Position numbers and translations under genes: made by a program. From an uncultured Sphingomonas sp. (lineage in GTDB: Bacteria > Pseudomonadota > Alphaproteobacteria > Sphingomonadales > Sphingomonadaceae): DNA of 45,772 bases. Below the pieces are notes generated by a model. That model saw only the letters and a program-made list of their open reading frames with translations, was not told the DNA's origin and did not search any database. Shown piece after piece: positions 1 to 45,772 of this stretch; within the stretch, counting starts at the first letter, position 1, and the number at the start of each line of letters is the position of its first letter. The stretch covers positions 1-45,772 of the forward strand of contig NZ_CADCWA010000160.1 in NCBI RefSeq assembly GCF_902806285.1, given 5' to 3'.

Positions 1-428
1 GAGGCGGTGTTGATGATCCGCCCCCAGCCGCGCTGCCGCATGGAGGGCAGGCACAGGCGGGTGGTATGGAACACCGCCGACAGGTTGACCGCGATGATCG
101 CGTCCCACTTCTCGGCCGGGAACTGGTCCACCGGCGCGACGTGCTGGATGCCGGCATTGTTGACCAGGATCGACGGCGAGCCCAGTTCGTCCGTGCACTG
201 CGCGACCATGGCGTCGATCGCCTGCGGGTTCGACAGGTCGGCGTCCGAGTAGGCCGCGCAATCCTCGCTGAGCTGGGCCAGTTCGGCGCGGATGGCCTCG
301 ATTTCGGCCCGGTCCCCGAAGCCGTTCAGCATCACCCGCGCGCCCTCCGCGGCCAGCGCCCGGGCGATGGCCAGGCCGATGCCCGAGGTGGAGCCGGTCA
401 CCAGCGCGACCTTGTCGTTCAGCAGCAT
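1..428 (-). CDS. 3-hydroxybutyrate dehydrogenase-like SDR oxidoreductase (3' truncated by window edge)
   Basis: The gene runs off the left edge, so it is missing from the ORF track; 142 N-terminal residues can be read. They begin MLLNDKVALVTGSTSGIG, carrying the TGxxxGIG dinucleotide-binding motif of short-chain dehydrogenases, and include LVNNAGIQHVAPV, the NNAG motif followed by an IQHVAPV stretch that is typical of D-3-hydroxybutyrate dehydrogenases (NAD-dependent interconversion of 3-hydroxybutyrate and acetoacetate in polyhydroxybutyrate or ketone-body use). The catalytic Tyr-Lys region lies outside the window. The ATG at 428 has a strong Shine-Dalgarno GGAGGAGGAA upstream. It is divergent from the metallopeptidase gene at 527. 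SDR membership is certain; the precise substrate is an inference from the N-terminal half only. Confidence 0.85.
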   Translation of the reverse strand, partial: MLLNDKVALVTGSTSGIGLAIARALAAEGARVMLNGFGDRAEIEAIRAELAQLSEDCAAYSDADLSNPQAIDAMVAQCTDELGSPSILVNNAGIQHVAPVDQFPAEKWDAIIAVNLSAVFHTTRLCLPSMRQRGWGRIINTA

Positions 429-480
429 GCGCGTTCCTCCTCCGCCGCGCTGTTGCGGGCGCGCGGGGCAATTGCAACCG

Positions 481-513
481 TTACGCTCGCCCAGGCATTT
501 GTCGCGAGCGTAA
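481..513. repeat. Perfect inverted repeat in the divergent intergenic gap
   Basis: TTACGCTCGC at 481-490 is repeated as GCGAGCGTAA at 504-513, a perfect 10-bp inverted repeat with a 13-nt spacer. The right arm directly abuts the Shine-Dalgarno AAGGAG of the metallopeptidase gene. It could be an operator for a dimeric regulator, or an RNA hairpin controlling ribosome access. The sequence cannot decide between these. Confidence 0.5.
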
Positions 514-526
514 GGAGATCAGGCGA

Positions 527-1423
527 ATGCGGCTCGGCGACGGCAACGACAGCGACTTCATCGACCGTACCGGTCAGTCGGGCGGAGGTCCGATCCTGGG
601 CGGCGGCGGCGGAATGCTGGGGCTGCTCATCCCCCTAATCCTTAGCCGCTTCGGCATTGTCGGCATCCTGATCCTTGCGCTTGGCTATTGCGCCTTGTCG
701 AGCCTCGGCGGCGGTGGCGGAATCCTGAGCGGCGGCGGCGCTCCGGCGCAGCAGCAGGCCGGTTCCGGCCAGTCACGTCTCAGCCCGGAAATGGCGAGGT
801 TCCTGCCGGCCGTGCTGTCGAGCACCGACGCTGTCTGGACCGACGCCTTCCGCCAGAGCGGAGCGGCCTATCGCGAACCCAAATTGGTCGCCTACACTGG
901 TGGAACCCAGACCGGCTGCGGAGCGGGCCAGGCCGCCATGGGCCCGTTCTACTGCCCGAGCGACGGCAACATCTACATCGATCCGACCTTCTTCAACGAG
1001 CTGAGCCGCAAGTTCGGCGCGCCCGGCGACTTCGCCGCTGCCTACGTCATTGCGCACGAGGTCGGCCATCATATCCAGAACCTGGAAGGCACGCTCGATC
1101 GCGCGCAGTCCGCGCAGGGTCGCGCGGGTGAAGCAGCGGGCAACCAGATCCAGGTCGGGGTCGAACTCCAGGCCGATTGCTACGCCGGCGTCTGGGCGGC
1201 CAACGCCAAGGCCCCGGACGGCACTCGCGCGCTGGAGCCTGGTGACGCGGAGGAGGGGCTGCGCGCCGCGGAGGCGATCGGCGACGACACGCTGCAGCGG
1301 CAGGCTCAGGGCACGGTGGTGCCCGAAAGCTTCACCCACGGCTCCTCGGCCCAGCGGATGAACGCGCTGCGCACCGGCCTGGAGAGCGGCAACCCGGCAA
1401 GCTGCAACTTCTCGCGAGTCTAG
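527..1423 (+). CDS. ypfJ: KPN_02809/YpfJ family neutral zinc metallopeptidase
   Basis: 298-aa protein matching the YpfJ neutral zinc metallopeptidase family. The N-terminus is Gly-rich (MRLGDGNDSDFIDRTGQ), followed by one hydrophobic segment at about residues 30-60 that would anchor it in the inner membrane. A Gly/Ala/Gln linker leads into the conserved catalytic domain. The zinc-binding HExxH motif is visible as AHEVGHHIQNLEG near residue 178. The Cys residues of the family (TGCGAG, FYCPSD, QADCYAG) are kept. The ATG at 527 has AAGGAG about 9 nt upstream, right after an inverted repeat. The physiological substrate of this family is not established. It converges on the MDR oxidoreductase with a palindromic repeat between them. 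Confidence 0.93.
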   Translation: MRLGDGNDSDFIDRTGQSGGGPILGGGGGMLGLLIPLILSRFGIVGILILALGYCALSSLGGGGGILSGGGAPAQQQAGSGQSRLSPEMARFLPAVLSSTDAVWTDAFRQSGAAYREPKLVAYTGGTQTGCGAGQAAMGPFYCPSDGNIYIDPTFFNELSRKFGAPGDFAAAYVIAHEVGHHIQNLEGTLDRAQSAQGRAGEAAGNQIQVGVELQADCYAGVWAANAKAPDGTRALEPGDAEEGLRAAEAIGDDTLQRQAQGTVVPESFTHGSSAQRMNALRTGLESGNPASCNFSRV

Positions 1424-1425
1424 AA

Positions 1426-1567
1426 CCTCCCTGCCGACATAGTCGGTGGGGAGGGGGACCGCTCGCCGAAGGCGAGTGGTGGAGGGGCCAACGCCGCTCC
1501 GCCTGGCCCCTCCGTCATCCGCTCCGCGGATGCCACCTCCCCATCCTCGCTGGGCGAGGACAGGCAG
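1426..1567. repeat. Multi-hairpin palindromic repeat (large variant) between convergent genes
   Basis: The 140-bp gap between two convergent stop codons is filled by nested inverted repeats. The outer arms are CCTCCCTGCC... and ...GGGCGAGGACAGGCAGG. The inner hairpins are CGCTCGCCGAAGGCGAGTG and ATCCGCTCCGCGGAT. The central arms are GGAGGGGCC and GGCCCCTCC. The pattern GGTGG-hairpin-GGAGGGG ... CCCCTCC-hairpin-CCACCTCCCC resembles the copies at 14204, 26502 and 41011, with different hairpin tips. It probably serves as a bidirectional terminator. No transposase is present. Confidence 0.7.
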
Positions 1568-1570
1568 GTT

Positions 1571-2560
1571 TTAAAGCCGCACCAGCATCTTGCCCGTGTT
1601 CGCCCCCGTGAACAGCCCGAGGAAGGCCTCGGGCGTCCGCTCGAGCCCCTCCAGCACCGTGTCCCGGCTCTTCACCTGCCCGCTCGCCACCCACGGACCC
1701 ATTTCGCCGAGGAACTCGCCCATCCGGTCCAGGTAATCGGTGTAGATGAAGCCCTTGAGGGTGATCCGCATCGCGATCACCCGCATGATGTAGCGCAGGC
1801 ACATCGGCTCCGCGGCGTTGTAGCCCTCGATCATCCCGCAGATCGCGAACCGCGCATCGCGCCGGGCGTGGGCCAGCGCGGCGTCGAGGTGGTCGCCGCC
1901 GACATTGTCGAAGTATACGTCGATGCCCTTCGGGGCCGCCTCGGCCAGGCTCTTCACCAGCGGCCCGGCCTTATAGTCGATCACCGCATCCGCCCCGAGC
2001 GAGCGGACGAACTCGCATTTCTCCGCGCCGCCGGCCGAGCCGATCACCGTCATGCCCTTGGCCTTGGCGATCTGCACCACCGCCGAGCCGACCGCGCCCG
2101 CCGCGGCGGAGACGAACACCACGTCCCCCGCCTTGGCCTGCGCCGCTTGCAGCAGCCCGAAGTAGGCCGTGCCGCCGGTCAGCCCGAGGTTGCCCAGGAA
2201 CGCCTGCGGCTCGACCCCGGGGATGCGCGGCAGCCTGGTCAGCGCCTCGGGCGGAAGCACGGCCTCGTCGCGCCACCCGGCCATGTGCAGCACCAGGTCG
2301 CCCGGTTCGAAGCCGTCCGCCCGGCTTTCCACCACCTCCGCCACCGCGCCGCCTTCCAGTGGGGCGCCGACTGCAAACGGCGGCACATAGCTCTTCACGT
2401 CGTTCATCCGCCCGCGCATGTAGGGGTCGACCGACAGCCAGCGGTTGCGGACTTGGACCAGCCGGTCGGCGAGTAGCGGTAGGCCAATCTCCTTCAGCTC
2501 GAAATTGTCGGGGGTCGGCATGCCGCTCGGGCGGCTCTTGAGGTGCCAGGCGCGGGGCAT
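1571..2560 (-). CDS. NADP-dependent MDR family oxidoreductase (CurA / leukotriene B4 dehydrogenase type)
   Basis: 329-aa zinc-independent medium-chain dehydrogenase/reductase. It starts MPRAWHLKSRPSGMP, typical of the bacterial CurA-like branch, and carries VDPYMRGRMND in the N-terminal catalytic domain. The Rossmann glycine motif appears as AAAGAVGSAVVQIAKAKG near residue 150, and the later YFDNVGG motif is conserved in the family. Members reduce alpha,beta-unsaturated carbonyls with NADPH; the actual substrate is unknown. The structural-zinc Cys cluster of alcohol dehydrogenases is absent. The ORF track extends 28 residues upstream, but that extension (RLGSRFRGND) is translation of a palindromic repeat. 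The ATG at 2560 follows GAGGAGAG and is preferred. Confidence 0.9.
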   Translation of the reverse strand: MPRAWHLKSRPSGMPTPDNFELKEIGLPLLADRLVQVRNRWLSVDPYMRGRMNDVKSYVPPFAVGAPLEGGAVAEVVESRADGFEPGDLVLHMAGWRDEAVLPPEALTRLPRIPGVEPQAFLGNLGLTGGTAYFGLLQAAQAKAGDVVFVSAAAGAVGSAVVQIAKAKGMTVIGSAGGAEKCEFVRSLGADAVIDYKAGPLVKSLAEAAPKGIDVYFDNVGGDHLDAALAHARRDARFAICGMIEGYNAAEPMCLRYIMRVIAMRITLKGFIYTDYLDRMGEFLGEMGPWVASGQVKSRDTVLEGLERTPEAFLGLFTGANTGKMLVRL

Positions 2561-2598
2561 CGTGAGTCTCTCCTCGGTGTGACAGCGACCCCCTTCAT

Positions 2599-2674
2599 CG
2601 TCATTCCCGCGAAAGCGGGAACCCAGACGAGGCCGCACCTTCAAGGCTGGGTTCCCGCGTTCGCGGGAATGACG
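2599..2674. repeat. REP-like palindromic repeat (CATTCCCGCGAAAGCGGGAA type)
   Basis: The arm CGTCATTCCCGCGAAAGCGG at 2599 is mirrored by GGGTTCCCGCGTTCGCGGGA at 2649, with a spacer between. Each arm also folds on itself (CCCGCGAAAGCGGG). It lies just upstream of the MDR oxidoreductase start. It belongs with the other short repeats of the window, each holding a hairpin of the form C-rich/GCGAA/G-rich. Confidence 0.85.
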
Positions 2675-2685
2675 AATGTCGGCGA

Positions 2686-2720
2686 AGAAAAGGCCCGGCC
2701 ACCGCGTCGGCAGCCGGGCC
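2686..2720 (-). terminator. Rho-independent terminator of the DUF2171 gene
   Basis: On the minus strand an 8-bp perfect stem (GGCCCGGC ... GCCGGGCC, loop about 12-13 nt) is followed at once by TTTTCTT. This sits about 25 bp past the DUF2171 stop codon. It is the clearest intrinsic terminator in the window. Confidence 0.8.
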
Positions 2721-2743
2721 TCCTCCCTCGACAGGCTTATGCC

Positions 2744-4240
2744 CTAGGATTTCTTGTTCTCGTCCTCGTAAGTACCCGAGAAGCTGCGGTCGAGGACGTG
2801 CGGTCCCTTGCCGCCCTGCTCGGAAGTGCCCGCCTCCTCGCCCAGCGGCTGGCTGTTCCGCTCGCGACGCTCTTCCCCGCGCTCGTCGTCCCGGCTCGTC
2901 CCGAACAGACCGCTCAGCAAGCCGCCGCCGCCGCCGCTGCGGCCTCCGTCGTCGCGTTCCTCATGCAGCTGGCTGCGGATCGTCTCCTTGCTCCCGCCAA
3001 GGTACACCCGGCCGCCTTCGACCCGCTCCAGCAACGAGCAGGTGAAGCTGCGGTGCACGCCGCCGGCCTCCGGATCGTTCCTGGTCATGATGATCGTGTC
3101 GCCATGGACCTTGTCGACCGTGCCGATATGCTCACCGTTCTGGTCGACCACCTCGTCATGCGGGCGAATCGACTGCAGCATCTGCCGCTTGGTCTGCCGC
3201 TGCTGGCGCCAGCCGGAGAACTCGTTCTCGAACTTCGACCGATGCTCCTGCCGGTAGGCGTCATAGTCCTGGTCGAGCTCGTCGATCTGGCGCTGGCGCC
3301 AGCTCGAATAATGCTCGTCGTGGTGGCTGCCCATGCGGTTCGCGCCATAGGCCGCCGCGCCGGCCGCGGCCGCGCCCATGCCCCGTCCGCCCGAGCTCTG
3401 GCGGCGGCTGTCGTCGTCGCCCCAGCCGCCGTAGTTGTAGCGATCGCCGCGGTCGCGGTCGCGGTCGCGATCGCCCCGGTCGCGGTCCTGGTCCTGGCTG
3501 AATTCCTGCCGGCCGTACTGGCTGCGGTTGAAGTCCTGCCCGCCCATGCCGGAGCGCTGGCTTTGAGGACGCCCGCCGTACTCGCCGGACGAGCGGTGAT
3601 CCTCGTCTCCGCGCCCGCTCCAGCCGCCCCGCTGCTCATTGCCGAAGCTGCCCCGGCCGAAGTCCGAGCGGTCGTCGTCGCGGCCCGAGCCATAATCCCG
3701 GCTGCTCTGGCGCGGGCTGAAGCTGCCGCCGCCGGTCTGGCCGTAGGAGCCGGGATAGCGGTTCTCGCTCTCGTGACGTCCGCCGCCGAACCCGCCGCTC
3801 TCGCCGCCGCCGCGACCGTACTGGCGATAGTCGCCTTCGTCGCGGCCCCGGCCGTAGCTCGCCGACTGGCCACCGCCGTAGCTGCGGCTGCGGCTGTCGT
3901 CGCGGTCGTAGCGGTCGCGTCCGCCGCCGCCGAAGAAGCCGCCTTCACCCTCGCGCGTCCGGTCGCGGCCGCCCTGGTACTCGCTGCGATGCTGATCGCG
4001 GTCGCGCCCGCTGACCGCGGCGCCGCGGTCGTCCCGATCGCGGCTGTAGCGGTCCGACCCGGGATGGCCCATCCGCTCGTCCCCCATCCGCCGCCGCTCG
4101 GCTTCCTCGTCGCCGAACCAACTCTGCACCTCGTCCCGGGCGCGCTCAAAGAAGCCGCGGTCGTCGTCGCCGCCGCCACCGCCATGGTCGCGGCGCTCGT
4201 CACGCCTGCCGCCGCGGTTGTCGTACCGGTCGTAAGCCAT
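2744..4240 (-). CDS. DUF2171 domain protein with long disordered Arg/Gly/Asp-rich N-terminus
   Basis: 498-aa protein. The short N-terminal segment with DEVQSWFGDEEAERRR resembles the SWFGD motif found at the start of stress-related sphingomonad proteins. About 300 residues of low-complexity Arg/Asp/Gly/Tyr/Ser repeats follow (RDRDRDRGD, GGGRDRYDRDDSRSRSYGGG). A more ordered C-terminal third carries the PRC-barrel-like DUF2171 signature (VVDQNGEHIGTVDKVHGD, RVYLGGSKETI). The function is unknown; charged repeats of this kind suggest nucleic-acid or polymer binding, or a hydrated stress protein, by inference. The ATG at 4240 has GGAGGAG upstream and fits better than the track start at 4264. An EcfG-like promoter (4302-4327) and an intrinsic terminator make it a monocistronic unit. 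The large plus-strand ORF opposite it is a shadow. Confidence 0.85.
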   Translation of the reverse strand: MAYDRYDNRGGRRDERRDHGGGGGDDDRGFFERARDEVQSWFGDEEAERRRMGDERMGHPGSDRYSRDRDDRGAAVSGRDRDQHRSEYQGGRDRTREGEGGFFGGGGRDRYDRDDSRSRSYGGGQSASYGRGRDEGDYRQYGRGGGESGGFGGGRHESENRYPGSYGQTGGGSFSPRQSSRDYGSGRDDDRSDFGRGSFGNEQRGGWSGRGDEDHRSSGEYGGRPQSQRSGMGGQDFNRSQYGRQEFSQDQDRDRGDRDRDRDRGDRYNYGGWGDDDSRRQSSGGRGMGAAAAGAAAYGANRMGSHHDEHYSSWRQRQIDELDQDYDAYRQEHRSKFENEFSGWRQQRQTKRQMLQSIRPHDEVVDQNGEHIGTVDKVHGDTIIMTRNDPEAGGVHRSFTCSLLERVEGGRVYLGGSKETIRSQLHEERDDGGRSGGGGGLLSGLFGTSRDDERGEERRERNSQPLGEEAGTSEQGGKGPHVLDRSFSGTYEDENKKS

Positions 4241-4301
4241 TGCCACTCCTCCACGAAAGTTCAACTGCGCCGGACGGGTGCCCGGAGCGATCGAGGTTGG
4301 A

Positions 4302-4327
4302 AACGAGCAGAAAGAGGGGCTTGTTCC
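4302..4327 (-). promoter_or_regulatory. EcfG (general stress response) type promoter for the DUF2171 gene
   Basis: On the minus strand GGAAC, a 17-nt spacer and CGTTTC occur in the order and spacing known for alphaproteobacterial EcfG-dependent promoters (GGAAC-N16/17-CGTT). The -10 element is about 60 nt upstream of the chosen ATG. This is a motif match only; no transcript evidence is available. Confidence 0.65.
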
Positions 4328-4444
4328 GGCTCCGCAAGGTCAGCCGAGACGAGGGAAAGCCGGGCCGACGATGCGATGATGCGATGTGCGAAGCGGCGTT
4401 GCGCGTCCGCCAAAGCGCCGCTAAGGGAGCGCTGCCCACGGCGC

Positions 4445-4520
4445 GGGGCTGTAGCTCAGATGGGAGAGCGCTGCAATCGCACTGCAGAGGTCAGGGGTTC
4501 GATTCCCCTCAGCTCCACCA
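4445..4520 (+). tRNA. tRNA-Ala (anticodon CGC)
   Basis: A complete cloverleaf can be drawn. The acceptor arm is GGGGCTG/CAGCTCC with one G-T pair, the D-arm stem is GCTC/GAGC, and the anticodon stem CTGCA/TGCAG encloses the loop ATCGCAC. The T-arm is AGGGG-TTCGATT-CCCCT. The loop puts CGC at positions 34-36, reading the Ala codon GCG, as expected for a high-GC genome. The discriminator A is followed by an encoded CCA end (4518-4520). Confidence 0.95.
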
Positions 4521-4546
4521 GCCTTCGCCCTGCGGGCTTCGGCTGG
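4518..4546 (+). terminator. Hairpin immediately after tRNA-Ala
   Basis: CCAGCC-TTC-GCCC-TGC-GGGC-TTC-GGCTGG forms a two-part stem starting at the tRNA CCA end. No clear T-tract follows, so it may act as an RNA-processing or Rho-assisted end rather than as a classic terminator. Confidence 0.4.
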
Positions 4547-4578
4547 CTAGCCAGCCGGGGTCCGAAGGGTGGAGGCTG

Positions 4579-4610
4579 TCCGCCGTAGCTCCGAAGGAGC
4601 GTAGGAGGAC
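4579..4610. repeat. Imperfect palindrome downstream of tRNA-Ala
   Basis: GTCCGCCGTAGCTCC-GA-AGGAGCGTAGGAGGAC is an imperfect 15-bp stem with about three mismatches, in the 183-bp gap between the tRNA and the next gene. No other feature was seen in that gap. Confidence 0.45.
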
Positions 4611-4703
4611 CGCTTCTCGCGGCTGAGCGTGTATGCGTCCCGGGAACAATCCGCGCCACCGTCCGCTTGTCTCGCAACAATCGATTGCAAATAGGTACGG
4701 TTC

Positions 4704-5594
4704 ATGGCCACCAGGCTTGATGCGGGCGCCGCGGAGGGCTCGCAGTTCCTCAACGACCAGTTTCAACAGGCGCTCGCCCACTGGAACCGCGACCGGTTGG
4801 CGCCCGCCTTCCCCGACGAGGACGCCGCCGGCGCCATCGAGCGCAACACCCGCATGGCGCGGCTGGAGCTCGGCATGCTGGAGGAGCTGCGTGCCGAGGT
4901 CCGCGCCGCGGCCGCCGCCGCGCCGACCGATCCCGCCGGCTTCATCGCCTGGTTCGAGGAGCTGGAGCGCACCGGTCCCGGCCAGCACGACCCGCTGTTC
5001 GACTGGCTCGAGAACGAAGCCACCCTCGACCAGTTGAAATGGTACCTGACGCAGGAAGCCGCGGGCGAGGCCGGGTTCGACGACCTGGTCGCGCTGACCC
5101 AGGTCCGCGTGCCCGACCGCGCCAAGCTGGAGCTCGCGCGCAACTATTGGGACGAGATGGGCCGCGGCAATCCCAAGGGCATGCACGGCCCGATGCTCCA
5201 TTTCGTGGTGGAAGTGCTCGGCCTGCAGCCCGGGATCGAAGCCACCGTGTGGGAGAGCCTGGCGCTCGCCAACGCGATGACCGCCATGGCCGCCAACCGC
5301 AACTATGCCTGGCATTCGGTTGGGGCCCTGGGCGCGATCGAGCTGACCGCGCCCGCCCGCTCGGCCGCCACCGCCAAGGGGATGAAGCGGCTCGGCCTCG
5401 ACGCCAGGACCCGCCGCTACTTCGACCTCCACGCGGTGCTCGACGTCAAGCACAGCGCGGAGTGGAACAAGGAGGCGATCCTGCCGCTGGTCGCCGAGGA
5501 CGGAAGGCGCGCCACCGCCATCGCCGAAGGCGCGCTGATGCGGCTCACCTGCGGCGCGCGCTGCTTCGAACGCTACCGCCGCGAACTCCACTAG
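4704..5594 (+). CDS. Iron-containing redox enzyme family protein (heme-oxygenase-like fold)
   Basis: 296-aa protein matching the family annotated as iron-containing redox enzymes, which share the heme-oxygenase/TenA helical fold and use a non-heme di-iron site in characterised relatives. Motifs carrying likely iron ligands are ending HDPLFDWLENEATL, YLTQEAAGEAGFDDLVAL, GPMLHFVVEVLG and YFDLHAVLDVKHSAEW, supplying several Glu, Asp and His residues. The reaction is unknown; characterised relatives do oxidative C-C or C-N cleavage or desaturation on small substrates. ATG at 4704 has a weak AGG about 8 nt upstream. The stop lies 4 nt before the methyltransferase start, so the two are probably one operon. 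Confidence 0.85.
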   Translation: MATRLDAGAAEGSQFLNDQFQQALAHWNRDRLAPAFPDEDAAGAIERNTRMARLELGMLEELRAEVRAAAAAAPTDPAGFIAWFEELERTGPGQHDPLFDWLENEATLDQLKWYLTQEAAGEAGFDDLVALTQVRVPDRAKLELARNYWDEMGRGNPKGMHGPMLHFVVEVLGLQPGIEATVWESLALANAMTAMAANRNYAWHSVGALGAIELTAPARSAATAKGMKRLGLDARTRRYFDLHAVLDVKHSAEWNKEAILPLVAEDGRRATAIAEGALMRLTCGARCFERYRRELH

Positions 5595-5598
5595 GCAT

Positions 5599-6534
5599 AT
5601 GCGGGGGGAAGAGGTCGAGCCGCTCGCCGGCTTGCTGCGCGCGCTCGACGAGGCCGGCTACCACTTCGTCACCGTCACGCCCGAAACTCACCGCGGCGCC
5701 GTCGACCGGCGCGGGGGCGAACCCGCGCGCGACCTTCGCGACGTGTTCGGCTGGAGCCTGCCCTTCGCCCCCGGCCTGCTCGGAGCGGAGATCGAACGCC
5801 TGCTGGACGAAGCGGGCGCGATCGAGCGCCGCCCCGACGGCCGCCGCCGCAGCCGCCTGCGCGTTTCCGCCCTGTCGGGCCGCCTGTTCCTCCATTCCGC
5901 CTGGCCCACCGAGGAGGAGGATTCGGTCTTCTTCGGCCCCGACACCTACCGCTTCGCCCGCTTCATCGAGGCCGAGACCCGCGACCTCCCGCCCGGTGGC
6001 CGGGTGGTCGACATGGGCGCGGGCAGCGGGCCGGGCGGGATCCTGGCCGGCGGCCTGCTCGAGGCGGCGGAGGTGACCCTCGTCGACGTGAACCCGCGCG
6101 CGCTCCTGCTGGCCGAGGCCAACGCCGCCGCCGCGGGCCTCCCGGTCGAGACGGTGGAAGCAGGCTCCCTCGAGGGCATCGCGCCTGCCGACCTCATCAT
6201 CAGCAACCCGCCCTTCATCGCCGACCCGGAGGGCCGCTCCTATCGCGACGGCGGCGACGGGCTCGGCACCGACCTGTCGCTGCAATGGGCGGTCGAGGGA
6301 GCCGCGCGCCTCAACCCCGGCGGCCGCATGCTGCTCTATACCGGCAGCCCCATCGTTAGCGGCGAGGACCGGCTGCTCGGCCGGCTCATCGAGGCGATGG
6401 ACGAGGCCGGCTGCACCCTCCGCTACGAAGAGCTCGACCCCGACATCTTCGGCGAGGAACTCGACCAGCCCGCCTACGCCGAAGCCGAGGTCGAGCGCAT
6501 CGCCGCGGTGGGCGCCGTGATCAGCCGCGGCTAG
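5599..6534 (+). CDS. Class I SAM-dependent methyltransferase (small-methyltransferase / HemK-like)
   Basis: 311-aa protein with a roughly 110-residue N-terminal domain and a Rossmann methyltransferase domain. Motif I is VVDMGAGSGPGGILAG (residues about 134-150), the acidic end of strand 2 is VTLVDVNPRAL, and the catalytic-type motif IV is LIISNPPF. NPPF is the amide- or base-methylating signature of HemK/RsmC/TrmN6-like enzymes, so a glutamine, adenine or guanine substrate in protein or RNA is likely. The exact target cannot be named. It follows the iron-redox gene by 4 nt and overlaps the convergent HTH gene by 4 nt. No good Shine-Dalgarno precedes the ATG, which suggests translational coupling. 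Confidence 0.85.
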   Translation: MRGEEVEPLAGLLRALDEAGYHFVTVTPETHRGAVDRRGGEPARDLRDVFGWSLPFAPGLLGAEIERLLDEAGAIERRPDGRRRSRLRVSALSGRLFLHSAWPTEEEDSVFFGPDTYRFARFIEAETRDLPPGGRVVDMGAGSGPGGILAGGLLEAAEVTLVDVNPRALLLAEANAAAAGLPVETVEAGSLEGIAPADLIISNPPFIADPEGRSYRDGGDGLGTDLSLQWAVEGAARLNPGGRMLLYTGSPIVSGEDRLLGRLIEAMDEAGCTLRYEELDPDIFGEELDQPAYAEAEVERIAAVGAVISRG

Positions 6535-7283
6535 GCGCTCTCCTCCCCCGAGCCCGCGTCCAGCCCGCCCGGCGGGATCAGCCCCATCCCCCGCATCACC
6601 TTCTCCAGCCGCGCCGTCGCTTCGGGCAGCGGGCTGCGCAGCGCCACGTGCGGGCCCTTGCCGACCCCATGCACATGGTGCTTATGCATGTGTAAGAGGT
6701 GCAGCGCCTGCGCCGCCGTCATCTCCGTTATCGGCGAGAGCACCGCCGGCGCCCCATCCGAGAACAGATTCCGCCCCGCCAGCACCAGCGCGCTTTCCAG
6801 ATGCCGGTAACCCGCCACCACCGCCTCGTCCCAGGCGCGGGCGAAGGCCACCCAGGTCTTGCGGTGCCGATAGGCCGAGCCGACCGACATGCCGACCTCC
6901 GCGCAAGCCGCCTGGACGTTGCAGGTCGAAGCAAGCGCGGCAAGGAAGCGCTTCTCGGCCGTCGGCGACCATTGCTGCAGCTTAGCCCGGCAGATGCGCA
7001 CCTGCCCGCTGCGGGTCGAACGCACCACCAGCTCCGCTCCTTCGAGATAGCGCCACCCGCTCGGCGGCTTGGTCGCGGCATCCGATCCGAGCTCGCCAAG
7101 GTGCCGCCCAGCCACCGCCACGGCCTCGCGACAAGCAGCATCGAACGCGGGATCCTGTTTCCGGTGCAACTTGACCCACGACCGCGACACCTTCGCCTTC
7201 TCCGCCGAAAGCGTCTGGTTTCCCGACTGCTCCAACGCCCGCAGGAACGCCCGCTCGCGCGCGGCCGAGAACTTCTTGGACAT
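6531..7283 (-). CDS. Uncharacterised protein with two tandem HTH-like modules
   Basis: 250-aa protein without a family name that I recognise. Two similar segments can be aligned by eye: AFLRALEQSGNQTLSAEKAK with VSRSWVKLHRKQDPAF, and RFLAALASTCNVQAACAEVG with MSVGSAYRHRKTWVAF. Each is then followed by a region ending GRHL or YRHL. The spacing looks like a helix-turn-helix of the kind seen in phage terminase small subunits or transposase N-termini, here duplicated. The C-terminal 60 residues include a His-rich stretch (HLLHMHKHHVHG). The ATG at 7283 is preceded by GGGAGGCGGA and is preferred over the track start at 7358. DNA binding is inferred. It converges on the methyltransferase gene with a 4-nt overlap. 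Confidence 0.7.
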   Translation of the reverse strand: MSKKFSAARERAFLRALEQSGNQTLSAEKAKVSRSWVKLHRKQDPAFDAACREAVAVAGRHLGELGSDAATKPPSGWRYLEGAELVVRSTRSGQVRICRAKLQQWSPTAEKRFLAALASTCNVQAACAEVGMSVGSAYRHRKTWVAFARAWDEAVVAGYRHLESALVLAGRNLFSDGAPAVLSPITEMTAAQALHLLHMHKHHVHGVGKGPHVALRSPLPEATARLEKVMRGMGLIPPGGLDAGSGEESA

Positions 7284-7706
7284 TCCGCCTCCCATCCCCG
7301 TTTCCCCCGGGCAAAGCCAAGTTCGACCGACGTAAAAGGCAGCTCGCATATGCGACAAGGGAGGGTGTAGGACAGCATCACTTAGGGGAAAACGATTGCT
7401 CAGCGTCTTTCCTGATCACTCATGATGAGGAAGCTTGATCTCCGGACCGAACGTACTGCCGAGCCGACCTGCTGGCATGCTTCAAGGTAAGCGGAAAGTT
7501 TCCCGCGATGAGCATTGTGCGCTGGCTGTTGCGTTGAACCTTCTTGGCCGCTAGGAAACAGTCACTCGCAAGGATCCGGTGCAATTCCGGGTGGCTATTC
7601 CGGCCGCTGATCCGCCGGACAACGTTTCGCGCTTCCGATCACAAGTTGATCCTACGTATCGCACGGTTGGTGCGTCGTTGCGCGAGTGTTGCGGGCCTCC
7701 GATGCG
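7284..7706. other. 423-bp non-coding stretch, lower GC
   Basis: No credible gene on either strand. Base composition is visibly less GC-rich than the flanking 4-7 kb region, like the glycosyltransferase pair that follows. It should hold the promoter of the glycosyltransferase pair; TTGCGT with TAGGAA 17 nt later (around 7530) is a weak candidate. Nothing else could be assigned. Confidence 0.5.
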
Positions 7707-8858
7707 ATGATCCACGATACTGTAGGCAGGGTCCGAAAGAAGCAGCGGGTCGTGCTCATCTCGGGCTATCACGATTATCGCACCCCGAAGCGAGCCAGCA
7801 TTCACCAGATTGCGGATGGCCTGGTGCGCTGCGGCTACGAGGTGGCCTTTATATCCACACGTTTCAGCAACTTGTCACGAACCAAGGGGGACTCTCGCCT
7901 GTTCCTATGGGACAAGGCCAACGAGGTGGTGACGGTCAACGACGTCCAATGCTTGCTGTGGCGCACGACTTTGCATCCGTTCCGCTCCAGCGTCGGGCCG
8001 CTCGATACCCTCATGGGCAGGCTGTTCCCGGCCTACTCCAACCTACCCAGTAGCGAATTCGATCAACTCGTCAGCTACGCCGACTACATTGTCTTTGAAG
8101 CAGGTGTGCCCGGCATCTACCTGCGCCGGCTTCGCCGCCTAAATCCGGCAGCCAAGATCATCTGCTATTGTACTGACCGGCCAGACACCGTCGGTTCCCA
8201 CCCGTTCGTTGGCCGCAGGCTGATGGAGGATCAGCAATTAGTTGACCATTTCATTCTGCGCTCGTCCATGATGGCCGATTACTTCGGCTTCGCACGCGGC
8301 CGCCTTTATCGAACGGGGTTCGGCATCCACGAGCCGGAGTTCGAGAACATCGGCCCAAGCCCCTATGCGGTTGGCAGCCAGGCCGCCGTGTCCGTCGGGT
8401 CCATGCTCTTTGACGAAACCTTTTTCGATGTAGCTGCACCGGCTTTTCCCGACCTTCAGGTCCATGTGATCGGCTCCGGCGCAGACCTGCAGCCCGCGCC
8501 CAATCTCCGGGTCCATCCGGAGATGCCCTTTGCCGATACGCTTCCTTTCGTGAAGCACGCATCGATTGGCATCGCGCCGTACCGTCCAGCTCCGGCCGCC
8601 AACTACCTGGCGGACACGAGCCTCAAGCTGGCCCAGTTCGAGTACTTCGGGATCCCGGCGGTTTGCCCCCACTTCGCGGTTGGCACGTCCTCTTCACGCA
8701 TCGGCTACGAGCCTGGCAACGAGCAGTCGATCCGCGACGCCGTGAAAGCAGCGCTGGCACTGACGGGAAAAACGGAGTCCCGCAGTTTTCCCGACTGGTC
8801 GGAGGTGGCCATGCGTGTCCTTGAGCCGCAGGCGTATGCCGACGCGTCGCTCACGTGA
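7707..8858 (+). CDS. GumK-like glucuronosyltransferase (GT70 family)
   Basis: 383-aa glycosyltransferase that aligns by eye along its length with Xanthomonas GumK, the membrane-associated GT-B enzyme that adds glucuronate to the lipid-linked xanthan precursor. Shared stretches are SGYHDYRTPKRASIHQIADG, LSRTKGDSRLFLWDKANEV, LLWRTTLHPF, VGSMLFDETFFDVAAPAFP, FHVIGSG-like VHVIGSGAD, FVKHASIGIAPYRP and FGIPAVCPHFAVG. The Asp in CYCTDRPDTVG sits where I recall the GumK catalytic base. ATG at 7707 is chosen; a GTG at 7686 is possible and neither has a good ribosome site. It lies 18 nt upstream of the GT32 gene. Lower GC than the housekeeping genes suggests acquisition. Acceptor unknown. Confidence 0.88.
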   Translation: MIHDTVGRVRKKQRVVLISGYHDYRTPKRASIHQIADGLVRCGYEVAFISTRFSNLSRTKGDSRLFLWDKANEVVTVNDVQCLLWRTTLHPFRSSVGPLDTLMGRLFPAYSNLPSSEFDQLVSYADYIVFEAGVPGIYLRRLRRLNPAAKIICYCTDRPDTVGSHPFVGRRLMEDQQLVDHFILRSSMMADYFGFARGRLYRTGFGIHEPEFENIGPSPYAVGSQAAVSVGSMLFDETFFDVAAPAFPDLQVHVIGSGADLQPAPNLRVHPEMPFADTLPFVKHASIGIAPYRPAPAANYLADTSLKLAQFEYFGIPAVCPHFAVGTSSSRIGYEPGNEQSIRDAVKAALALTGKTESRSFPDWSEVAMRVLEPQAYADASLT

Positions 8859-8876
8859 CTTGGGATAGCGTCCGGT

Positions 8877-9602
8877 ATGATCCCTAAAAAACTACACCAG
8901 ACCTCCTTGAGAATGGATTGGGAGGAGCGGAGGCTGGCCAGACATGCACGGTCGCTCATGCCTGAATGGGACTATCGTCTATGGTGCGATGAGGACAATG
9001 CCGCCATCGTCAGGAAGGTACTTCCCGAATTCACCGACGACTACGCCAATCTCCCGGCCGGGGTTGCGCGAACGGATGTCGCCCGATGTCTTTATATGTA
9101 CGTTCATGGCGGGGTGTACTTCGACACGGACTACCGGTTCTTTAAACCCCTGAGTCATGACTTCCTGGATAACCGCTGTGTTGTCGGCAGAGAGTCGCAG
9201 ATGTTCGTGGATGATGGAACTGCGGGCGTCGGAGAAGGCCAGAAGATCGGCAACGCCTTCCTGGCATCGGAGCCCGGTGTGGAGATGTGGCGCGGATTCG
9301 TGGTGGATGTTTTCGAGCGCTCTCGTGCCGGCGAGCGGGACATCCTTTACTTGGCTGGACCGCACGCTCTTTCCATTTATCTGGAGAGCCGAAAGGAAGC
9401 CCAAGGTGATGCGACCATCCTACCGGACCACGTCCTCTTCCCGAACCTTCGCCTCGGAAATCTGACCGCTACGAAGCATGAGGACACGGTGGGCGTCCAT
9501 CTATGCTGGGGAAGCTGGCGCAATAAGCCGTTGAATCAACTGCTTAGAAATCGAGCCAGGCGGGCGATGTCAGCGGCCCTTTCCTACCAGAACAAAGTCT
9601 AG
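8877..9602 (+). CDS. GT32 family glycosyltransferase (DXD-containing, capsule/EPS type)
   Basis: 241-aa protein of the GT32 type (the Och1/capsular glycosyltransferase sugar-binding family). It starts MIPKKLHQTSL, the classic IPKxIHQ opening of this family. It continues with YRLWCDEDN and ARTDVARCLYMYVHGGVYFD, and the metal- and nucleotide-sugar-binding DXD motif appears as YFDTDYRF near residue 84. The C-terminal HLCWGSWR is the usual H-x-W-x2-SW-type ending. It transfers a sugar, with donor and acceptor unknown, in exopolysaccharide or glycolipid synthesis. It is 18 nt downstream of the GumK-like gene and is probably cotranscribed. No flippase, polymerase or other cluster gene is nearby, so the pair works with a pathway encoded elsewhere. 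Confidence 0.88.
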   Translation: MIPKKLHQTSLRMDWEERRLARHARSLMPEWDYRLWCDEDNAAIVRKVLPEFTDDYANLPAGVARTDVARCLYMYVHGGVYFDTDYRFFKPLSHDFLDNRCVVGRESQMFVDDGTAGVGEGQKIGNAFLASEPGVEMWRGFVVDVFERSRAGERDILYLAGPHALSIYLESRKEAQGDATILPDHVLFPNLRLGNLTATKHEDTVGVHLCWGSWRNKPLNQLLRNRARRAMSAALSYQNKV

Positions 9603-9609
9603 AACGTGC

Positions 9610-9627
9610 TGCGGACCAGTGTCCGCA
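9610..9627 (+). terminator. Stem-loop after the glycosyltransferase pair
   Basis: TGCGGAC-CAGT-GTCCGCA is a perfect 7-bp stem with a tetraloop, 7 nt past the GT32 stop codon. No T-tract follows, so termination is plausible but not shown. Confidence 0.5.
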
Positions 9628-9745
9628 ACCGGGTCAAAGGCAGACATTTACAGCTCTTGAGCGCAGGCCCGATGGTGCTCCTCACGCTAAGAGAAGACCT
9701 TCCGCTTACGGCCAAGAGCGGACACCTTTGTCGGTCTGCGCGGCC

Positions 9746-9811
9746 TCAATCCACGTCCAAATTCCCGAACATCAGCACCTTACGCTCGAGGTCGAACCTC
9801 GCCAGCTCGAA
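9746..9811 (-). pseudogene. Remnant copy of the C-terminus of the 92-aa protein encoded at 10435
   Basis: Minus-strand translation reads FDLERKVLMFGNLDVD followed by TGA, against FDLERKVLMFENLNVD plus stop in the intact gene. The DNA is also clearly alike (CGAACATCAGCACCTTACGCTC against CGAACATCAATACCTTTCGCTC in part). Upstream of this the similarity stops and the frame runs into the stop codon of the exported-protein ORF at 9827. The fragment is therefore a partial duplication or what remains of a tandem paralogue. Confidence 0.7.
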
Positions 9812-9826
9812 CCGCTGTGGAAGCCT

Positions 9827-10303
9827 TCACAGAACAACCTGCACGTGCGGCTCGGCGCTGGCCTGGAACAGGGCGGCGTAGCGGCGGCCGCGGGCTTGGG
9901 CTGCGCACTCCAGGCGGCTGCGGGCGGCGGAGAAGGCGGTCAGGACGCATGAGCCGCTGGCGGGCATGACGAGGGCGCGGCCTGCCCGTCCGGCGACCGT
10001 TGTCACGTGACCGACCTTCAGCGTCGTCTGGCTGCCGACCTGATGCCCGATCCGGCCGCGGAAGCTGATCAGCTGCCCGTCGCCGCCGCGGAACACGAAG
10101 GAAATCAGGCCTGAGCGGTAGGTCAGGCTGACGAGCTGCGGCTTGCAGCCGCCTCGGCCGCGCCGTCCCGCCACCACCAGTGCGGCGCAGCTGCCGTTGA
10201 TGAATCGGACCTCCGTCCCGCTCACCGGCGCCGCGGCGGACGGTGCTGCTGCCAGCCCAGCCAGGGCTACGGCGAAGCCGGCAGCGAGGAGGCGAGGGAG
10301 CAG
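9827..10303 (-). CDS. Small exported hypothetical protein, apparent CTG start
   Basis: The ORF track starts at a GTG (10225), but the same frame continues upstream without a stop and encodes LLPRLLAAGFAVALAGLAAA then PSAAAP, a textbook Sec signal peptide with a hydrophobic core and an AxA-type cleavage site. No ATG, GTG or TTG lies between it and an in-frame TAA at about 10318. A CTG at 10301-10303, preceded by AAGG, is the only reasonable start. Using it gives 158 residues. The mature part is rich in Gly/Arg and beta-prone (VSLTYRSGLISFVFRGGDGQ), with Cys in GGCKP and SGSCV. No family recognised. If CTG is not used, this is a gene that has lost its start codon. Confidence 0.55.
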   Translation of the reverse strand: MLPRLLAAGFAVALAGLAAAPSAAAPVSGTEVRFINGSCAALVVAGRRGRGGCKPQLVSLTYRSGLISFVFRGGDGQLISFRGRIGHQVGSQTTLKVGHVTTVAGRAGRALVMPASGSCVLTAFSAARSRLECAAQARGRRYAALFQASAEPHVQVVL

Positions 10304-10404
10304 CGGCGGACCTTCTTAGCGACGCGTAACCAGGTCCGGCTTCTGGAGGGTCGCCGCGGCGTCCGCAATGGGAGAGCAGCTACCATAGCGTCCCGCTGTA
10401 GGAC

Positions 10405-10428
10405 GGAGGCGCCCTGAAGCGAGCCTCC
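10405..10428. terminator. Weak stem-loop downstream of the 92-aa gene
   Basis: GGAGGC and GCCTCC form a 6-bp perfect stem around a 12-nt loop, 7 nt past the stop codon of the minus-strand 92-aa gene. No T-tract follows on either strand. Confidence 0.3.
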
Positions 10429-10434
10429 GCAGCC

Positions 10435-10713
10435 TCAATCGACGTTGAGGTTCTCGAACATCAATACCTTTCGCTCAAGATCGAACATCGCGTAGTCGCT
10501 CGCCTTGAGCAGCTTCAGCAGTACGTCGATGTCGTCCGAGCTGACGTCCAATATGTATTCCTCCACGCCCTTGTCGAGGATCAGCTGGAGGGTGAAGGTG
10601 CCGTTCTGCCCGCGCTGCCCCTCGACCCACGAGGCCTGGTAGTCGGTGACCTGCCGCACCTTGTAGCGGCGCTCGAGCCGCTGGGACGGGCTGGTGTCGG
10701 GTTGGTCGGCCAT
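10435..10713 (-). CDS. Conserved-looking small hypothetical protein
   Basis: 92-aa soluble acidic protein with no family recognised. It starts MADQPDTSPSQRLERRYKVR and has a beta-rich middle (GTFTLQLILDKGVEEYILDV) followed by an amphipathic helix (DDIDVLLKLLKASDYAMFDL) and the end VLMFENLNVD. TTGAGGAGC upstream of the ATG is a good ribosome site. A degraded partial copy of its last 20 codons is at 9746. Codon use matches the host, so it is probably a real gene. No signal peptide or membrane segment. Confidence 0.7.
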   Translation of the reverse strand: MADQPDTSPSQRLERRYKVRQVTDYQASWVEGQRGQNGTFTLQLILDKGVEEYILDVSSDDIDVLLKLLKASDYAMFDLERKVLMFENLNVD

Positions 10714-10850
10714 GGCGTTTGCTCCTCAAGACTGCTTGCGCGAAACAATGAGGGAGCGCCGCCGCCGTTCCGGAAGAAGCTGGAGGCGTGCCGATGATCC
10801 GAGCCGCCTTGTCGCCGAACGCAGCGGAGCGGGCGCCACCGAATGAAGAT

Positions 10851-10880
10851 CGGCTCCCGCAGCGTTTGCCGCGAGAGCCG
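10851..10880 (-). terminator. Intrinsic terminator of the pnp operon
   Basis: CGGCTCCCGCAGC and GCCGCGAGAGCCG pair in a 13-bp stem with two mismatches around a short loop. On the minus strand it is followed by ATCTTCATT. It lies about 30 bp past the pnp stop codon and fits the end of the rpsO-pnp transcript. Confidence 0.65.
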
Positions 10881-10909
10881 TTCTCATCTTCGATAATCGT
10901 GCGAGCGGC

Positions 10910-13291
10910 TTAGTCGTCGTTGTTGCCGCCGGTCAGGAACGCTGGTGCGAACTCGGGTGCGGGGCCGTCCTCACGGTTGCCGTCGCGCTCGCGGCGCGGG
11001 CCGCGGTCGCCACGATCTCCGCCGCCACGATCGCCGCGCGGACCGCGGTCGCCGCCGCCGTCACGCCGCGGACCCCGATCGCGGTCGCCGCCACCGCCCC
11101 GGCGCCGGTCGCCCCGGTCTCCGCCGCCACGATCGCCTCGGTCACCCCGGTCACCACGCGGCTCGCGCGGCGGACGGGTGTCCTCCAGCTCGGCGCCGGT
11201 CTCCTGGTCGACCACCCGCATCGACAGGCGGACCTTGCCGCGCTGGTCCACTTCCAACAGCTTGACCTTGACCTCCTGGCCTTCGGACAGGACGTCGCGG
11301 ACGTTCTCGACCCGCTCGTTCTTGATCTCGGACACGTGCACCAGCCCGTCCTTGCCGGGCATGAAGGTGACGAACGCGCCGAAATCGACCAGGCTGGCGA
11401 CCTTGCCGGTGTAGACCGTGCCGGGCTCGGGCTCGGCGACGATGCCGTGGATCCACTGGCGCGCGGCCTCGATCTGATTGAGGTCGGACGAGCTGATCTT
11501 GATCAGGCCCTCGTCGTCGATGTCGACCTTGGCGCCGGTCTGCGCGACGATCTCGCGGATCACCTTGCCCCCGGTGCCGATCACTTCGCGGATCTTGTCC
11601 TTGGGGATCTGCACCGTCTCGATGCGCGGCGCATGGGCCGACAGCTCGCCGCGGGTCTCGCCCAGCGCCTTGGCCATCTCAGCGAGGATGTGCGCGCGGC
11701 CGTCCTTGGCCTGGGCCAGGGCGACGCGCATGATCTCCTCGGTGATCCCTGCGACCTTGATGTCCATCTGCAGCGCGGTGACGCCGTTCTCGGTGCCCGC
11801 GACCTTGAAGTCCATGTCGCCGAGGTGGTCCTCGTCGCCCAGGATGTCGCTGATCACCGCGAAGTCCTGACCCTCGAGTATGAGCCCCATGGCGATACCC
11901 GCCACCGGCGCCTTCAGCGGAACGCCCGCGTCCATCATCGCCAGGCTGCCGCCGCAGACCGTCGCCATCGACGAGGAGCCGTTGCTCTCCGTGATGTCGG
12001 ACAGGACGCGGATGGTATAGGGGAACTCCTCCGCGCTCGGCAGCATCGGGTGCAGCGCGCGCCAGGCGAGCTTGCCGTGCCCGACCTCGCGGCGGCCCGG
12101 AGCGCCGAAGCGGCCGACTTCGCCGACCGAGTAGGGCGGGAAGTTGTAGTGGAGCATGAAGCGCGAATAGGAGAGCCCCTCCAGCCCATCGATCATCTGC
12201 TCGGCGTCCTTGGTGCCGAGGGTCGTGGTGACGATCGCCTGCGTCTCGCCGCGGGTGAACAGGGCCGAGCCGTGGGTGCGCGGCAGGAAGCCGACCATCG
12301 ACTCGATCGGGCGCACTGTCTTGGTGTCGCGGCCGTCGATGCGGCGGCCTTCGCGCAGGATGGCGCCGCGGACGACGTCAGCCTCCAGCTTCTTCACCAG
12401 CTTCAGCGTGGCGAGGTACTGGGCCGGGTCGGACTCCTCGAGGTCCTTGAAGGCGTCGCGAGCCTTGGTGCGGGCCTCGGCGATGGCCGTCTGCCGGTCC
12501 TGCTTGCCGGTCAGCTTGTAGGCGGCTTCCAGGTCGGCGCCGATCACCTCGCGCAGCTTGGCGAGCGTGGCCGACTTGTCGTCGATCAGGTTCAGCTCCC
12601 ATGGGTCCTTGGCGGCCTGCTCGGCAAGGCTGATGATCGCGTCGACGACCTTGCGCGATGCATCGTGCGCGAACACCACGGCGCCGAGCATCTCGTCCTC
12701 GGACAGCTCCTTGGCTTCGGATTCGACCATCATCACCGCATCGCGGGTGGCGGCGACGACCAGGTCAAGGCGGCTTTCCTTGATCTGCTCAGGGCTCGGA
12801 TTGAGGACGTACTCGCCGTCGATGAAGCCGACGCGGGCCCCGCCGATCGGGCCCATGAAGGGGACGCCCGAGATGGTGAGCGCGGCCGACGCTGCGATCA
12901 TGGCGACCACGTCCGGCTCGTTCTCGCCGTCATAGGACATGACGTGCGCGATCACGAGAACCTCGTTGTAGAAGCCCTCGGGGAACAAGGGGCGGATCGG
13001 GCGGTCGATCAGTCGGCTGGTCAGAGTTTCCTTTTCGGTCGCGCCGCGCTCGCGCTTGAAGAAGCCGCCCGGGATGCGGCCGGCGGCGGAGAACTTCTCC
13101 TGGTAGTGGACGGTGAGCGGGAAGAAGTCCTGGCCCGGCTTCACGTTCTTGGCGGCGGTCACGGCGCACAGCACCACGGTCTCGCCCAGGGTGGCGAGGA
13201 CGGCGCCGTCCGCCTGGCGGGCGATGCGCCCCGTTTCAAGCTTCAGCGTCTTCCCGCCGAGGTCGATCTCTACAGTCTTGGTGTCAAACAT
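10910..13291 (-). CDS. pnp: Polyribonucleotide nucleotidyltransferase (PNPase)
   Basis: 793-aa phosphorolytic 3'-5' exoribonuclease, a trimer in the degradosome that degrades RNA to nucleoside diphosphates. It starts [20 protein letters not shown]. Two RNase PH domains are separated by the all-alpha linker; [20 protein letters not shown] and [17 protein letters not shown] mark the second, catalytic one. The KH domain follows ([15 protein letters not shown], about 560-610), then S1 ([18 protein letters not shown], about 620-690). The C-terminus is an Arg/Gly/Asp-rich tail ([20 protein letters not shown]), longer than in E. coli PNPase and presumably RNA- or RNase E-binding. The track ORF is 64 residues longer; the ATG at 13291 with GAAGGA upstream is the conserved start. 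It lies downstream of rpsO as in most bacteria. Confidence 0.97.
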
Positions 13292-13421
13292 ATGGGTTCC
13301 TTCACCCGGCGGGCGGATCCCGGCGGGGCGGCTTGGGCAGACAAACCGGTCTGCGAGCGGGGTGGGGCCTCTTGTGCCCCAAGGCCGGCCGCCGAATTGC
13401 GGTAAGGCCCCGTGAACGATG

Positions 13422-13474
13422 TGCTCCGGCGAAGGCAGGAGCCCAGTACTGGACCCCTGCCTTCGCAGGGGTAC
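13422..13474. repeat. REP-like palindromic repeat in the rpsO-pnp gap
   Basis: CTCCGGCGAAGGCAGGAG and CCCCTGCCTTCGCAGGGG are each hairpins and are also mutual inverted repeats around CCCAGTACTGGA. The rpsO-pnp gap is where E. coli carries its RNase III-cleaved regulatory hairpin; here a genomic repeat occupies the position. A regulatory role is not shown. Confidence 0.75.
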
Positions 13475-13507
13475 ATGAAGCAAGGGCGCCGCGAAGGGCG
13501 CTCCAAC

Positions 13508-13777
13508 TTACTTCCGCAGCCCCAGCTTGGCGATCAGCGCCGCGTAGGCCGGAGTGTCCTTGCGCTTCAGATAGTCCAGCAGCGACCGCCGCTTGTTGAC
13601 CATCATCAAGAGACCGCGGCGCGAGTGGTTGTCCTTGGCATGGGTCTTGAAGTGCTCGGTCAGCGTGTTGATGCGGTGGGTTAGGATGGCGATCTGCACT
13701 TCGGGCGAACCCGTGTCGGTGCCGTCGCGGCCATGTTCCTGGATGAGCGCCTGCTTGCGCTCCGCGGTAATCGACAT
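13508..13777 (-). CDS. rpsO: 30S ribosomal protein S15
   Basis: 89-aa primary 16S-binding ribosomal protein, the standard length. It starts [20 protein letters not shown]. The signatures [17 protein letters not shown] and [20 protein letters not shown], which contact the central 16S domain, are intact, and the end is IAKLGLRK. The ATG at 13777 sits 8 nt after GGAG; the track start (GTG at 13786) would overlap that ribosome site. The gene lies 21 nt downstream of truB and upstream of pnp, the usual order. Confidence 0.97.
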
Positions 13778-13798
13778 CGTATCCACTCCTTTGTTCGT

Positions 13799-14779
13799 CT
13801 ACAGGTTGAACCCGCGGACGACCTGGAGGACGTCGCCGGAGACCTCGACCAGCGCCACCGGACGATTGTCCTCGGTAGCCAGATAGAGACCCGGTTGCAC
13901 GGGCGGTCCCGGGAGCTTCTGTCCATGGCGGAGCAGCTGGGCGTCCAGGGGAGAGACGGGGAGGGCCGGGATGTCGTCCAGCCCCGCCGCGAGCGGCAGT
14001 ACCGCCCCGTCAAGCCGCCGCGCCTTAGCGGTTTCTTCCAGAAAGTCCAGCGGAATAGCCTGGTCGAGCGTGAACGGCCCGGCCTTCGTCCGGCGAAGCA
14101 TGGTGACGTGCCCGACCGTGCCGAGCGCTTGCGCGATGTCGCGCGCCAAGGAGCGGACGTAGGTGCCCTTGGAAACGGTGGCGGCAAGGGTAAGCTCCTC
14201 AAGCTCCTCCCCCTTGGGGGAGGTGGCGCGAAGCGCCAGAGGGGTGACTGACCCCTCTGTCGTGCTTCGCCCGACATCTCCCCCAAGGGGGAGAAGCCGG
14301 CTGACCGTCACTCGCCTTGCCTTCAGCGTCACTTCTTCACCGGCCCGCGCCAGGTCGTAGGCCCGCCGGCCATCCACCTTCAGCGCCGAAAACGCCGGGG
14401 GAACCTGCGCGATCTCGCCGGTAAAGCGGGGCAGCACAGCTTGGACCTGGGCAAGCGTGGGACGAATGGCGCTCCTCGCCACGACCTCACCTTCGGCATC
14501 CAGCGTACTCGTCTCCTCGCCGAACCGGACCGTGAACTCATATGCCTTGCTCGCCTCCAGCATGCGCCCGCACAGCTTGGTCGCCTCCCCCAGCGCAACC
14601 GGCAGCACGCCGCTGGCCAGCGGGTCGAGGGTACCGCCATGACCGACCCGCAGCTTGGGATAGCCGCCGACGCGCAACGCTCGTTTGACGGCCGTCACAC
14701 AGCCGGTCGAACTGGCTCCCACCGGCTTGTCGATGACCAGCCAGCCGTGAAGGTGGACGTTGTGCAAGGGGGTCGGCAT
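13799..14779 (-). CDS. truB: tRNA pseudouridine(55) synthase TruB with an in-frame repeat insertion
   Basis: 326-aa enzyme that isomerises U55 of the tRNA T-loop. The N-terminal GWLVIDKPVGASS and the catalytic motif GHGGTLDPLASGVLP, with Asp52 as the nucleophile, are intact. TVSKGTYVRSLARDIAQ and the C-terminal PUA-like part follow. Between strands ending TVSRLL and LEELTL there is an extra segment (about residues 162-192, TTEGSVTPLALRATSPKGEE in part). It corresponds exactly to a palindromic repeat at 14204-14294 that also exists in intergenic copies. Other TruB proteins have only a short loop here. The reading frame stays open, so the protein is probably made with a surface extension. Stop is 21 nt upstream of rpsO. 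Confidence 0.95.
   Translation of the reverse strand: MPTPLHNVHLHGWLVIDKPVGASSTGCVTAVKRALRVGGYPKLRVGHGGTLDPLASGVLPVALGEATKLCGRMLEASKAYEFTVRFGEETSTLDAEGEVVARSAIRPTLAQVQAVLPRFTGEIAQVPPAFSALKVDGRRAYDLARAGEEVTLKARRVTVSRLLPLGGDVGRSTTEGSVTPLALRATSPKGEELEELTLAATVSKGTYVRSLARDIAQALGTVGHVTMLRRTKAGPFTLDQAIPLDFLEETAKARRLDGAVLPLAAGLDDIPALPVSPLDAQLLRHGQKLPGPPVQPGLYLATEDNRPVALVEVSGDVLQVVRGFNL
14204..14294. repeat. Palindromic repeat inserted in frame inside truB
   Basis: CTCCCCCTTGGGGGAG-like outer hairpins at both ends (CTCCCCCTTGGGGGAGG and CTCCCCCAAGGGGGAG) enclose inner hairpins (GGCGCGAAGCGCC; CGTGCTTCGCCCG, degraded) and the central arms AGAGGGGT/ACCCCTCT. The layout and most bases match the intergenic copies at 26502 and 41011. 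About 30 codons are added to truB without breaking the frame. Confidence 0.92.
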
Positions 14780-14829
14780 AAGCCCCGCCTACCGGGCCCC
14801 GTGCCCGCAGCAAAGGGATCGGCCGCTCA

Positions 14830-15897
14830 GTGCTGGAGATTGTGGGCACGTGCGACAAGCGCATCTTCGGGCTGTTCCCGGCAGAGCGACTTCGGCGCCA
14901 GCTCCAGCTTGCCGACCGGTTGCGCAACGGGGAAGGCCGAACGCGCATGGGCGTCGCGGCAAGTGCCTGCGCCGTCCTCGACGAGGCGGCGCTGCAATGG
15001 TTGTTCGACAATCCCGGGCAGTTGCTGATGTCCTCCGGCGGCGCTCCGCTGGCGGTTGGAGTTCGGATGGACGAGGTGGCCGATGCCCGCTCGGCGCTTC
15101 ACGCCGGTGGGCCCGGGACGGTGGCCGGCGGACGCCACTTCATCCGCAAACTCCGGCGGCAGGTGGAGATGCTCGCCGTATCGCTGGAGGAAGCGCCAGT
15201 CGGCCGAGTGGAGCGGCAGCTCTACGGCAACGTCTACAAGGGCGTGACCGACCTAGTCACCAAATACCTCTGGCCGGGTCCGGCATTCCACGTGACCAGG
15301 CTGTGTGCCCGGCTCGGATTGTCGCCGAACATGGTAACGGGCGTCGGCGTGTTGCTGATGTTCGCCGCCGCCTACCTCTTCCACGAAGGTCGGTTCGGCT
15401 GGGGTCTGGCATCGGCCTGGGCGATGACCTTTCTCGACACGGTCGACGGCAAGCTGGCGCGGGTCACCGCGACTTCGAGCCAGTTCGGCAACCTGCTGGA
15501 TCACGGCACCGACATGCTTCATCCGCCCTTGTGGTGGTGGGCCGTGACTGAGGGGTTGGTGAGGCTCGATCCGGGTTCCGCGGGGAGTCTATGGGTCAGC
15601 CTCGCCATTATTCTGACGACCTATGTCGTGAGCCGCCTCCTTGAAGAAGGGTTCAAGCGGCAGTTCGGGTTCAATGCCTTCATCTGGGAACGGTTCGACA
15701 GCCGCTTCCGGTTGATCGTCTCCCGCCGCAACACTCTGCTGCTGCTGCTTACGGCAGGGCTGTTCACCGGCATGCTGAGCGAAAGCTGGCTGGTGGCGGC
15801 AGCTTGGAGCGTGGTGTCGGTTCTCGTGCAAGGGTGGCGCTATCTGTCCGCTTGGCACGTGTCGCGGTCGGGACCGCTCAGATCCTGGCTCGCCTGA
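14830..15897 (+). CDS. CDP-alcohol phosphatidyltransferase family membrane enzyme
   Basis: 355-aa protein. An N-terminal soluble domain of about 130 residues is followed by the CDP-alcohol phosphotransferase domain. The full signature D-x2-DG-x2-AR-x8-G-x3-D-x3-D is present as DTVDGKLARVTATSSQFG then NLLDHGTD near residue 200; the Asp residues bind Mg2+ and the CDP moiety. Several hydrophobic helices follow (VTGVGVLLMFAAAYLF, LWVSLAIILTTYVV, LLLLLTAGLFTG). It joins a CDP-linked donor to an alcohol acceptor at the inner membrane; with the extra N-terminal domain it may make an inositol-type or other unusual phospholipid, but that is a guess. GTG at 14830 is the first start after an in-frame stop. 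It is divergent from truB and overlaps the next gene. Confidence 0.85.
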   Translation: MLEIVGTCDKRIFGLFPAERLRRQLQLADRLRNGEGRTRMGVAASACAVLDEAALQWLFDNPGQLLMSSGGAPLAVGVRMDEVADARSALHAGGPGTVAGGRHFIRKLRRQVEMLAVSLEEAPVGRVERQLYGNVYKGVTDLVTKYLWPGPAFHVTRLCARLGLSPNMVTGVGVLLMFAAAYLFHEGRFGWGLASAWAMTFLDTVDGKLARVTATSSQFGNLLDHGTDMLHPPLWWWAVTEGLVRLDPGSAGSLWVSLAIILTTYVVSRLLEEGFKRQFGFNAFIWERFDSRFRLIVSRRNTLLLLLTAGLFTGMLSESWLVAAAWSVVSVLVQGWRYLSAWHVSRSGPLRSWLA

Positions 15898-16850
15898 CCG
15901 TCGGGCCACTCGCCACGCGTCTTGCCACGAGGGAGTATATTCCCTTCGGTGCATGGCTGCTGACCTGGACGCTGATCGGCCTGGCGGTGGGGCATGCCGA
16001 TGCGGTCCGCTTGCTGGCCGCCAACGGCTTCGTGCAGGCGGTGCGCACCTTGTGCGCACTTGAGGTCCGACCGCTGCTTGCGCGCCGCATCGGCGCGGAT
16101 TCGGCGATCATCCAGGTATCGCGCCGGACGGCCTGGCGGATCGACCTCCTAAGTCTCCTGGCCATGGCCGCGCTCCTGGCCGGTCTGGTCCTGTTGCTCG
16201 ACCTTCGTTCGATGACCAAGGCTGCCGCCATGCTGGCGCTGGTGGGAGGAGGTCTGGTCGCCCGCCACCCCGGTCAACTCCTTGCCGTCGGCCGAATCCG
16301 GAACGTCAGTTGGCGGTTTGGCTCGGCGGTGGTCGGATCGGTGGGCGCGGCCTGCGTGCTGCTGTTCGAACTCGGCTGGGTCGGAGCGGCGGTGGTGCTC
16401 GCCTTGCGCGACTGGGGAGGACTAGCGGCGACCCTGCTGTTTGGCCCCCGAGCAGAGCCCAAGCCGGCGGCTCCCGACCAGCCATTGTCGTTCGCGGAGG
16501 CCGCCGGACAGACCGGCCGTGTTGCCCGCCCGCGGCTGACCTATCGGATCAGCAAGGGACTGCTTGCCGCCATGCTTGGCCCAGTCGGCGGGTTTGCCGC
16601 CCGGACCGGACGTGGCGCGGGGCTCGACAGCCGCCTGGCGAAGGTCGTCCCGCGACATCGCTTCGGCATCGCGATGCTAACCTTCTGCGCTGCGGCGATT
16701 TCCGTTGCGGCATTGTCGATCAGCCGTGAGCCCGTGGCACTATTGCTCAGCGCAGCCCTGCTTCGCGTAGCCGCTTCGGCGGGGAGCATGCTGCTCTGGT
16801 GGAACTACGCCGAGGTCGTCGCCGAGGATGACGAAGAAGACGACGAGTGA
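15834..16850 (+). CDS. Uncharacterised polytopic membrane protein
   Basis: About 338 aa and no family recognised. Hydrophobic segments are visible: FGAWLLTWTLIGLAV, LLSLLAMAALLAGLVLLLDL, FGSAVVGSVGAACVLLFELG with WVGAAVVLALRDWGG, FGIAMLTFCAAAISVAALSI and VALLLSAALLRVAASAGSML. The end is strongly acidic (AEDDEEDDE). It overlaps the 3' end of the CDP-alcohol phosphatidyltransferase gene by up to about 90 nt in another frame, so the two are probably translationally coupled and functionally linked. The start is uncertain: TTG 15804, GTG 15834 and TTG 15852 are all possible and there is no in-frame ATG early on. The last 46 nt overlap the convergent thymidine kinase gene. Confidence 0.65.
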   Translation: MALSVRLARVAVGTAQILARLTVGPLATRLATREYIPFGAWLLTWTLIGLAVGHADAVRLLAANGFVQAVRTLCALEVRPLLARRIGADSAIIQVSRRTAWRIDLLSLLAMAALLAGLVLLLDLRSMTKAAAMLALVGGGLVARHPGQLLAVGRIRNVSWRFGSAVVGSVGAACVLLFELGWVGAAVVLALRDWGGLAATLLFGPRAEPKPAAPDQPLSFAEAAGQTGRVARPRLTYRISKGLLAAMLGPVGGFAARTGRGAGLDSRLAKVVPRHRFGIAMLTFCAAAISVAALSISREPVALLLSAALLRVAASAGSMLLWWNYAEVVAEDDEEDDE

Positions 16851-17458
16851 GCAGGTGAGGGGCTGTCCCGCTCCGCCATGCCATCGTGCAGCCGGGCGAA
16901 GAAGTGGCGGCGGCACATTGCCAGGTAGCGGTCGTTGCCGCCGATCTCCGTTTGCTCGCCGCTGGTGATGGCGCGGCCGTCCGCGCCGATCCGTAGGTTC
17001 ATCGTCGCCTTGCGCCCGCATTCGCAGACGGCTTTCAGCTCCACGAGTGCATCCGCCAGCGCGAGCAGCGCTGCGCTGCCGGCGAAGAGGTCGCCGAGGA
17101 AGTCGGTCCGGAGGCCATAGCAGAGCACCGGCAGGTTGAGCTCATCGGCGAGGCGGCAGAGCTGAAGGACCTGGGCACGCGTGAGGAACTGCGCTTCGTC
17201 CACCAGCGCGCAATGGATCGGGCGCCGCTCAAGCTCGCTTGCGACCTCGCTGAACAGGTCCGTATCGCTCGAGTAGGTGCGGGCGGGCGCAGCGATACCG
17301 AGCCGCGAGCCGATCGTTCCCACACCCGCGCGGTTGTCGTGAGCGGCGGTCCATAGCATGGTCGCCATGCCGCGCTCGCGGTAATTGAAATCGGCCTGCA
17401 GCAGGTTGGTGGACTTCCCCGCGTTCATCGCGGCATAGTAGAAATAGAGCTTGGCCAT
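16805..17458 (-). CDS. tdk: Thymidine kinase (class II)
   Basis: 217-aa dNMP-salvage enzyme phosphorylating thymidine with ATP. The P-loop is AAMNAGKSTNLLQ near residue 10 and the Walker B type motif is LVDEAQFL. The structural zinc site is visible as CECGRK and CRRHFF, a C-x-C and C-x2-H variant. FLGDLFAGSAALLALAD precedes the lasso region. The C-terminus is unusual: HSSSSSSSSATTSA, a Ser run that is the antisense of the acidic tail of the convergent membrane protein (46-nt overlap). It sits between truB and rbfA, away from any nucleotide cluster. Confidence 0.95.
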   Translation of the reverse strand: MAKLYFYYAAMNAGKSTNLLQADFNYRERGMATMLWTAAHDNRAGVGTIGSRLGIAAPARTYSSDTDLFSEVASELERRPIHCALVDEAQFLTRAQVLQLCRLADELNLPVLCYGLRTDFLGDLFAGSAALLALADALVELKAVCECGRKATMNLRIGADGRAITSGEQTEIGGNDRYLAMCRRHFFARLHDGMAERDSPSPAHSSSSSSSSATTSA

Positions 17459-17500
17459 CGCGGCGCTTGTAACTGCGCGCGGGTCTGCGTCCAGTGCGAG

Positions 17501-17896
17501 TCAGCCGTCCTCGCCCAGGTCCTGCGCGACCTTGGGGCTACGGAGGATGGAGTCGATGCGGCCGCCCTCGTCGAAACTCTCGTCCGCGAGGAACTTCAGC
17601 TTGGCGGCGTATTTCGTGTTCACCCGCCGCGCGACTTCGCCTTGCAGAAAGGCCGTGTTGGTGCGCAGCGCCTTGAGAACCACATCCTCGTCCTGGCCGA
17701 GCAGCGGCTTCACGAACACGGTGGCGTGGCGCAGGTCGGGCGACATGCGCACTTCCGTGACGCTGACGAGATGGCTCTGCAGCGTGTCGTCATGCACGTC
17801 GCCGCGCGCCAGCACTTCGCTCAGCACATGCCGCACCTGCTCGCCCACGCGGAGCAGGCGGACGGAGCGGCCTTCTTGTGTTTCCGGTTTCCTCAT
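17501..17896 (-). CDS. rbfA: 30S ribosome-binding factor RbfA
   Basis: 131-aa KH-like-fold factor that matures the 16S 5' end in late small-subunit assembly and cold adaptation. [20 protein letters not shown] is the conserved first helix, and [20 protein letters not shown] carries the family beta strands with SPDLRHA. The C-terminus has [20 protein letters not shown], matching the conserved R-x-P-x-L-x-F end with a local substitution, and a short acidic tail. It lies downstream of infB in the nusA-infB operon. The 134 bp between rbfA and infB hold no gene. Confidence 0.95.
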
Positions 17897-18030
17897 CTCG
17901 CTCTCTGCAGCAGCGGCGTGGGAGTAAATCCCAGGCCGTCGGTCCTGTCGCTTCCCGCAGGCCGTCCGCTGTTCGCCGTCTCTCGCGCAAGCTTCGCTTG
18001 CTCCGCTCCGCTCCGCTTACGCTTGGCGGC

Positions 18031-20577
18031 TCACAGCGTCCGCGCGCGCTCCTCGACCTCGAACACCTCGAGCCGGTCGCCGGCCTTGATGTCGTTGGTG
18101 TCGGCCAGCAGCACGCCGCACTCCAGGCCGGCGATGACCTGGGCCACGTCGTCCTTGAACCGCCGCAGCGACGCGATGGTCGTCTTGGAGACGATGACGT
18201 CGTTGCGGGTCAGGCGGGCGTTGAGACCCTTGCGGATGACGCCCTCCAACACGAGCAGGCCGGCGGCCTTGTCCTTCTTGCCCGCGGGGAAGACCTCGCG
18301 GACTTCGGCGCGGCCGACCACCGTTTCGATGATCTCGGGGCCCAGCTCGCCGGCCATGGCGCCCTTGGCCCAGTCGGTCAGGTGGTAGATGACGTCGTAG
18401 TAGCGCAGCTCGACCTTGTTGCGCTCCGCCACTTCGCGCGCCTTGGCGTTGGGGCGAACGTTGAAGCCGATGATCGGCGCACCGGTCGAGGAGGCCAGCG
18501 TGACGTCGCTTTCCGTGATCGCGCCCACGCCCGAGTGCAGGACCCGCACCCGGATCTCGTCGGTGGACAGGCGGTTGAGCGCGTTGACGATCGCCTCCGT
18601 CGAGCCCTGCACATCGGCCTTCACCACCAGCGGGAACTCGATGATTGTGGACGCCCGGTTGGCGAACATGTTCTCCAGGCTCATCGGAGCGCTGGTGGTC
18701 CGCTTGCGGTCGAGCACGCCCTGGCGGTAGTCCGCCACCTCGCGGGCGCGCGCCTCGTTCTCCACCACCGTGAACTGGTCGCCCGCCGAGGGCACGGAGC
18801 CGAGCCCCAGCACCTCCACCGGAAAGGACGGCCCCGCCTCCTTCACCTGCCGGCCGTGATCGTCGATCATCGCCCGGACCTTGCCCGACGCCGCGCCGAC
18901 CACGAACACGTCGCCGACGCGCAGGGTGCCGCGCTGCACCAGCACGGTGGCGAGCGGACCGCGGCCCTTGTCGAGCTTGGCCTCGATCACCGCGCCCTCG
19001 GCCGTGCGCACCGGATTGGCCTTGAGCTCGAGCAACTCGGCCTGCAGGCTGATCGCCTCCAGCAAGCCGTCGAGGTTGGTCTTCTTCAGCGCGGACACCT
19101 CCACGTCCTGGACGTCGCCGCCCATCGCCTCGACGATGATCTCGTGCTGCAGCAGCTCCTCGCGAACCTTTTGCGGGTTGGCGGCGGGCTTGTCGACCTT
19201 GTTGATGGCGACGATCATCGGCACGCCCGCCGCCTTGGTGTGGTTGATGGCCTCGATCGTTTGCGGGCGGAGACCGTCGTCCGCGGCGACCACCAGCACC
19301 ACGATGTCCGTGACGTCCGCGCCGCGGGCGCGCATCTCGGTGAATGCCTCGTGGCCCGGCGTGTCGAGAAAGGTGACCTTATCGCCGCTGGGAACCGTGA
19401 CCTGATAGGCGCCGATGTGCTGGGTTATCCCGCCGGCCTCACCCGAGACGACATTGCCGCCGCGGATAGCGTCCAGCAGCGAGGTCTTGCCGTGGTCGAC
19501 ATGGCCCATGATGGTGACCACCGGCGGGCGCGGCTGCAGGCTCTCGGCCGCATCCACGTCGGCCGACGTGTCGATGTCGATGTCGCTTTCGCTGACCCGC
19601 TTGATGTTGTGCCCGAACTCGGTGACCAGCAGCTCGGCCGTGTCCTGGTCGATGGTCTGGGTCAGGGTGACCGCCGACCCCATCTTGAACAGCGCCTTCA
19701 CCAGATCGGCACCGCGCTCCGCCATGCGGTTGGCGAGCTCGCCGACGGTGATCGCCTCGGGCACCACCACGTCGCGGACCTGCTTGGCCGCCGGGCCCGA
19801 CGACAGGTGGGCGCGCTTTTCCTTTTCGCGCGCGCGCTTCAGTGCGGCGAGCGAACGGGCGCGGCTGTCGTCCTCGCCGGACAGGGCGCGGGTGACGGTG
19901 AGCTTGCCCGAATGGCGGCGGTCGTCGCCGCGGCCGCGGGTCGGGCGAGCAGGCTCCGGCCGCCGCGGCGGCGCGGCCGGTTCGGGGCGGCGCACGGGCG
20001 TGAACTGCTGTCCGGACGGACGAGGCGACTGCGCGGGCTGCGCGGGCTGCGCGGGCGCGGCCCTGACCTCGTCGGCCTGAGGGGGGGCTTCGGCTTCCTG
20101 CTCGATCCGCTGCTTGGCTTCTTCCTCCGTGCGGCGCGCGGCCTCCTCTTCGGCGCGGCGGTTCTCTTCGGCGCGGCGACGCTCGTCTTCGGTGGCGTTG
20201 ACCTTGGCCTGCTCCTCGCGCCGGCGCGCGCCTTCGAGCGAGGCCATGCGGGCTTCTTCAGCTTCGCGCAGCAGGCGCGTCTGCATCTCCTTGCGCGCGG
20301 CAATGTCGTCGCCCGGCGAACGGCGAGCGGGCGCGGTCGGCTGGGGCGCCGAACGCTGCGGAACGGCAGGCGCAGGGGCCTCGGCGACCGGCACCGGCGC
20401 CTCGGCGGCCGGAGCCTCGCCCGGCTTGCCCAGGATGCGCCGCTTCTTGACCTCGACCACCACCGTGTTCGAGCGGCCATGGCTGAAGCTCTGCTTGACC
20501 TTGCCGGTCTCCACCGTGCGCTTGATGCCCAGCGGCGGCCGGGTGCCCAGCTTCGGCTTGTCGGTCTGCTCGCTCAT
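18031..20577 (-). CDS. infB: Translation initiation factor IF-2
   Basis: 848-aa GTPase that places fMet-tRNA on the 30S subunit. The N-terminal IF2_N-type region ([20 protein letters not shown]) is followed by a long charged Ala/Arg/Glu coiled stretch (about 90-250). The second IF2_N segment is [20 protein letters not shown]. The G domain starts near residue 345: G1 is [14 protein letters not shown]3 is DTPGHEAF, G4 is NKVDKP. The C-terminal domains include [14 protein letters not shown] and end [13 protein letters not shown]. It starts at an ATG overlapping the ylxR stop by 4 nt (ATGA), implying coupling. The 935-aa plus-strand ORF is its shadow. Confidence 0.97.
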
Positions 20578-21386
20578 CTCGTTCCTTCGTTCGTATCGTC
20601 GGCCGAGGCGGCAGCCGGGGCAGCGTCGCCGCGCCCTAACCCAGCCTCGGGATCAATGAAAGCGCGCCACCGGGACAGCGCGTGAAGCACACGCGCCGCG
20701 GCGGCAGCGTCGGTCAGGGCAATGTGTACCACATTCTCGCGCCCCAACGCCATGCTCAAGATGGTGCGGTCCGTCAGAATTGCCAGTCCGCTTGCGTAGC
20801 CCAGCTCCGCCGACCCGCCGACGCGCCAGGCCTGGTCCAGGCGGCGGCGGCCGTCGTCCCCCGCGTCCGCGGCGTGGAGCAGCAGGCGGACCTTGCCGGA
20901 GCGCGCAGCCTGCTCCACCCGATCAGCCCCGTTGATGAGGTTGCCCGAGCGCGCTTCCATCCCGAGCCGGTCGAGCGCGGCCTGGCGCAGCGCGGCCTCC
21001 GTCTTCTCGCCAAGGTCGGCGGGAATGAGGAGGTCGCCCGTCTTGAACGCGCGGGCAAGCGCGCCCTTGAGCTTGCCCTTGGCATTGGCCGCGTCGAGGT
21101 CGGCGCGCGGCACGCCGATCCACGCCCCGCGGCCCGGCGCCTTGGCGCGCACGTCGGGCAGCACTTCCCCGCTGGGGCCAAGGGCAAGGCGGATCAGCTC
21201 ATCGCGCGAGCCATGCCGGCGCGAGAGGATGCAGGTGCGTTCGGATTTGTGCTCCGGCGCACGCCGGAGTCCAGCCGCCCCAGTGGAGGGCTGGGCCCCG
21301 GCCTTGGGTCCGACCGAAGTACTACTTCGGTGGGTGCCCTTCGCCGGGGTGCTGGCTAACGCCGTATCATTGCGAGGATTCCGCAT
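20574..21386 (-). CDS. ylxR: YlxR family RNA-binding protein (DUF448) with repeat-derived N-terminal linker
   Basis: 270-aa protein of the nusA-infB operon. The YlxR/DUF448 core is ERTCILSRRHGSRDELIRLA to APGRGAWIGVPRADLDAA (about residues 49-110). It is followed by a ribosomal-protein-L7Ae-like segment (GNLINGADRVEQAARSGKVR, about 145-200) found in alphaproteobacterial versions. Residues about 11-48 (STPAKGTHRSSTSVGPKAGA in part) are translated from a palindromic repeat at 21250-21352; related proteins reach the ERTC motif sooner. The start overlaps the nusA stop by 20 nt and the end overlaps infB by 4 nt. Function is RNA or RNase P binding by analogy. Confidence 0.9.
   Translation of the reverse strand: MRNPRNDTALASTPAKGTHRSSTSVGPKAGAQPSTGAAGLRRAPEHKSERTCILSRRHGSRDELIRLALGPSGEVLPDVRAKAPGRGAWIGVPRADLDAANAKGKLKGALARAFKTGDLLIPADLGEKTEAALRQAALDRLGMEARSGNLINGADRVEQAARSGKVRLLLHAADAGDDGRRRLDQAWRVGGSAELGYASGLAILTDRTILSMALGRENVVHIALTDAAAAARVLHALSRWRAFIDPEAGLGRGDAAPAAASADDTNEGTR
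21250..21352. repeat. Palindromic repeat translated in the ylxR N-terminus
   Basis: The stretch holds consecutive hairpins: CTCCGGCGCACGCCGGAG, CAGCC/GGCTGG, and the perfect 19-mer ACCGAAGTACTACTTCGGT, then CCCTTCGCCGGGGTGCTGG, which complements the first arm loosely. The ends resemble the repeat at 23661. It is read in frame in ylxR. Confidence 0.75.
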
Positions 21387-22995
21387 CGGCGGCCTCCTCG
21401 GTCTCGGCGCCCTCGTCCTCGAACCAATGCGCCCGGGCGGCCATGATGATCTCGTTGCCCTGCTCTTCGCTGAGGCCGTACTCGGCGAGCACGCCGCCCT
21501 TGTCCTCCGTCCGCTGCGGCGCGTTCTCGGCGCGGCGGCGCGGCTCCTGGCGCTTCTTCTGAACGAGCTCGTCGGTGGCGAGGTCGGCGAGGTCGTCGAG
21601 CGTCTTGATACCCGCCTTGCCCAGGGTCACCAGCATGGCCTCGGTAAGGTGCGGCAGCTCGGCCAGTGCATCCTCGACGCCCAGCGCGCGGCGCTCCTCG
21701 CGAGACGCCGCCTCGCGCCGCTCCAGCGCTTCGGACGCGCGGCTCTGCAGCTCGGCCGCGATCTCCTCGTCCAGCCCCTCGATGGAGGCGATCTCGTCGG
21801 CCTCGACGTAGGCGACCTCCTCCAGGCTGGTGAAGCCCTCGGCCACCAGCAGCTGGGCCAGAGTCTCGTCCACGTCCAACTCATTCTGGAACGTCTCGGA
21901 GCGCTCGACGAACTCGCGCTGGCGCTTCTCGCTGGCGTCGGCTTCGGTCAGGATGTCGATCTGCGAGTTGGTCAGCTGCGAAGCCAGCCGCACGTTCTGC
22001 CCGCGGCGGCCGATCGCCAGGCTGAGCTGGTCGTCGGGCACCACCACCTCGATGCGGGCTTCCTCCTCGTCGATCACCACCCGGCTTACGGTCGCGGGCT
22101 GGAGCGCGTTGACGACGAAGGTCGCGGTGTCCTCGCTCCACGGGATGATGTCGATCTTCTCGCCCTGCATCTCCTGCACGACCGCCTGCACGCGGCTGCC
22201 CTTCATGCCGACGCAGGCGCCGACCGGGTCGATCGAGCTGTCGCGGCTGATCACCCCGATCTTGGCGCGGCTGCCCGGATCGCGGGCCGCGGCCTTGATC
22301 TCGATGATGCCGTCGTAGATTTCCGGCACTTCCTGCGCGAACAGCTTCTTCATGAAGTCGGGGTGCGCCCGCGACAGGAAGATCTGCGGGCCGCGGGTCT
22401 CGCGGGCGACGCGCAGGATCAGCGAGCGGACGCGATCGCCGACGCGCACCATCTCGCGCGGGATCTGGGCGTCGCGGCGGATCACACCCTCGGCCCGGCC
22501 GAGGTCGACCACCACGTGACCGAACTCGACCCGCTTGACGACGCCGGTGATGACCTCGCCGACGCGGTCCTTGAACTCCTCATATTGCCGCTCCCGCTCG
22601 GCATCGCGGACCTTCTGGAAGATGACCTGCTTCGCGGCCTGCGCGGCGATGCGGCCGAATTCGATCGGGGGCAGGGGATCGACGATGAAGTCGCCGAGCT
22701 GCGCGTCCGCCTGGAGCTTCTGCGCGCCTTTGAGGTCGACCTGCTTGAAATGGTCCTCCGGCTCCTCGACCACCTCCAGCACGCGCCACAGGCGCAAGTC
22801 CCCGGTCTCGCCGTCGAGCTTGGCGCGGATGTCGTTCTCGGCGCCGTAGCGGGCGCGGGCGGCGCGCTGGATGGCGTCCTCCATTGCCTCGATCACGATG
22901 CCGCGGTCGATCAGCTTCTCGCGGGCGACGCTGTCGGCGATGGCGAGCAGCTCGGCCCGGTTGGCGGTCGGTGCAGCGGTCGCGGCAGTGGCCAT
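21367..22995 (-). CDS. nusA: Transcription termination/antitermination protein NusA
   Basis: 542-aa RNA polymerase factor modulating pausing, termination and antitermination. The N-terminal domain binds RNAP (AREKLIDRGIVIEAMEDAIQ). S1 follows (GEVITGVVKRVEFGHVVVDL, about 130-200), then tandem KH domains (DPVGACVGMKGSRVQAVVQE and LAIGRRGQNVRLASQLT). The two C-terminal acidic helix-hairpin repeats (LVAEGFTSLEEVAYVEADEI; TLGKAGIKTLDDLADLATDE) are typical of proteobacterial NusA. The track start is too long; the ATG at 22995, 5 nt after the rimP stop, begins MATAATAAPTANRAELL and fits the family. Confidence 0.97.
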   Translation of the reverse strand: MATAATAAPTANRAELLAIADSVAREKLIDRGIVIEAMEDAIQRAARARYGAENDIRAKLDGETGDLRLWRVLEVVEEPEDHFKQVDLKGAQKLQADAQLGDFIVDPLPPIEFGRIAAQAAKQVIFQKVRDAERERQYEEFKDRVGEVITGVVKRVEFGHVVVDLGRAEGVIRRDAQIPREMVRVGDRVRSLILRVARETRGPQIFLSRAHPDFMKKLFAQEVPEIYDGIIEIKAAARDPGSRAKIGVISRDSSIDPVGACVGMKGSRVQAVVQEMQGEKIDIIPWSEDTATFVVNALQPATVSRVVIDEEEARIEVVVPDDQLSLAIGRRGQNVRLASQLTNSQIDILTEADASEKRQREFVERSETFQNELDVDETLAQLLVAEGFTSLEEVAYVEADEIASIEGLDEEIAAELQSRASEALERREAASREERRALGVEDALAELPHLTEAMLVTLGKAGIKTLDDLADLATDELVQKKRQEPRRRAENAPQRTEDKGGVLAEYGLSEEQGNEIIMAARAHWFEDEGAETEEAADAESSQ

Positions 22996-23000
22996 GTCGT

Positions 23001-23540
23001 TCAGTCCTCTACAGTCTGGATGTCGTCGGCGCCCTCCGTCGAGAGCGGCGCGGTGGCGTTGATGAGCTTGTCGGTCAGCAGCAGCTTGGCCGAGTGAATG
23101 GCGGAAAAGGGCAGGGCATAGTCGCGCCCGTCCTTGCCGGTCAGCTTGACGGTCTCGCCATCGGTCCCGGCGAGCTCGCCCGAGAACTGCTTCCGTCCGT
23201 CGATCGGCTCGGCCAGATTGATGCGGGCTTCGTGCCCGGCCCAATCGTCATAGTCCTTTAGCCGGGTCAGCGGCCGGTCGATCCCGGGCGAGCTGACTTC
23301 CAGCCGGTAGGAGCTCGCGATCGGATCGCGCCCTTCCGCTTCCAGCGCGTCCAGCCGGTCGGACACCCGGCGAGAGACGGCCTGGCAGTCGGCCAGGTCG
23401 AGCTGCCGCGTGTCGGGCCGCTCGGCCATGATCTGCAGCGTCGGGTCCGACTTGCCCCCGATCATCGCCACCCGCACCAGTTCAAAGCCGAGGCTCTTCA
23501 CCTCGGGCTCGATCAGCGCGTTAAGGGCGGTCAGGTCCAT
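23001..23540 (-). CDS. rimP: Ribosome maturation factor RimP
   Basis: 179-aa 30S maturation factor, first gene of the rimP-nusA-ylxR-infB-rbfA operon. It has LGFELVRVAMIGGKSDPTLQ with IMAERPDTRQLDLADCQAVS, then the strongly conserved YRLEVSSPGIDRPLTRLKDY, followed by the small SH3-like C-terminal domain (ELAGTDGETVKLTGKDGRDY). ATG at 23540. A sigma70-type promoter lies 90-115 nt upstream. Confidence 0.96.
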   Translation of the reverse strand: MDLTALNALIEPEVKSLGFELVRVAMIGGKSDPTLQIMAERPDTRQLDLADCQAVSRRVSDRLDALEAEGRDPIASSYRLEVSSPGIDRPLTRLKDYDDWAGHEARINLAEPIDGRKQFSGELAGTDGETVKLTGKDGRDYALPFSAIHSAKLLLTDKLINATAPLSTEGADDIQTVED

Positions 23541-23626
23541 GCGGCTCCATCAGGCTAAGCGGCTTCGGCGCCGGCCCGGGCTCCCGGACCAGCCTCAGCA
23601 TCTGGCGATGTCGAGGAAGTCACTTG

Positions 23627-23655
23627 CATATAGAGGAGCGAGCGGCGGGACGCAA
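23627..23655 (-). promoter_or_regulatory. Sigma70-type promoter of the rimP-nusA-infB operon
   Basis: On the minus strand TTGCGT, a 17-nt spacer and TATATG precede the rimP start by about 87 nt. Both boxes and the spacing are good for this GC-rich background. A palindromic repeat begins 5 bp farther upstream at 23661. Confidence 0.6.
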
Positions 23656-23660
23656 CAACA

Positions 23661-23742
23661 AGTACCCCGGCGAAAGCCGGGGCCCAGCCGCCGCTTCGAC
23701 GCGCTAGCTTGAGGACTGGACCCCGGCGTTCGCCGGGGTACT
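23661..23742. repeat. REP-like palindromic repeat overlapping the ICMT-like gene end
   Basis: AGTACCCCGGCGAAAGCCGG (then GGCCCAG) at 23661 is mirrored by CCGGCGTTCGCCGGGGTACT ending at 23742. Each arm is also a hairpin. The last 12 codons and the stop of the ICMT-like gene lie inside the right half. Confidence 0.9.
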
Positions 23743-24222
23743 GAGGGCCCGATTCTCCGCCTTGATCCTGATCGCCAGCACGATCGCGTTGAGCACGCTG
23801 AACAGCAGCGCCACCTGCCACAGCCCGAACACCAGCGGCAGCACCGCGATCTCTCCGATCACCACCAGATAGTTGGGATGGCTGACAAAGCGGAACGGCC
23901 CGCCGGTGACCAGCGGTGCGCCCGGCAGCACGATGATCCGCGTTGTCCAGCGCGGTCCCAGCGTCCGCAGCACCCACACCCGGCCAAGCTGTAGCAGAAA
24001 GAACAGGACCAGCAGCGCCACATGAATTGGCCGGCCCGGCGCCAGCCACCACAGCGTCGCCAGCCACGCCGTGTGCACCGCCACGATCAGCGGGTAGTGC
24101 CCCGGCGCATGCTCCCGCGCGCCCATCGCCAGCAGCTGGGCCGTGTTCCTCCGTGCCAGCACCAGCTCCGACAGGCGCTGAAAGGTCACAAAGGCCAGCA
24201 GGGCGATGGCCGGCCACATCAT
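23704..24222 (-). CDS. Isoprenylcysteine carboxyl methyltransferase family membrane protein
   Basis: 172-aa polytopic membrane protein of the ICMT/PEMT-like family. Hydrophobic segments are WPAIALLAFVTFQRLSELVL, VALLVLFFLLQLGRVWVL and GEIAVLPLVFGLWQVALLFS. The SAM-site hallmark is GPFRFVSHPNYLVVIGEI, the HPNY motif, with the usual later RIKAENRAL. The gene overlaps the type III polyketide synthase stop/start by 4 nt (ATGA). That pairing is known from phenolic-lipid clusters such as Streptomyces srsAB, where the methyltransferase O-methylates the alkylresorcinol. A similar role is inferred here. The last 12 residues (STPANAGVQSSS) are encoded by a palindromic repeat. Confidence 0.88.
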   Translation of the reverse strand: MMWPAIALLAFVTFQRLSELVLARRNTAQLLAMGAREHAPGHYPLIVAVHTAWLATLWWLAPGRPIHVALLVLFFLLQLGRVWVLRTLGPRWTTRIIVLPGAPLVTGGPFRFVSHPNYLVVIGEIAVLPLVFGLWQVALLFSVLNAIVLAIRIKAENRALSTPANAGVQSSS

Positions 24223-25271
24223 GCGGCGGCGCGCTCCAGCATCAGCCCGGCGCAGGTGAAGCCCGGCCCGAAGGCGGTCATCAGCGTCCGCTCGGGCAGG
24301 CCGCGGGCGAGCAGCTGCTCCAGCACGAACAGCACGGTTGGCGCACTCATGTTGCCATGCTCGCGCAGCACCTGCCGCTCAAGGTCGAGCGTGCCGGGCT
24401 CAAGCGCCATGGCGTTCTCGATCGCCTCCACCACCTTGGCCCCGCCGGGATGGCAGCACAGCCGCCCGATCTCGTCGAGGGTGATGCCGAATTCCTCCAG
24501 CAGACCGGCGATCGCGGCCGCCAGCTCGGCAGTGACGAAGGGCGGAATGGCGCGGTCGAACACCACCGCGAAGCCGGGGTCCTCGACCCGCCAGCCCATG
24601 ATCCCGAGCGTGTCCGGCCACAGCTTCTCACCGGCTGAGGTAATCGCGCCCAACCCGCCGGCATCGCCTTCGACCACCGCCGCCGCCGCGCCGTCCCCGA
24701 ACAGGGCGGTGGCAACCAGCGCCGCGGGATCGTCGCTGTCGAGCCGGATGGAGATGGAGCAGGTCTCCACGCACACGAACAGCCAGCGGCTGCCGGGTTC
24801 CGCGGCCGCCAACCGGGCGGCGGTGGCCAGCCCGCTGATCCCGCCGGCGCAGCCCAGACCGAACACGGGCAGCCGGCGCACGTTCGGGCGCAGGCCGAGC
24901 GCCGGACCCGCGCGCGCCTCCAGGCTAGGGGTTGCGATGCCGGTGGTGGACACGCTCACCACCCCGTCGATGTCCTCGGCCTGCAGCCCGGCCGCCGCAA
25001 TGGCCTTCGCGGCAGCGTCGATGAACAAGGCCTCGGCCGCTTCCAGGTAGAGCCGGTTGCGCGACTCCCACCGATGGTCGCCCGCATACCATTCCAGCGG
25101 TGCCACCGTGTTGCGCCGGTCGATGCCCGCATTGTCGAACACGCCCTGCAACCGGTCGAACAACGCCGTGCGCCCCGCGAACAGCTCGCGCGCAATCGCC
25201 TTGGCATCGGTCTGGCTCAGCGTATGGGGCGGAACGGCGGTGGCGAGGCTGAGCAGTGGAACAGGGCGCAA
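24219..25271 (-). CDS. Type III polyketide synthase (chalcone/alkylresorcinol synthase type)
   Basis: 350-aa homodimeric-type condensing enzyme that extends a CoA starter with malonyl-CoA and cyclises the chain. The Cys-His-Asn triad is visible: Cys in VFGLGCAGGISGL (about 147), His in RLCCHPGGAKVV, Asn in REHGNMSAPTVLFVLE. The C-terminal GFGPG loop is AFGPGFTCAG. The N-terminus is LLSLATAVPPHTLSQTD. The first codon is TTG at 25271; no ATG or GTG is available in the N-terminal part. It is followed by an overlapping ICMT-like methyltransferase, so the likely product is a methylated alkylresorcinol or alkylpyrone membrane lipid; starter length cannot be read from the sequence. It is divergent from the sugar dehydrogenase gene. 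Confidence 0.93.
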   Translation of the reverse strand: MRPVPLLSLATAVPPHTLSQTDAKAIARELFAGRTALFDRLQGVFDNAGIDRRNTVAPLEWYAGDHRWESRNRLYLEAAEALFIDAAAKAIAAAGLQAEDIDGVVSVSTTGIATPSLEARAGPALGLRPNVRRLPVFGLGCAGGISGLATAARLAAAEPGSRWLFVCVETCSISIRLDSDDPAALVATALFGDGAAAAVVEGDAGGLGAITSAGEKLWPDTLGIMGWRVEDPGFAVVFDRAIPPFVTAELAAAIAGLLEEFGITLDEIGRLCCHPGGAKVVEAIENAMALEPGTLDLERQVLREHGNMSAPTVLFVLEQLLARGLPERTLMTAFGPGFTCAGLMLERAAA

Positions 25272-25325
25272 GCTGGCTGCTTTCTACGTGGGAGCGCCGG
25301 AAACGCGCAGTAAGGGAGAGGTTGG

Positions 25326-26501
25326 ATGCGTACGGTTCGATTGCAAGCTGCAACTCTTGCGCTGCTGATTGGTGCCTGCTCCGCCTCCTCGTCCGCGGCC
25401 GACGAGCAGGCCGCACCGGCGCCGCAAAGCGACAACGCCACCGCCCAGACCACGGGTGGGAGCGCTCAGCAGACCGCCGGACGCCCGTTCAGCAGCGAAT
25501 CGGTGGCGAGCTTCTCGACCCCCTGGGCGATGGCCTTTCTCCCCGGCAGCGGCGTGGCCATGACCAACCGGGCCCTGGTCTCGGAGAAGGAAGGCCTGCT
25601 CTGGCTGGTGGACGTCGCCAGCGGGCAGAAGCAGCCGGTGTCCGGCTTGCCGGAGAACATCAAGGTCGCGGGGCAGGGCGGCCTCGGCGACGTGGTCGTG
25701 CATCCCGACTTCGCGGGCAACCAGCGCGTCTACCTGACCTTCGTCGAGCCGGGTCCGAACGGCACCAGCGGGGCCGCGGTCGGCTACGGCACGCTGGAGA
25801 TGGCGCGGAACGGATCCCGGCTGAACGGCTTCAAGGTCATCTGGCGGCAAACGCCCAAGGTCACCGGCAACGGCCACTTCTCGCACCGCATCGCCTTTGC
25901 GCCGGACGGGAGCATGTTCGTGTCGTCCGGGGACCGGGAGAAGATGGAGCCGGCCCAGGACCGGAACGTCGACCTCGGCAAGATCATTCACCTGGATGCG
26001 GAAGGCCAGCGCATCGGCCGGCGCTTCCATACCATGGGGCACCGCAACGTGCTCGGCCTGGCCTTTGCGCCCGATGGGCGGCTGTGGGCCGGCGAGATGG
26101 GCCCGAAGGGTGGCGACGAGGTGAACCTGATCGAGCAGGGCAAGAACTACGGCTGGCCGCAGGCATCCTACGGCAGCCACTATGAAGGACGGCCGATCCC
26201 CGACGACCACCGGGCGCGCGGTTTCGAGGAGCCCAAGGTGTGGTGGAACCCCGCCATCTCGCCGGGCGGCCTGATCGTCTACAACGGCGACCTGTTCCCG
26301 CAGTGGAAAGGCGACATCCTGATGGGAGCGCTGTCGGGCGAAGCGCTGATCCGGGTCGATGTGAACGGCGCAGTCGCGCGCAAGGGCAACCAGTGGCCGA
26401 TGAACGCCCGCATCCGCGAGGTCGAGCAAGGCCCGCGCGGCGAGGTGTACCTGCTGGAGGACGCCGGGCGGCTGTTGAGGCTCGAGCCGGCGCGAACCTA
26501 G
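25326..26501 (+). CDS. PQQ-dependent sugar dehydrogenase family lipoprotein (YliI/Asd type)
   Basis: 391-aa six-bladed beta-propeller of the glucose/sorbosone dehydrogenase family, oxidising aldoses or related sugars with PQQ in the periplasm. The N-terminus MRTVRLQAATLALLIGACSA has a lipobox (LIGAC), so it is a lipoprotein. Family motifs are FSTPWAMAFLPGSG, GQGGLGDVVVHPDF, FVSSGDREKMEPAQ, GHRNVLGLAFAPDGRLWAGE with MGPKGGDEVNLIEQGKNYGW (the catalytic and PQQ-site region), and NPAISPGGLIVYNGDLF. No PQQ synthesis gene is in the window. GTAAGGGAGAGG precedes the ATG. It converges on trmB with a palindromic repeat in the gap. Confidence 0.92.
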   Translation: MRTVRLQAATLALLIGACSASSSAADEQAAPAPQSDNATAQTTGGSAQQTAGRPFSSESVASFSTPWAMAFLPGSGVAMTNRALVSEKEGLLWLVDVASGQKQPVSGLPENIKVAGQGGLGDVVVHPDFAGNQRVYLTFVEPGPNGTSGAAVGYGTLEMARNGSRLNGFKVIWRQTPKVTGNGHFSHRIAFAPDGSMFVSSGDREKMEPAQDRNVDLGKIIHLDAEGQRIGRRFHTMGHRNVLGLAFAPDGRLWAGEMGPKGGDEVNLIEQGKNYGWPQASYGSHYEGRPIPDDHRARGFEEPKVWWNPAISPGGLIVYNGDLFPQWKGDILMGALSGEALIRVDVNGAVARKGNQWPMNARIREVEQGPRGEVYLLEDAGRLLRLEPART

Positions 26502-26597
26502 CTACTCCCCCTGGGGGAGAGGCGCGAAGCGCCGGAGGGGTAAGTAAATGACCCCTCTGTCAGCTGCGCTGACATCTCCCCCAAAGGGGGAGATGCT
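26502..26597. repeat. Palindromic repeat between convergent genes (same family as the truB insert)
   Basis: CTACTCCCCCTGGGGGAGAG, GGCGCGAAGCGCCGGAGGGG, then ACCCCTCTGTCAGCTGCGCTGAC, then ATCTCCCCCAAAGGGGGAGA: outer and inner hairpins around a central inverted repeat. It fills the gap between the sugar dehydrogenase stop and the trmB stop and ends within the trmB stop codon. The minus-strand translation LTEGSFTYPSGASRLSPRGS parallels the truB insert. Confidence 0.92.
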
Positions 26598-27294
26598 AGA
26601 GCCGCCGATACCGCAGATAGTAAGGCCGCCTGCCCTCCCGCCGCGACTTCGCGCCGTAGCGGGTCTCGATCCAGCCGCCGACCGGCTCCAGCCAGTCCTT
26701 GGGCTGCTCCGCCAGCCACTCGAAGCGGTCCGCGTGCCGCTGCATCGTCATCAGCGTCCACTCGAGATAGACCGGGTGATCCGTCGCGATGCGGAGTTCG
26801 CCGCCCGGCTTCAGCTTGTCGGCGAACAGCCGCACCGGCCCGTCGTTCACCATCCGCCGCTTGGCGTGGCGGGCCTTGGGCCAGGGGTCGGGGTGCAGCA
26901 GGTAAAGCATGGTCAGCGCCCCGTCCGGCACGCGCCGCAGCACCTCCAGCGCGTCGCCCATGTGCAGCCGCACGTTGCGGAGCGCTCCGTCGCGGACGTG
27001 CCCAAGCGCGGTCGCCACGCCGTTGACGAACGGCTCGGCGCCGATGAAACCATGGTCGGGCAGCAGGTCCGCCCGGTAGGCGAGGTGCTCGCCGGAGCCA
27101 AAGCCGATCTCGAAGTGGAGCGGTCGGTCGTCGCCGAACAGGGCCGGCGCCGTGACCTCGCCATCGGCGGGCACCGCCAGCTGCGGCAGCAGCCGATCGA
27201 CCAGCTCCTGCTGGCCGGCACGCAGTTTGTGCCCGCTCGAGCGGCCGTAAAGCCGGTTGATGGTCAGCGGATCGCCAGGCTTGAACGCGGTCAT
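26596..27294 (-). CDS. trmB: tRNA (guanine(46)-N7)-methyltransferase
   Basis: 232-aa SAM-dependent enzyme methylating G46 in the tRNA variable loop. It has FEIGFGSGEHLAYRADLLPD (SAM motif I), FIGAEPFVNGVATALG, the catalytic TMLYLLHPDPWPKARHAKRR segment (PDPWPKxRHxKRR hallmark), and ends with TRYGAKSRREGRRPYYLRYR, the conserved T-x-x-E/G-type tail. The ATG at 27294 is preferred over the track start (27381). It is downstream of metK in the conserved alphaproteobacterial order, here separated by a DUF2231 gene on the opposite strand. Confidence 0.96.
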   Translation of the reverse strand: MTAFKPGDPLTINRLYGRSSGHKLRAGQQELVDRLLPQLAVPADGEVTAPALFGDDRPLHFEIGFGSGEHLAYRADLLPDHGFIGAEPFVNGVATALGHVRDGALRNVRLHMGDALEVLRRVPDGALTMLYLLHPDPWPKARHAKRRMVNDGPVRLFADKLKPGGELRIATDHPVYLEWTLMTMQRHADRFEWLAEQPKDWLEPVGGWIETRYGAKSRREGRRPYYLRYRRL

Positions 27295-27350
27295 GGCAAC
27301 GCCCTTTGCCGAACTGCGTTCACCCCGCAACCGACCAGGAGAACTCCCGC

Positions 27351-27893
27351 ATGTACGGCAACAACCCTCGCAGCACCGCACAGATCGGCGGGCACCCGCT
27401 GCATCCCATGCTGATCCCGATCCCGATCACCAGCTTCCTGTTCGCCTTCGGCACCGATCTGGCCCACGCGGCGACCGGCGACCGGCGCTGGGGCGAGGCG
27501 ACCAAGTGGCTGCTGGGCGCCGGGCTGGTCGGGGCGTTGGGCGCGGCGGCGACGGGGATGACCGACTATCTCGGCGACGAGCGGGTGAAGAAGCTGCCGT
27601 CCGCCAACCAGCACATGATCGCCAACCTCGCGCTGGTCGGGGTGCAGACCGCCAATCTCGGGCTGCGGCTGACCAACCGGCAGGAAGAGGTGCCGGCAGG
27701 CGGGCCGTGGCTGTCCGGGCTGGCGGCGGCGATCGTCGGCTACTCGGGCTGGCTCGGCGGCGAGCTGACCTACCGCCATCGGGTCGCAGTGCAGGAAACC
27801 CGCGACGAATATTCCGGCTACGACGACGGCCATGCCGAGGGCGGCCTGGGCGTCCCCCGCGGCGAAGTGCTAAAGGAGAAGATGGCGGAGTAA
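27351..27893 (+). CDS. DUF2231 domain-containing membrane protein
   Basis: 180-aa protein with four hydrophobic segments (IPITSFLFAFGTDLAH; WLLGAGLVGALGAAATG; IANLALVGVQTANLGL; GLAAAIVGYSGWLGGEL), matching DUF2231. The N-terminal GGHPLHPMLIPIPITSF is the family hallmark (HPLHP). The C-terminal tail is charged and Gly-rich (YSGYDDGHAEGGLGVPRGEV). Function unknown; relatives are predicted inner-membrane proteins, sometimes with haem-associated domains. ATG at 27351 has AGGAG 8 nt upstream. It is divergent from trmB (56-bp gap) and converges on metK across a REP repeat. Confidence 0.88.
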   Translation: MYGNNPRSTAQIGGHPLHPMLIPIPITSFLFAFGTDLAHAATGDRRWGEATKWLLGAGLVGALGAAATGMTDYLGDERVKKLPSANQHMIANLALVGVQTANLGLRLTNRQEEVPAGGPWLSGLAAAIVGYSGWLGGELTYRHRVAVQETRDEYSGYDDGHAEGGLGVPRGEVLKEKMAE

Positions 27894-27894
27894 G

Positions 27895-27970
27895 CGTCAT
27901 CCCGGCGAAGGCCGGGATCCCAGCGATAGCGCGCGGTTGACCTGAGATCCCGGCCTGCGCCGGGATGACG
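27895..27970. repeat. REP-like palindromic repeat between DUF2231 gene and metK
   Basis: CGTCATCCCGGCGAAGGCCG (then GGATCCCAG) is mirrored by GATCCCGGCCTGCGCCGGGA (then TGACG). It fills the convergent gap and ends 1 bp before the metK stop codon. Each arm is itself a hairpin, so it could stop transcription from both sides. Confidence 0.92.
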
Positions 27971-27971
27971 G

Positions 27972-29186
27972 TCAGACCTGGAGCGCCGCCCTCAGCTCCT
28001 CCGCAAGGTCGGTCCGCTCCCACGGGAACAGGTTGCCGTCCGCCTTGCGCCCGAAGTGACCGTAGGCGGCGGTGCGCGCGTAGATCGGCTTGTTGAGGCG
28101 GAGGTGCGTGCGGATGCCGCGCGGGGTGAGGCCGCCCAGCTTGTCGATCCGCTTGATCGCGGCCTCCAGCCGGTCGTCGCCCACCGTCCCGGTCCCGTGC
28201 GTGTCGATGTACAGCGACAGCGGCTCCGACACGCCAATCGCGTAGGCTAGCTGTATGGTGCAGCGCCGCGCGAGGCCGGCCGCGACGATGTTCTTGGCGA
28301 GGTAGCGCGCGGCATAGGCCGCCGAGCGGTCGACCTTGGTCGGGTCCTTGCCGCTGAACGCGCCGCCGCCGTGCGGGGCTGCGCCGCCATAGGTGTCGAC
28401 GATGATCTTGCGCCCGGTCAGGCCGGCGTCCCCGTCGGGCCCACCGATCACGAACGAGCCGGTCGGATTGATGTGGTAGATCGTTTCCCCGTTCAGCAGT
28501 CCGTCCGGAAGCACCTCCCCCACCACTCGCTTCACATAGTCGTGCAGTTCGGTCTCGCGCTCGCCCTCGTCATATCCTTCGACATGTTGGGTCGAGACCA
28601 CCACCGCCGTCGCGCGCACCGGCTGGCCGCTCTCGAAGCGCAGGGTCACCTGGCTCTTGGCGTCGGGCTGGAGGAAGGGCGCCGCGCCCGAGTGGCGGTC
28701 GGCGGCCATGCGCTCCAGGATCTTGTGGCTGTAGTCGAGCGTCGCCGGCATCAGGTCCGGGGTCTCGTCGCAGGCGAAGCCGAACATGATGCCCTGGTCG
28801 CCCGCGCCCTCGTCCTTGTTGCCGCTGGCATCCACGCCTTGCGCGATGTGCTCCGACTGGGGGTGGAGGTTGTTCTCGAACGCCAGATACTGCCAGTGGA
28901 AGCCTTCCTGCTCGTAGCCGATGCGGCGGACCGTTTCGCGCACCACCTGCTCGATCTCTTGCGGAACGCCCGGCGCCCAATTGCCTTGGGTGTCCATGAT
29001 GCCCTGACCGCGGATCTCGCCCGCGAGCACCACCAGGTTGGTCGTGACCAAGGTCTCGCACGCGACCCGCGCCTCGGGGTCCTTGGCGAGGAACAGGTCG
29101 ACCACCGCGTCGCTGATCTGGTCGGCGACCTTGTCGGGATGGCCTTCGGACACGGATTCGGAAGTGAACAGGTAGGACTGGCGCAT
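27972..29186 (-). CDS. metK: S-adenosylmethionine synthetase
   Basis: 404-aa enzyme making SAM from methionine and ATP. It has [20 protein letters not shown] at the N-terminus, the signature [20 protein letters not shown] (ATP and methionine site), and the Gly-rich P-loop-like [19 protein letters not shown]. The length is usual for the alphaproteobacterial form. The ATG at 29186 follows AGAGGG. The 48-nt leader before lnt's end contains a GCCGCCGCGGCGGC self-complementary sequence and a tandem CCTTATAT repeat. SAM made here would serve the several methyltransferases in the window (TrmB, MiaB, ICMT-like). Confidence 0.98.
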
Positions 29187-29197
29187 GGACCCTCTGG

Positions 29198-29230
29198 CGC
29201 CGCCGCGGCGGCATATAAGGATATAAGGAT
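29198..29230 (-). promoter_or_regulatory. metK leader: GC palindrome plus tandem CCTTATAT repeat
   Basis: On the minus strand, CTTATATCCTTATATG (a tandem repeat) is followed by GCCGCCGCGGCGGC, a perfect 14-bp palindrome, a few nt before the AGAGGG ribosome site. The AT-rich part could be a -10 region. I do not see the layout of a SAM-binding riboswitch in so short a leader. Confidence 0.35.
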
Positions 29231-29234
29231 AGCT

Positions 29235-30914
29235 TTATATCGCGCGCCTGTAGCGGCGGCGCCCGTCGAGAACAACCGCCGTCAGCAGCATGGCGAATGC
29301 CAGCAGCATGGGCAGCAGATTGCCCCAGCGCGCGAAGGGCGTCGGCTCGGCCGGCGGGGGCAGAGTGGTGTCGATCACCCCCGCCTGCCGCCACGGCAGC
29401 GACGAGAGCACCTGGCCCCGCGCGTCGATCACGCCGCTGATCCCGGTCGGGGTGGAGCGGATCACCGGCAGCCCTTCCTCCGCCGCCCGCAACCGCGCCT
29501 GGGCGAAGTGCTGCGGCGGACCCCAGCGCCCGAACCAGGCGTCGTTGGACGGGTTGAAGATGAACTTGGGCCGGTCGCGACCGTCGACCACCTGGCCCGA
29601 GAAGATGATCTCGTAGCAGACCTGCACGCCCATCTTGCCGAACGCGCCAAGATCGATGCTGCGCGGCCCGGGGCCGGGGATGGTGTCGCCGATGCCCGGC
29701 GCCAGCTGAGACAGGCCGATGGCCGACAGCAACGGCCGCATCGGGAGATACTCGCCGTAGGGCACCAGATGCGCCTTGTCGTACCGGCCGAGGGTGCGGC
29801 CGGCCGGATCGACCGCGAACACGCTGTTGGTGTTGCCGGCGATGGTGCCCGACGGATCGGCGATCAAGGCGAAGGCGCCGGTCAGCAGAAGGTCGCCCGA
29901 CCGAAGCGACTGCACCGCCCGCGGGATCGCGGGCAAAAGGGCAGGCACCGGCCGGTTCTGCCGGTCGAGGATCTGGAACGCTTCGGGGATAGCGACCTCG
30001 GGCCAGAACAGGAGCCGCGGCGGCGGGGCTCCGCCGGCCGACAGGCGGCCCAGCCGATAGTAGGCCTCCTCGCCCAAGCCCTCGCGCCACTTGTCCTCCT
30101 GGCCGATGTTGGGCTGGACGATGCGGATGGCGGGCCGGTCGACCGGGTTCACGGCGGGAGCCGGACCGGCCACGGAGGGGAGGGCGCGGTCGCGAGCGGG
30201 CGGCAAGGCCAGCAGCAGCAGGGCCGCGGCTGCGACCGCTCCCGCGGTGCGCCACCGTCGGCCGACCAGCAGCCACACCGCTCCCCCGAGCAGCACGACC
30301 AGCGCCGACAGCCCGTAGGTGCCGATGAACTTGGCCGTATTCAGCCAGGGCGTGTCCGCCAGCGCCACGCCTACCGGGTTCCAGGCGAAACCGGTAAAGA
30401 CCAGGGCGCGCAGATACTCGGTAACCGCCCAGCCGCCGGCCAGCGCCAGCGCCAGCCCCGTCCGGCTCGCCCGTCCGAAGCGCCAGGCGAGACCGGCCGC
30501 CATCGCCGGGTAGACGGCGAGGTAAAAGGACAGCAGCACCACCGCGACCCAGCCGAGCCACGCCGGCATTGCCGCCTGATAGGTGAACGAGGTGGCGATC
30601 CAGTTGAGCCCGAGCACGAATTGCCCGAGGCCGAACGCCCAGCCGGTGAGCAGCGCCCGCCAGAGGCTCGGCTGGCGGCTCACGAGTTCGCACAAGCCTG
30701 CGAAGGCGAGCGGCATCAACGGCCACCAGCCGACCGGCTCGAAGGCGAAAGCAGAAAGGAGTCCGATTACCAATCCGATAAGGGGCGAATAGCGCCACAC
30801 CCACTCCCGTTCGCCCCGAGCGAAGTCGAGGGGCGTTGAGGCATCGGACTGAACAGGCGTCCCTCGATTACGGCCGTTGGCCTCCGCTCGGGACGAACGG
30901 GTCACGGCTTCCAT
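29235..30914 (-). CDS. lnt: Apolipoprotein N-acyltransferase
   Basis: Inner-membrane enzyme that N-acylates the lipidated Cys of lipoproteins. N-terminal hydrophobic helices (LIGLVIGLLSAFAFEPVGWW onward) are followed by the periplasmic nitrilase domain. The catalytic triad is visible: Glu in LLFWPEVAIPE, Lys in YDKAHLVPYGEYLP, Cys in VQVCYEIIFSG. The ORF gives 559 aa, but its first 38 residues (SRAEANGRNRGTPVQSDAST in part) come from a palindromic repeat at 30806-30901. A GTG at 30800 (Val39, then WRYSPLIG), with GGGAG just upstream, would give a 521-aa protein of more usual N-terminus. The ATG at 30914 overlaps the corC stop by 1 nt, favouring the long form by coupling. Confidence 0.94.
   Translation of the reverse strand: MEAVTRSSRAEANGRNRGTPVQSDASTPLDFARGEREWVWRYSPLIGLVIGLLSAFAFEPVGWWPLMPLAFAGLCELVSRQPSLWRALLTGWAFGLGQFVLGLNWIATSFTYQAAMPAWLGWVAVVLLSFYLAVYPAMAAGLAWRFGRASRTGLALALAGGWAVTEYLRALVFTGFAWNPVGVALADTPWLNTAKFIGTYGLSALVVLLGGAVWLLVGRRWRTAGAVAAAALLLLALPPARDRALPSVAGPAPAVNPVDRPAIRIVQPNIGQEDKWREGLGEEAYYRLGRLSAGGAPPPRLLFWPEVAIPEAFQILDRQNRPVPALLPAIPRAVQSLRSGDLLLTGAFALIADPSGTIAGNTNSVFAVDPAGRTLGRYDKAHLVPYGEYLPMRPLLSAIGLSQLAPGIGDTIPGPGPRSIDLGAFGKMGVQVCYEIIFSGQVVDGRDRPKFIFNPSNDAWFGRWGPPQHFAQARLRAAEEGLPVIRSTPTGISGVIDARGQVLSSLPWRQAGVIDTTLPPPAEPTPFARWGNLLPMLLAFAMLLTAVVLDGRRRYRRAI
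30806..30901. repeat. Palindromic repeat at the lnt N-terminus (CCCGAGCG type)
   Basis: CCCGTTCGCCCCGAGCG at 30806 is mirrored by CGCTCGGGACGAACGGG ending at 30901, with one mismatch in 17 bp. GTCGAGGGGCG and CGTCCCTCGAT are internal complementary arms. The minus strand is read as the first residues of Lnt. This is a different repeat class from the truB type. Confidence 0.88.
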
Positions 30915-31792
30915 TAAACGGGTTCCTGAAACGCACCCTCAGGCGCATGCAGCCGTAACCGCGTCATCTTGCGCTCGTCGGCCGCCACGCTCTCCAGCCG
31001 CCAGCCGCTCGGGTGCTGCACGCTCTCGCCGGGCTCCATGATTCGCCCGGCGAGCAGGAAGGCGAGGCCGCCGAGCGTGTCGACCTCGTCGTCCTCCGCG
31101 ACCAGCCGGGCATCCACTGCTTCCGCGAGCTCATCGAGTTCGAGCCGCGCGTCCGCTTCCCACAGCCCGTCGTCGAGCGGAACCAGCAAGGCGGCCTCGG
31201 CCTCGTCATGCTCGTCCTCGATTTCGCCGACGATCTCCTCGACCACGTCTTCGATGGTGACGAGGCCCTCCGTGCCGCCGAATTCATCGACCACGATCGC
31301 CAGGTGCACCCGCTGCGAGCGCATCCGGGCAAGCAGGTCGAGCACGCCCATCGATTCCGGCACGAACAGCGGTTCGCGCAGCAGCCCGGCGACCGAGCGG
31401 TCCCGGCCCTCGTCGACCGAGGCCATGAACACGTCCTTGATGTGGATCATGCCGGCCACCTCGTCCAGGCTCTCGCCGAACACCGGCAGGCGGCTGTGCC
31501 CCGCGTCCGCGAACGCGCGCACTAGCGCCTCGAACGTGATCGTCTGCGGCACCGCGATGATCTCGCCGCGGGGCACGCAGATCTCGCCCGCCGTGCGGTC
31601 GCCGAAGTGCAGCAGGTTGCGCAGCATCTGCCGCTCGAGCGGGCTGAGGTCGCCGTGCTGCGGTCGAACGGTTTCCGCCTCGTCGATCGCTTCCTCGATC
31701 TGGTCGCGCAGCGTCGGCTCGCTGTCCTCGCCGAACAGCAGGTGGCGCATGCCTTGCCACAGGCGGGAGCCGCCGTCAGGGCTGGTGGCCAT
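30914..31792 (-). CDS. corC: CorC/HlyC-type CBS domain protein (hemolysin family)
   Basis: 292-aa cytoplasmic protein with a pair of CBS domains (VPRGEIIAVPQTITFEALVR to GMIHIKDVFMASVD; VHLAIVVDEFGGTEGLVTIE with DVVEEIVGEIEDEHD). The C-terminal CorC/HlyC transporter-associated domain starts near LWEADARLELDELAEAV. The DUF21 membrane part of larger relatives is absent. It is linked to Mg2+/Co2+ efflux in enterobacteria; the role here is inferred. It lies between ybeY and lnt as in most proteobacteria, with 1-nt overlaps on both sides. Confidence 0.92.
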   Translation of the reverse strand: MATSPDGGSRLWQGMRHLLFGEDSEPTLRDQIEEAIDEAETVRPQHGDLSPLERQMLRNLLHFGDRTAGEICVPRGEIIAVPQTITFEALVRAFADAGHSRLPVFGESLDEVAGMIHIKDVFMASVDEGRDRSVAGLLREPLFVPESMGVLDLLARMRSQRVHLAIVVDEFGGTEGLVTIEDVVEEIVGEIEDEHDEAEAALLVPLDDGLWEADARLELDELAEAVDARLVAEDDEVDTLGGLAFLLAGRIMEPGESVQHPSGWRLESVAADERKMTRLRLHAPEGAFQEPV

Positions 31793-32310
31793 CAGGCCGC
31801 CTCCACATAAGGGTCGGGGATGCCGAGCCGGGCCAGCGCGCGCACCTCGCGCGCTTCCATGTCCTGCGCCTCACCCTCGTCGCCGTGGTCGTAACCCAGC
31901 AGGTGCAACGTTCCATGCACCAGCAGATGGGCAGCATGATCGGCGAGGGGAATAGCCTTGGCCTCCGCCTCAGCCGCGCACACGCCGCGGGCGATCACGA
32001 TGTCGCCCAGCATCAGCTCCGGGCCATCGACGGTGGCCAACCGCAGCTCGGCCTCGTCCGCCAGCGGGAAGGACAGCACGTTGGTCGGCTGATCCTTGCC
32101 GCGCCACTGGCTGTTGAGCGTGCGAACCTGCCCATCGTCGGTCAAGCGGATCGACAGCTCGACCGGGCGTGCGGACGCGGCCAGCTCGGGGAAGCGGCTT
32201 TCGGCGATGGCGGCCGCAGCCGCGGCCTCCGCGAGAGCCGCCCAGTCGCGGCCCTCGCCGGTGCTACTGTCCCATTCCCCGTCGGCTTCCAGCGCAACCT
32301 CCAGCATCAT
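31792..32310 (-). CDS. ybeY: Endoribonuclease YbeY (rRNA maturation factor)
   Basis: 172-aa zinc endoribonuclease for 16S 3'-end maturation and ribosome quality control. The metal-binding motif HGTLHLLGYDHGDEGEAQDM (H-x3-H-x5-H) is intact and preceded by LGDIVIARGVCAAEAEAKAI. N-terminal strands include ELSIRLTDDGQVRTLNSQWR with GKDQPTNVLSFPL. Its ATG overlaps the phoH stop by 4 nt (ATGATG). The usual partner of PhoH-like YbeZ. Confidence 0.95.
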   Translation of the reverse strand: MMLEVALEADGEWDSSTGEGRDWAALAEAAAAAAIAESRFPELAASARPVELSIRLTDDGQVRTLNSQWRGKDQPTNVLSFPLADEAELRLATVDGPELMLGDIVIARGVCAAEAEAKAIPLADHAAHLLVHGTLHLLGYDHGDEGEAQDMEAREVRALARLGIPDPYVEAA

Positions 32311-33299
32311 GCCGTGGGCCCCTCATAGGCCTCGACGATCCGGCCCACCAGCGGGTGGCGCACCACATCCGCGGCGGTGAAGCGAACGGTGGCAATGCCC
32401 TTGACACCTTCCAGCCGTCCGACCGCGTCCGCCAGCCCGGACTTGCCCGGGTCGGGCAGGTCGACCTGGTTGGGATCGCCGCAGATCACCATCCGCGCGC
32501 GCATGCCGAACCGGGTCAGGAACATCTTCATCTGCGCCGGCGTGGTGTTCTGCGCCTCGTCCAGGATGATGAACGCATCGCTGAGCGTGCGCCCGCGCAT
32601 GAAGGCGATGGGCGCGATCTCGATTTCGCCCGAGGCGATCCGCCGCTCCACCTGCTCGGTCGGAAGCATGTCGTAGAGCGCGTCATAGAGCGGGCGGAGA
32701 TAGGGATCGACCTTCTCCTTCATGTCCCCGGGCAGAAAGCCAAGCCGCTCTCCGGCCTCGACCGCCGGCCGCGACAGGATCAGCCGGTCCACCTGGCCGC
32801 CGATCAGCATCGCCACGGCCTGCGCCACCGCCAGATAGGTCTTGCCGGTACCCGCGGGACCCAGCGCGAAGATCATGTCGTCGCGGGCCAGCGCCTCCAT
32901 GTAGGCGGTCTGGGTGGTGGAGCGCGGGACGATGGTTTTCTTGCGGGTGCGGATCATCACCTGCGGCGGCGCCGACACCTGCCGGTCGACAATTCCGTCG
33001 AGCTGGCGCTGCGCTGCCATGCCGATGACGCTCTCCACCGCCGCCATGTCCACGTCATGGCCCTGGTCGAGCCGGTTGTAGAGGCCGGTCAGCACGTCGC
33101 GGGCGCGCGCGGCGCTGTCGGGCTCGCCCTCGATCTGCACCCGGTTCCCGCGGGCGGAGATGTTCACCCCCAACCGATCCTCGATCGCCACGAGGTGCCG
33201 GTCGTACTCGCCGAACAAGGGGCCGAGCAGGTAGGGCTGGTCGAACTGCAGCTCCAGCCGGGCGCGGTCGGGGATGGCGGCCATGTCGCGCTTGGCCAT
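32307..33299 (-). CDS. ybeZ: PhoH family ATPase (YbeZ)
   Basis: 330-aa PhoH-like protein. An N-terminal KH-like region (GPLFGEYDRHLVAIEDRLGV, then ISARGNRVQIEGEPDSAARA) precedes the P-loop ATPase: Walker A GPAGTGKTYLAVAQAVA and Walker B FIILDEAQNTTPAQMKMFLT. RFGMRARMVICGDPNQVDLP is the conserved sensor region. Probably an RNA helicase or NTPase working with YbeY. The ATG at 33299 shares a base with the stop of the HTH gene (TGATG), so it is preferred over the TTG at 33311. Confidence 0.95.
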   Translation of the reverse strand: MAKRDMAAIPDRARLELQFDQPYLLGPLFGEYDRHLVAIEDRLGVNISARGNRVQIEGEPDSAARARDVLTGLYNRLDQGHDVDMAAVESVIGMAAQRQLDGIVDRQVSAPPQVMIRTRKKTIVPRSTTQTAYMEALARDDMIFALGPAGTGKTYLAVAQAVAMLIGGQVDRLILSRPAVEAGERLGFLPGDMKEKVDPYLRPLYDALYDMLPTEQVERRIASGEIEIAPIAFMRGRTLSDAFIILDEAQNTTPAQMKMFLTRFGMRARMVICGDPNQVDLPDPGKSGLADAVGRLEGVKGIATVRFTAADVVRHPLVGRIVEAYEGPTA

Positions 33300-33601
33300 C
33301 AGGCGGCCCAAGCCTTGCCTGCCGCGGCAGCCGCGCGCTCGGGCTCCGCCTCGATCACCGCCAGGTAGGCGCGCACGGCCGGTGGAGGCATGTGCCGGCC
33401 GATCTCATATTGCCGAAGGTTGGCCAACGGGATGCCGTAGGTTCGCGCGAAGCCTTCCTGACTCATGCCGAGCCGGTTGCGCAGCATACGGATACGCCGG
33501 CCCATGAGGCCGCGCTCGAGCCCGACGACGGAGATGTCCCGATCTTCGGGATCATCTGGATCAGCCGGGATGGCGATGATGGATTTCTTGTTCAGAGCCA
33601 T
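33299..33601 (-). CDS. XRE-type helix-turn-helix protein, likely type II antitoxin
   Basis: 100-aa protein with a single Cro/CI-like HTH in the C-terminal half: LRNRLGMSQEGFARTYGIPL then ANLRQYEIGRHMP, the SQEGFA...YGI pattern seen in antitoxins of the HigA/NadS kind. The N-terminus is acidic (IPADPDDPEDRDISVVG). Its start overlaps the 3' end of a BrnT-like toxin reading frame by 41 nt, the arrangement of a toxin-antitoxin operon where the antitoxin also represses the promoter. The toxin frame is broken, so the HTH gene may be an orphan. It is inserted between miaB and ybeZ. Confidence 0.8.
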   Translation of the reverse strand: MALNKKSIIAIPADPDDPEDRDISVVGLERGLMGRRIRMLRNRLGMSQEGFARTYGIPLANLRQYEIGRHMPPPAVRAYLAVIEAEPERAAAAAGKAWAA

Positions 33602-33840
33602 TGCTTCGTCTCACTGAGATAAGGCGGATATTCTCGCCGCGCCACACGTGGATAGCAGTCCATAGCCGACCGTTAACCAGACCTACTGCCTTGAGCCGCT
33701 CTTCCTCGTCGCCAATCCGCACCGTAGGGGATGATCGCCACGTCGATGTCAGCGAATACAAGCGTTCCGAAGCCCAGCGGCACTCCATGTTTGACGCGAT
33801 TGAGTTCATCTTTGCCGAAATCGAATTCGAACCTACACAA
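33561..33840 (-). pseudogene. BrnT-like RelE-fold toxin with a +1 frameshift
   Basis: Minus-strand frame one reads (TTG)CRFEFDFGKDELNRVKHG, then VPLGFGTLVFADIDVAIIP, the FEFDxxKxxxNxxKHG opening of BrnT-like RNase toxins. A second frame then continues TVRIGDEEERLKAVGLVNGR with LWTAIHVWRGENIRLISVRR and SNGSEQ, the BrnT C-terminal half with its ISxRR end. The two halves join at a CCCC run (plus-strand GGGG at 33727-33730), where one base would need to be removed or skipped. Neither frame alone gives a full toxin. A sequencing error in the homopolymer, a real inactivation and programmed slippage are all possible. It ends inside the HTH gene. Confidence 0.75.
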
Positions 33841-33871
33841 CTATGTGTTCCACACAGGCGCATTTGGCAAG

Positions 33872-35185
33872 TCAGGCGGCCCTCACCTCCGGTAGCCGTG
33901 CGCCGAACAGGCTGTTGGGGCCGGCGCCGGTGATCGTCACGTCCAGCATGCTGCCGACCGGGGCGGCGGTCTCCACCACCACCGACTGCAGCCAGGGCGA
34001 CTTGCCGATCATCTGCCCGGGCTTGCGGCCGCGGCGGTCGAGGAGGATGCGGGTGGTCCTGCCGACGGTGGCGCGGTTGAAGGCGGTGCTGTGCTCGGCC
34101 AGGCGCGCTTGCAGCCGGGCGAGGCGTTGATCCATCACTGCTTGGGGTACCTGATCCTCCATGGTCGCCGCGGGGGTGCCGGGGCGGGGGCTGTACTTGA
34201 AGCTGAACGCGGCTGCGTAACGCACGGCATCGACGATATCGAGCGTCCGCTCGAACTCCGCATCCGTTTCGCCGGGGAAGCCGACGATGAAGTCGCCCGA
34301 GATCGCAATATCCGGCCGTGCCGCGCGCACCTGCGCAATCGTGCGAAGATAGCTGGCGACCGTATGGCTGCGGTTCATGGCGCGCAGGACCGGATCGCTC
34401 CCCGACTGCACCGGCAGATGGAGGTAGGGCATCAGCTTGGGCACCTCGGCATGGGCGGCGATTAGGCCCTCGCCCATGTTGACCGGGTGGCTGGTGGTGT
34501 AGCGAATGCGCTCCAGCTCGGCGAAGCTGGCGAGATGGCGGATCAGCCCGGCAAGATCGCGGCCGTCGCTCTCCCACGCGTTGACGTTCTGCCCCAAGAG
34601 CGTGATCTCCCGCGCGCCGCCGGCGGCCAGCTGCTCCGCCTCGCGGACGATGTCGGCGAACGGCCGGCTGATCTCGGCGCCGCGCGTGTAGGGCACGACG
34701 CAGTAGGTGCAGAACTTGTCGCAGCCTTCCTGCACGGAAAGGAAGGCCGACGGGCCGGAGCGCCGGCGGGCAGGCAGCGCGTCGAACTTGCTGATCGCCG
34801 GCATGTCGGTATCGACGCTTGCCCGGCCGGCCGCGGCATCAGCCACCATCTGCGGCAGGCGGTGGTAGGCTTGCGGCCCCACCACCATGTCGATCATCTT
34901 GGACCGGGTGCGGGCCTCTTCGCCCTCGGCCTGGGCGACGCAGCCGGCCAGCGCGATCAGCGGCTTGCTGCCGTCCTCCCGCGCCAAGCGCCCGACGTCG
35001 GAATAGGCCTTCTCCGCCGCCTTCTCCCGGATGTGGCAGGTGTTGAGCACGACCAGGTCGGCGTCCTCGCCGTCGCCCGCCGCGCGCATGCCCTGGGCGC
35101 CGAGCAGCTCGGCCATGCGCTCGCCGTCGTAGACGTTCATCTGGCAGCCGAACGACTTGACTCGAAAGGTCTGGGGAGAGGTCAT
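33872..35185 (-). CDS. miaB: tRNA-2-methylthio-N6-dimethylallyladenosine synthase
   Basis: 437-aa radical-SAM methylthiotransferase for ms2i6A37. The N-terminal cluster Cys residues are in VKSFGCQMNVYD, VVLNTCHIREKA and IALAGCVAQAEG. The radical-SAM motif CxxxCxxC is EGCDKFCTYCVVPYTRG. YLHLPVQSGSDPVLRAMNRS and GDFIVGFPGETDAEF follow, then a C-terminal TRAM domain (GRTTRILLDRRGRKPGQMIG). The ATG at 35185 gives the family N-terminus (TFRVKSFGCQMN); the track ORF is 34 residues longer and overlaps plsC. Confidence 0.97.
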   Translation of the reverse strand: MTSPQTFRVKSFGCQMNVYDGERMAELLGAQGMRAAGDGEDADLVVLNTCHIREKAAEKAYSDVGRLAREDGSKPLIALAGCVAQAEGEEARTRSKMIDMVVGPQAYHRLPQMVADAAAGRASVDTDMPAISKFDALPARRRSGPSAFLSVQEGCDKFCTYCVVPYTRGAEISRPFADIVREAEQLAAGGAREITLLGQNVNAWESDGRDLAGLIRHLASFAELERIRYTTSHPVNMGEGLIAAHAEVPKLMPYLHLPVQSGSDPVLRAMNRSHTVASYLRTIAQVRAARPDIAISGDFIVGFPGETDAEFERTLDIVDAVRYAAAFSFKYSPRPGTPAATMEDQVPQAVMDQRLARLQARLAEHSTAFNRATVGRTTRILLDRRGRKPGQMIGKSPWLQSVVVETAAPVGSMLDVTITGAGPNSLFGARLPEVRAA

Positions 35186-35195
35186 GGGGGCGGGC

Positions 35196-35957
35196 CTATA
35201 CGGCAGCGGGCGCGATCCCGCTAGGCAGCAGGGCGGCGGCAATCGCGTCGTGCGCGGCCCGGGCGAGCTGCTTGCGGTCGAGCCCATCCACCGGCGGCAG
35301 CAGGTGCAGCGTGACGGCCACCGTGCCGCGCCGGCCGATCATCCGCAGGAAGTTGCGCTTGCCGGTTTCACCTTGCGGCCAGCCGAACTCCGGCGCGGCC
35401 CCGCCATAATCGATGGCCACCGGGCGGATGAACACACCTGCGGGCGCCGGCGCGAAGGCGCTGAGCAGGGCCGGGCGGAAGGGCAGGAGCCGGGTGCCGT
35501 CGCTCACCGTCCCCTCGGGGAACAGCGCGAGCGGCTGCCGCCTGTGCAGCGCGCGCAGCATCTGCCCCGTCTGGTCCGCGATGCCGCGTTTGTCCGAGCG
35601 GTCGACGAACACCGTGCCGTTCTGCTTGCACAGCCAGTGCATCAGTCGCTGGCCTTGCAGCTCGTCCTTCGAAACAAAGGCGCAGCCGGTCGCCCCGGCC
35701 AGCACGGGGATGTCCAGCCAGCTCGTGTGATTGGCGATGATCAGGGTTGGCCCGGCGATCGGCTCGCCGGCGGTGCGGACGCGGGCACCGGCGATCCGGG
35801 CCACCCCGGCCAGAAAGCGCCGAGGCCAGTCCGATTGCCCCCTGCCGCGGGCGAGCAGATGCAGCGGGGCGGCGACCGCCAGCCAGCCGCCCAGGGCGAG
35901 GATCCGCAGGGCCGCAAGCGGCAGGGAAGGCCGGACCCGCCTAACGGTCCCGGTCAA
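35196..35957 (-). CDS. plsC: 1-acyl-sn-glycerol-3-phosphate acyltransferase
   Basis: 253-aa membrane acyltransferase making phosphatidic acid from lysophosphatidic acid. The N-terminal hydrophobic segment (LPLAALRILALGGWLAVAAP) precedes motif I NHTSWLDIPVLAG (H-x4-D) and motif III LFPEGTVSDGTRLLPFRPAL. The start overlaps the 3' end of fur by 17 nt, and the stop is about 10 nt before the miaB start, so fur-plsC-miaB look cotranscribed. Confidence 0.94.
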   Translation of the reverse strand: MTGTVRRVRPSLPLAALRILALGGWLAVAAPLHLLARGRGQSDWPRRFLAGVARIAGARVRTAGEPIAGPTLIIANHTSWLDIPVLAGATGCAFVSKDELQGQRLMHWLCKQNGTVFVDRSDKRGIADQTGQMLRALHRRQPLALFPEGTVSDGTRLLPFRPALLSAFAPAPAGVFIRPVAIDYGGAAPEFGWPQGETGKRNFLRMIGRRGTVAVTLHLLPPVDGLDRKQLARAAHDAIAAALLPSGIAPAAV

Positions 35958-36363
35958 GCGCGACGCCGTAGAGCTCCATCCGGTGGTCGACCAGCCGAAA
36001 GCCGAGCTTCTCCGCCACCTTCTTCTTCAGCAGTTCGAGATCCTCGTCGTGGAACTCGATCACCTTGCCCGACTCCACGTCGATCAGGTGATCGTGGTGG
36101 TCGTCGGTGACCGCCTCGTAGCGGGAGCGGCCGTCGCCGAACTCATGCCGCTCGAGAATCCCGGCTTCCTCGAACAGCCGAACCGTCCGGTACACGGTCG
36201 CGATGGAGATGCGCGGATCGGCGGTGGACGCCCGCTCGTGAAGCGTTTCCACGTCCGGGTGGTCCTCGGCCTCGGAGATCACCCTGGCGATCGTTTTGCG
36301 CTGTTCCGTGATGCGGAGGCCCTTCTCCGCGCACAGCCCTTCGATGTCGATCGTCCGGTGCAT
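35941..36363 (-). CDS. fur: Fur family transcriptional regulator
   Basis: 140-aa metalloregulator. The winged-helix part is LCAEKGLRITEQRKTIARVI to RISIATVYRTVRLFEEAGIL, with the recognition helix motif TVYRT. The dimerisation and metal part has HEFGDGRSRYEAVTDDHHDH, then LIDVESGKVIEFHDEDLELL. The Cys-x2-Cys structural zinc pairs of E. coli Fur are absent, as in many alphaproteobacterial Fur/Mur proteins. Sensed metal is therefore uncertain (Fe or Mn). No clear Fur box was found in the 147-bp gap upstream. Confidence 0.93.
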   Translation of the reverse strand: MHRTIDIEGLCAEKGLRITEQRKTIARVISEAEDHPDVETLHERASTADPRISIATVYRTVRLFEEAGILERHEFGDGRSRYEAVTDDHHDHLIDVESGKVIEFHDEDLELLKKKVAEKLGFRLVDHRMELYGVALDRDR

Positions 36364-36510
36364 GGGGCAGAGTTAAGGTGCCCGGCCCGGCAGGTCAAAG
36401 AGGAAGTGACCGCATGACTCGTTGTCCAGCCCTGCCACCCCGAGGTTGGCGCACGTTCCCGGCGGCAGGCCAGGACGCCGAGCCGGACCGAATCTGCCGT
36501 GCCGGCCGGT

Positions 36511-36939
36511 CTACTTGGCGGCGCGGGCAGTCCGCTTGCGCTTGGTGCCCAGGCCGATCGACTTCGCCAGGCTGCGACGCTGCTCCGCATAGTTGGGCGC
36601 AACCATCGGATAGTCGGAAGACAGGCCCCACTTCTGCCGGTACTGGTCCGGCGTCATCTGATAGTGAGTCATCAGATGGCGCTTCAGCATCTTGAGCTTC
36701 TTGCCGTCTTCTAGGCAGACGATATAGTCGGGCTTCACCGAAGAGCGCACCGGAACCTTGGGCTCCGGCTTGACCTCGGGTGCTTGTTGAGGGCTCGACA
36801 GGCCCGACAAGGCCCCATGCACATTCTGGATAAGTTGCGGCAGGTCGTTCACGGCCACGCTGTTGTTGCTGACATGCGCGGCGACGATCTCCGCGGTCAG
36901 CTGAATCAATGGTTCTTGGCCGTTGTCATTGTCATTCAT
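36511..36939 (-). CDS. mucR: MucR/Ros family zinc-finger transcriptional regulator
   Basis: 142-aa regulator controlling exopolysaccharide, motility and cell-cycle genes in other alphaproteobacteria. The N-terminal oligomerisation part ([20 protein letters not shown]) and Ala/Pro linker lead to the prokaryotic zinc finger in [20 protein letters not shown] with the following [24 protein letters not shown] and [17 protein letters not shown] are the family C-terminus. The ATG at 36939 follows GAAGGA; the track start at 37029 is too early. It could regulate the GT70/GT32 pair, but that is speculation. Confidence 0.95.
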
Positions 36940-37061
36940 TGCTGTTCCTTCCTCCGAGCCAGGACGGAAGAAAGGCGCTGGGCCCTTCAGTGTCTCCTTT
37001 CGTCTAGGCGGCTTGTTGAATTGACGCAAGCAAGATGGAAGAACTGCGTCATCTTAATACA

Positions 37062-37541
37062 CTAGATTCGCCGGATCATGGTAAGCGCATCGTGAAGCTG
37101 TCCATCCGCGCCCCGGTAGTATTTGCGGCGGCGGCCTTCAACGATGAAGTCGTGCCCGCGGTAGAGCTCCGCGGCGGGGTTGCCGTCGCGCACCTCCAGG
37201 TGGAGCTTGCGCACCCCGAAACCGCCCGCCTCCTCCGCGAATCGGTCCAGCAGCTGGGTGCCGATGCCCTGGCGCCGGGCGGCCGGAGCGACCGCGAGCA
37301 GCAGCAGTTCGGACTCGTCCGCGACCCGGCGAACCAGGCTGAACCCAAGCGGCGGGCCGGCGCCGTTGGCAAGCGTCAGGGTCACGCCCGCCATCGGCAG
37401 GATCCCGGCGCACTGCGCGCGCGTCCACCCCTCGCCGAAGCGGGGGTCGAAGGCGGCGCCCATCACCTCCATCACGGCGTCCAGGTCCGACCAGCCGGCG
37501 GTGCGGAGCTCGGCCACGGGAAAAGGCTGCACGCTGCTCAT
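37062..37541 (-). CDS. rimI: Ribosomal protein S18-alanine N-acetyltransferase (GNAT)
   Basis: 159-aa GNAT acetyltransferase. Acetyl-CoA binding motif A is LLLLAVAPAARRQGIGTQLL (R/Q-x-x-G-x-G), and the RimI-type substrate site is KLHLEVRDGNPAAELYRGHD followed by FIVEGRRRKYYRG. ATG at 37541 overlaps the tsaB stop by 4 nt, the usual tsaB-rimI arrangement. The track start at 37664 is too early. Confidence 0.94.
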   Translation of the reverse strand: MSSVQPFPVAELRTAGWSDLDAVMEVMGAAFDPRFGEGWTRAQCAGILPMAGVTLTLANGAGPPLGFSLVRRVADESELLLLAVAPAARRQGIGTQLLDRFAEEAGGFGVRKLHLEVRDGNPAAELYRGHDFIVEGRRRKYYRGADGQLHDALTMIRRI

Positions 37542-38179
37542 GCGGCTCTGGGCCGGGCGTCGGGCGCGCGGGCATAGACCGGCTGAGGCGGCAAGCTCCG
37601 GAGCCAATCCGGCAGCCGCAGCACATGCGTCGCGGACGGCAGCGCCGCCATCGCTTCGCCCCACCCGCGCGCCTCGACCAGGGCAGGGGCCGCAGGTCCG
37701 ATCGCACGCCGGGCGGCAACCGAGGCCGCGGCTTGGGCGGGCGGCAGGTTGAGCAGCAGACCGAGCGCCGCGCGAGGCTGCCCGCCGAACTCCTGCACGA
37801 AAAGCTCGCCGTGACCGCCCGGCACCGCCGCCGCCACCGGTTCCGCGCCCGCGCTCGCGGCGGCCAGCAGCGCCAGGGAGGAGAAGCCGGCCAGCTGCGC
37901 GCCCCAGCCGATCGCCATGCCGTGCGCCGCAGCGATGCCGACCCTGAGGCCAGTGAAGCTACCCGGCCCGCAGCCGACCAGCACGCGCTCAGGCCGGTGG
38001 CCCCCAAGCATCTCCGCGATCATCGGTACCAGCCGCTCGGCATGGCCGCGCCCGATCACCTCGTCCGCGCTGGCCACCAGCGTCCCGTCCGCCGCGAACA
38101 AGGCAGCGGTGCAGGCGGCGGTCGACGTGTCGAGCGCAAGGATCAAGCAGGCCTCCGAAACAGGCGTGATTGTGGGCAC
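37538..38179 (-). CDS. tsaB: tRNA threonylcarbamoyladenosine biosynthesis protein TsaB
   Basis: 213-aa partner of TsaD in making t6A37 of ANN-decoding tRNAs. The ASKHA-fold N-terminus is ILALDTSTAACTAALFAADG. LVGCGPGSFTGLRVGIAAAH is the family signature. The C-terminal domain is shorter and Ala-rich. It overlaps rimI by 4 nt. Confidence 0.94.
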   Translation of the reverse strand: MPTITPVSEACLILALDTSTAACTAALFAADGTLVASADEVIGRGHAERLVPMIAEMLGGHRPERVLVGCGPGSFTGLRVGIAAAHGMAIGWGAQLAGFSSLALLAAASAGAEPVAAAVPGGHGELFVQEFGGQPRAALGLLLNLPPAQAAASVAARRAIGPAAPALVEARGWGEAMAALPSATHVLRLPDWLRSLPPQPVYARAPDARPRAA

Positions 38180-38212
38180 AGCTTGCGCGCGCGAGCAAGA
38201 CCTCGAACGGGG

Positions 38213-38785
38213 TCAGACGGCCTCGACCGTCTCCACTTCAGGGACGTAGTGCTTGATCAGGCTCTCGACGCCGCGCTTCAGGGTCACCGCGGACGACGGG
38301 CAGCCCGAGCAGGCGCCCTGCATGGCCAGGTACAGGGTCCCGTCCTTGTAGCCGCGGTAGACGATGTCGCCGCCGTCCTGCGCCACCGCCGGCCGGACCC
38401 GCGTGTCGAGCAGCTCCTTGATCTGGTCGACGATCTCCGCATCCTCCGGGTCGTCGGCGGCAAAGCTGTCCGCCGCGATCTCGATCCCGGCCGCGGTGCC
38501 CGGCCGGAACAGCGGAGCGCCGCTGGAGAAATGGTCGAGCAGCACCTGCAGCACGTCGATCTCCAGCCCGCGCCAGTCGACCTGCGGCATCGCCGTGACC
38601 GAGATGAAGTCGCGTCCGAAGAACACGCCTTCCACTTCGCCCGTCGCGAACAGCGCGGCGGCCAGCGGCGAGGCTTCGGCGGCCTCGGCCGACGGGAAGT
38701 CGCGGCTGCCGCTCTCCAGCACGGGCACGCCCGGCAGAAACTTGCGGGTCGCGGGATTGGGGGTCGTCTCGGTTTCGATCAGCAT
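38213..38785 (-). CDS. NfuA-like Fe-S cluster carrier protein
   Basis: 190-aa protein with an N-terminal Nfu_N domain (IETETTPNPATRKFLPGVPV; VEGVFFGRDFISVT) and a C-terminal NifU-like domain (DTRVRPAVAQDGGDIVYRGY). The cluster-binding CxxC is AMQGACSGCPSSAVTLKRGV. It holds or delivers a [4Fe-4S] cluster to client apoproteins such as MiaB. It lies 33 bp upstream of tsaB on the same strand. Confidence 0.95.
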   Translation of the reverse strand: MLIETETTPNPATRKFLPGVPVLESGSRDFPSAEAAEASPLAAALFATGEVEGVFFGRDFISVTAMPQVDWRGLEIDVLQVLLDHFSSGAPLFRPGTAAGIEIAADSFAADDPEDAEIVDQIKELLDTRVRPAVAQDGGDIVYRGYKDGTLYLAMQGACSGCPSSAVTLKRGVESLIKHYVPEVETVEAV

Positions 38786-38816
38786 GGGAGCGATGTGGCG
38801 CCCGCCCGCACCGCGA

Positions 38817-39521
38817 TCAAGTGCCCAGCGGCGGCGCTCCCGCGATGATCCAGCGGGTGATGGCGAGCCCTGCGATCAGGCAGAGCACCGCGGCCCACCA
38901 TTTGCCGCGCCGCATCGGCTCGGCTCCGCCGTGGGCCAGGGTCCGCCCGGTGATCATCGCCCCCGTCAGCCGCTTGCCGAGCACCAGCCGGTAGAACAGG
39001 ATCGCCGCCACGTGCAGCGCGATGAGCCCCAGCAGGACGTTGAACAGCAGCTCGTGCAACTCGCCCGCGCGCTCCGCCGCCTCGAAGCTCACCAGCCGGT
39101 TGAGCGGTCCCGAGACCACCCCGTCCTCGTCGGACATCACCAGCCCGAGCGAGACCTGCACCAGCAAGAGGAGGAGCAGCGCGACCACGCTCAACGCACC
39201 GAGCGGCGTGTGCCCGATCCCGCCCCACTCGCGCGGCTTACGCAGATAATCGAACGTCGCACGGGGCCCACGGACGAAGTTGCCGAACCGCGCCGTCGAG
39301 CTGCCGAAGACGCCCCACAGCAGCCGAAAGATCAGCAGGCTCATGACGCCAAGCCCGGACCAAAGGTGCCATTCGATCCGGTCGTACTCCGCCGACCACC
39401 AGGAAAAGGCGATCAGCCCGACCAGCGTCCAGTGAAACAGCCGCACTGGCAGGTCCCAGACGGGGACCGCCAACGCAGCATCGGCAACAGCCGCCTCAGT
39501 CGGGCTGCTTGAACCGGTCAT
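38817..39521 (-). CDS. Cytochrome b561/Ni-Fe-hydrogenase-type cytochrome b membrane protein
   Basis: 234-aa di-haem membrane protein of the cytochrome b561 type. VWDLPVRLFHWTLVGLIAFS is the conserved opening with a haem His. Further His are in EWHLWSGLGVMSLL, GIGHTPLGALSVV and LIALHVAAILFYRL, in four hydrophobic helices. It would pass electrons between the quinone pool and a soluble carrier. The upstream gene is a cytochrome c' overlapping by 26 nt, so the two probably form one electron-transfer unit. Start uncertain: ATG 39521 is chosen, while ATG 39554 has a somewhat better GAAGG site but a longer overlap. Confidence 0.88.
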   Translation of the reverse strand: MTGSSSPTEAAVADAALAVPVWDLPVRLFHWTLVGLIAFSWWSAEYDRIEWHLWSGLGVMSLLIFRLLWGVFGSSTARFGNFVRGPRATFDYLRKPREWGGIGHTPLGALSVVALLLLLLVQVSLGLVMSDEDGVVSGPLNRLVSFEAAERAGELHELLFNVLLGLIALHVAAILFYRLVLGKRLTGAMITGRTLAHGGAEPMRRGKWWAAVLCLIAGLAITRWIIAGAPPLGT

Positions 39522-40041
39522 GGCAGCTCTTGCAGGTCTTGCCGAGGTCGCCATGCGCCGCCTTCATCCGCTCCAGGTCGCTGCCCTGCGCTGCCTGGCT
39601 GAAGGTCAGCGCCGCATTCTGGAAGTTCTTCATGCCGGCATCGAAGTCGGCGCGCTCCGACCAGATCTCCGACTTCGCGTCGGTCTTGCCGATGTCGGGA
39701 CCGGTTCCGGCCGGGAACCAGCCGATCGCCTGCGGGGCGATCTGCGCGATCTGCTCGGCCGGAGCGCGGACCCCGGCAGCGTTGCCGGCGTCGATCGCCT
39801 GCTTGGCCTGCCGCATCGCCTTGCCGATCTTCTCATAGCCTTCGTGACGCTCTTTCATCAGCGCCAGCGCCTGCTGCTTTTCGAGCGGCGTCGCATCCGA
39901 CTGGACGATCTCGTTGACGGCCTGGGCGGCGATCTCGTTGCCGCTGGCGTTGGCTTCGGCAAGGGTCTGGTTGGCGTCCTCCGCGCCGCCGCCACAGGCG
40001 GCGAGGGTCAGGACGGCGGCGGCGGCCAGCAGCTTGTTCAT
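39496..40041 (-). CDS. Cytochrome c' family lipoprotein
   Basis: 181-aa exported protein starting MNKLLAAAAVLTLAACGGGA, a signal peptide with a lipobox (TLAAC). The mature part is a four-helix-bundle cytochrome c' with the haem motif at the C-terminus (GKTCKSCHDRFKQPD, CxxCH). ERHEGYEKIGKAMRQAKQAI is the first helix. The 5th or 6th ligand Met is not obvious, consistent with a high-spin c'. The ATG at 40041 has GAGGAGAG upstream. It precedes a cytochrome b561-type gene; characterised c' proteins bind NO or CO. Confidence 0.9.
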   Translation of the reverse strand: MNKLLAAAAVLTLAACGGGAEDANQTLAEANASGNEIAAQAVNEIVQSDATPLEKQQALALMKERHEGYEKIGKAMRQAKQAIDAGNAAGVRAPAEQIAQIAPQAIGWFPAGTGPDIGKTDAKSEIWSERADFDAGMKNFQNAALTFSQAAQGSDLERMKAAHGDLGKTCKSCHDRFKQPD

Positions 40042-40085
40042 GCACTCTCCTCGGTTCAGGCGGCGACAACGCCCGCTCCGGTCCA

Positions 40086-40994
40086 CTAGTTGCCGCTTGG
40101 AGCGGGCGGCGTCCAGCTGTCGTCGATCATCTTGATGATGGCGGAGAAGTCCTTGGACGCGCCCCCGCGGCTGACGAAACGCCCGTAGAGCTCCTCGGCC
40201 TCGCCGCCCATCGGCGTATAGGCGCCCACGCTCTGCGCCGCCTCCATCGCGAGCTTAAGGTCCTTGAGCATCAGCGCCGCCGCGAAACCGCCGTCATAGT
40301 TGCGGTCGGCGGGGGTCTCCGGACCGACGCCGGGCACCGGGCAGTAGCTCGTCATCGACCAGCTCTGGCCCGACGCCTTGGACGAGATGTCGAAGAACAC
40401 CTGCGGGTCGAGCCCGAGCTTCTGCGCCAGCACGAACGCTTCGCAGGTGCCCGCCATGGTAACGCCCAGCAGCATGTTGTTGACGATCTTCCCCGCCTGA
40501 CCCGCGCCGCTCTCCCCGGCGTGGATCACCGCCTTGCCCATCTTATCAAGGTAGGGGCGGGCTCGTTCGAAGCCGTCCACAGTGCCCCCGACCATGAAGG
40601 TGAGCGTTCCCGCGTCCGCGGCCGCAATGCCGCCGGACACGGGCGCGTCGACCATGGCGTAGCCGGCCTCCTGCGCTTCCTTGCCAACGCTCTTGGCTGT
40701 GGCAACATCGATGGTCGAGCAGTCGATCAGGATGGCGGAGGTAGGCGCCTGGCCGAACACGGCGGAGCGATAGACTTCTCCGACGTGCTTGCCTGCTGGC
40801 AGCATGGTGACCACCGCCTCGGCATTCCGGACAGCCTCCGCTGCGGACGCCGCGCGCGAGCAGCCTTTGTCCTCGGCTCGCGCAAGCGCATCCTCGCTGA
40901 GGTCGAAGGCGCGGACCTCATGGCCCGCCTTGGCCAGGTTCGCGGCCATGCCCCCGCCCATGTTGCCGAGCCCGATGAATGCGACGCGTGCCAT
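40086..40994 (-). CDS. mmsB: 3-hydroxyisobutyrate dehydrogenase
   Basis: 302-aa NAD-dependent enzyme of valine catabolism. It has FIGLGNMGGGMAANLAKAGH (Rossmann, GxGxMG), the substrate motif DAPVSGGIAAADAGTLTFMV, and the catalytic Lys region GAGQAGKIVNNMLLGVTMAG. The length is usual. It is the last gene of the valine set, separated from enoyl-CoA hydratase by a palindromic repeat (41011-41105). The final product methylmalonate semialdehyde would be handled by MmsA, which is not in the window. Confidence 0.96.
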   Translation of the reverse strand: MARVAFIGLGNMGGGMAANLAKAGHEVRAFDLSEDALARAEDKGCSRAASAAEAVRNAEAVVTMLPAGKHVGEVYRSAVFGQAPTSAILIDCSTIDVATAKSVGKEAQEAGYAMVDAPVSGGIAAADAGTLTFMVGGTVDGFERARPYLDKMGKAVIHAGESGAGQAGKIVNNMLLGVTMAGTCEAFVLAQKLGLDPQVFFDISSKASGQSWSMTSYCPVPGVGPETPADRNYDGGFAAALMLKDLKLAMEAAQSVGAYTPMGGEAEELYGRFVSRGGASKDFSAIIKMIDDSWTPPAPSGN

Positions 40995-41010
40995 GTGTTC
41001 TCACTCCCAA

Positions 41011-41105
41011 GCTACTCCCCCTTGGGGGAGATGTCAGCGAAGCTGACAGAGGGGTCAGTCAGCACCCCTCCGGCGCTTCGCGCCTCTCCCCCAAGGGGGA
41101 GTAGC
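41011..41105. repeat. Palindromic repeat between mmsB and enoyl-CoA hydratase (truB-insert family)
   Basis: GCTACTCCCCCTTGGGGGAG at the left end is the exact reverse complement of the right end CTCCCCCAAGGGGGAGTAGC. Inside are GATGTCAGCGAAGCTGACAG, AGGGGT/ACCCCTCC and GGCGCTTCGCGCC. It is the best preserved copy, in the opposite orientation to the copy at 26502. Confidence 0.95.
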
Positions 41106-41107
41106 AA

Positions 41108-41884
41108 TCATCTACCCGACCAATTCCCAGGCCGCTTCTCAACAAAAGCGGCCATACCTTCCTTTTGGTCCTCACTCCCGAACAGGCCGTGGAACAGCCG
41201 CCGCTCGAAGCGGATGCCCTGGGCAAGCGGCATCTCGAACGCAGCGTTGACCATCTCCTTGCACGCGATCGCCGCCAGCGGCGCCATGGCGGCGATCTCG
41301 CCCGCGGTCTTCAGCGCCTCGTCGAGCAGGCTCGCCGCCGGGACCACCCGCGCCACCAGGCCGGCGCGCTCCGCCTCCTCCGCGCCCATCATCCGCCCGG
41401 TCAGGCACATCTCCATCGCCTTGGCCTTGCCCACCGCATGAAGCAGCCGCTGCGAGCCGCCCATGCCCGGCGTCACACCCAGCTTGATCTCCGGCTGCCC
41501 GAACCTCGCCGTGTCCGCGGCGATGATGAAGTCGGCCATCATCGCCACCTCGCACCCGCCGCCGAGCGCGAAGCCGCTCACCGCCGCGAGCCACGGCTTG
41601 CGGGTCGCGGTGACCTTCTCCCAGCCGGCGAAGAAGTCGCCCGCGTACATGTCCGCGAAGCCCTGCGCCTGCATCTCCTTGATGTCGGCCCCCGCCGCGA
41701 AGGCCTTCTCGGAGCCGGTCAGCACCAGGCAGCGCTGGCTGTCGTCCGCGTCATAGGCGGCGAAAGCGGCGATCAGCTCGCGCAGCACCTCGCTGTTGAG
41801 CGCGTTCAGCGCCTGCGGGCGGTTGAGGGTAACCAGCGTGACGCCGTCGCGCTGCTCGACGAGGATGGTGTTGTAGTCGGGCAT
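41108..41884 (-). CDS. Enoyl-CoA hydratase
   Basis: 258-aa crotonase-fold enzyme. It has [20 protein letters not shown], the oxyanion-hole segment [16 protein letters not shown], and [20 protein letters not shown], with the two catalytic Glu positions in GGGCEVAM and the later [13 protein letters not shown] region. In this cluster it would hydrate methacrylyl-CoA to 3-hydroxyisobutyryl-CoA. The ATG at 41884, 7 nt after the neighbouring stop, is the family start; the track ORF is 40 residues too long. Confidence 0.95.
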
Positions 41885-41891
41885 GTATTCC

Positions 41892-42944
41892 TCAGGCTTG
41901 AGGGAAGGGTGTCCACTGCTCGCTCTCGGGCAGCGGCGCAAACAGCTCGTTAAGCATCTCGTCCGTGACCTCTTCCGGGCTCGACGGCTCCCACTTCGGC
42001 GCATTGTCCTTGTCGATCAGCAGCGCCCGCACGCCTTCCACGAAGTCGTGCGTCCGGACCACGTGCGTCGCCAGCGCATACTCCGCCCGCATCTCCTCGG
42101 CGAAGTCGCGTCGCTTGGCACCCTCGGCAAGCAAGCGCAGCGACACCTTGCACGACAACGGGCTCTTGGACTTGATCGTCGCCAGCTCACTTTGCGCCCA
42201 GTCGCCCCCATCCTCCTCCAGGCACTTGACTATGTTCTCGAGGCGGTCGGAGGCGAACAGCTTGGCGATCGCGATCTGGTTCGCGGCGATCTTGGCCTCG
42301 GGGGCGATCCCCGCGAAGTTGCCGATCGCTCCGTTCACCCGGCCTGGCGTCTTGCCGACCCGCTCGACCAGCTCGGGGAGGGAGGCCTGCGCGACATAAT
42401 GGGTGGCGAGCCCGAGATACTTGCACTCCGCTCCGTCGAGCCGCGCGCCGGTCAGTGCCATGAACTGGCCGACCCGCCCGGGTAGGCGCGACAGATACCA
42501 ACCGCCGCCGACATCCGGGAACAGCCCGATACCCGTCTCCGGCATCGCCAGCCGCGTGTTCTCCGTCGCCACCCGGAACTTGCACGGCAGCGAGATGCCG
42601 ACCCCGCCGCCCATGGTGATGCCGTCCATCAGCGCCACAGTCGGCTTGGGGTAGGTGAACAGCAGGTGGTTCAGCCGGTACTCGGCATGGAAAAAGGCGT
42701 TGGCCTCGGCCCCGTCCGCCGCGCCGCTCCTGGCCAGCATGACCACGTCGCCCCCGGCGCAGAAGCCGCGGCCCTCGGCATGGTCAATCACCACCGCCTT
42801 GACGGCGGAGTCGCCGCGCCAGGCAAGCAGCGCCTCGCTGATCGCCTCGCACATCTCGCGGGTGAGCGCGTGGATCGCCTTGGGCCGGTTCAGCCGGACG
42901 CGCCCGACCGCACCTTCCACGGAGGTCAGGACATCGGAAGTCAC
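41892..42944 (-). CDS. 3-hydroxyisobutyryl-CoA hydrolase (crotonase superfamily)
   Basis: 350-aa protein, longer than hydratases as expected for HIBCH. It has [40 protein letters not shown] (oxyanion hole), [20 protein letters not shown], and [20 protein letters not shown] with the catalytic Glu/Asp pair of this branch. It releases free 3-hydroxyisobutyrate from its CoA ester. Its start overlaps the acyl-CoA dehydrogenase stop by 4 nt (ATGA). Confidence 0.94.
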
Positions 42945-44083
42945 TGCCGCAGCATCTCGCGCGAGGTGATCACCCGCATGACCTGATTGGTGCCCTCCAA
43001 GATCGAATGCACCCGAAGGTCGCGCCAGAAGCGCTCGATCGGATAATCCTGCAGGTAGCCGTAGCCGCCGTGCAGCTGCAGCGCGCGGTCGACCACGCTC
43101 GATCCCGTGTCGGTCGCCAGCCGCTTGGCCATCGCCGCGAACTTGGTCTTGTCGGGCGCGTTCGCCGTCACCTTGGCTGCCGCGACATAGAGCAGCCAGC
43201 GCGCGGCCTGCAGCTCGGTCTCCATGTCGGCCAGGGTGAACTGCGTGTTCTGGAACTCAGTCAGCGGCTGGCCGAACTGGGTGCGCTGCTTGGTGTAGCC
43301 GATCGCCTCGTCCAGGCAGCGCTGCGCCCCGCCCAGCGAGCAGGCGCCGATGTTGAGCCGCCCGCCGTCCAGTCCCATCATCGCAATGCGGAAGCCTTCG
43401 CCCTCCGCGCCGACCCGGTTGGCCACCGGCACCCGCACCTCGTCGAAATTGACCTGCGCGGTCGGCTGCGAATGCCAGCCGAGCTTCTTCTCCTGCGCGC
43501 CGAAGCTGACTCCGGCCATGTCCTTTTCGATCACCAGCGCGGTGATGCCCTTGGGACCCTCGCCGCCGGTGCGGACCATGGTCACGTAGATGTCGTTCTC
43601 GCCGCCGCCCGAGATGAACGCCTTGGACCCGCTCACCACATAATGGTCGCCGTCCAGCACTGCCCGGGTCTTCAGCGCCGCCGCGTCCGATCCGCTGGCC
43701 GGTTCGGTCAGGCAGTAGCTGCCCATCCGCTCCATCGGGATCATCGAGGGCAAGTAGCGGCTCTTCACATCGTCCGAGCCGAAGCGGTCGATCATCCACG
43801 CCGTCATGTTGTGGATGGAGATGAACGCGCTGGTCGACGGGCAGCCATAGGCCATCGCCTCCATGATCAGCGCGGACTCGAGCCGCCCGAGCCCGATCCC
43901 GCCACTCTCCTCCGACACGTAGATGGCGCCAAAGCCCAGCTCCGCCGCCTCGCGGATCGTGTCCACCGGAAAGATGTGCTTCTCGTCCCATTCGCCCGCA
44001 TTGGGCGTGATCTCGGCCGCGGTGAATTGCCGGGCCATCTCCTGGATCTGGAGCTGGTCGTCGGTTAACTCGAACTGGTGCAT
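42941..44083 (-). CDS. Isobutyryl-CoA dehydrogenase (acyl-CoA dehydrogenase)
   Basis: 380-aa FAD enzyme, first of the valine set. The N-terminal helical domain contains FTAAEITPNAGEWDEKHIFP. The middle domain has YCLTEPASGSDAAALKTRAV and GSKAFISGGGENDIYVTMVR. The C-terminal part has RTQFGQPLTEFQNTQFTLAD, LHGGYGYLQDYPIERFWRDL, and the catalytic Glu in ILEGTNQVMR. Substrate is inferred from the three downstream valine-pathway genes. No promoter was recognised in the 42-bp gap upstream. Confidence 0.94.
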   Translation of the reverse strand: MHQFELTDDQLQIQEMARQFTAAEITPNAGEWDEKHIFPVDTIREAAELGFGAIYVSEESGGIGLGRLESALIMEAMAYGCPSTSAFISIHNMTAWMIDRFGSDDVKSRYLPSMIPMERMGSYCLTEPASGSDAAALKTRAVLDGDHYVVSGSKAFISGGGENDIYVTMVRTGGEGPKGITALVIEKDMAGVSFGAQEKKLGWHSQPTAQVNFDEVRVPVANRVGAEGEGFRIAMMGLDGGRLNIGACSLGGAQRCLDEAIGYTKQRTQFGQPLTEFQNTQFTLADMETELQAARWLLYVAAAKVTANAPDKTKFAAMAKRLATDTGSSVVDRALQLHGGYGYLQDYPIERFWRDLRVHSILEGTNQVMRVITSREMLRQ

Positions 44084-44125
44084 GGTTCAGCCCCTAGCAG
44101 AGGGTCTGCGCCGGTTTCCAGCCCG

Positions 44126-44734
44126 TTAACGACAGCGGGTGTAACTGAACCCCTGCGTGCCTTCGGTCCGGGTCAGCGTATCGCCCTGGCGCGAGAAGCT
44201 GGTGGTCGTTTCCCAGGTCTGGCCCTCGCCGGTGTGGCTGAACGTGCCCGTGAACCGCGTCGCGTCGGAGGGCAGTTGCTCCCTCAGCGTGGCCGTCGCC
44301 TCGTAGAAGCGGATCGTGCGATCGCCGACGGTGATCAGCCCCTTGTTGTCCCCGCGGGTGGAGGTGCAGTCCGCGGGCACCAGGCCCCAGCGTCCGCGAA
44401 AGGCGGCGGGGATGGTGGGGGCGGGCAGGGGCGCCGCGCTGTTGCCTTCAACCGAGTTGCCCTCAGGCTGGACCCGAACCGCGCTCGCGGGCGGAGCGAG
44501 GGCCTTCGCCTCCATGTCAGCAGCGTCGTCGCGCGAGGCAAGCACGGCATTGGCGGGCAGGGTCTCGGGCGTCGCCATCTCCGCGCCCTTTGCCACCGGC
44601 TCGCCGCCCCGGGCAGTCGCGGTAGCCCCACCCGTCGCCACCGCGCCGCTTTCCGTAGCGTCGGCCCGGTCGCCGGACGGGCGGCAGGCGGACGCCGCCA
44701 GAACGATCGTCAGCAAGATCAGTGACTTATTCAC
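44126..44734 (-). CDS. Hypothetical lipoprotein
   Basis: 202-aa protein starting (GTG)NKSLILLTIVLAASACRPS, a signal peptide with a lipobox (ASAC). An Ala/Gly/Thr/Glu-rich linker leads to a compact C-terminal domain (AAFRGRWGLVPADCTSTRGD to TQGFSYTRCR) with two Cys that could form a disulphide. I recognise the layout as common in sphingomonads but know no function. The GTG overlaps the ridA stop by 8 nt, favouring it over the ATG at 44776, which would lack an N-terminal signal. Confidence 0.8.
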   Translation of the reverse strand: MNKSLILLTIVLAASACRPSGDRADATESGAVATGGATATARGGEPVAKGAEMATPETLPANAVLASRDDAADMEAKALAPPASAVRVQPEGNSVEGNSAAPLPAPTIPAAFRGRWGLVPADCTSTRGDNKGLITVGDRTIRFYEATATLREQLPSDATRFTGTFSHTGEGQTWETTTSFSRQGDTLTRTEGTQGFSYTRCR

Positions 44735-45131
44735 CTGGCACCAACGCTTCAGCCTCAATCTCGACCCGCCACTCATTGCGGAGCAGCGCTTTCACGACCA
44801 ACATGGTCGCGGTCGGGCGGACCTCGCGGAACAGCTCGCCATGCACTCCGCCCACCTGGTCCGCATCGGCTGCATCAACGATGAACATGCGGGTGCGGAC
44901 CACGTCCGCGGCCGTGCAGCCGAGTTCCTCGATGGCCTCCAGAATGATCCGGAAACAGCGGCGGGCCTGCGCGGCGGCATCGCCGGGAGTGGAGGACCCG
45001 TCGGGTTCGACGGGGGCCGTGCCGGAGACGAGGACGCGGTCGCCGACGCGCAATGCGCGGGAGAAGCCGTACAGGCTCTCGTAAGGAGAGCTCCCCTGGG
45101 CGGCGGCCGGGATGAACTCGTCAGCAGCCAT
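44727..45131 (-). CDS. RidA family protein
   Basis: 134-aa trimeric-type YjgF/YER057c/UK114 protein. It has GFSRALRVGDRVLVSGTAPV and the signature region CTAADVVRTRMFIVDAADAD. The reactive-enamine-binding Arg of canonical RidA is in the VVRTRMFI strand, and the C-terminal RVEIEAEALVPGE carries the Glu. It may deaminate enamine/imine intermediates, or another substrate of the wider family. It overlaps the lipoprotein gene by 8 nt and starts 3 nt after the preceding stop. Confidence 0.9.
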   Translation of the reverse strand: MAADEFIPAAAQGSSPYESLYGFSRALRVGDRVLVSGTAPVEPDGSSTPGDAAAQARRCFRIILEAIEELGCTAADVVRTRMFIVDAADADQVGGVHGELFREVRPTATMLVVKALLRNEWRVEIEAEALVPGE

Positions 45132-45134
45132 AAA

Positions 45135-45695
45135 CTAGCGCTGGTGCTTTTGGGGCGCACCGGCGCGCCAAGTCGGTGTGCAGCGACGTTCTTTCAGCGT
45201 TCCCAGACGCACTCGCTCAACGATCGAAATCTTAGCCTGCTGCGACTCTGAGAAAAACAACAGCTTCGTCGGGTGGGTAGTTCGACTTAGTCCATAGAGC
45301 AGATACTGGATTCCATAGCTCGAAGGACTGCCCGGCGGCCGGTAAACAACACGCTTGGAGAACGGGGACCCGGGTAACCGCAGATTGCTGCTCTTTAGGA
45401 TATTCGGCGGCGGACCATAATAACGAGAGATATCGATCCACTTGCCGTCCGAGTAGAGGTCGTAAGACAACGGGGGCTCCCCCCCTTGCTTCCAGCGAAT
45501 GGTTTCACCCTTCTTAAGCCGAACCGAAAAATTGTCGGCGCAAAAGTTATATGGGCCAGCAATGAGCTTTGGAGCCGGCGGGATGATCACCCGGGGCGTT
45601 GGTGATAGCTGAGCGGCTGCCGCTGAACCGTTGCCACAAATTGCTACAAGAGCACCTGCTAACGCGAACTCTATTCTACAGTCCTTCGACTTCAT
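45135..45695 (-). CDS. Exported hypothetical protein, lower GC
   Basis: 186-aa protein starting MKSKDCRIEFALAGALVAIC, then GNGSAAAAQLS, an apparent Sec signal peptide with an AxA site. The mature part is basic and Pro/Tyr/Ser-rich (RVIIPPAPKLIAGPYNFCAD, WIDISRYYGPPPNILKS). No family recognised. Base composition is clearly less GC-rich than neighbours, suggesting recent acquisition. ATG 45695 lacks a clear ribosome site. The remaining 77 bp to the window edge hold nothing I can assign. Confidence 0.6.
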   Translation of the reverse strand: MKSKDCRIEFALAGALVAICGNGSAAAAQLSPTPRVIIPPAPKLIAGPYNFCADNFSVRLKKGETIRWKQGGEPPLSYDLYSDGKWIDISRYYGPPPNILKSSNLRLPGSPFSKRVVYRPPGSPSSYGIQYLLYGLSRTTHPTKLLFFSESQQAKISIVERVRLGTLKERRCTPTWRAGAPQKHQR

Positions 45696-45772
45696 ACTGG
45701 TATCATCCCATCGTCGGTATGACGAACGCGTTGGCCGCTTCGCCCACCCCGCCATCCGGCCACCGCTGGGTT

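Follow-up and report, generated by a model that had tools for sequence, protein, structure and literature searches.

How does a palindromic repeat that otherwise occupies the gaps between genes come to lie, in frame, within a conserved tRNA-modifying enzyme? We addressed this question in a 45.8-kb contig (hereafter, the window) of a fragmented sphingomonad assembly (2.52 Mb, 203 contigs, 87% complete). An earlier note on this DNA had proposed that such a repeat is read in frame within truB. This was borne out: the truB frame is open across the element, which showed full-length similarity to other copies of the repeat, here called family A. The relevant features are as follows.

13799-14779, minus strand: truB, tRNA pseudouridine(55) synthase, 326 aa; frame open across the element; matches to TruB_N (E 3e-46), TruB_C_2 (E 1.5e-12) and TIGR00431 (E 3e-68)
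14203-14297, minus strand: family A palindromic repeat, 95 bp, in frame, approximately residues 161-193 of TruB; full-length blastn similarity; absent from most same-genus relatives
14203-14228: left outer palindrome arm, 26 nt
14234-14262: inner hairpin nested in the outer palindrome, 12-nt arms around 5 nt (14234-14245 and 14251-14262)
14272-14297: right outer palindrome arm, 26 nt, 88% complementary to the left arm
26500-26596, plus strand: family A intergenic copy (blastn), filling a convergent gene gap
41011-41105, minus strand: family A intergenic copy (blastn), between two minus-strand genes

The location originally given for the element (14204-14294) held, while its exact ends shifted to 14203-14297. 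Both further copies in the window lie between genes, as had been described: at 26500-26596, one neighbouring ORF ends at 26501 and a trmB-like ORF has its stop at 26596, and the 41011-41105 copy is flanked by ORFs at 40086-40994 and 41108-42004. Using blastn, we aligned the whole TruB element with each of them (88% identity, E 2e-27, for 41011-41105; 82%, E 8e-19, for 26500-26596), and the similarity thus extends well beyond the short GGGGGAG arms. The motif CTCCCCCTTGGGGGAG, with up to three mismatches, occurred 10 times compared to 0.87 expected, and GCGCGAAGCGCCAGAGGGG occurred three times compared to 0.15 expected.

The family A unit reads GCTnCTCCCCCTTGGGGGAG...CTCCCCCAAGGGGGAGnAGC, and its consensus starts with GCTnCTCCCCC and ends with GGGGGAGnAGC. 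Genome-wide, it was located at ~40 places, of which 35 span 85 bp or more, and it was detected in 7 of 71 same-genus genomes, including that of the window (E 1e-8). The insert peptide resembled the translations of other copies, such as LLPLGGDVERSSTEGSVSHPSGAARLSPKGEKL beside sufD, in line with the parallel that the earlier note had drawn for the two intergenic copies. Family A is thus a multi-copy palindrome, like the RPE-like protein-coding palindromes, and its 26-nt arms (88% complementary) are terminal inverted repeats of the kind found in MITEs. It does not have the unpaired CGTC at one end and the 8-9 bp stem of CGTC-tagged REPs. The flanks of the TruB copy (CTCAA and CGGCT) showed no target duplication when inspected by eye and without an exact empty site from a close strain. 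Family A copies had 3.4 of 6 frames open on average and shuffled sequences 3.1, giving no sign of a special coding design. Searching Rfam at a lax threshold returned hairpin matches below gathering, mostly to microRNA families (35.5 bits at best, where the gathering score is 168); these were rejected because they reflect composition and hairpin effects.

Other palindrome-like sequences were seen in the window. At 13423-13472, between rpsO and a downstream pnp-like frame, the palindrome GGCGAAGGCAGG..CCTGCCTTCGCAGG resembles a CGTC-type REP dimer. Around 27890-27940, the last residues of a spurious ORF are VIPAKAGIP, as is typical when CGTC-type REPs are conceptually translated.

We then compared TruB with its relatives. 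Aligning the same-genus TruBs confirmed that most of them do not have the insert: their corresponding region is 22-27 residues long, compared to 48 in the window TruB, which has a net gain of ~25 residues over insert-less relatives. In the latter, a short beta-turn connects 'VTIHxL' with 'TLSATVSKGTYIRS'. The catalytic Asp52 and the remaining invariant TruB residues are all retained despite the insert. A genome-wide palindrome in frame in a conserved gene most of whose same-genus orthologues are free of it, with the enzyme motifs kept, has the RPE-like character that was originally suggested; RPEs proper have Rickettsiales hosts, and the host here is a sphingomonad. An AlphaFold2 model (58-sequence alignment) had a mean pLDDT of 91, mostly 92-98 in the core blocks and ~47-58 in the insert, which sits between strands 155-164 and 195-202. 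Its closest PDB fold match was E. coli TruB (1k8w), on which (1k8w_A) the extra residues fall in the gap between chain residues 172 and 178. The model thus predicts an intact TruB core and an insert that forms a disordered loop between two strands. The predicted disorder suggests that the protein is exposed and tolerant where the insert lies.

The earlier note had described this one in-frame insert. The insert stood, but it is no single curiosity: it belongs to a pattern that recurs at the same turn of TruB. Long inserts were found at that turn in ~20 of 67 same-genus TruBs, mostly of families other than A. Their types (RHPRESGGPA..DPRFRGDDG, RHPELVSGSI..MLKQVQHDG, RPSEGWGPC..MDASLRWHDG and LPGTGRGT..GPPPRSGEE) are translations of different palindromic repeats, and additional types were present in other genera of Sphingomonadaceae. 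Searched against their own genomes, with both strands included in the counts, the HPRESG type gave 38, 39, 34 and 24 HSPs in G004, G031, G034 and G065, the HPELVSGS type 36 in G069, the LPGTGRGT type 76 in G122 and in G086, and the PHPTLSRE type 70 in G127. With family A, five families at the TruB turn were thereby verified as multi-copy in their own genomes; for types F, S, D and B3, the assignment was based solely on hairpin form and on the resemblance of their peptides. The conserved loop of one Erythrobacter-like genome served as a control and was single-copy there.

The independent insertions begin within a few codons of one place, approximately two codons past the HSL motif. At one TruB place, the LPGTGRGT family is read in two frames, as ILPGTGRGT and, with a shift of one base, as SSPARGGGP, and this speaks against selection for the peptide itself. 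Loci from other genera came mainly from unbroken TruB matches, so this sample is biased to long loops and does not give family-wide frequencies. In a class-wide sample of 86 alphaproteobacterial genomes, only one of the matches listed from outside the family (in G413) exceeded the TruB model by at least 60 bases, the excess being read by eye from match coordinates. This suggests that the pattern is mainly sphingomonad.

A long loop of similar length that is conserved and not derived from repeats, the alternative that had been raised for all sphingomonad TruBs, was confined to one clade. Erythrobacter-like genera (37 rows of the TruB set, among them L062, L114, L117, L124 and L134) have a non-palindromic loop, ..FATTAGRPDPYDPxAPLELADAVTL.., which is under purifying selection and, where its copy number was tested, occurred once. 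This loop may descend from an insertion that became fixed and functional, or it may be an independent loop.

The truB searches also returned two unusual matches. G369:C1:432660-433337, in a 1.4-Mb single-contig alphaproteobacterial genome, has an internal TGA and may be either a pseudogene or a case of TGA read as an amino acid. G327 has two equal-scoring truB copies in opposite orientation, ~6 kb apart (C3:3597404-3598315 and 3604134-3605045), which might reflect a duplication or an assembly artefact.

To follow the loop over time, we mapped its label onto a 155-sequence TruB-core tree, in which Sphingomonas hankyongi TruB took its position within its genus. At least 63 state changes were required, or 34 when all repeats were lumped; these counts come from pattern-rule labels on a quickly built tree with the loop removed and many weak forks, and do not distinguish gain from loss. 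Three species of genus g66 (L159, L172 and L200) carry three different families at the turn, and two of them, the sister species L159 and L172, are separated by a core dS of only 0.10 and dN of 0.014.

Where orthologous repeat loops could be paired, dN/dS was raised in most of them. The four pairs gave 0.30, 0.48, 0.91 and 5.9, compared to 0.10-0.21 in the cores (small counts); three of them (0.48, 0.91 and 5.9) were well above their core values, and the remaining pair had 0.30 against 0.17. Conserved non-repeat loops had a dN/dS of 0-0.19. Synonymous distance was lower in the repeat loop than in the core in all four pairs (small counts), which could mean constraint on the hairpin. In 38 of 71 cases, the long repeat-type loop was the most structured stretch of its own gene.

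TruB is not the only protein affected. In the window's genome, family A interrupts MurD in frame, in an N-domain loop that holds other repeat types in relatives. Family A also lies in the CoaBC linker, exactly between the two domains, and in UvrD, at a place that spans 82 residues compared to 15 in the solved homologue. A second MurD loop contains HPRASGDP..DPRFRGGD in G004. In the other family A-spanning frames examined, no domain was split by the element or the N terminus was ambiguous, indicating that most copies lie outside conserved domains and that the clear coding ones are at tolerant places.

Several apparent overlaps were left out of the coding insertions. These were N-terminal-side overlaps in SufD, ErpA, RecG, PrmA, an M48 peptidase, LigD and an EamA transporter, uncounted because the element may be upstream of the true start, and a 507-aa ORF across the 41011 copy together with many others, which had no Pfam domain and were regarded as spurious high-GC frames. 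Family A overlaps the N-terminal side of frames L242:638-1741 (PrmA), L243, L245, L004 (SufD), L029 (ErpA) and L011 (RecG), where its translation depends on the true start codon. The second MurD loop, which is variable and lies in the middle region, carries repeat-like peptides in L212 (the G004 MurD) and L231 (the G084 MurD).

Taken together, we consider it probable that the TruB turn is a permissive surface site that tolerates recurrent, nearly neutral in-frame insertion of palindromic repeats. A copy of the multi-copy family A would have inserted in frame at the beta-hairpin turn that immediately precedes the SKGTYxRS motif, and the ~25 extra disordered residues would be tolerated because the turn is outside the folded core. 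Such permissiveness may also be why unrelated families entered the turn many times in Sphingomonadaceae, with decay, loss or replacement following, and other tolerant sites (the MurD N-domain loop, the CoaBC linker and the UvrD loop) would take up repeats likewise. The TruB insert is presumably translated in the cell and nearly neutral, and copies of family A would have spread by transposition-like copying; if so, the earlier note's wording of new protein sequence made from a mobile palindrome would hold.

The main rival is that the turn is a DNA-level hot spot, at which the copying machinery prefers the sequence or its hairpin and protein tolerance is secondary. The narrow range of insertion starts after HSL and the rapid swapping of families among sister species fit this explanation. 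However, the site is used by unrelated families with different ends, the MurD loop is also recurrent in a different protein context, the flanks of the TruB copy have no obvious target duplication, and the majority of copies lie outside conserved domains. We regard targeting of this kind as unlikely. Less likely still, and in our view improbable, is retention of the insert by selection, whether for an RNA hairpin that tunes the truB-rpsO-pnp transcript or for a beneficial peptide. The strong structure of 38 of the 71 long repeat-type loops, the reduced synonymous change in orthologous loops and the purifying selection on one clade's similar-length non-repeat loop could be taken in its favour, but the insert is missing from many relatives, neither family nor reading frame is constant, dN/dS of repeat loops is generally high, and murD behaves in the same way.

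An ordinary lineage-specific loop or a misassembly with chance likeness to the repeat is very hard to credit. Although the assembly is fragmented and one clade does have an ordinary long loop at this turn, the full-length match had an E of 2e-27 and the pattern was seen again in numerous independent genomes, often assembled as a single contig. It is conceivable, if rather doubtful, that the turn is instead a standing acceptor slot in which unrelated families are exchanged fast across the whole family, through targeting or usefulness, and that at least once, in the Erythrobacter-like genera, an insert was possibly fixed as a functional segment.

Under the preferred reading, a permissive turn, intergenic repeats have entered protein-coding sequence repeatedly outside the intracellular Rickettsiales, and a single defined site offers dozens of natural replicates. 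Close species show the TruB turn empty, filled, decayed or swapped, so that one can test directly whether new protein segments are seeded by selfish repeats. Recently diverged species pairs could reveal insertion boundaries and mechanism. Annotators and structure predictors should be aware that TruB and MurD loops in Sphingomonadaceae are often repeat-derived.

Protein-coding palindromes are already known. RPEs occur in frame in many Rickettsia genes at exposed positions, and orthologues can hold different RPE groups at the same location (PMC3767692). A guanylate kinase that contains an RPE is known to be translated and to be active (PMC2229807). In its main text, a 2013 survey (BMC Genomics 2013, 14:522; PMC3733652) mentions R. 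conorii truB with RPE-1 and describes REPs inside UvrD-type helicases and inside the truB genes of Sphingopyxis alaskensis, Erythrobacter litoralis and Stenotrophomonas maltophilia. It proposes that insertion into loops or linkers would be neutral. That main text names the truB genes, and no shared turn, family range, turnover, MurD or CoaBC appears in it. Within the open-licence literature searched, including that main text, we found no description of the shared turn, the family exchange, MurD or CoaBC.

Like RPE-1 to RPE-7 of Rickettsia and the WPEs of Wolbachia, family A is a multi-copy palindrome of ~100 bp found in frame within conserved genes, at sites that are solvent-exposed in the proteins of those elements and, from the predicted disorder, probably so in TruB. 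It is set apart by description, as a GC-rich repeat in a free-living sphingomonad, and many more families share one site in sphingomonad TruB than is the case for RPEs, with quick replacement. Intragenic GTAG/CGTC-tagged REPs lie in truB and UvrD-type helicases, as do the repeats here (PMC3733652, main text); family A ends in neither CGTC nor GTAG, whereas some inserts in TruBs of relatives, the HPRESG and HPELVSGS types, resemble CGTC REP dimers. The Correia and ERIC/RU-1 MITEs, whose ORFs are fused in frame, are likewise small non-autonomous repeats read in genes (PMC2229807); for family A, no target duplication was seen by eye at the TruB copy. The known precedents are thus the RPEs of Rickettsia and the REPs that the 2013 survey described in truB of two sphingomonads. 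What is new here is the repeat family, the single TruB site that families share, their rapid exchange at it, and MurD.

Follow-up and report, generated by a model that had tools for sequence, protein, structure and literature searches.

The repeats dispersed through the window, by which we mean the whole 45,772-nt stretch of DNA analyzed here (contig 160 of a 2.52-Mb draft genome of a member of the Sphingomonadaceae, 87% complete), are likely to be small, non-autonomous copies within a mobile-element family that has inverted triplex ends and whose autonomous form carries a DUF559 gene. This interpretation is built on the layout of the repeats, covariation within their hairpins, a mirror relationship between stem and third strand, the location of DUF559 genes between the two halves, the grouping of repeat classes by DUF559 clade, a correlation in copy number, and the absence of target-site duplication.

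The original prediction of a repeat family in the window is borne out by three copies (Table 1), each consisting of an outer hairpin, an inner hairpin, GAGGGGT/ACCCCTC arms, a second inner hairpin and a second outer hairpin, as had been claimed. When folded as single strands, the elements yield z-scores of -8.9 to -12.3, and none of 200 shuffled sequences folds as well. A fourth region, proposed as a larger relative at 1426-1567, does have the same layout, in that a GGGACC..GGT-GGAGGGG half and a TGGC..GAC-GGAGGGG half can be read from its sequence, with a further hairpin inside the loop of each outer hairpin, but the kinship is distant, as it scores no more than 18.6 bits with the covariance model of the family. 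The hairpin tips that appeared to have been swapped between copies mostly reflect orientation: element 3 is approximately the reverse complement of element 2 (inverted repeats I2, 95%, and I3, 97%), and each element combines one type A half with one type B half. Element 2 lies between two convergent genes, its own TAGC ends constituting both stop codons, whereas element 3 lies between two minus-strand genes in tandem and element 1 is inside truB, such that a location between convergent stops, which had been ascribed to several copies, holds for two of the four, element 2 and the diverged relative. The window also contains a second inverted-pair repeat family, the TCATTCCCGCGAAAGCGGGAACCCAG type, which has no relation to the triplex elements, at 2598-2675, 13419-13476, 23661-23742 and 27864-28001, and a candidate sul1 RNA riboswitch (RF03058, 73 bits) at 7569-7624.

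Table 1. Locations of the repeats, their halves and the associated genes (window positions unless a contig is named)
Feature	Location	Strand	Details
truB (tRNA pseudouridine-55 synthase)	13799..14779	-	contains element 1, no stop codon
Element 1	14202..14298	+	type B half 14202-14245; type A half 14251-14298 (reverse strand)
Element 2	26500..26597	+	type B half 26500-26541; type A half 26551-26597 (reverse strand)
Element 3	41010..41106	-	type A half 41010-41055; type B half 41064-41106
Diverged larger relative	1427..1568		strand unassigned; between convergent genes
DUF559 gene 1	C50:21629-21940		inside ~450-bp element; found with Pfam
Left half-unit, family of the window	C50:21553-21600	+	48 bits
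Right half-unit, diverged, inverted	C50:21953-22006	-	25 bits
DUF559 gene 2	C145:1244-1555		flanks of another triplex class (CCCTCTCC / GGGTGAGG)

The genome-wide covariance-model search that the original prediction had called for recovers 86 half-units, corresponding to approximately 40 elements, among which both halves are readable in 35 and 29 could be aligned in full. These 29 share a common plan, AGCT-n-CTCCCCC-TT-GGGGGAG-inner hairpin-GAGGGGT, followed by a variable center of 5-24 nt and then by the same half-unit in inverted orientation. Perfect hairpins of the form CTCCCCC-N0-4-GGGGGAG occur 50 times in the genome, versus 0 for a reversed control pattern. The expectation of hundreds of copies proved too high for this genome, having been extrapolated from a locally rich window (three elements versus approximately 0.7 expected from the genome-wide density), although some members of the family do have 150-260 half-units. 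Halves fall into type A, with a GTC..GAC inner hairpin, and type B, for the most part with GGC... An A half is joined to a B half in 29 of the 35 elements (17.5 expected, p = 5e-5), and two identical inner hairpins are found in none of the 35, a plausible reason being the instability expected of a perfect 90-bp palindrome. An Rfam search with the repeat returned no family at the gathering threshold, and no relevant paper was found when open-access full text was searched for the repeat as a sequence string.

Among 58 half-units, the inner hairpin exhibits 112 double-sided changes versus 41 expected in shuffles, and 91.7% of its cells are paired, versus 79.9% in shuffles and 44-61% in slid versions. 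These compensatory changes, together with folding beyond chance, support the proposed selection for single-strand structure, and the covariation of arms on which that proposal depended is found for the inner arms. The GAGGGG arm has a different relationship, since it mirrors GGGGAG instead of complementing the stem of the half to which it belongs. This GGGGAG/GAGGGG mirror is present in nearly all aligned halves, and in the repeats of this genome the third strand agrees with the stem at 6 of 7 positions. The intervening second loop, 13-24 nt in length, carries its own covarying hairpin. A stem with a mirror arm characterizes the purine-motif intrastrand DNA triplex, a fold that is predicted here from sequence.

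The mirror relationship extends to other DUF559 loci, whose stems vary widely (CCCTCTCCC, CCCCTCCCG, CCTTCCCCC, CTCTCCCCC, CCTCCCC and others). The third strand mirrors the stem in 69 of 92 DUF559 flanks with an asymmetric purine hairpin, and a direct repeat alone is seen in one. Because the rule is kept across differing stems, it provides covariation evidence for a triplex constraint beyond a single family. Positions 6, 23 and 46 also covary as a possible triplex triad (T-A.A, C-G.G, G-C.T), a pattern that is partly confounded with subfamily, and we therefore prefer the cross-locus mirror test as evidence. The sole motif of this type for which triplex formation has been observed experimentally is TM_ECO of E. 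coli, CCCTCGCCCC-TTT-GGGGAGAGGG-TTA-GGGTGAGGGG (PMC4666352). The published search for such motifs (ITxF) considered loops of 1-6 nt (PMC4666352), and our second loop exceeds this range, which probably explains why the long-loop kind is missing from the published list.

In several genomes, inverted half-units are situated approximately 350 bp apart instead of adjacent to each other, with a DUF559 protein encoded in between. All 11 of the inward-facing pairs that we noticed at spacings of approximately 340-430 bp have a DUF559 gene inside. A Pfam search of the genus revealed two DUF559 genes in the genome studied here. The first begins a few bases past the left third strand of its element and ends at a stop codon within the right half. 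The description of the repeats as transposase-less thus applies to the small copies, but not to this 450-bp version. The flanks of the second gene belong to another triplex class, indicating that two cognate pairs are possible in one genome.

The association was quantified with a strict motif rule, which specifies a perfect stem of at least 7 and a perfect mirror third strand, with T allowed opposite A or C; most halves of this genome's own family are overlooked by this finder because their last third-strand base is a T opposite G. In a genus-centered set of 34 loci, five of which were picked via the motif and one of which was the own-genome locus with known half-units, the rest being chosen by Pfam alone, an inward-facing perfect motif is present in 48 of 67 DUF559 flanks. 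The corresponding controls gave 5/67 on the wrong strand, 5/502 in windows 0.5-1.5 kb away, and 0/1340 in shuffles. In an independent sample of the phylum, the motif was found in 28 of 58 flanks and at 19 of 29 loci, versus 5 of 580 distal windows. Both sets include DUF559 genes with no detectable motif. Plasmid pPg_02 of Pseudanabaena has a DUF559 domain within an annotated CDS of 4.9 kb, bounded on each side by a perfect 12-nt triplex motif, an arrangement that an in-frame insertion of the element would produce. On a plasmid of Sphingomonas parapaucimobilis, a DUF559 element separates pntAA from pntAB in the transhydrogenase operon.

An AlphaFold model of the DUF559 protein (pLDDT 90) matches the DUF559 structure 3hrl (TM 0.76) and I-Bth0305I, the endonuclease of a mobile intron (3r3p; TM 0.71), with weaker resemblance to Vsr (0.54-0.58), and profile searches likewise recover 3hrl (1e-35) and I-Bth0305I (8e-6). 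Among 64 sequences, residues D42, E53 and D55 of an EDxHD-type active site are invariant, and H59 is conserved in at least 90%. The DUF559 protein is predicted to be a nuclease of approximately 120 residues with Vsr and the EDxHD homing endonucleases as relatives. We found no publication in open-access full text that links DUF559 to these repeats, and the DUF559 literature available in that form contains nothing on repeats.

On a DUF559 tree that is built on few columns and poorly resolved, repeat classes are clustered, requiring 32 changes versus 47.9 with shuffled labels (0/200 as low). Within the clade of the C50 protein (support 98/97), all 11 scored members have CCTCCCC long-loop repeats, four further members being unscored. 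Across 61 genomes of the genus, the number of half-units tracks the number of DUF559 genes (Spearman 0.67), and half-units are present in 21 of 28 genomes with DUF559 versus 8 of 33 without it (Fisher p = 1e-4), both comparisons being made with kinship ignored. The half-unit pattern is found in 29 of the 61 congeners, with a patchy distribution and absence from many species. In the order, 114 of 301 genomes have it, the maximum being 255 matches per genome, with reversed controls near zero. In one of the genomes surveyed (G120, C1:354400-356300), same-strand half-units recur at a spacing of ~276 bp, which points to a unit amplified in tandem.

The ycjD gene of E. coli conforms to this pattern. 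It is the one DUF559 gene of strain K-12, located between sapF and fabI, and is present in 3366 of 5426 E. coli genomes. As read by eye, a TM_ECO copy lies approximately 200 bp downstream of K-12 ycjD, and the gene of strain KE47 is adjoined by an inward-facing TM_ECO-like motif. In a joint query, with kinship ignored, the 3365 genomes that carry ycjD have a median of approximately 5 TM_ECO matches (sample of 44), whereas 849 of the 2061 genomes that lack it have no match and the sampled remainder have 1-4. Another operon fills the ycjD locus in both ycjD-lacking strains examined; owing to this replacement and to clonality, we regard the E. coli pattern as supporting rather than decisive. The TM_ECO pair between hrpB and mrcB is missing in other strains, where the junction is too diverged for a mechanism to be read. 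In strain 2010C_5028, compared with MG1655, this pair is reduced to one hairpin, as would follow from recombination of its arms, in agreement with the reported instability of TM motifs.

The main rival interpretation, which we consider unlikely but deserving of serious attention, holds that DUF559 is a passenger or a domesticated repair enzyme, that the hairpins attract insertions or act as terminators or operators, and that the repeats spread by replication slippage, by template switching or through another transposase. VsrA of Caulobacter, which has been credited with a mismatch-repair-like role, causes DNA damage upon loss of a cytosine methyltransferase (PMC12907096), indicating that DUF559 proteins can serve another role. 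Free-standing DUF559 genes with no recognizable repeats also exist, and triplex motifs have been tied to instability in the absence of any enzyme (PMC4666352). However, the motifs face inward on both sides of the gene and are matched to DUF559 clade, copy number tracks DUF559, and no other genes were found between such pairs. Clade matching and copy-number dependence, in particular, argue against a passenger role.

The original prediction drew a comparison with REP/RAYT systems. On that reading, half-units would represent REPs and doublets REPINs, moved by a Y1 (HUH) transposase acting on single-stranded DNA. The inverted palindromic doublet, the lack of target-site duplication and the lineage-specific expansion do conform to the pattern of REPIN populations (PMC3116915), and the broader idea that inverted half-units spread as a REPIN-like doublet lacking a transposase of its own is supported. 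The enzyme is a different matter: Y1_Tnp (PF01797) is absent from the own genome (87% complete) and present in 3 of 61 congeners, yet 29 of 61 have the half-unit pattern; no motif occurs near the three Y1_Tnp loci; and it is a DUF559 nuclease, not Y1, that is encoded between the halves. These observations rule against RAYT as the mobilizer, leaving this machinery very improbable.

Insertions within genes bear on whether the repeats move at all. Element 1 is in frame in truB, adding approximately 31 residues in a loop of TruB between the TruB_N and TruB_C_2 domains (Pfam); the closest named TruB is that of Sphingomonas hankyongi. Other in-frame copies interrupt murD, the linker of coaBC and a UvrD-family helicase, and the N-termini of sufD, an EamA transporter and a lipoprotein methyltransferase are probably encoded by copies as well. 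Across the genus, this TruB loop is an insertion hotspot: approximately 17 of 29 congeners examined (loci L082-L101) have in-frame inserts there, coming from three or more palindromic repeat families that have no relation to one another (CCTCCCC triplex elements, GTCACCCTGAACTTG..CAAGTTCAGCATGACG, and the CCCGCGAAAGCGGG type). Copies within genes are a minority, many others being found where genes end or where convergent genes meet. This placement, together with the strength of the hairpins, might suggest that the repeats are immobile terminators, regulatory hairpins or nucleoid-protein sites kept between genes by selection, but we give this very little weight, since a terminator would be harmful inside truB, murD, coaBC or the helicase gene, many congeners have no copies, and the distribution tracks DUF559, not gene identity.

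Flanking duplications, the search for which had also been proposed, were not found: outside the AGCT ends, 0 of 28 elements have a target-site duplication at any length of 2-10 bp, and 5-mer repeats within 12 bp number 3 versus 2.0 expected. A classical MITE of a DDE-type insertion sequence would account for the small size and inverted ends, and the AGCT conserved at both ends could be a fixed 4-bp duplicated target, but with no flanking direct repeat in 28 elements, no cognate insertion sequence seen and a full-length form that carries DUF559, such an origin is highly doubtful.

Counting against mobility, no clean empty site was found among TruB relatives, for the Sphingomonas plasmid or at the E. 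coli pair. The nearest TruB relatives are just ~65-75% identical, too distant to give a truB junction at base level, and no close empty plasmid was found for the pntAA-pntAB insertion.

That the triplex forms in the cell, that DUF559 cuts and that the elements transpose are steps that we infer from the observations above. Each of the two inverted ends comprises a pyrimidine/purine hairpin, a hairpin-bearing loop and a third strand mirroring the purine arm, and in the autonomous form a single gene, for the DUF559 nuclease of ~120 residues, lies between them. In the proposed mechanism, the folded hairpin or triplex would be recognized by the cognate DUF559 protein when the DNA is single-stranded, as during replication, repair or cruciform extrusion. 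A cut at or near the base of the hairpin or triplex would then help the entire doublet to be excised or copied and to insert at another site, with no target-site duplication. The 97-bp copies would be served in trans by DUF559, and insertions in genes would survive where the reading frame is kept, as in truB, murD, coaBC and the UvrD-family helicase. Exceptions to this model are the 8 DUF559-lacking genus genomes that have half-units and the ycjD-lacking lineages of E. coli that keep a few TM_ECO copies.

The balance of evidence leans somewhat toward a new class of bacterial mobile element in which a DUF559 gene within inverted triplex ends spawns gene-less doublets, widespread in Pseudomonadota and probably beyond, with ycjD and TM_ECO as a worn-down case; the reach beyond Pseudomonadota is represented by one cyanobacterial locus, that on pPg_02. 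Dispersed palindromic repeats of unknown source are common in bacteria, and RAYT accounts for only some of them. If our interpretation is correct, a second REPIN-like system, unrelated to RAYT, would derive from a nuclease tied to triplex-forming ends. Intramolecular DNA triplexes would thereby gain a natural role, a large family annotated just as DUF559 a function, and the TM_ECO repeats of E. coli an origin. As judged from open-access full text, the novelty lies in the putatively mobile system of nuclease plus triplex ends, not in the repeats alone.

The closest precedent for the repeats is TM_ECO of E. coli and other proteobacteria (Holder et al. 2015, PMC4666352), in which a pyrimidine/purine hairpin likewise precedes a purine third strand of mirror symmetry and which is dispersed, with some inverted pairs and strong variation from strain to strain. 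All five inverted TM_ECO pairs in E. coli join type A with type B (Holder et al., PMC4666352). The second loop of TM_ECO is 3 nt (PMC4666352), unlike the longer, hairpin-bearing loop described here, and whereas that study found no mobility gene, we find a DUF559 gene linked to the repeats, including ycjD in E. coli. In behavior, the elements resemble REPIN/RAYT systems (Bertels and Rainey 2011, PMC3116915), in which an inverted palindromic doublet spreads by means of an enzyme encoded elsewhere and enzyme clade is matched to repeat class. They differ in having a PD-(D/E)XK/EDxHD-type nuclease in place of a Y1 HUH transposase and a triplex motif as the repeat, and in that the enzyme gene can lie between the halves, creating an apparently autonomous form. 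The EDxHD homing endonuclease I-Bth0305I (PMC3943268; 3r3p) shares fold and sequence family with DUF559 and is the product of a nuclease gene that serves its own mobility, as DUF559 may also do; it has no counterpart, however, to a repeat-bounded gene with many gene-less satellites and no intron or intein, nor to a 120-residue protein with no added DNA-binding domain. Finally, like Rickettsia palindromic elements (PMC10969869), which are palindromes of ~100-150 bp in frame in alphaproteobacterial housekeeping genes, the repeats enter essential genes in frame, and do so outside Rickettsia. The likeness proposed here is one of behavior rather than of sequence kinship, and the present elements are distinguished by the minority of copies residing in genes and by the identification of a linked nuclease gene.
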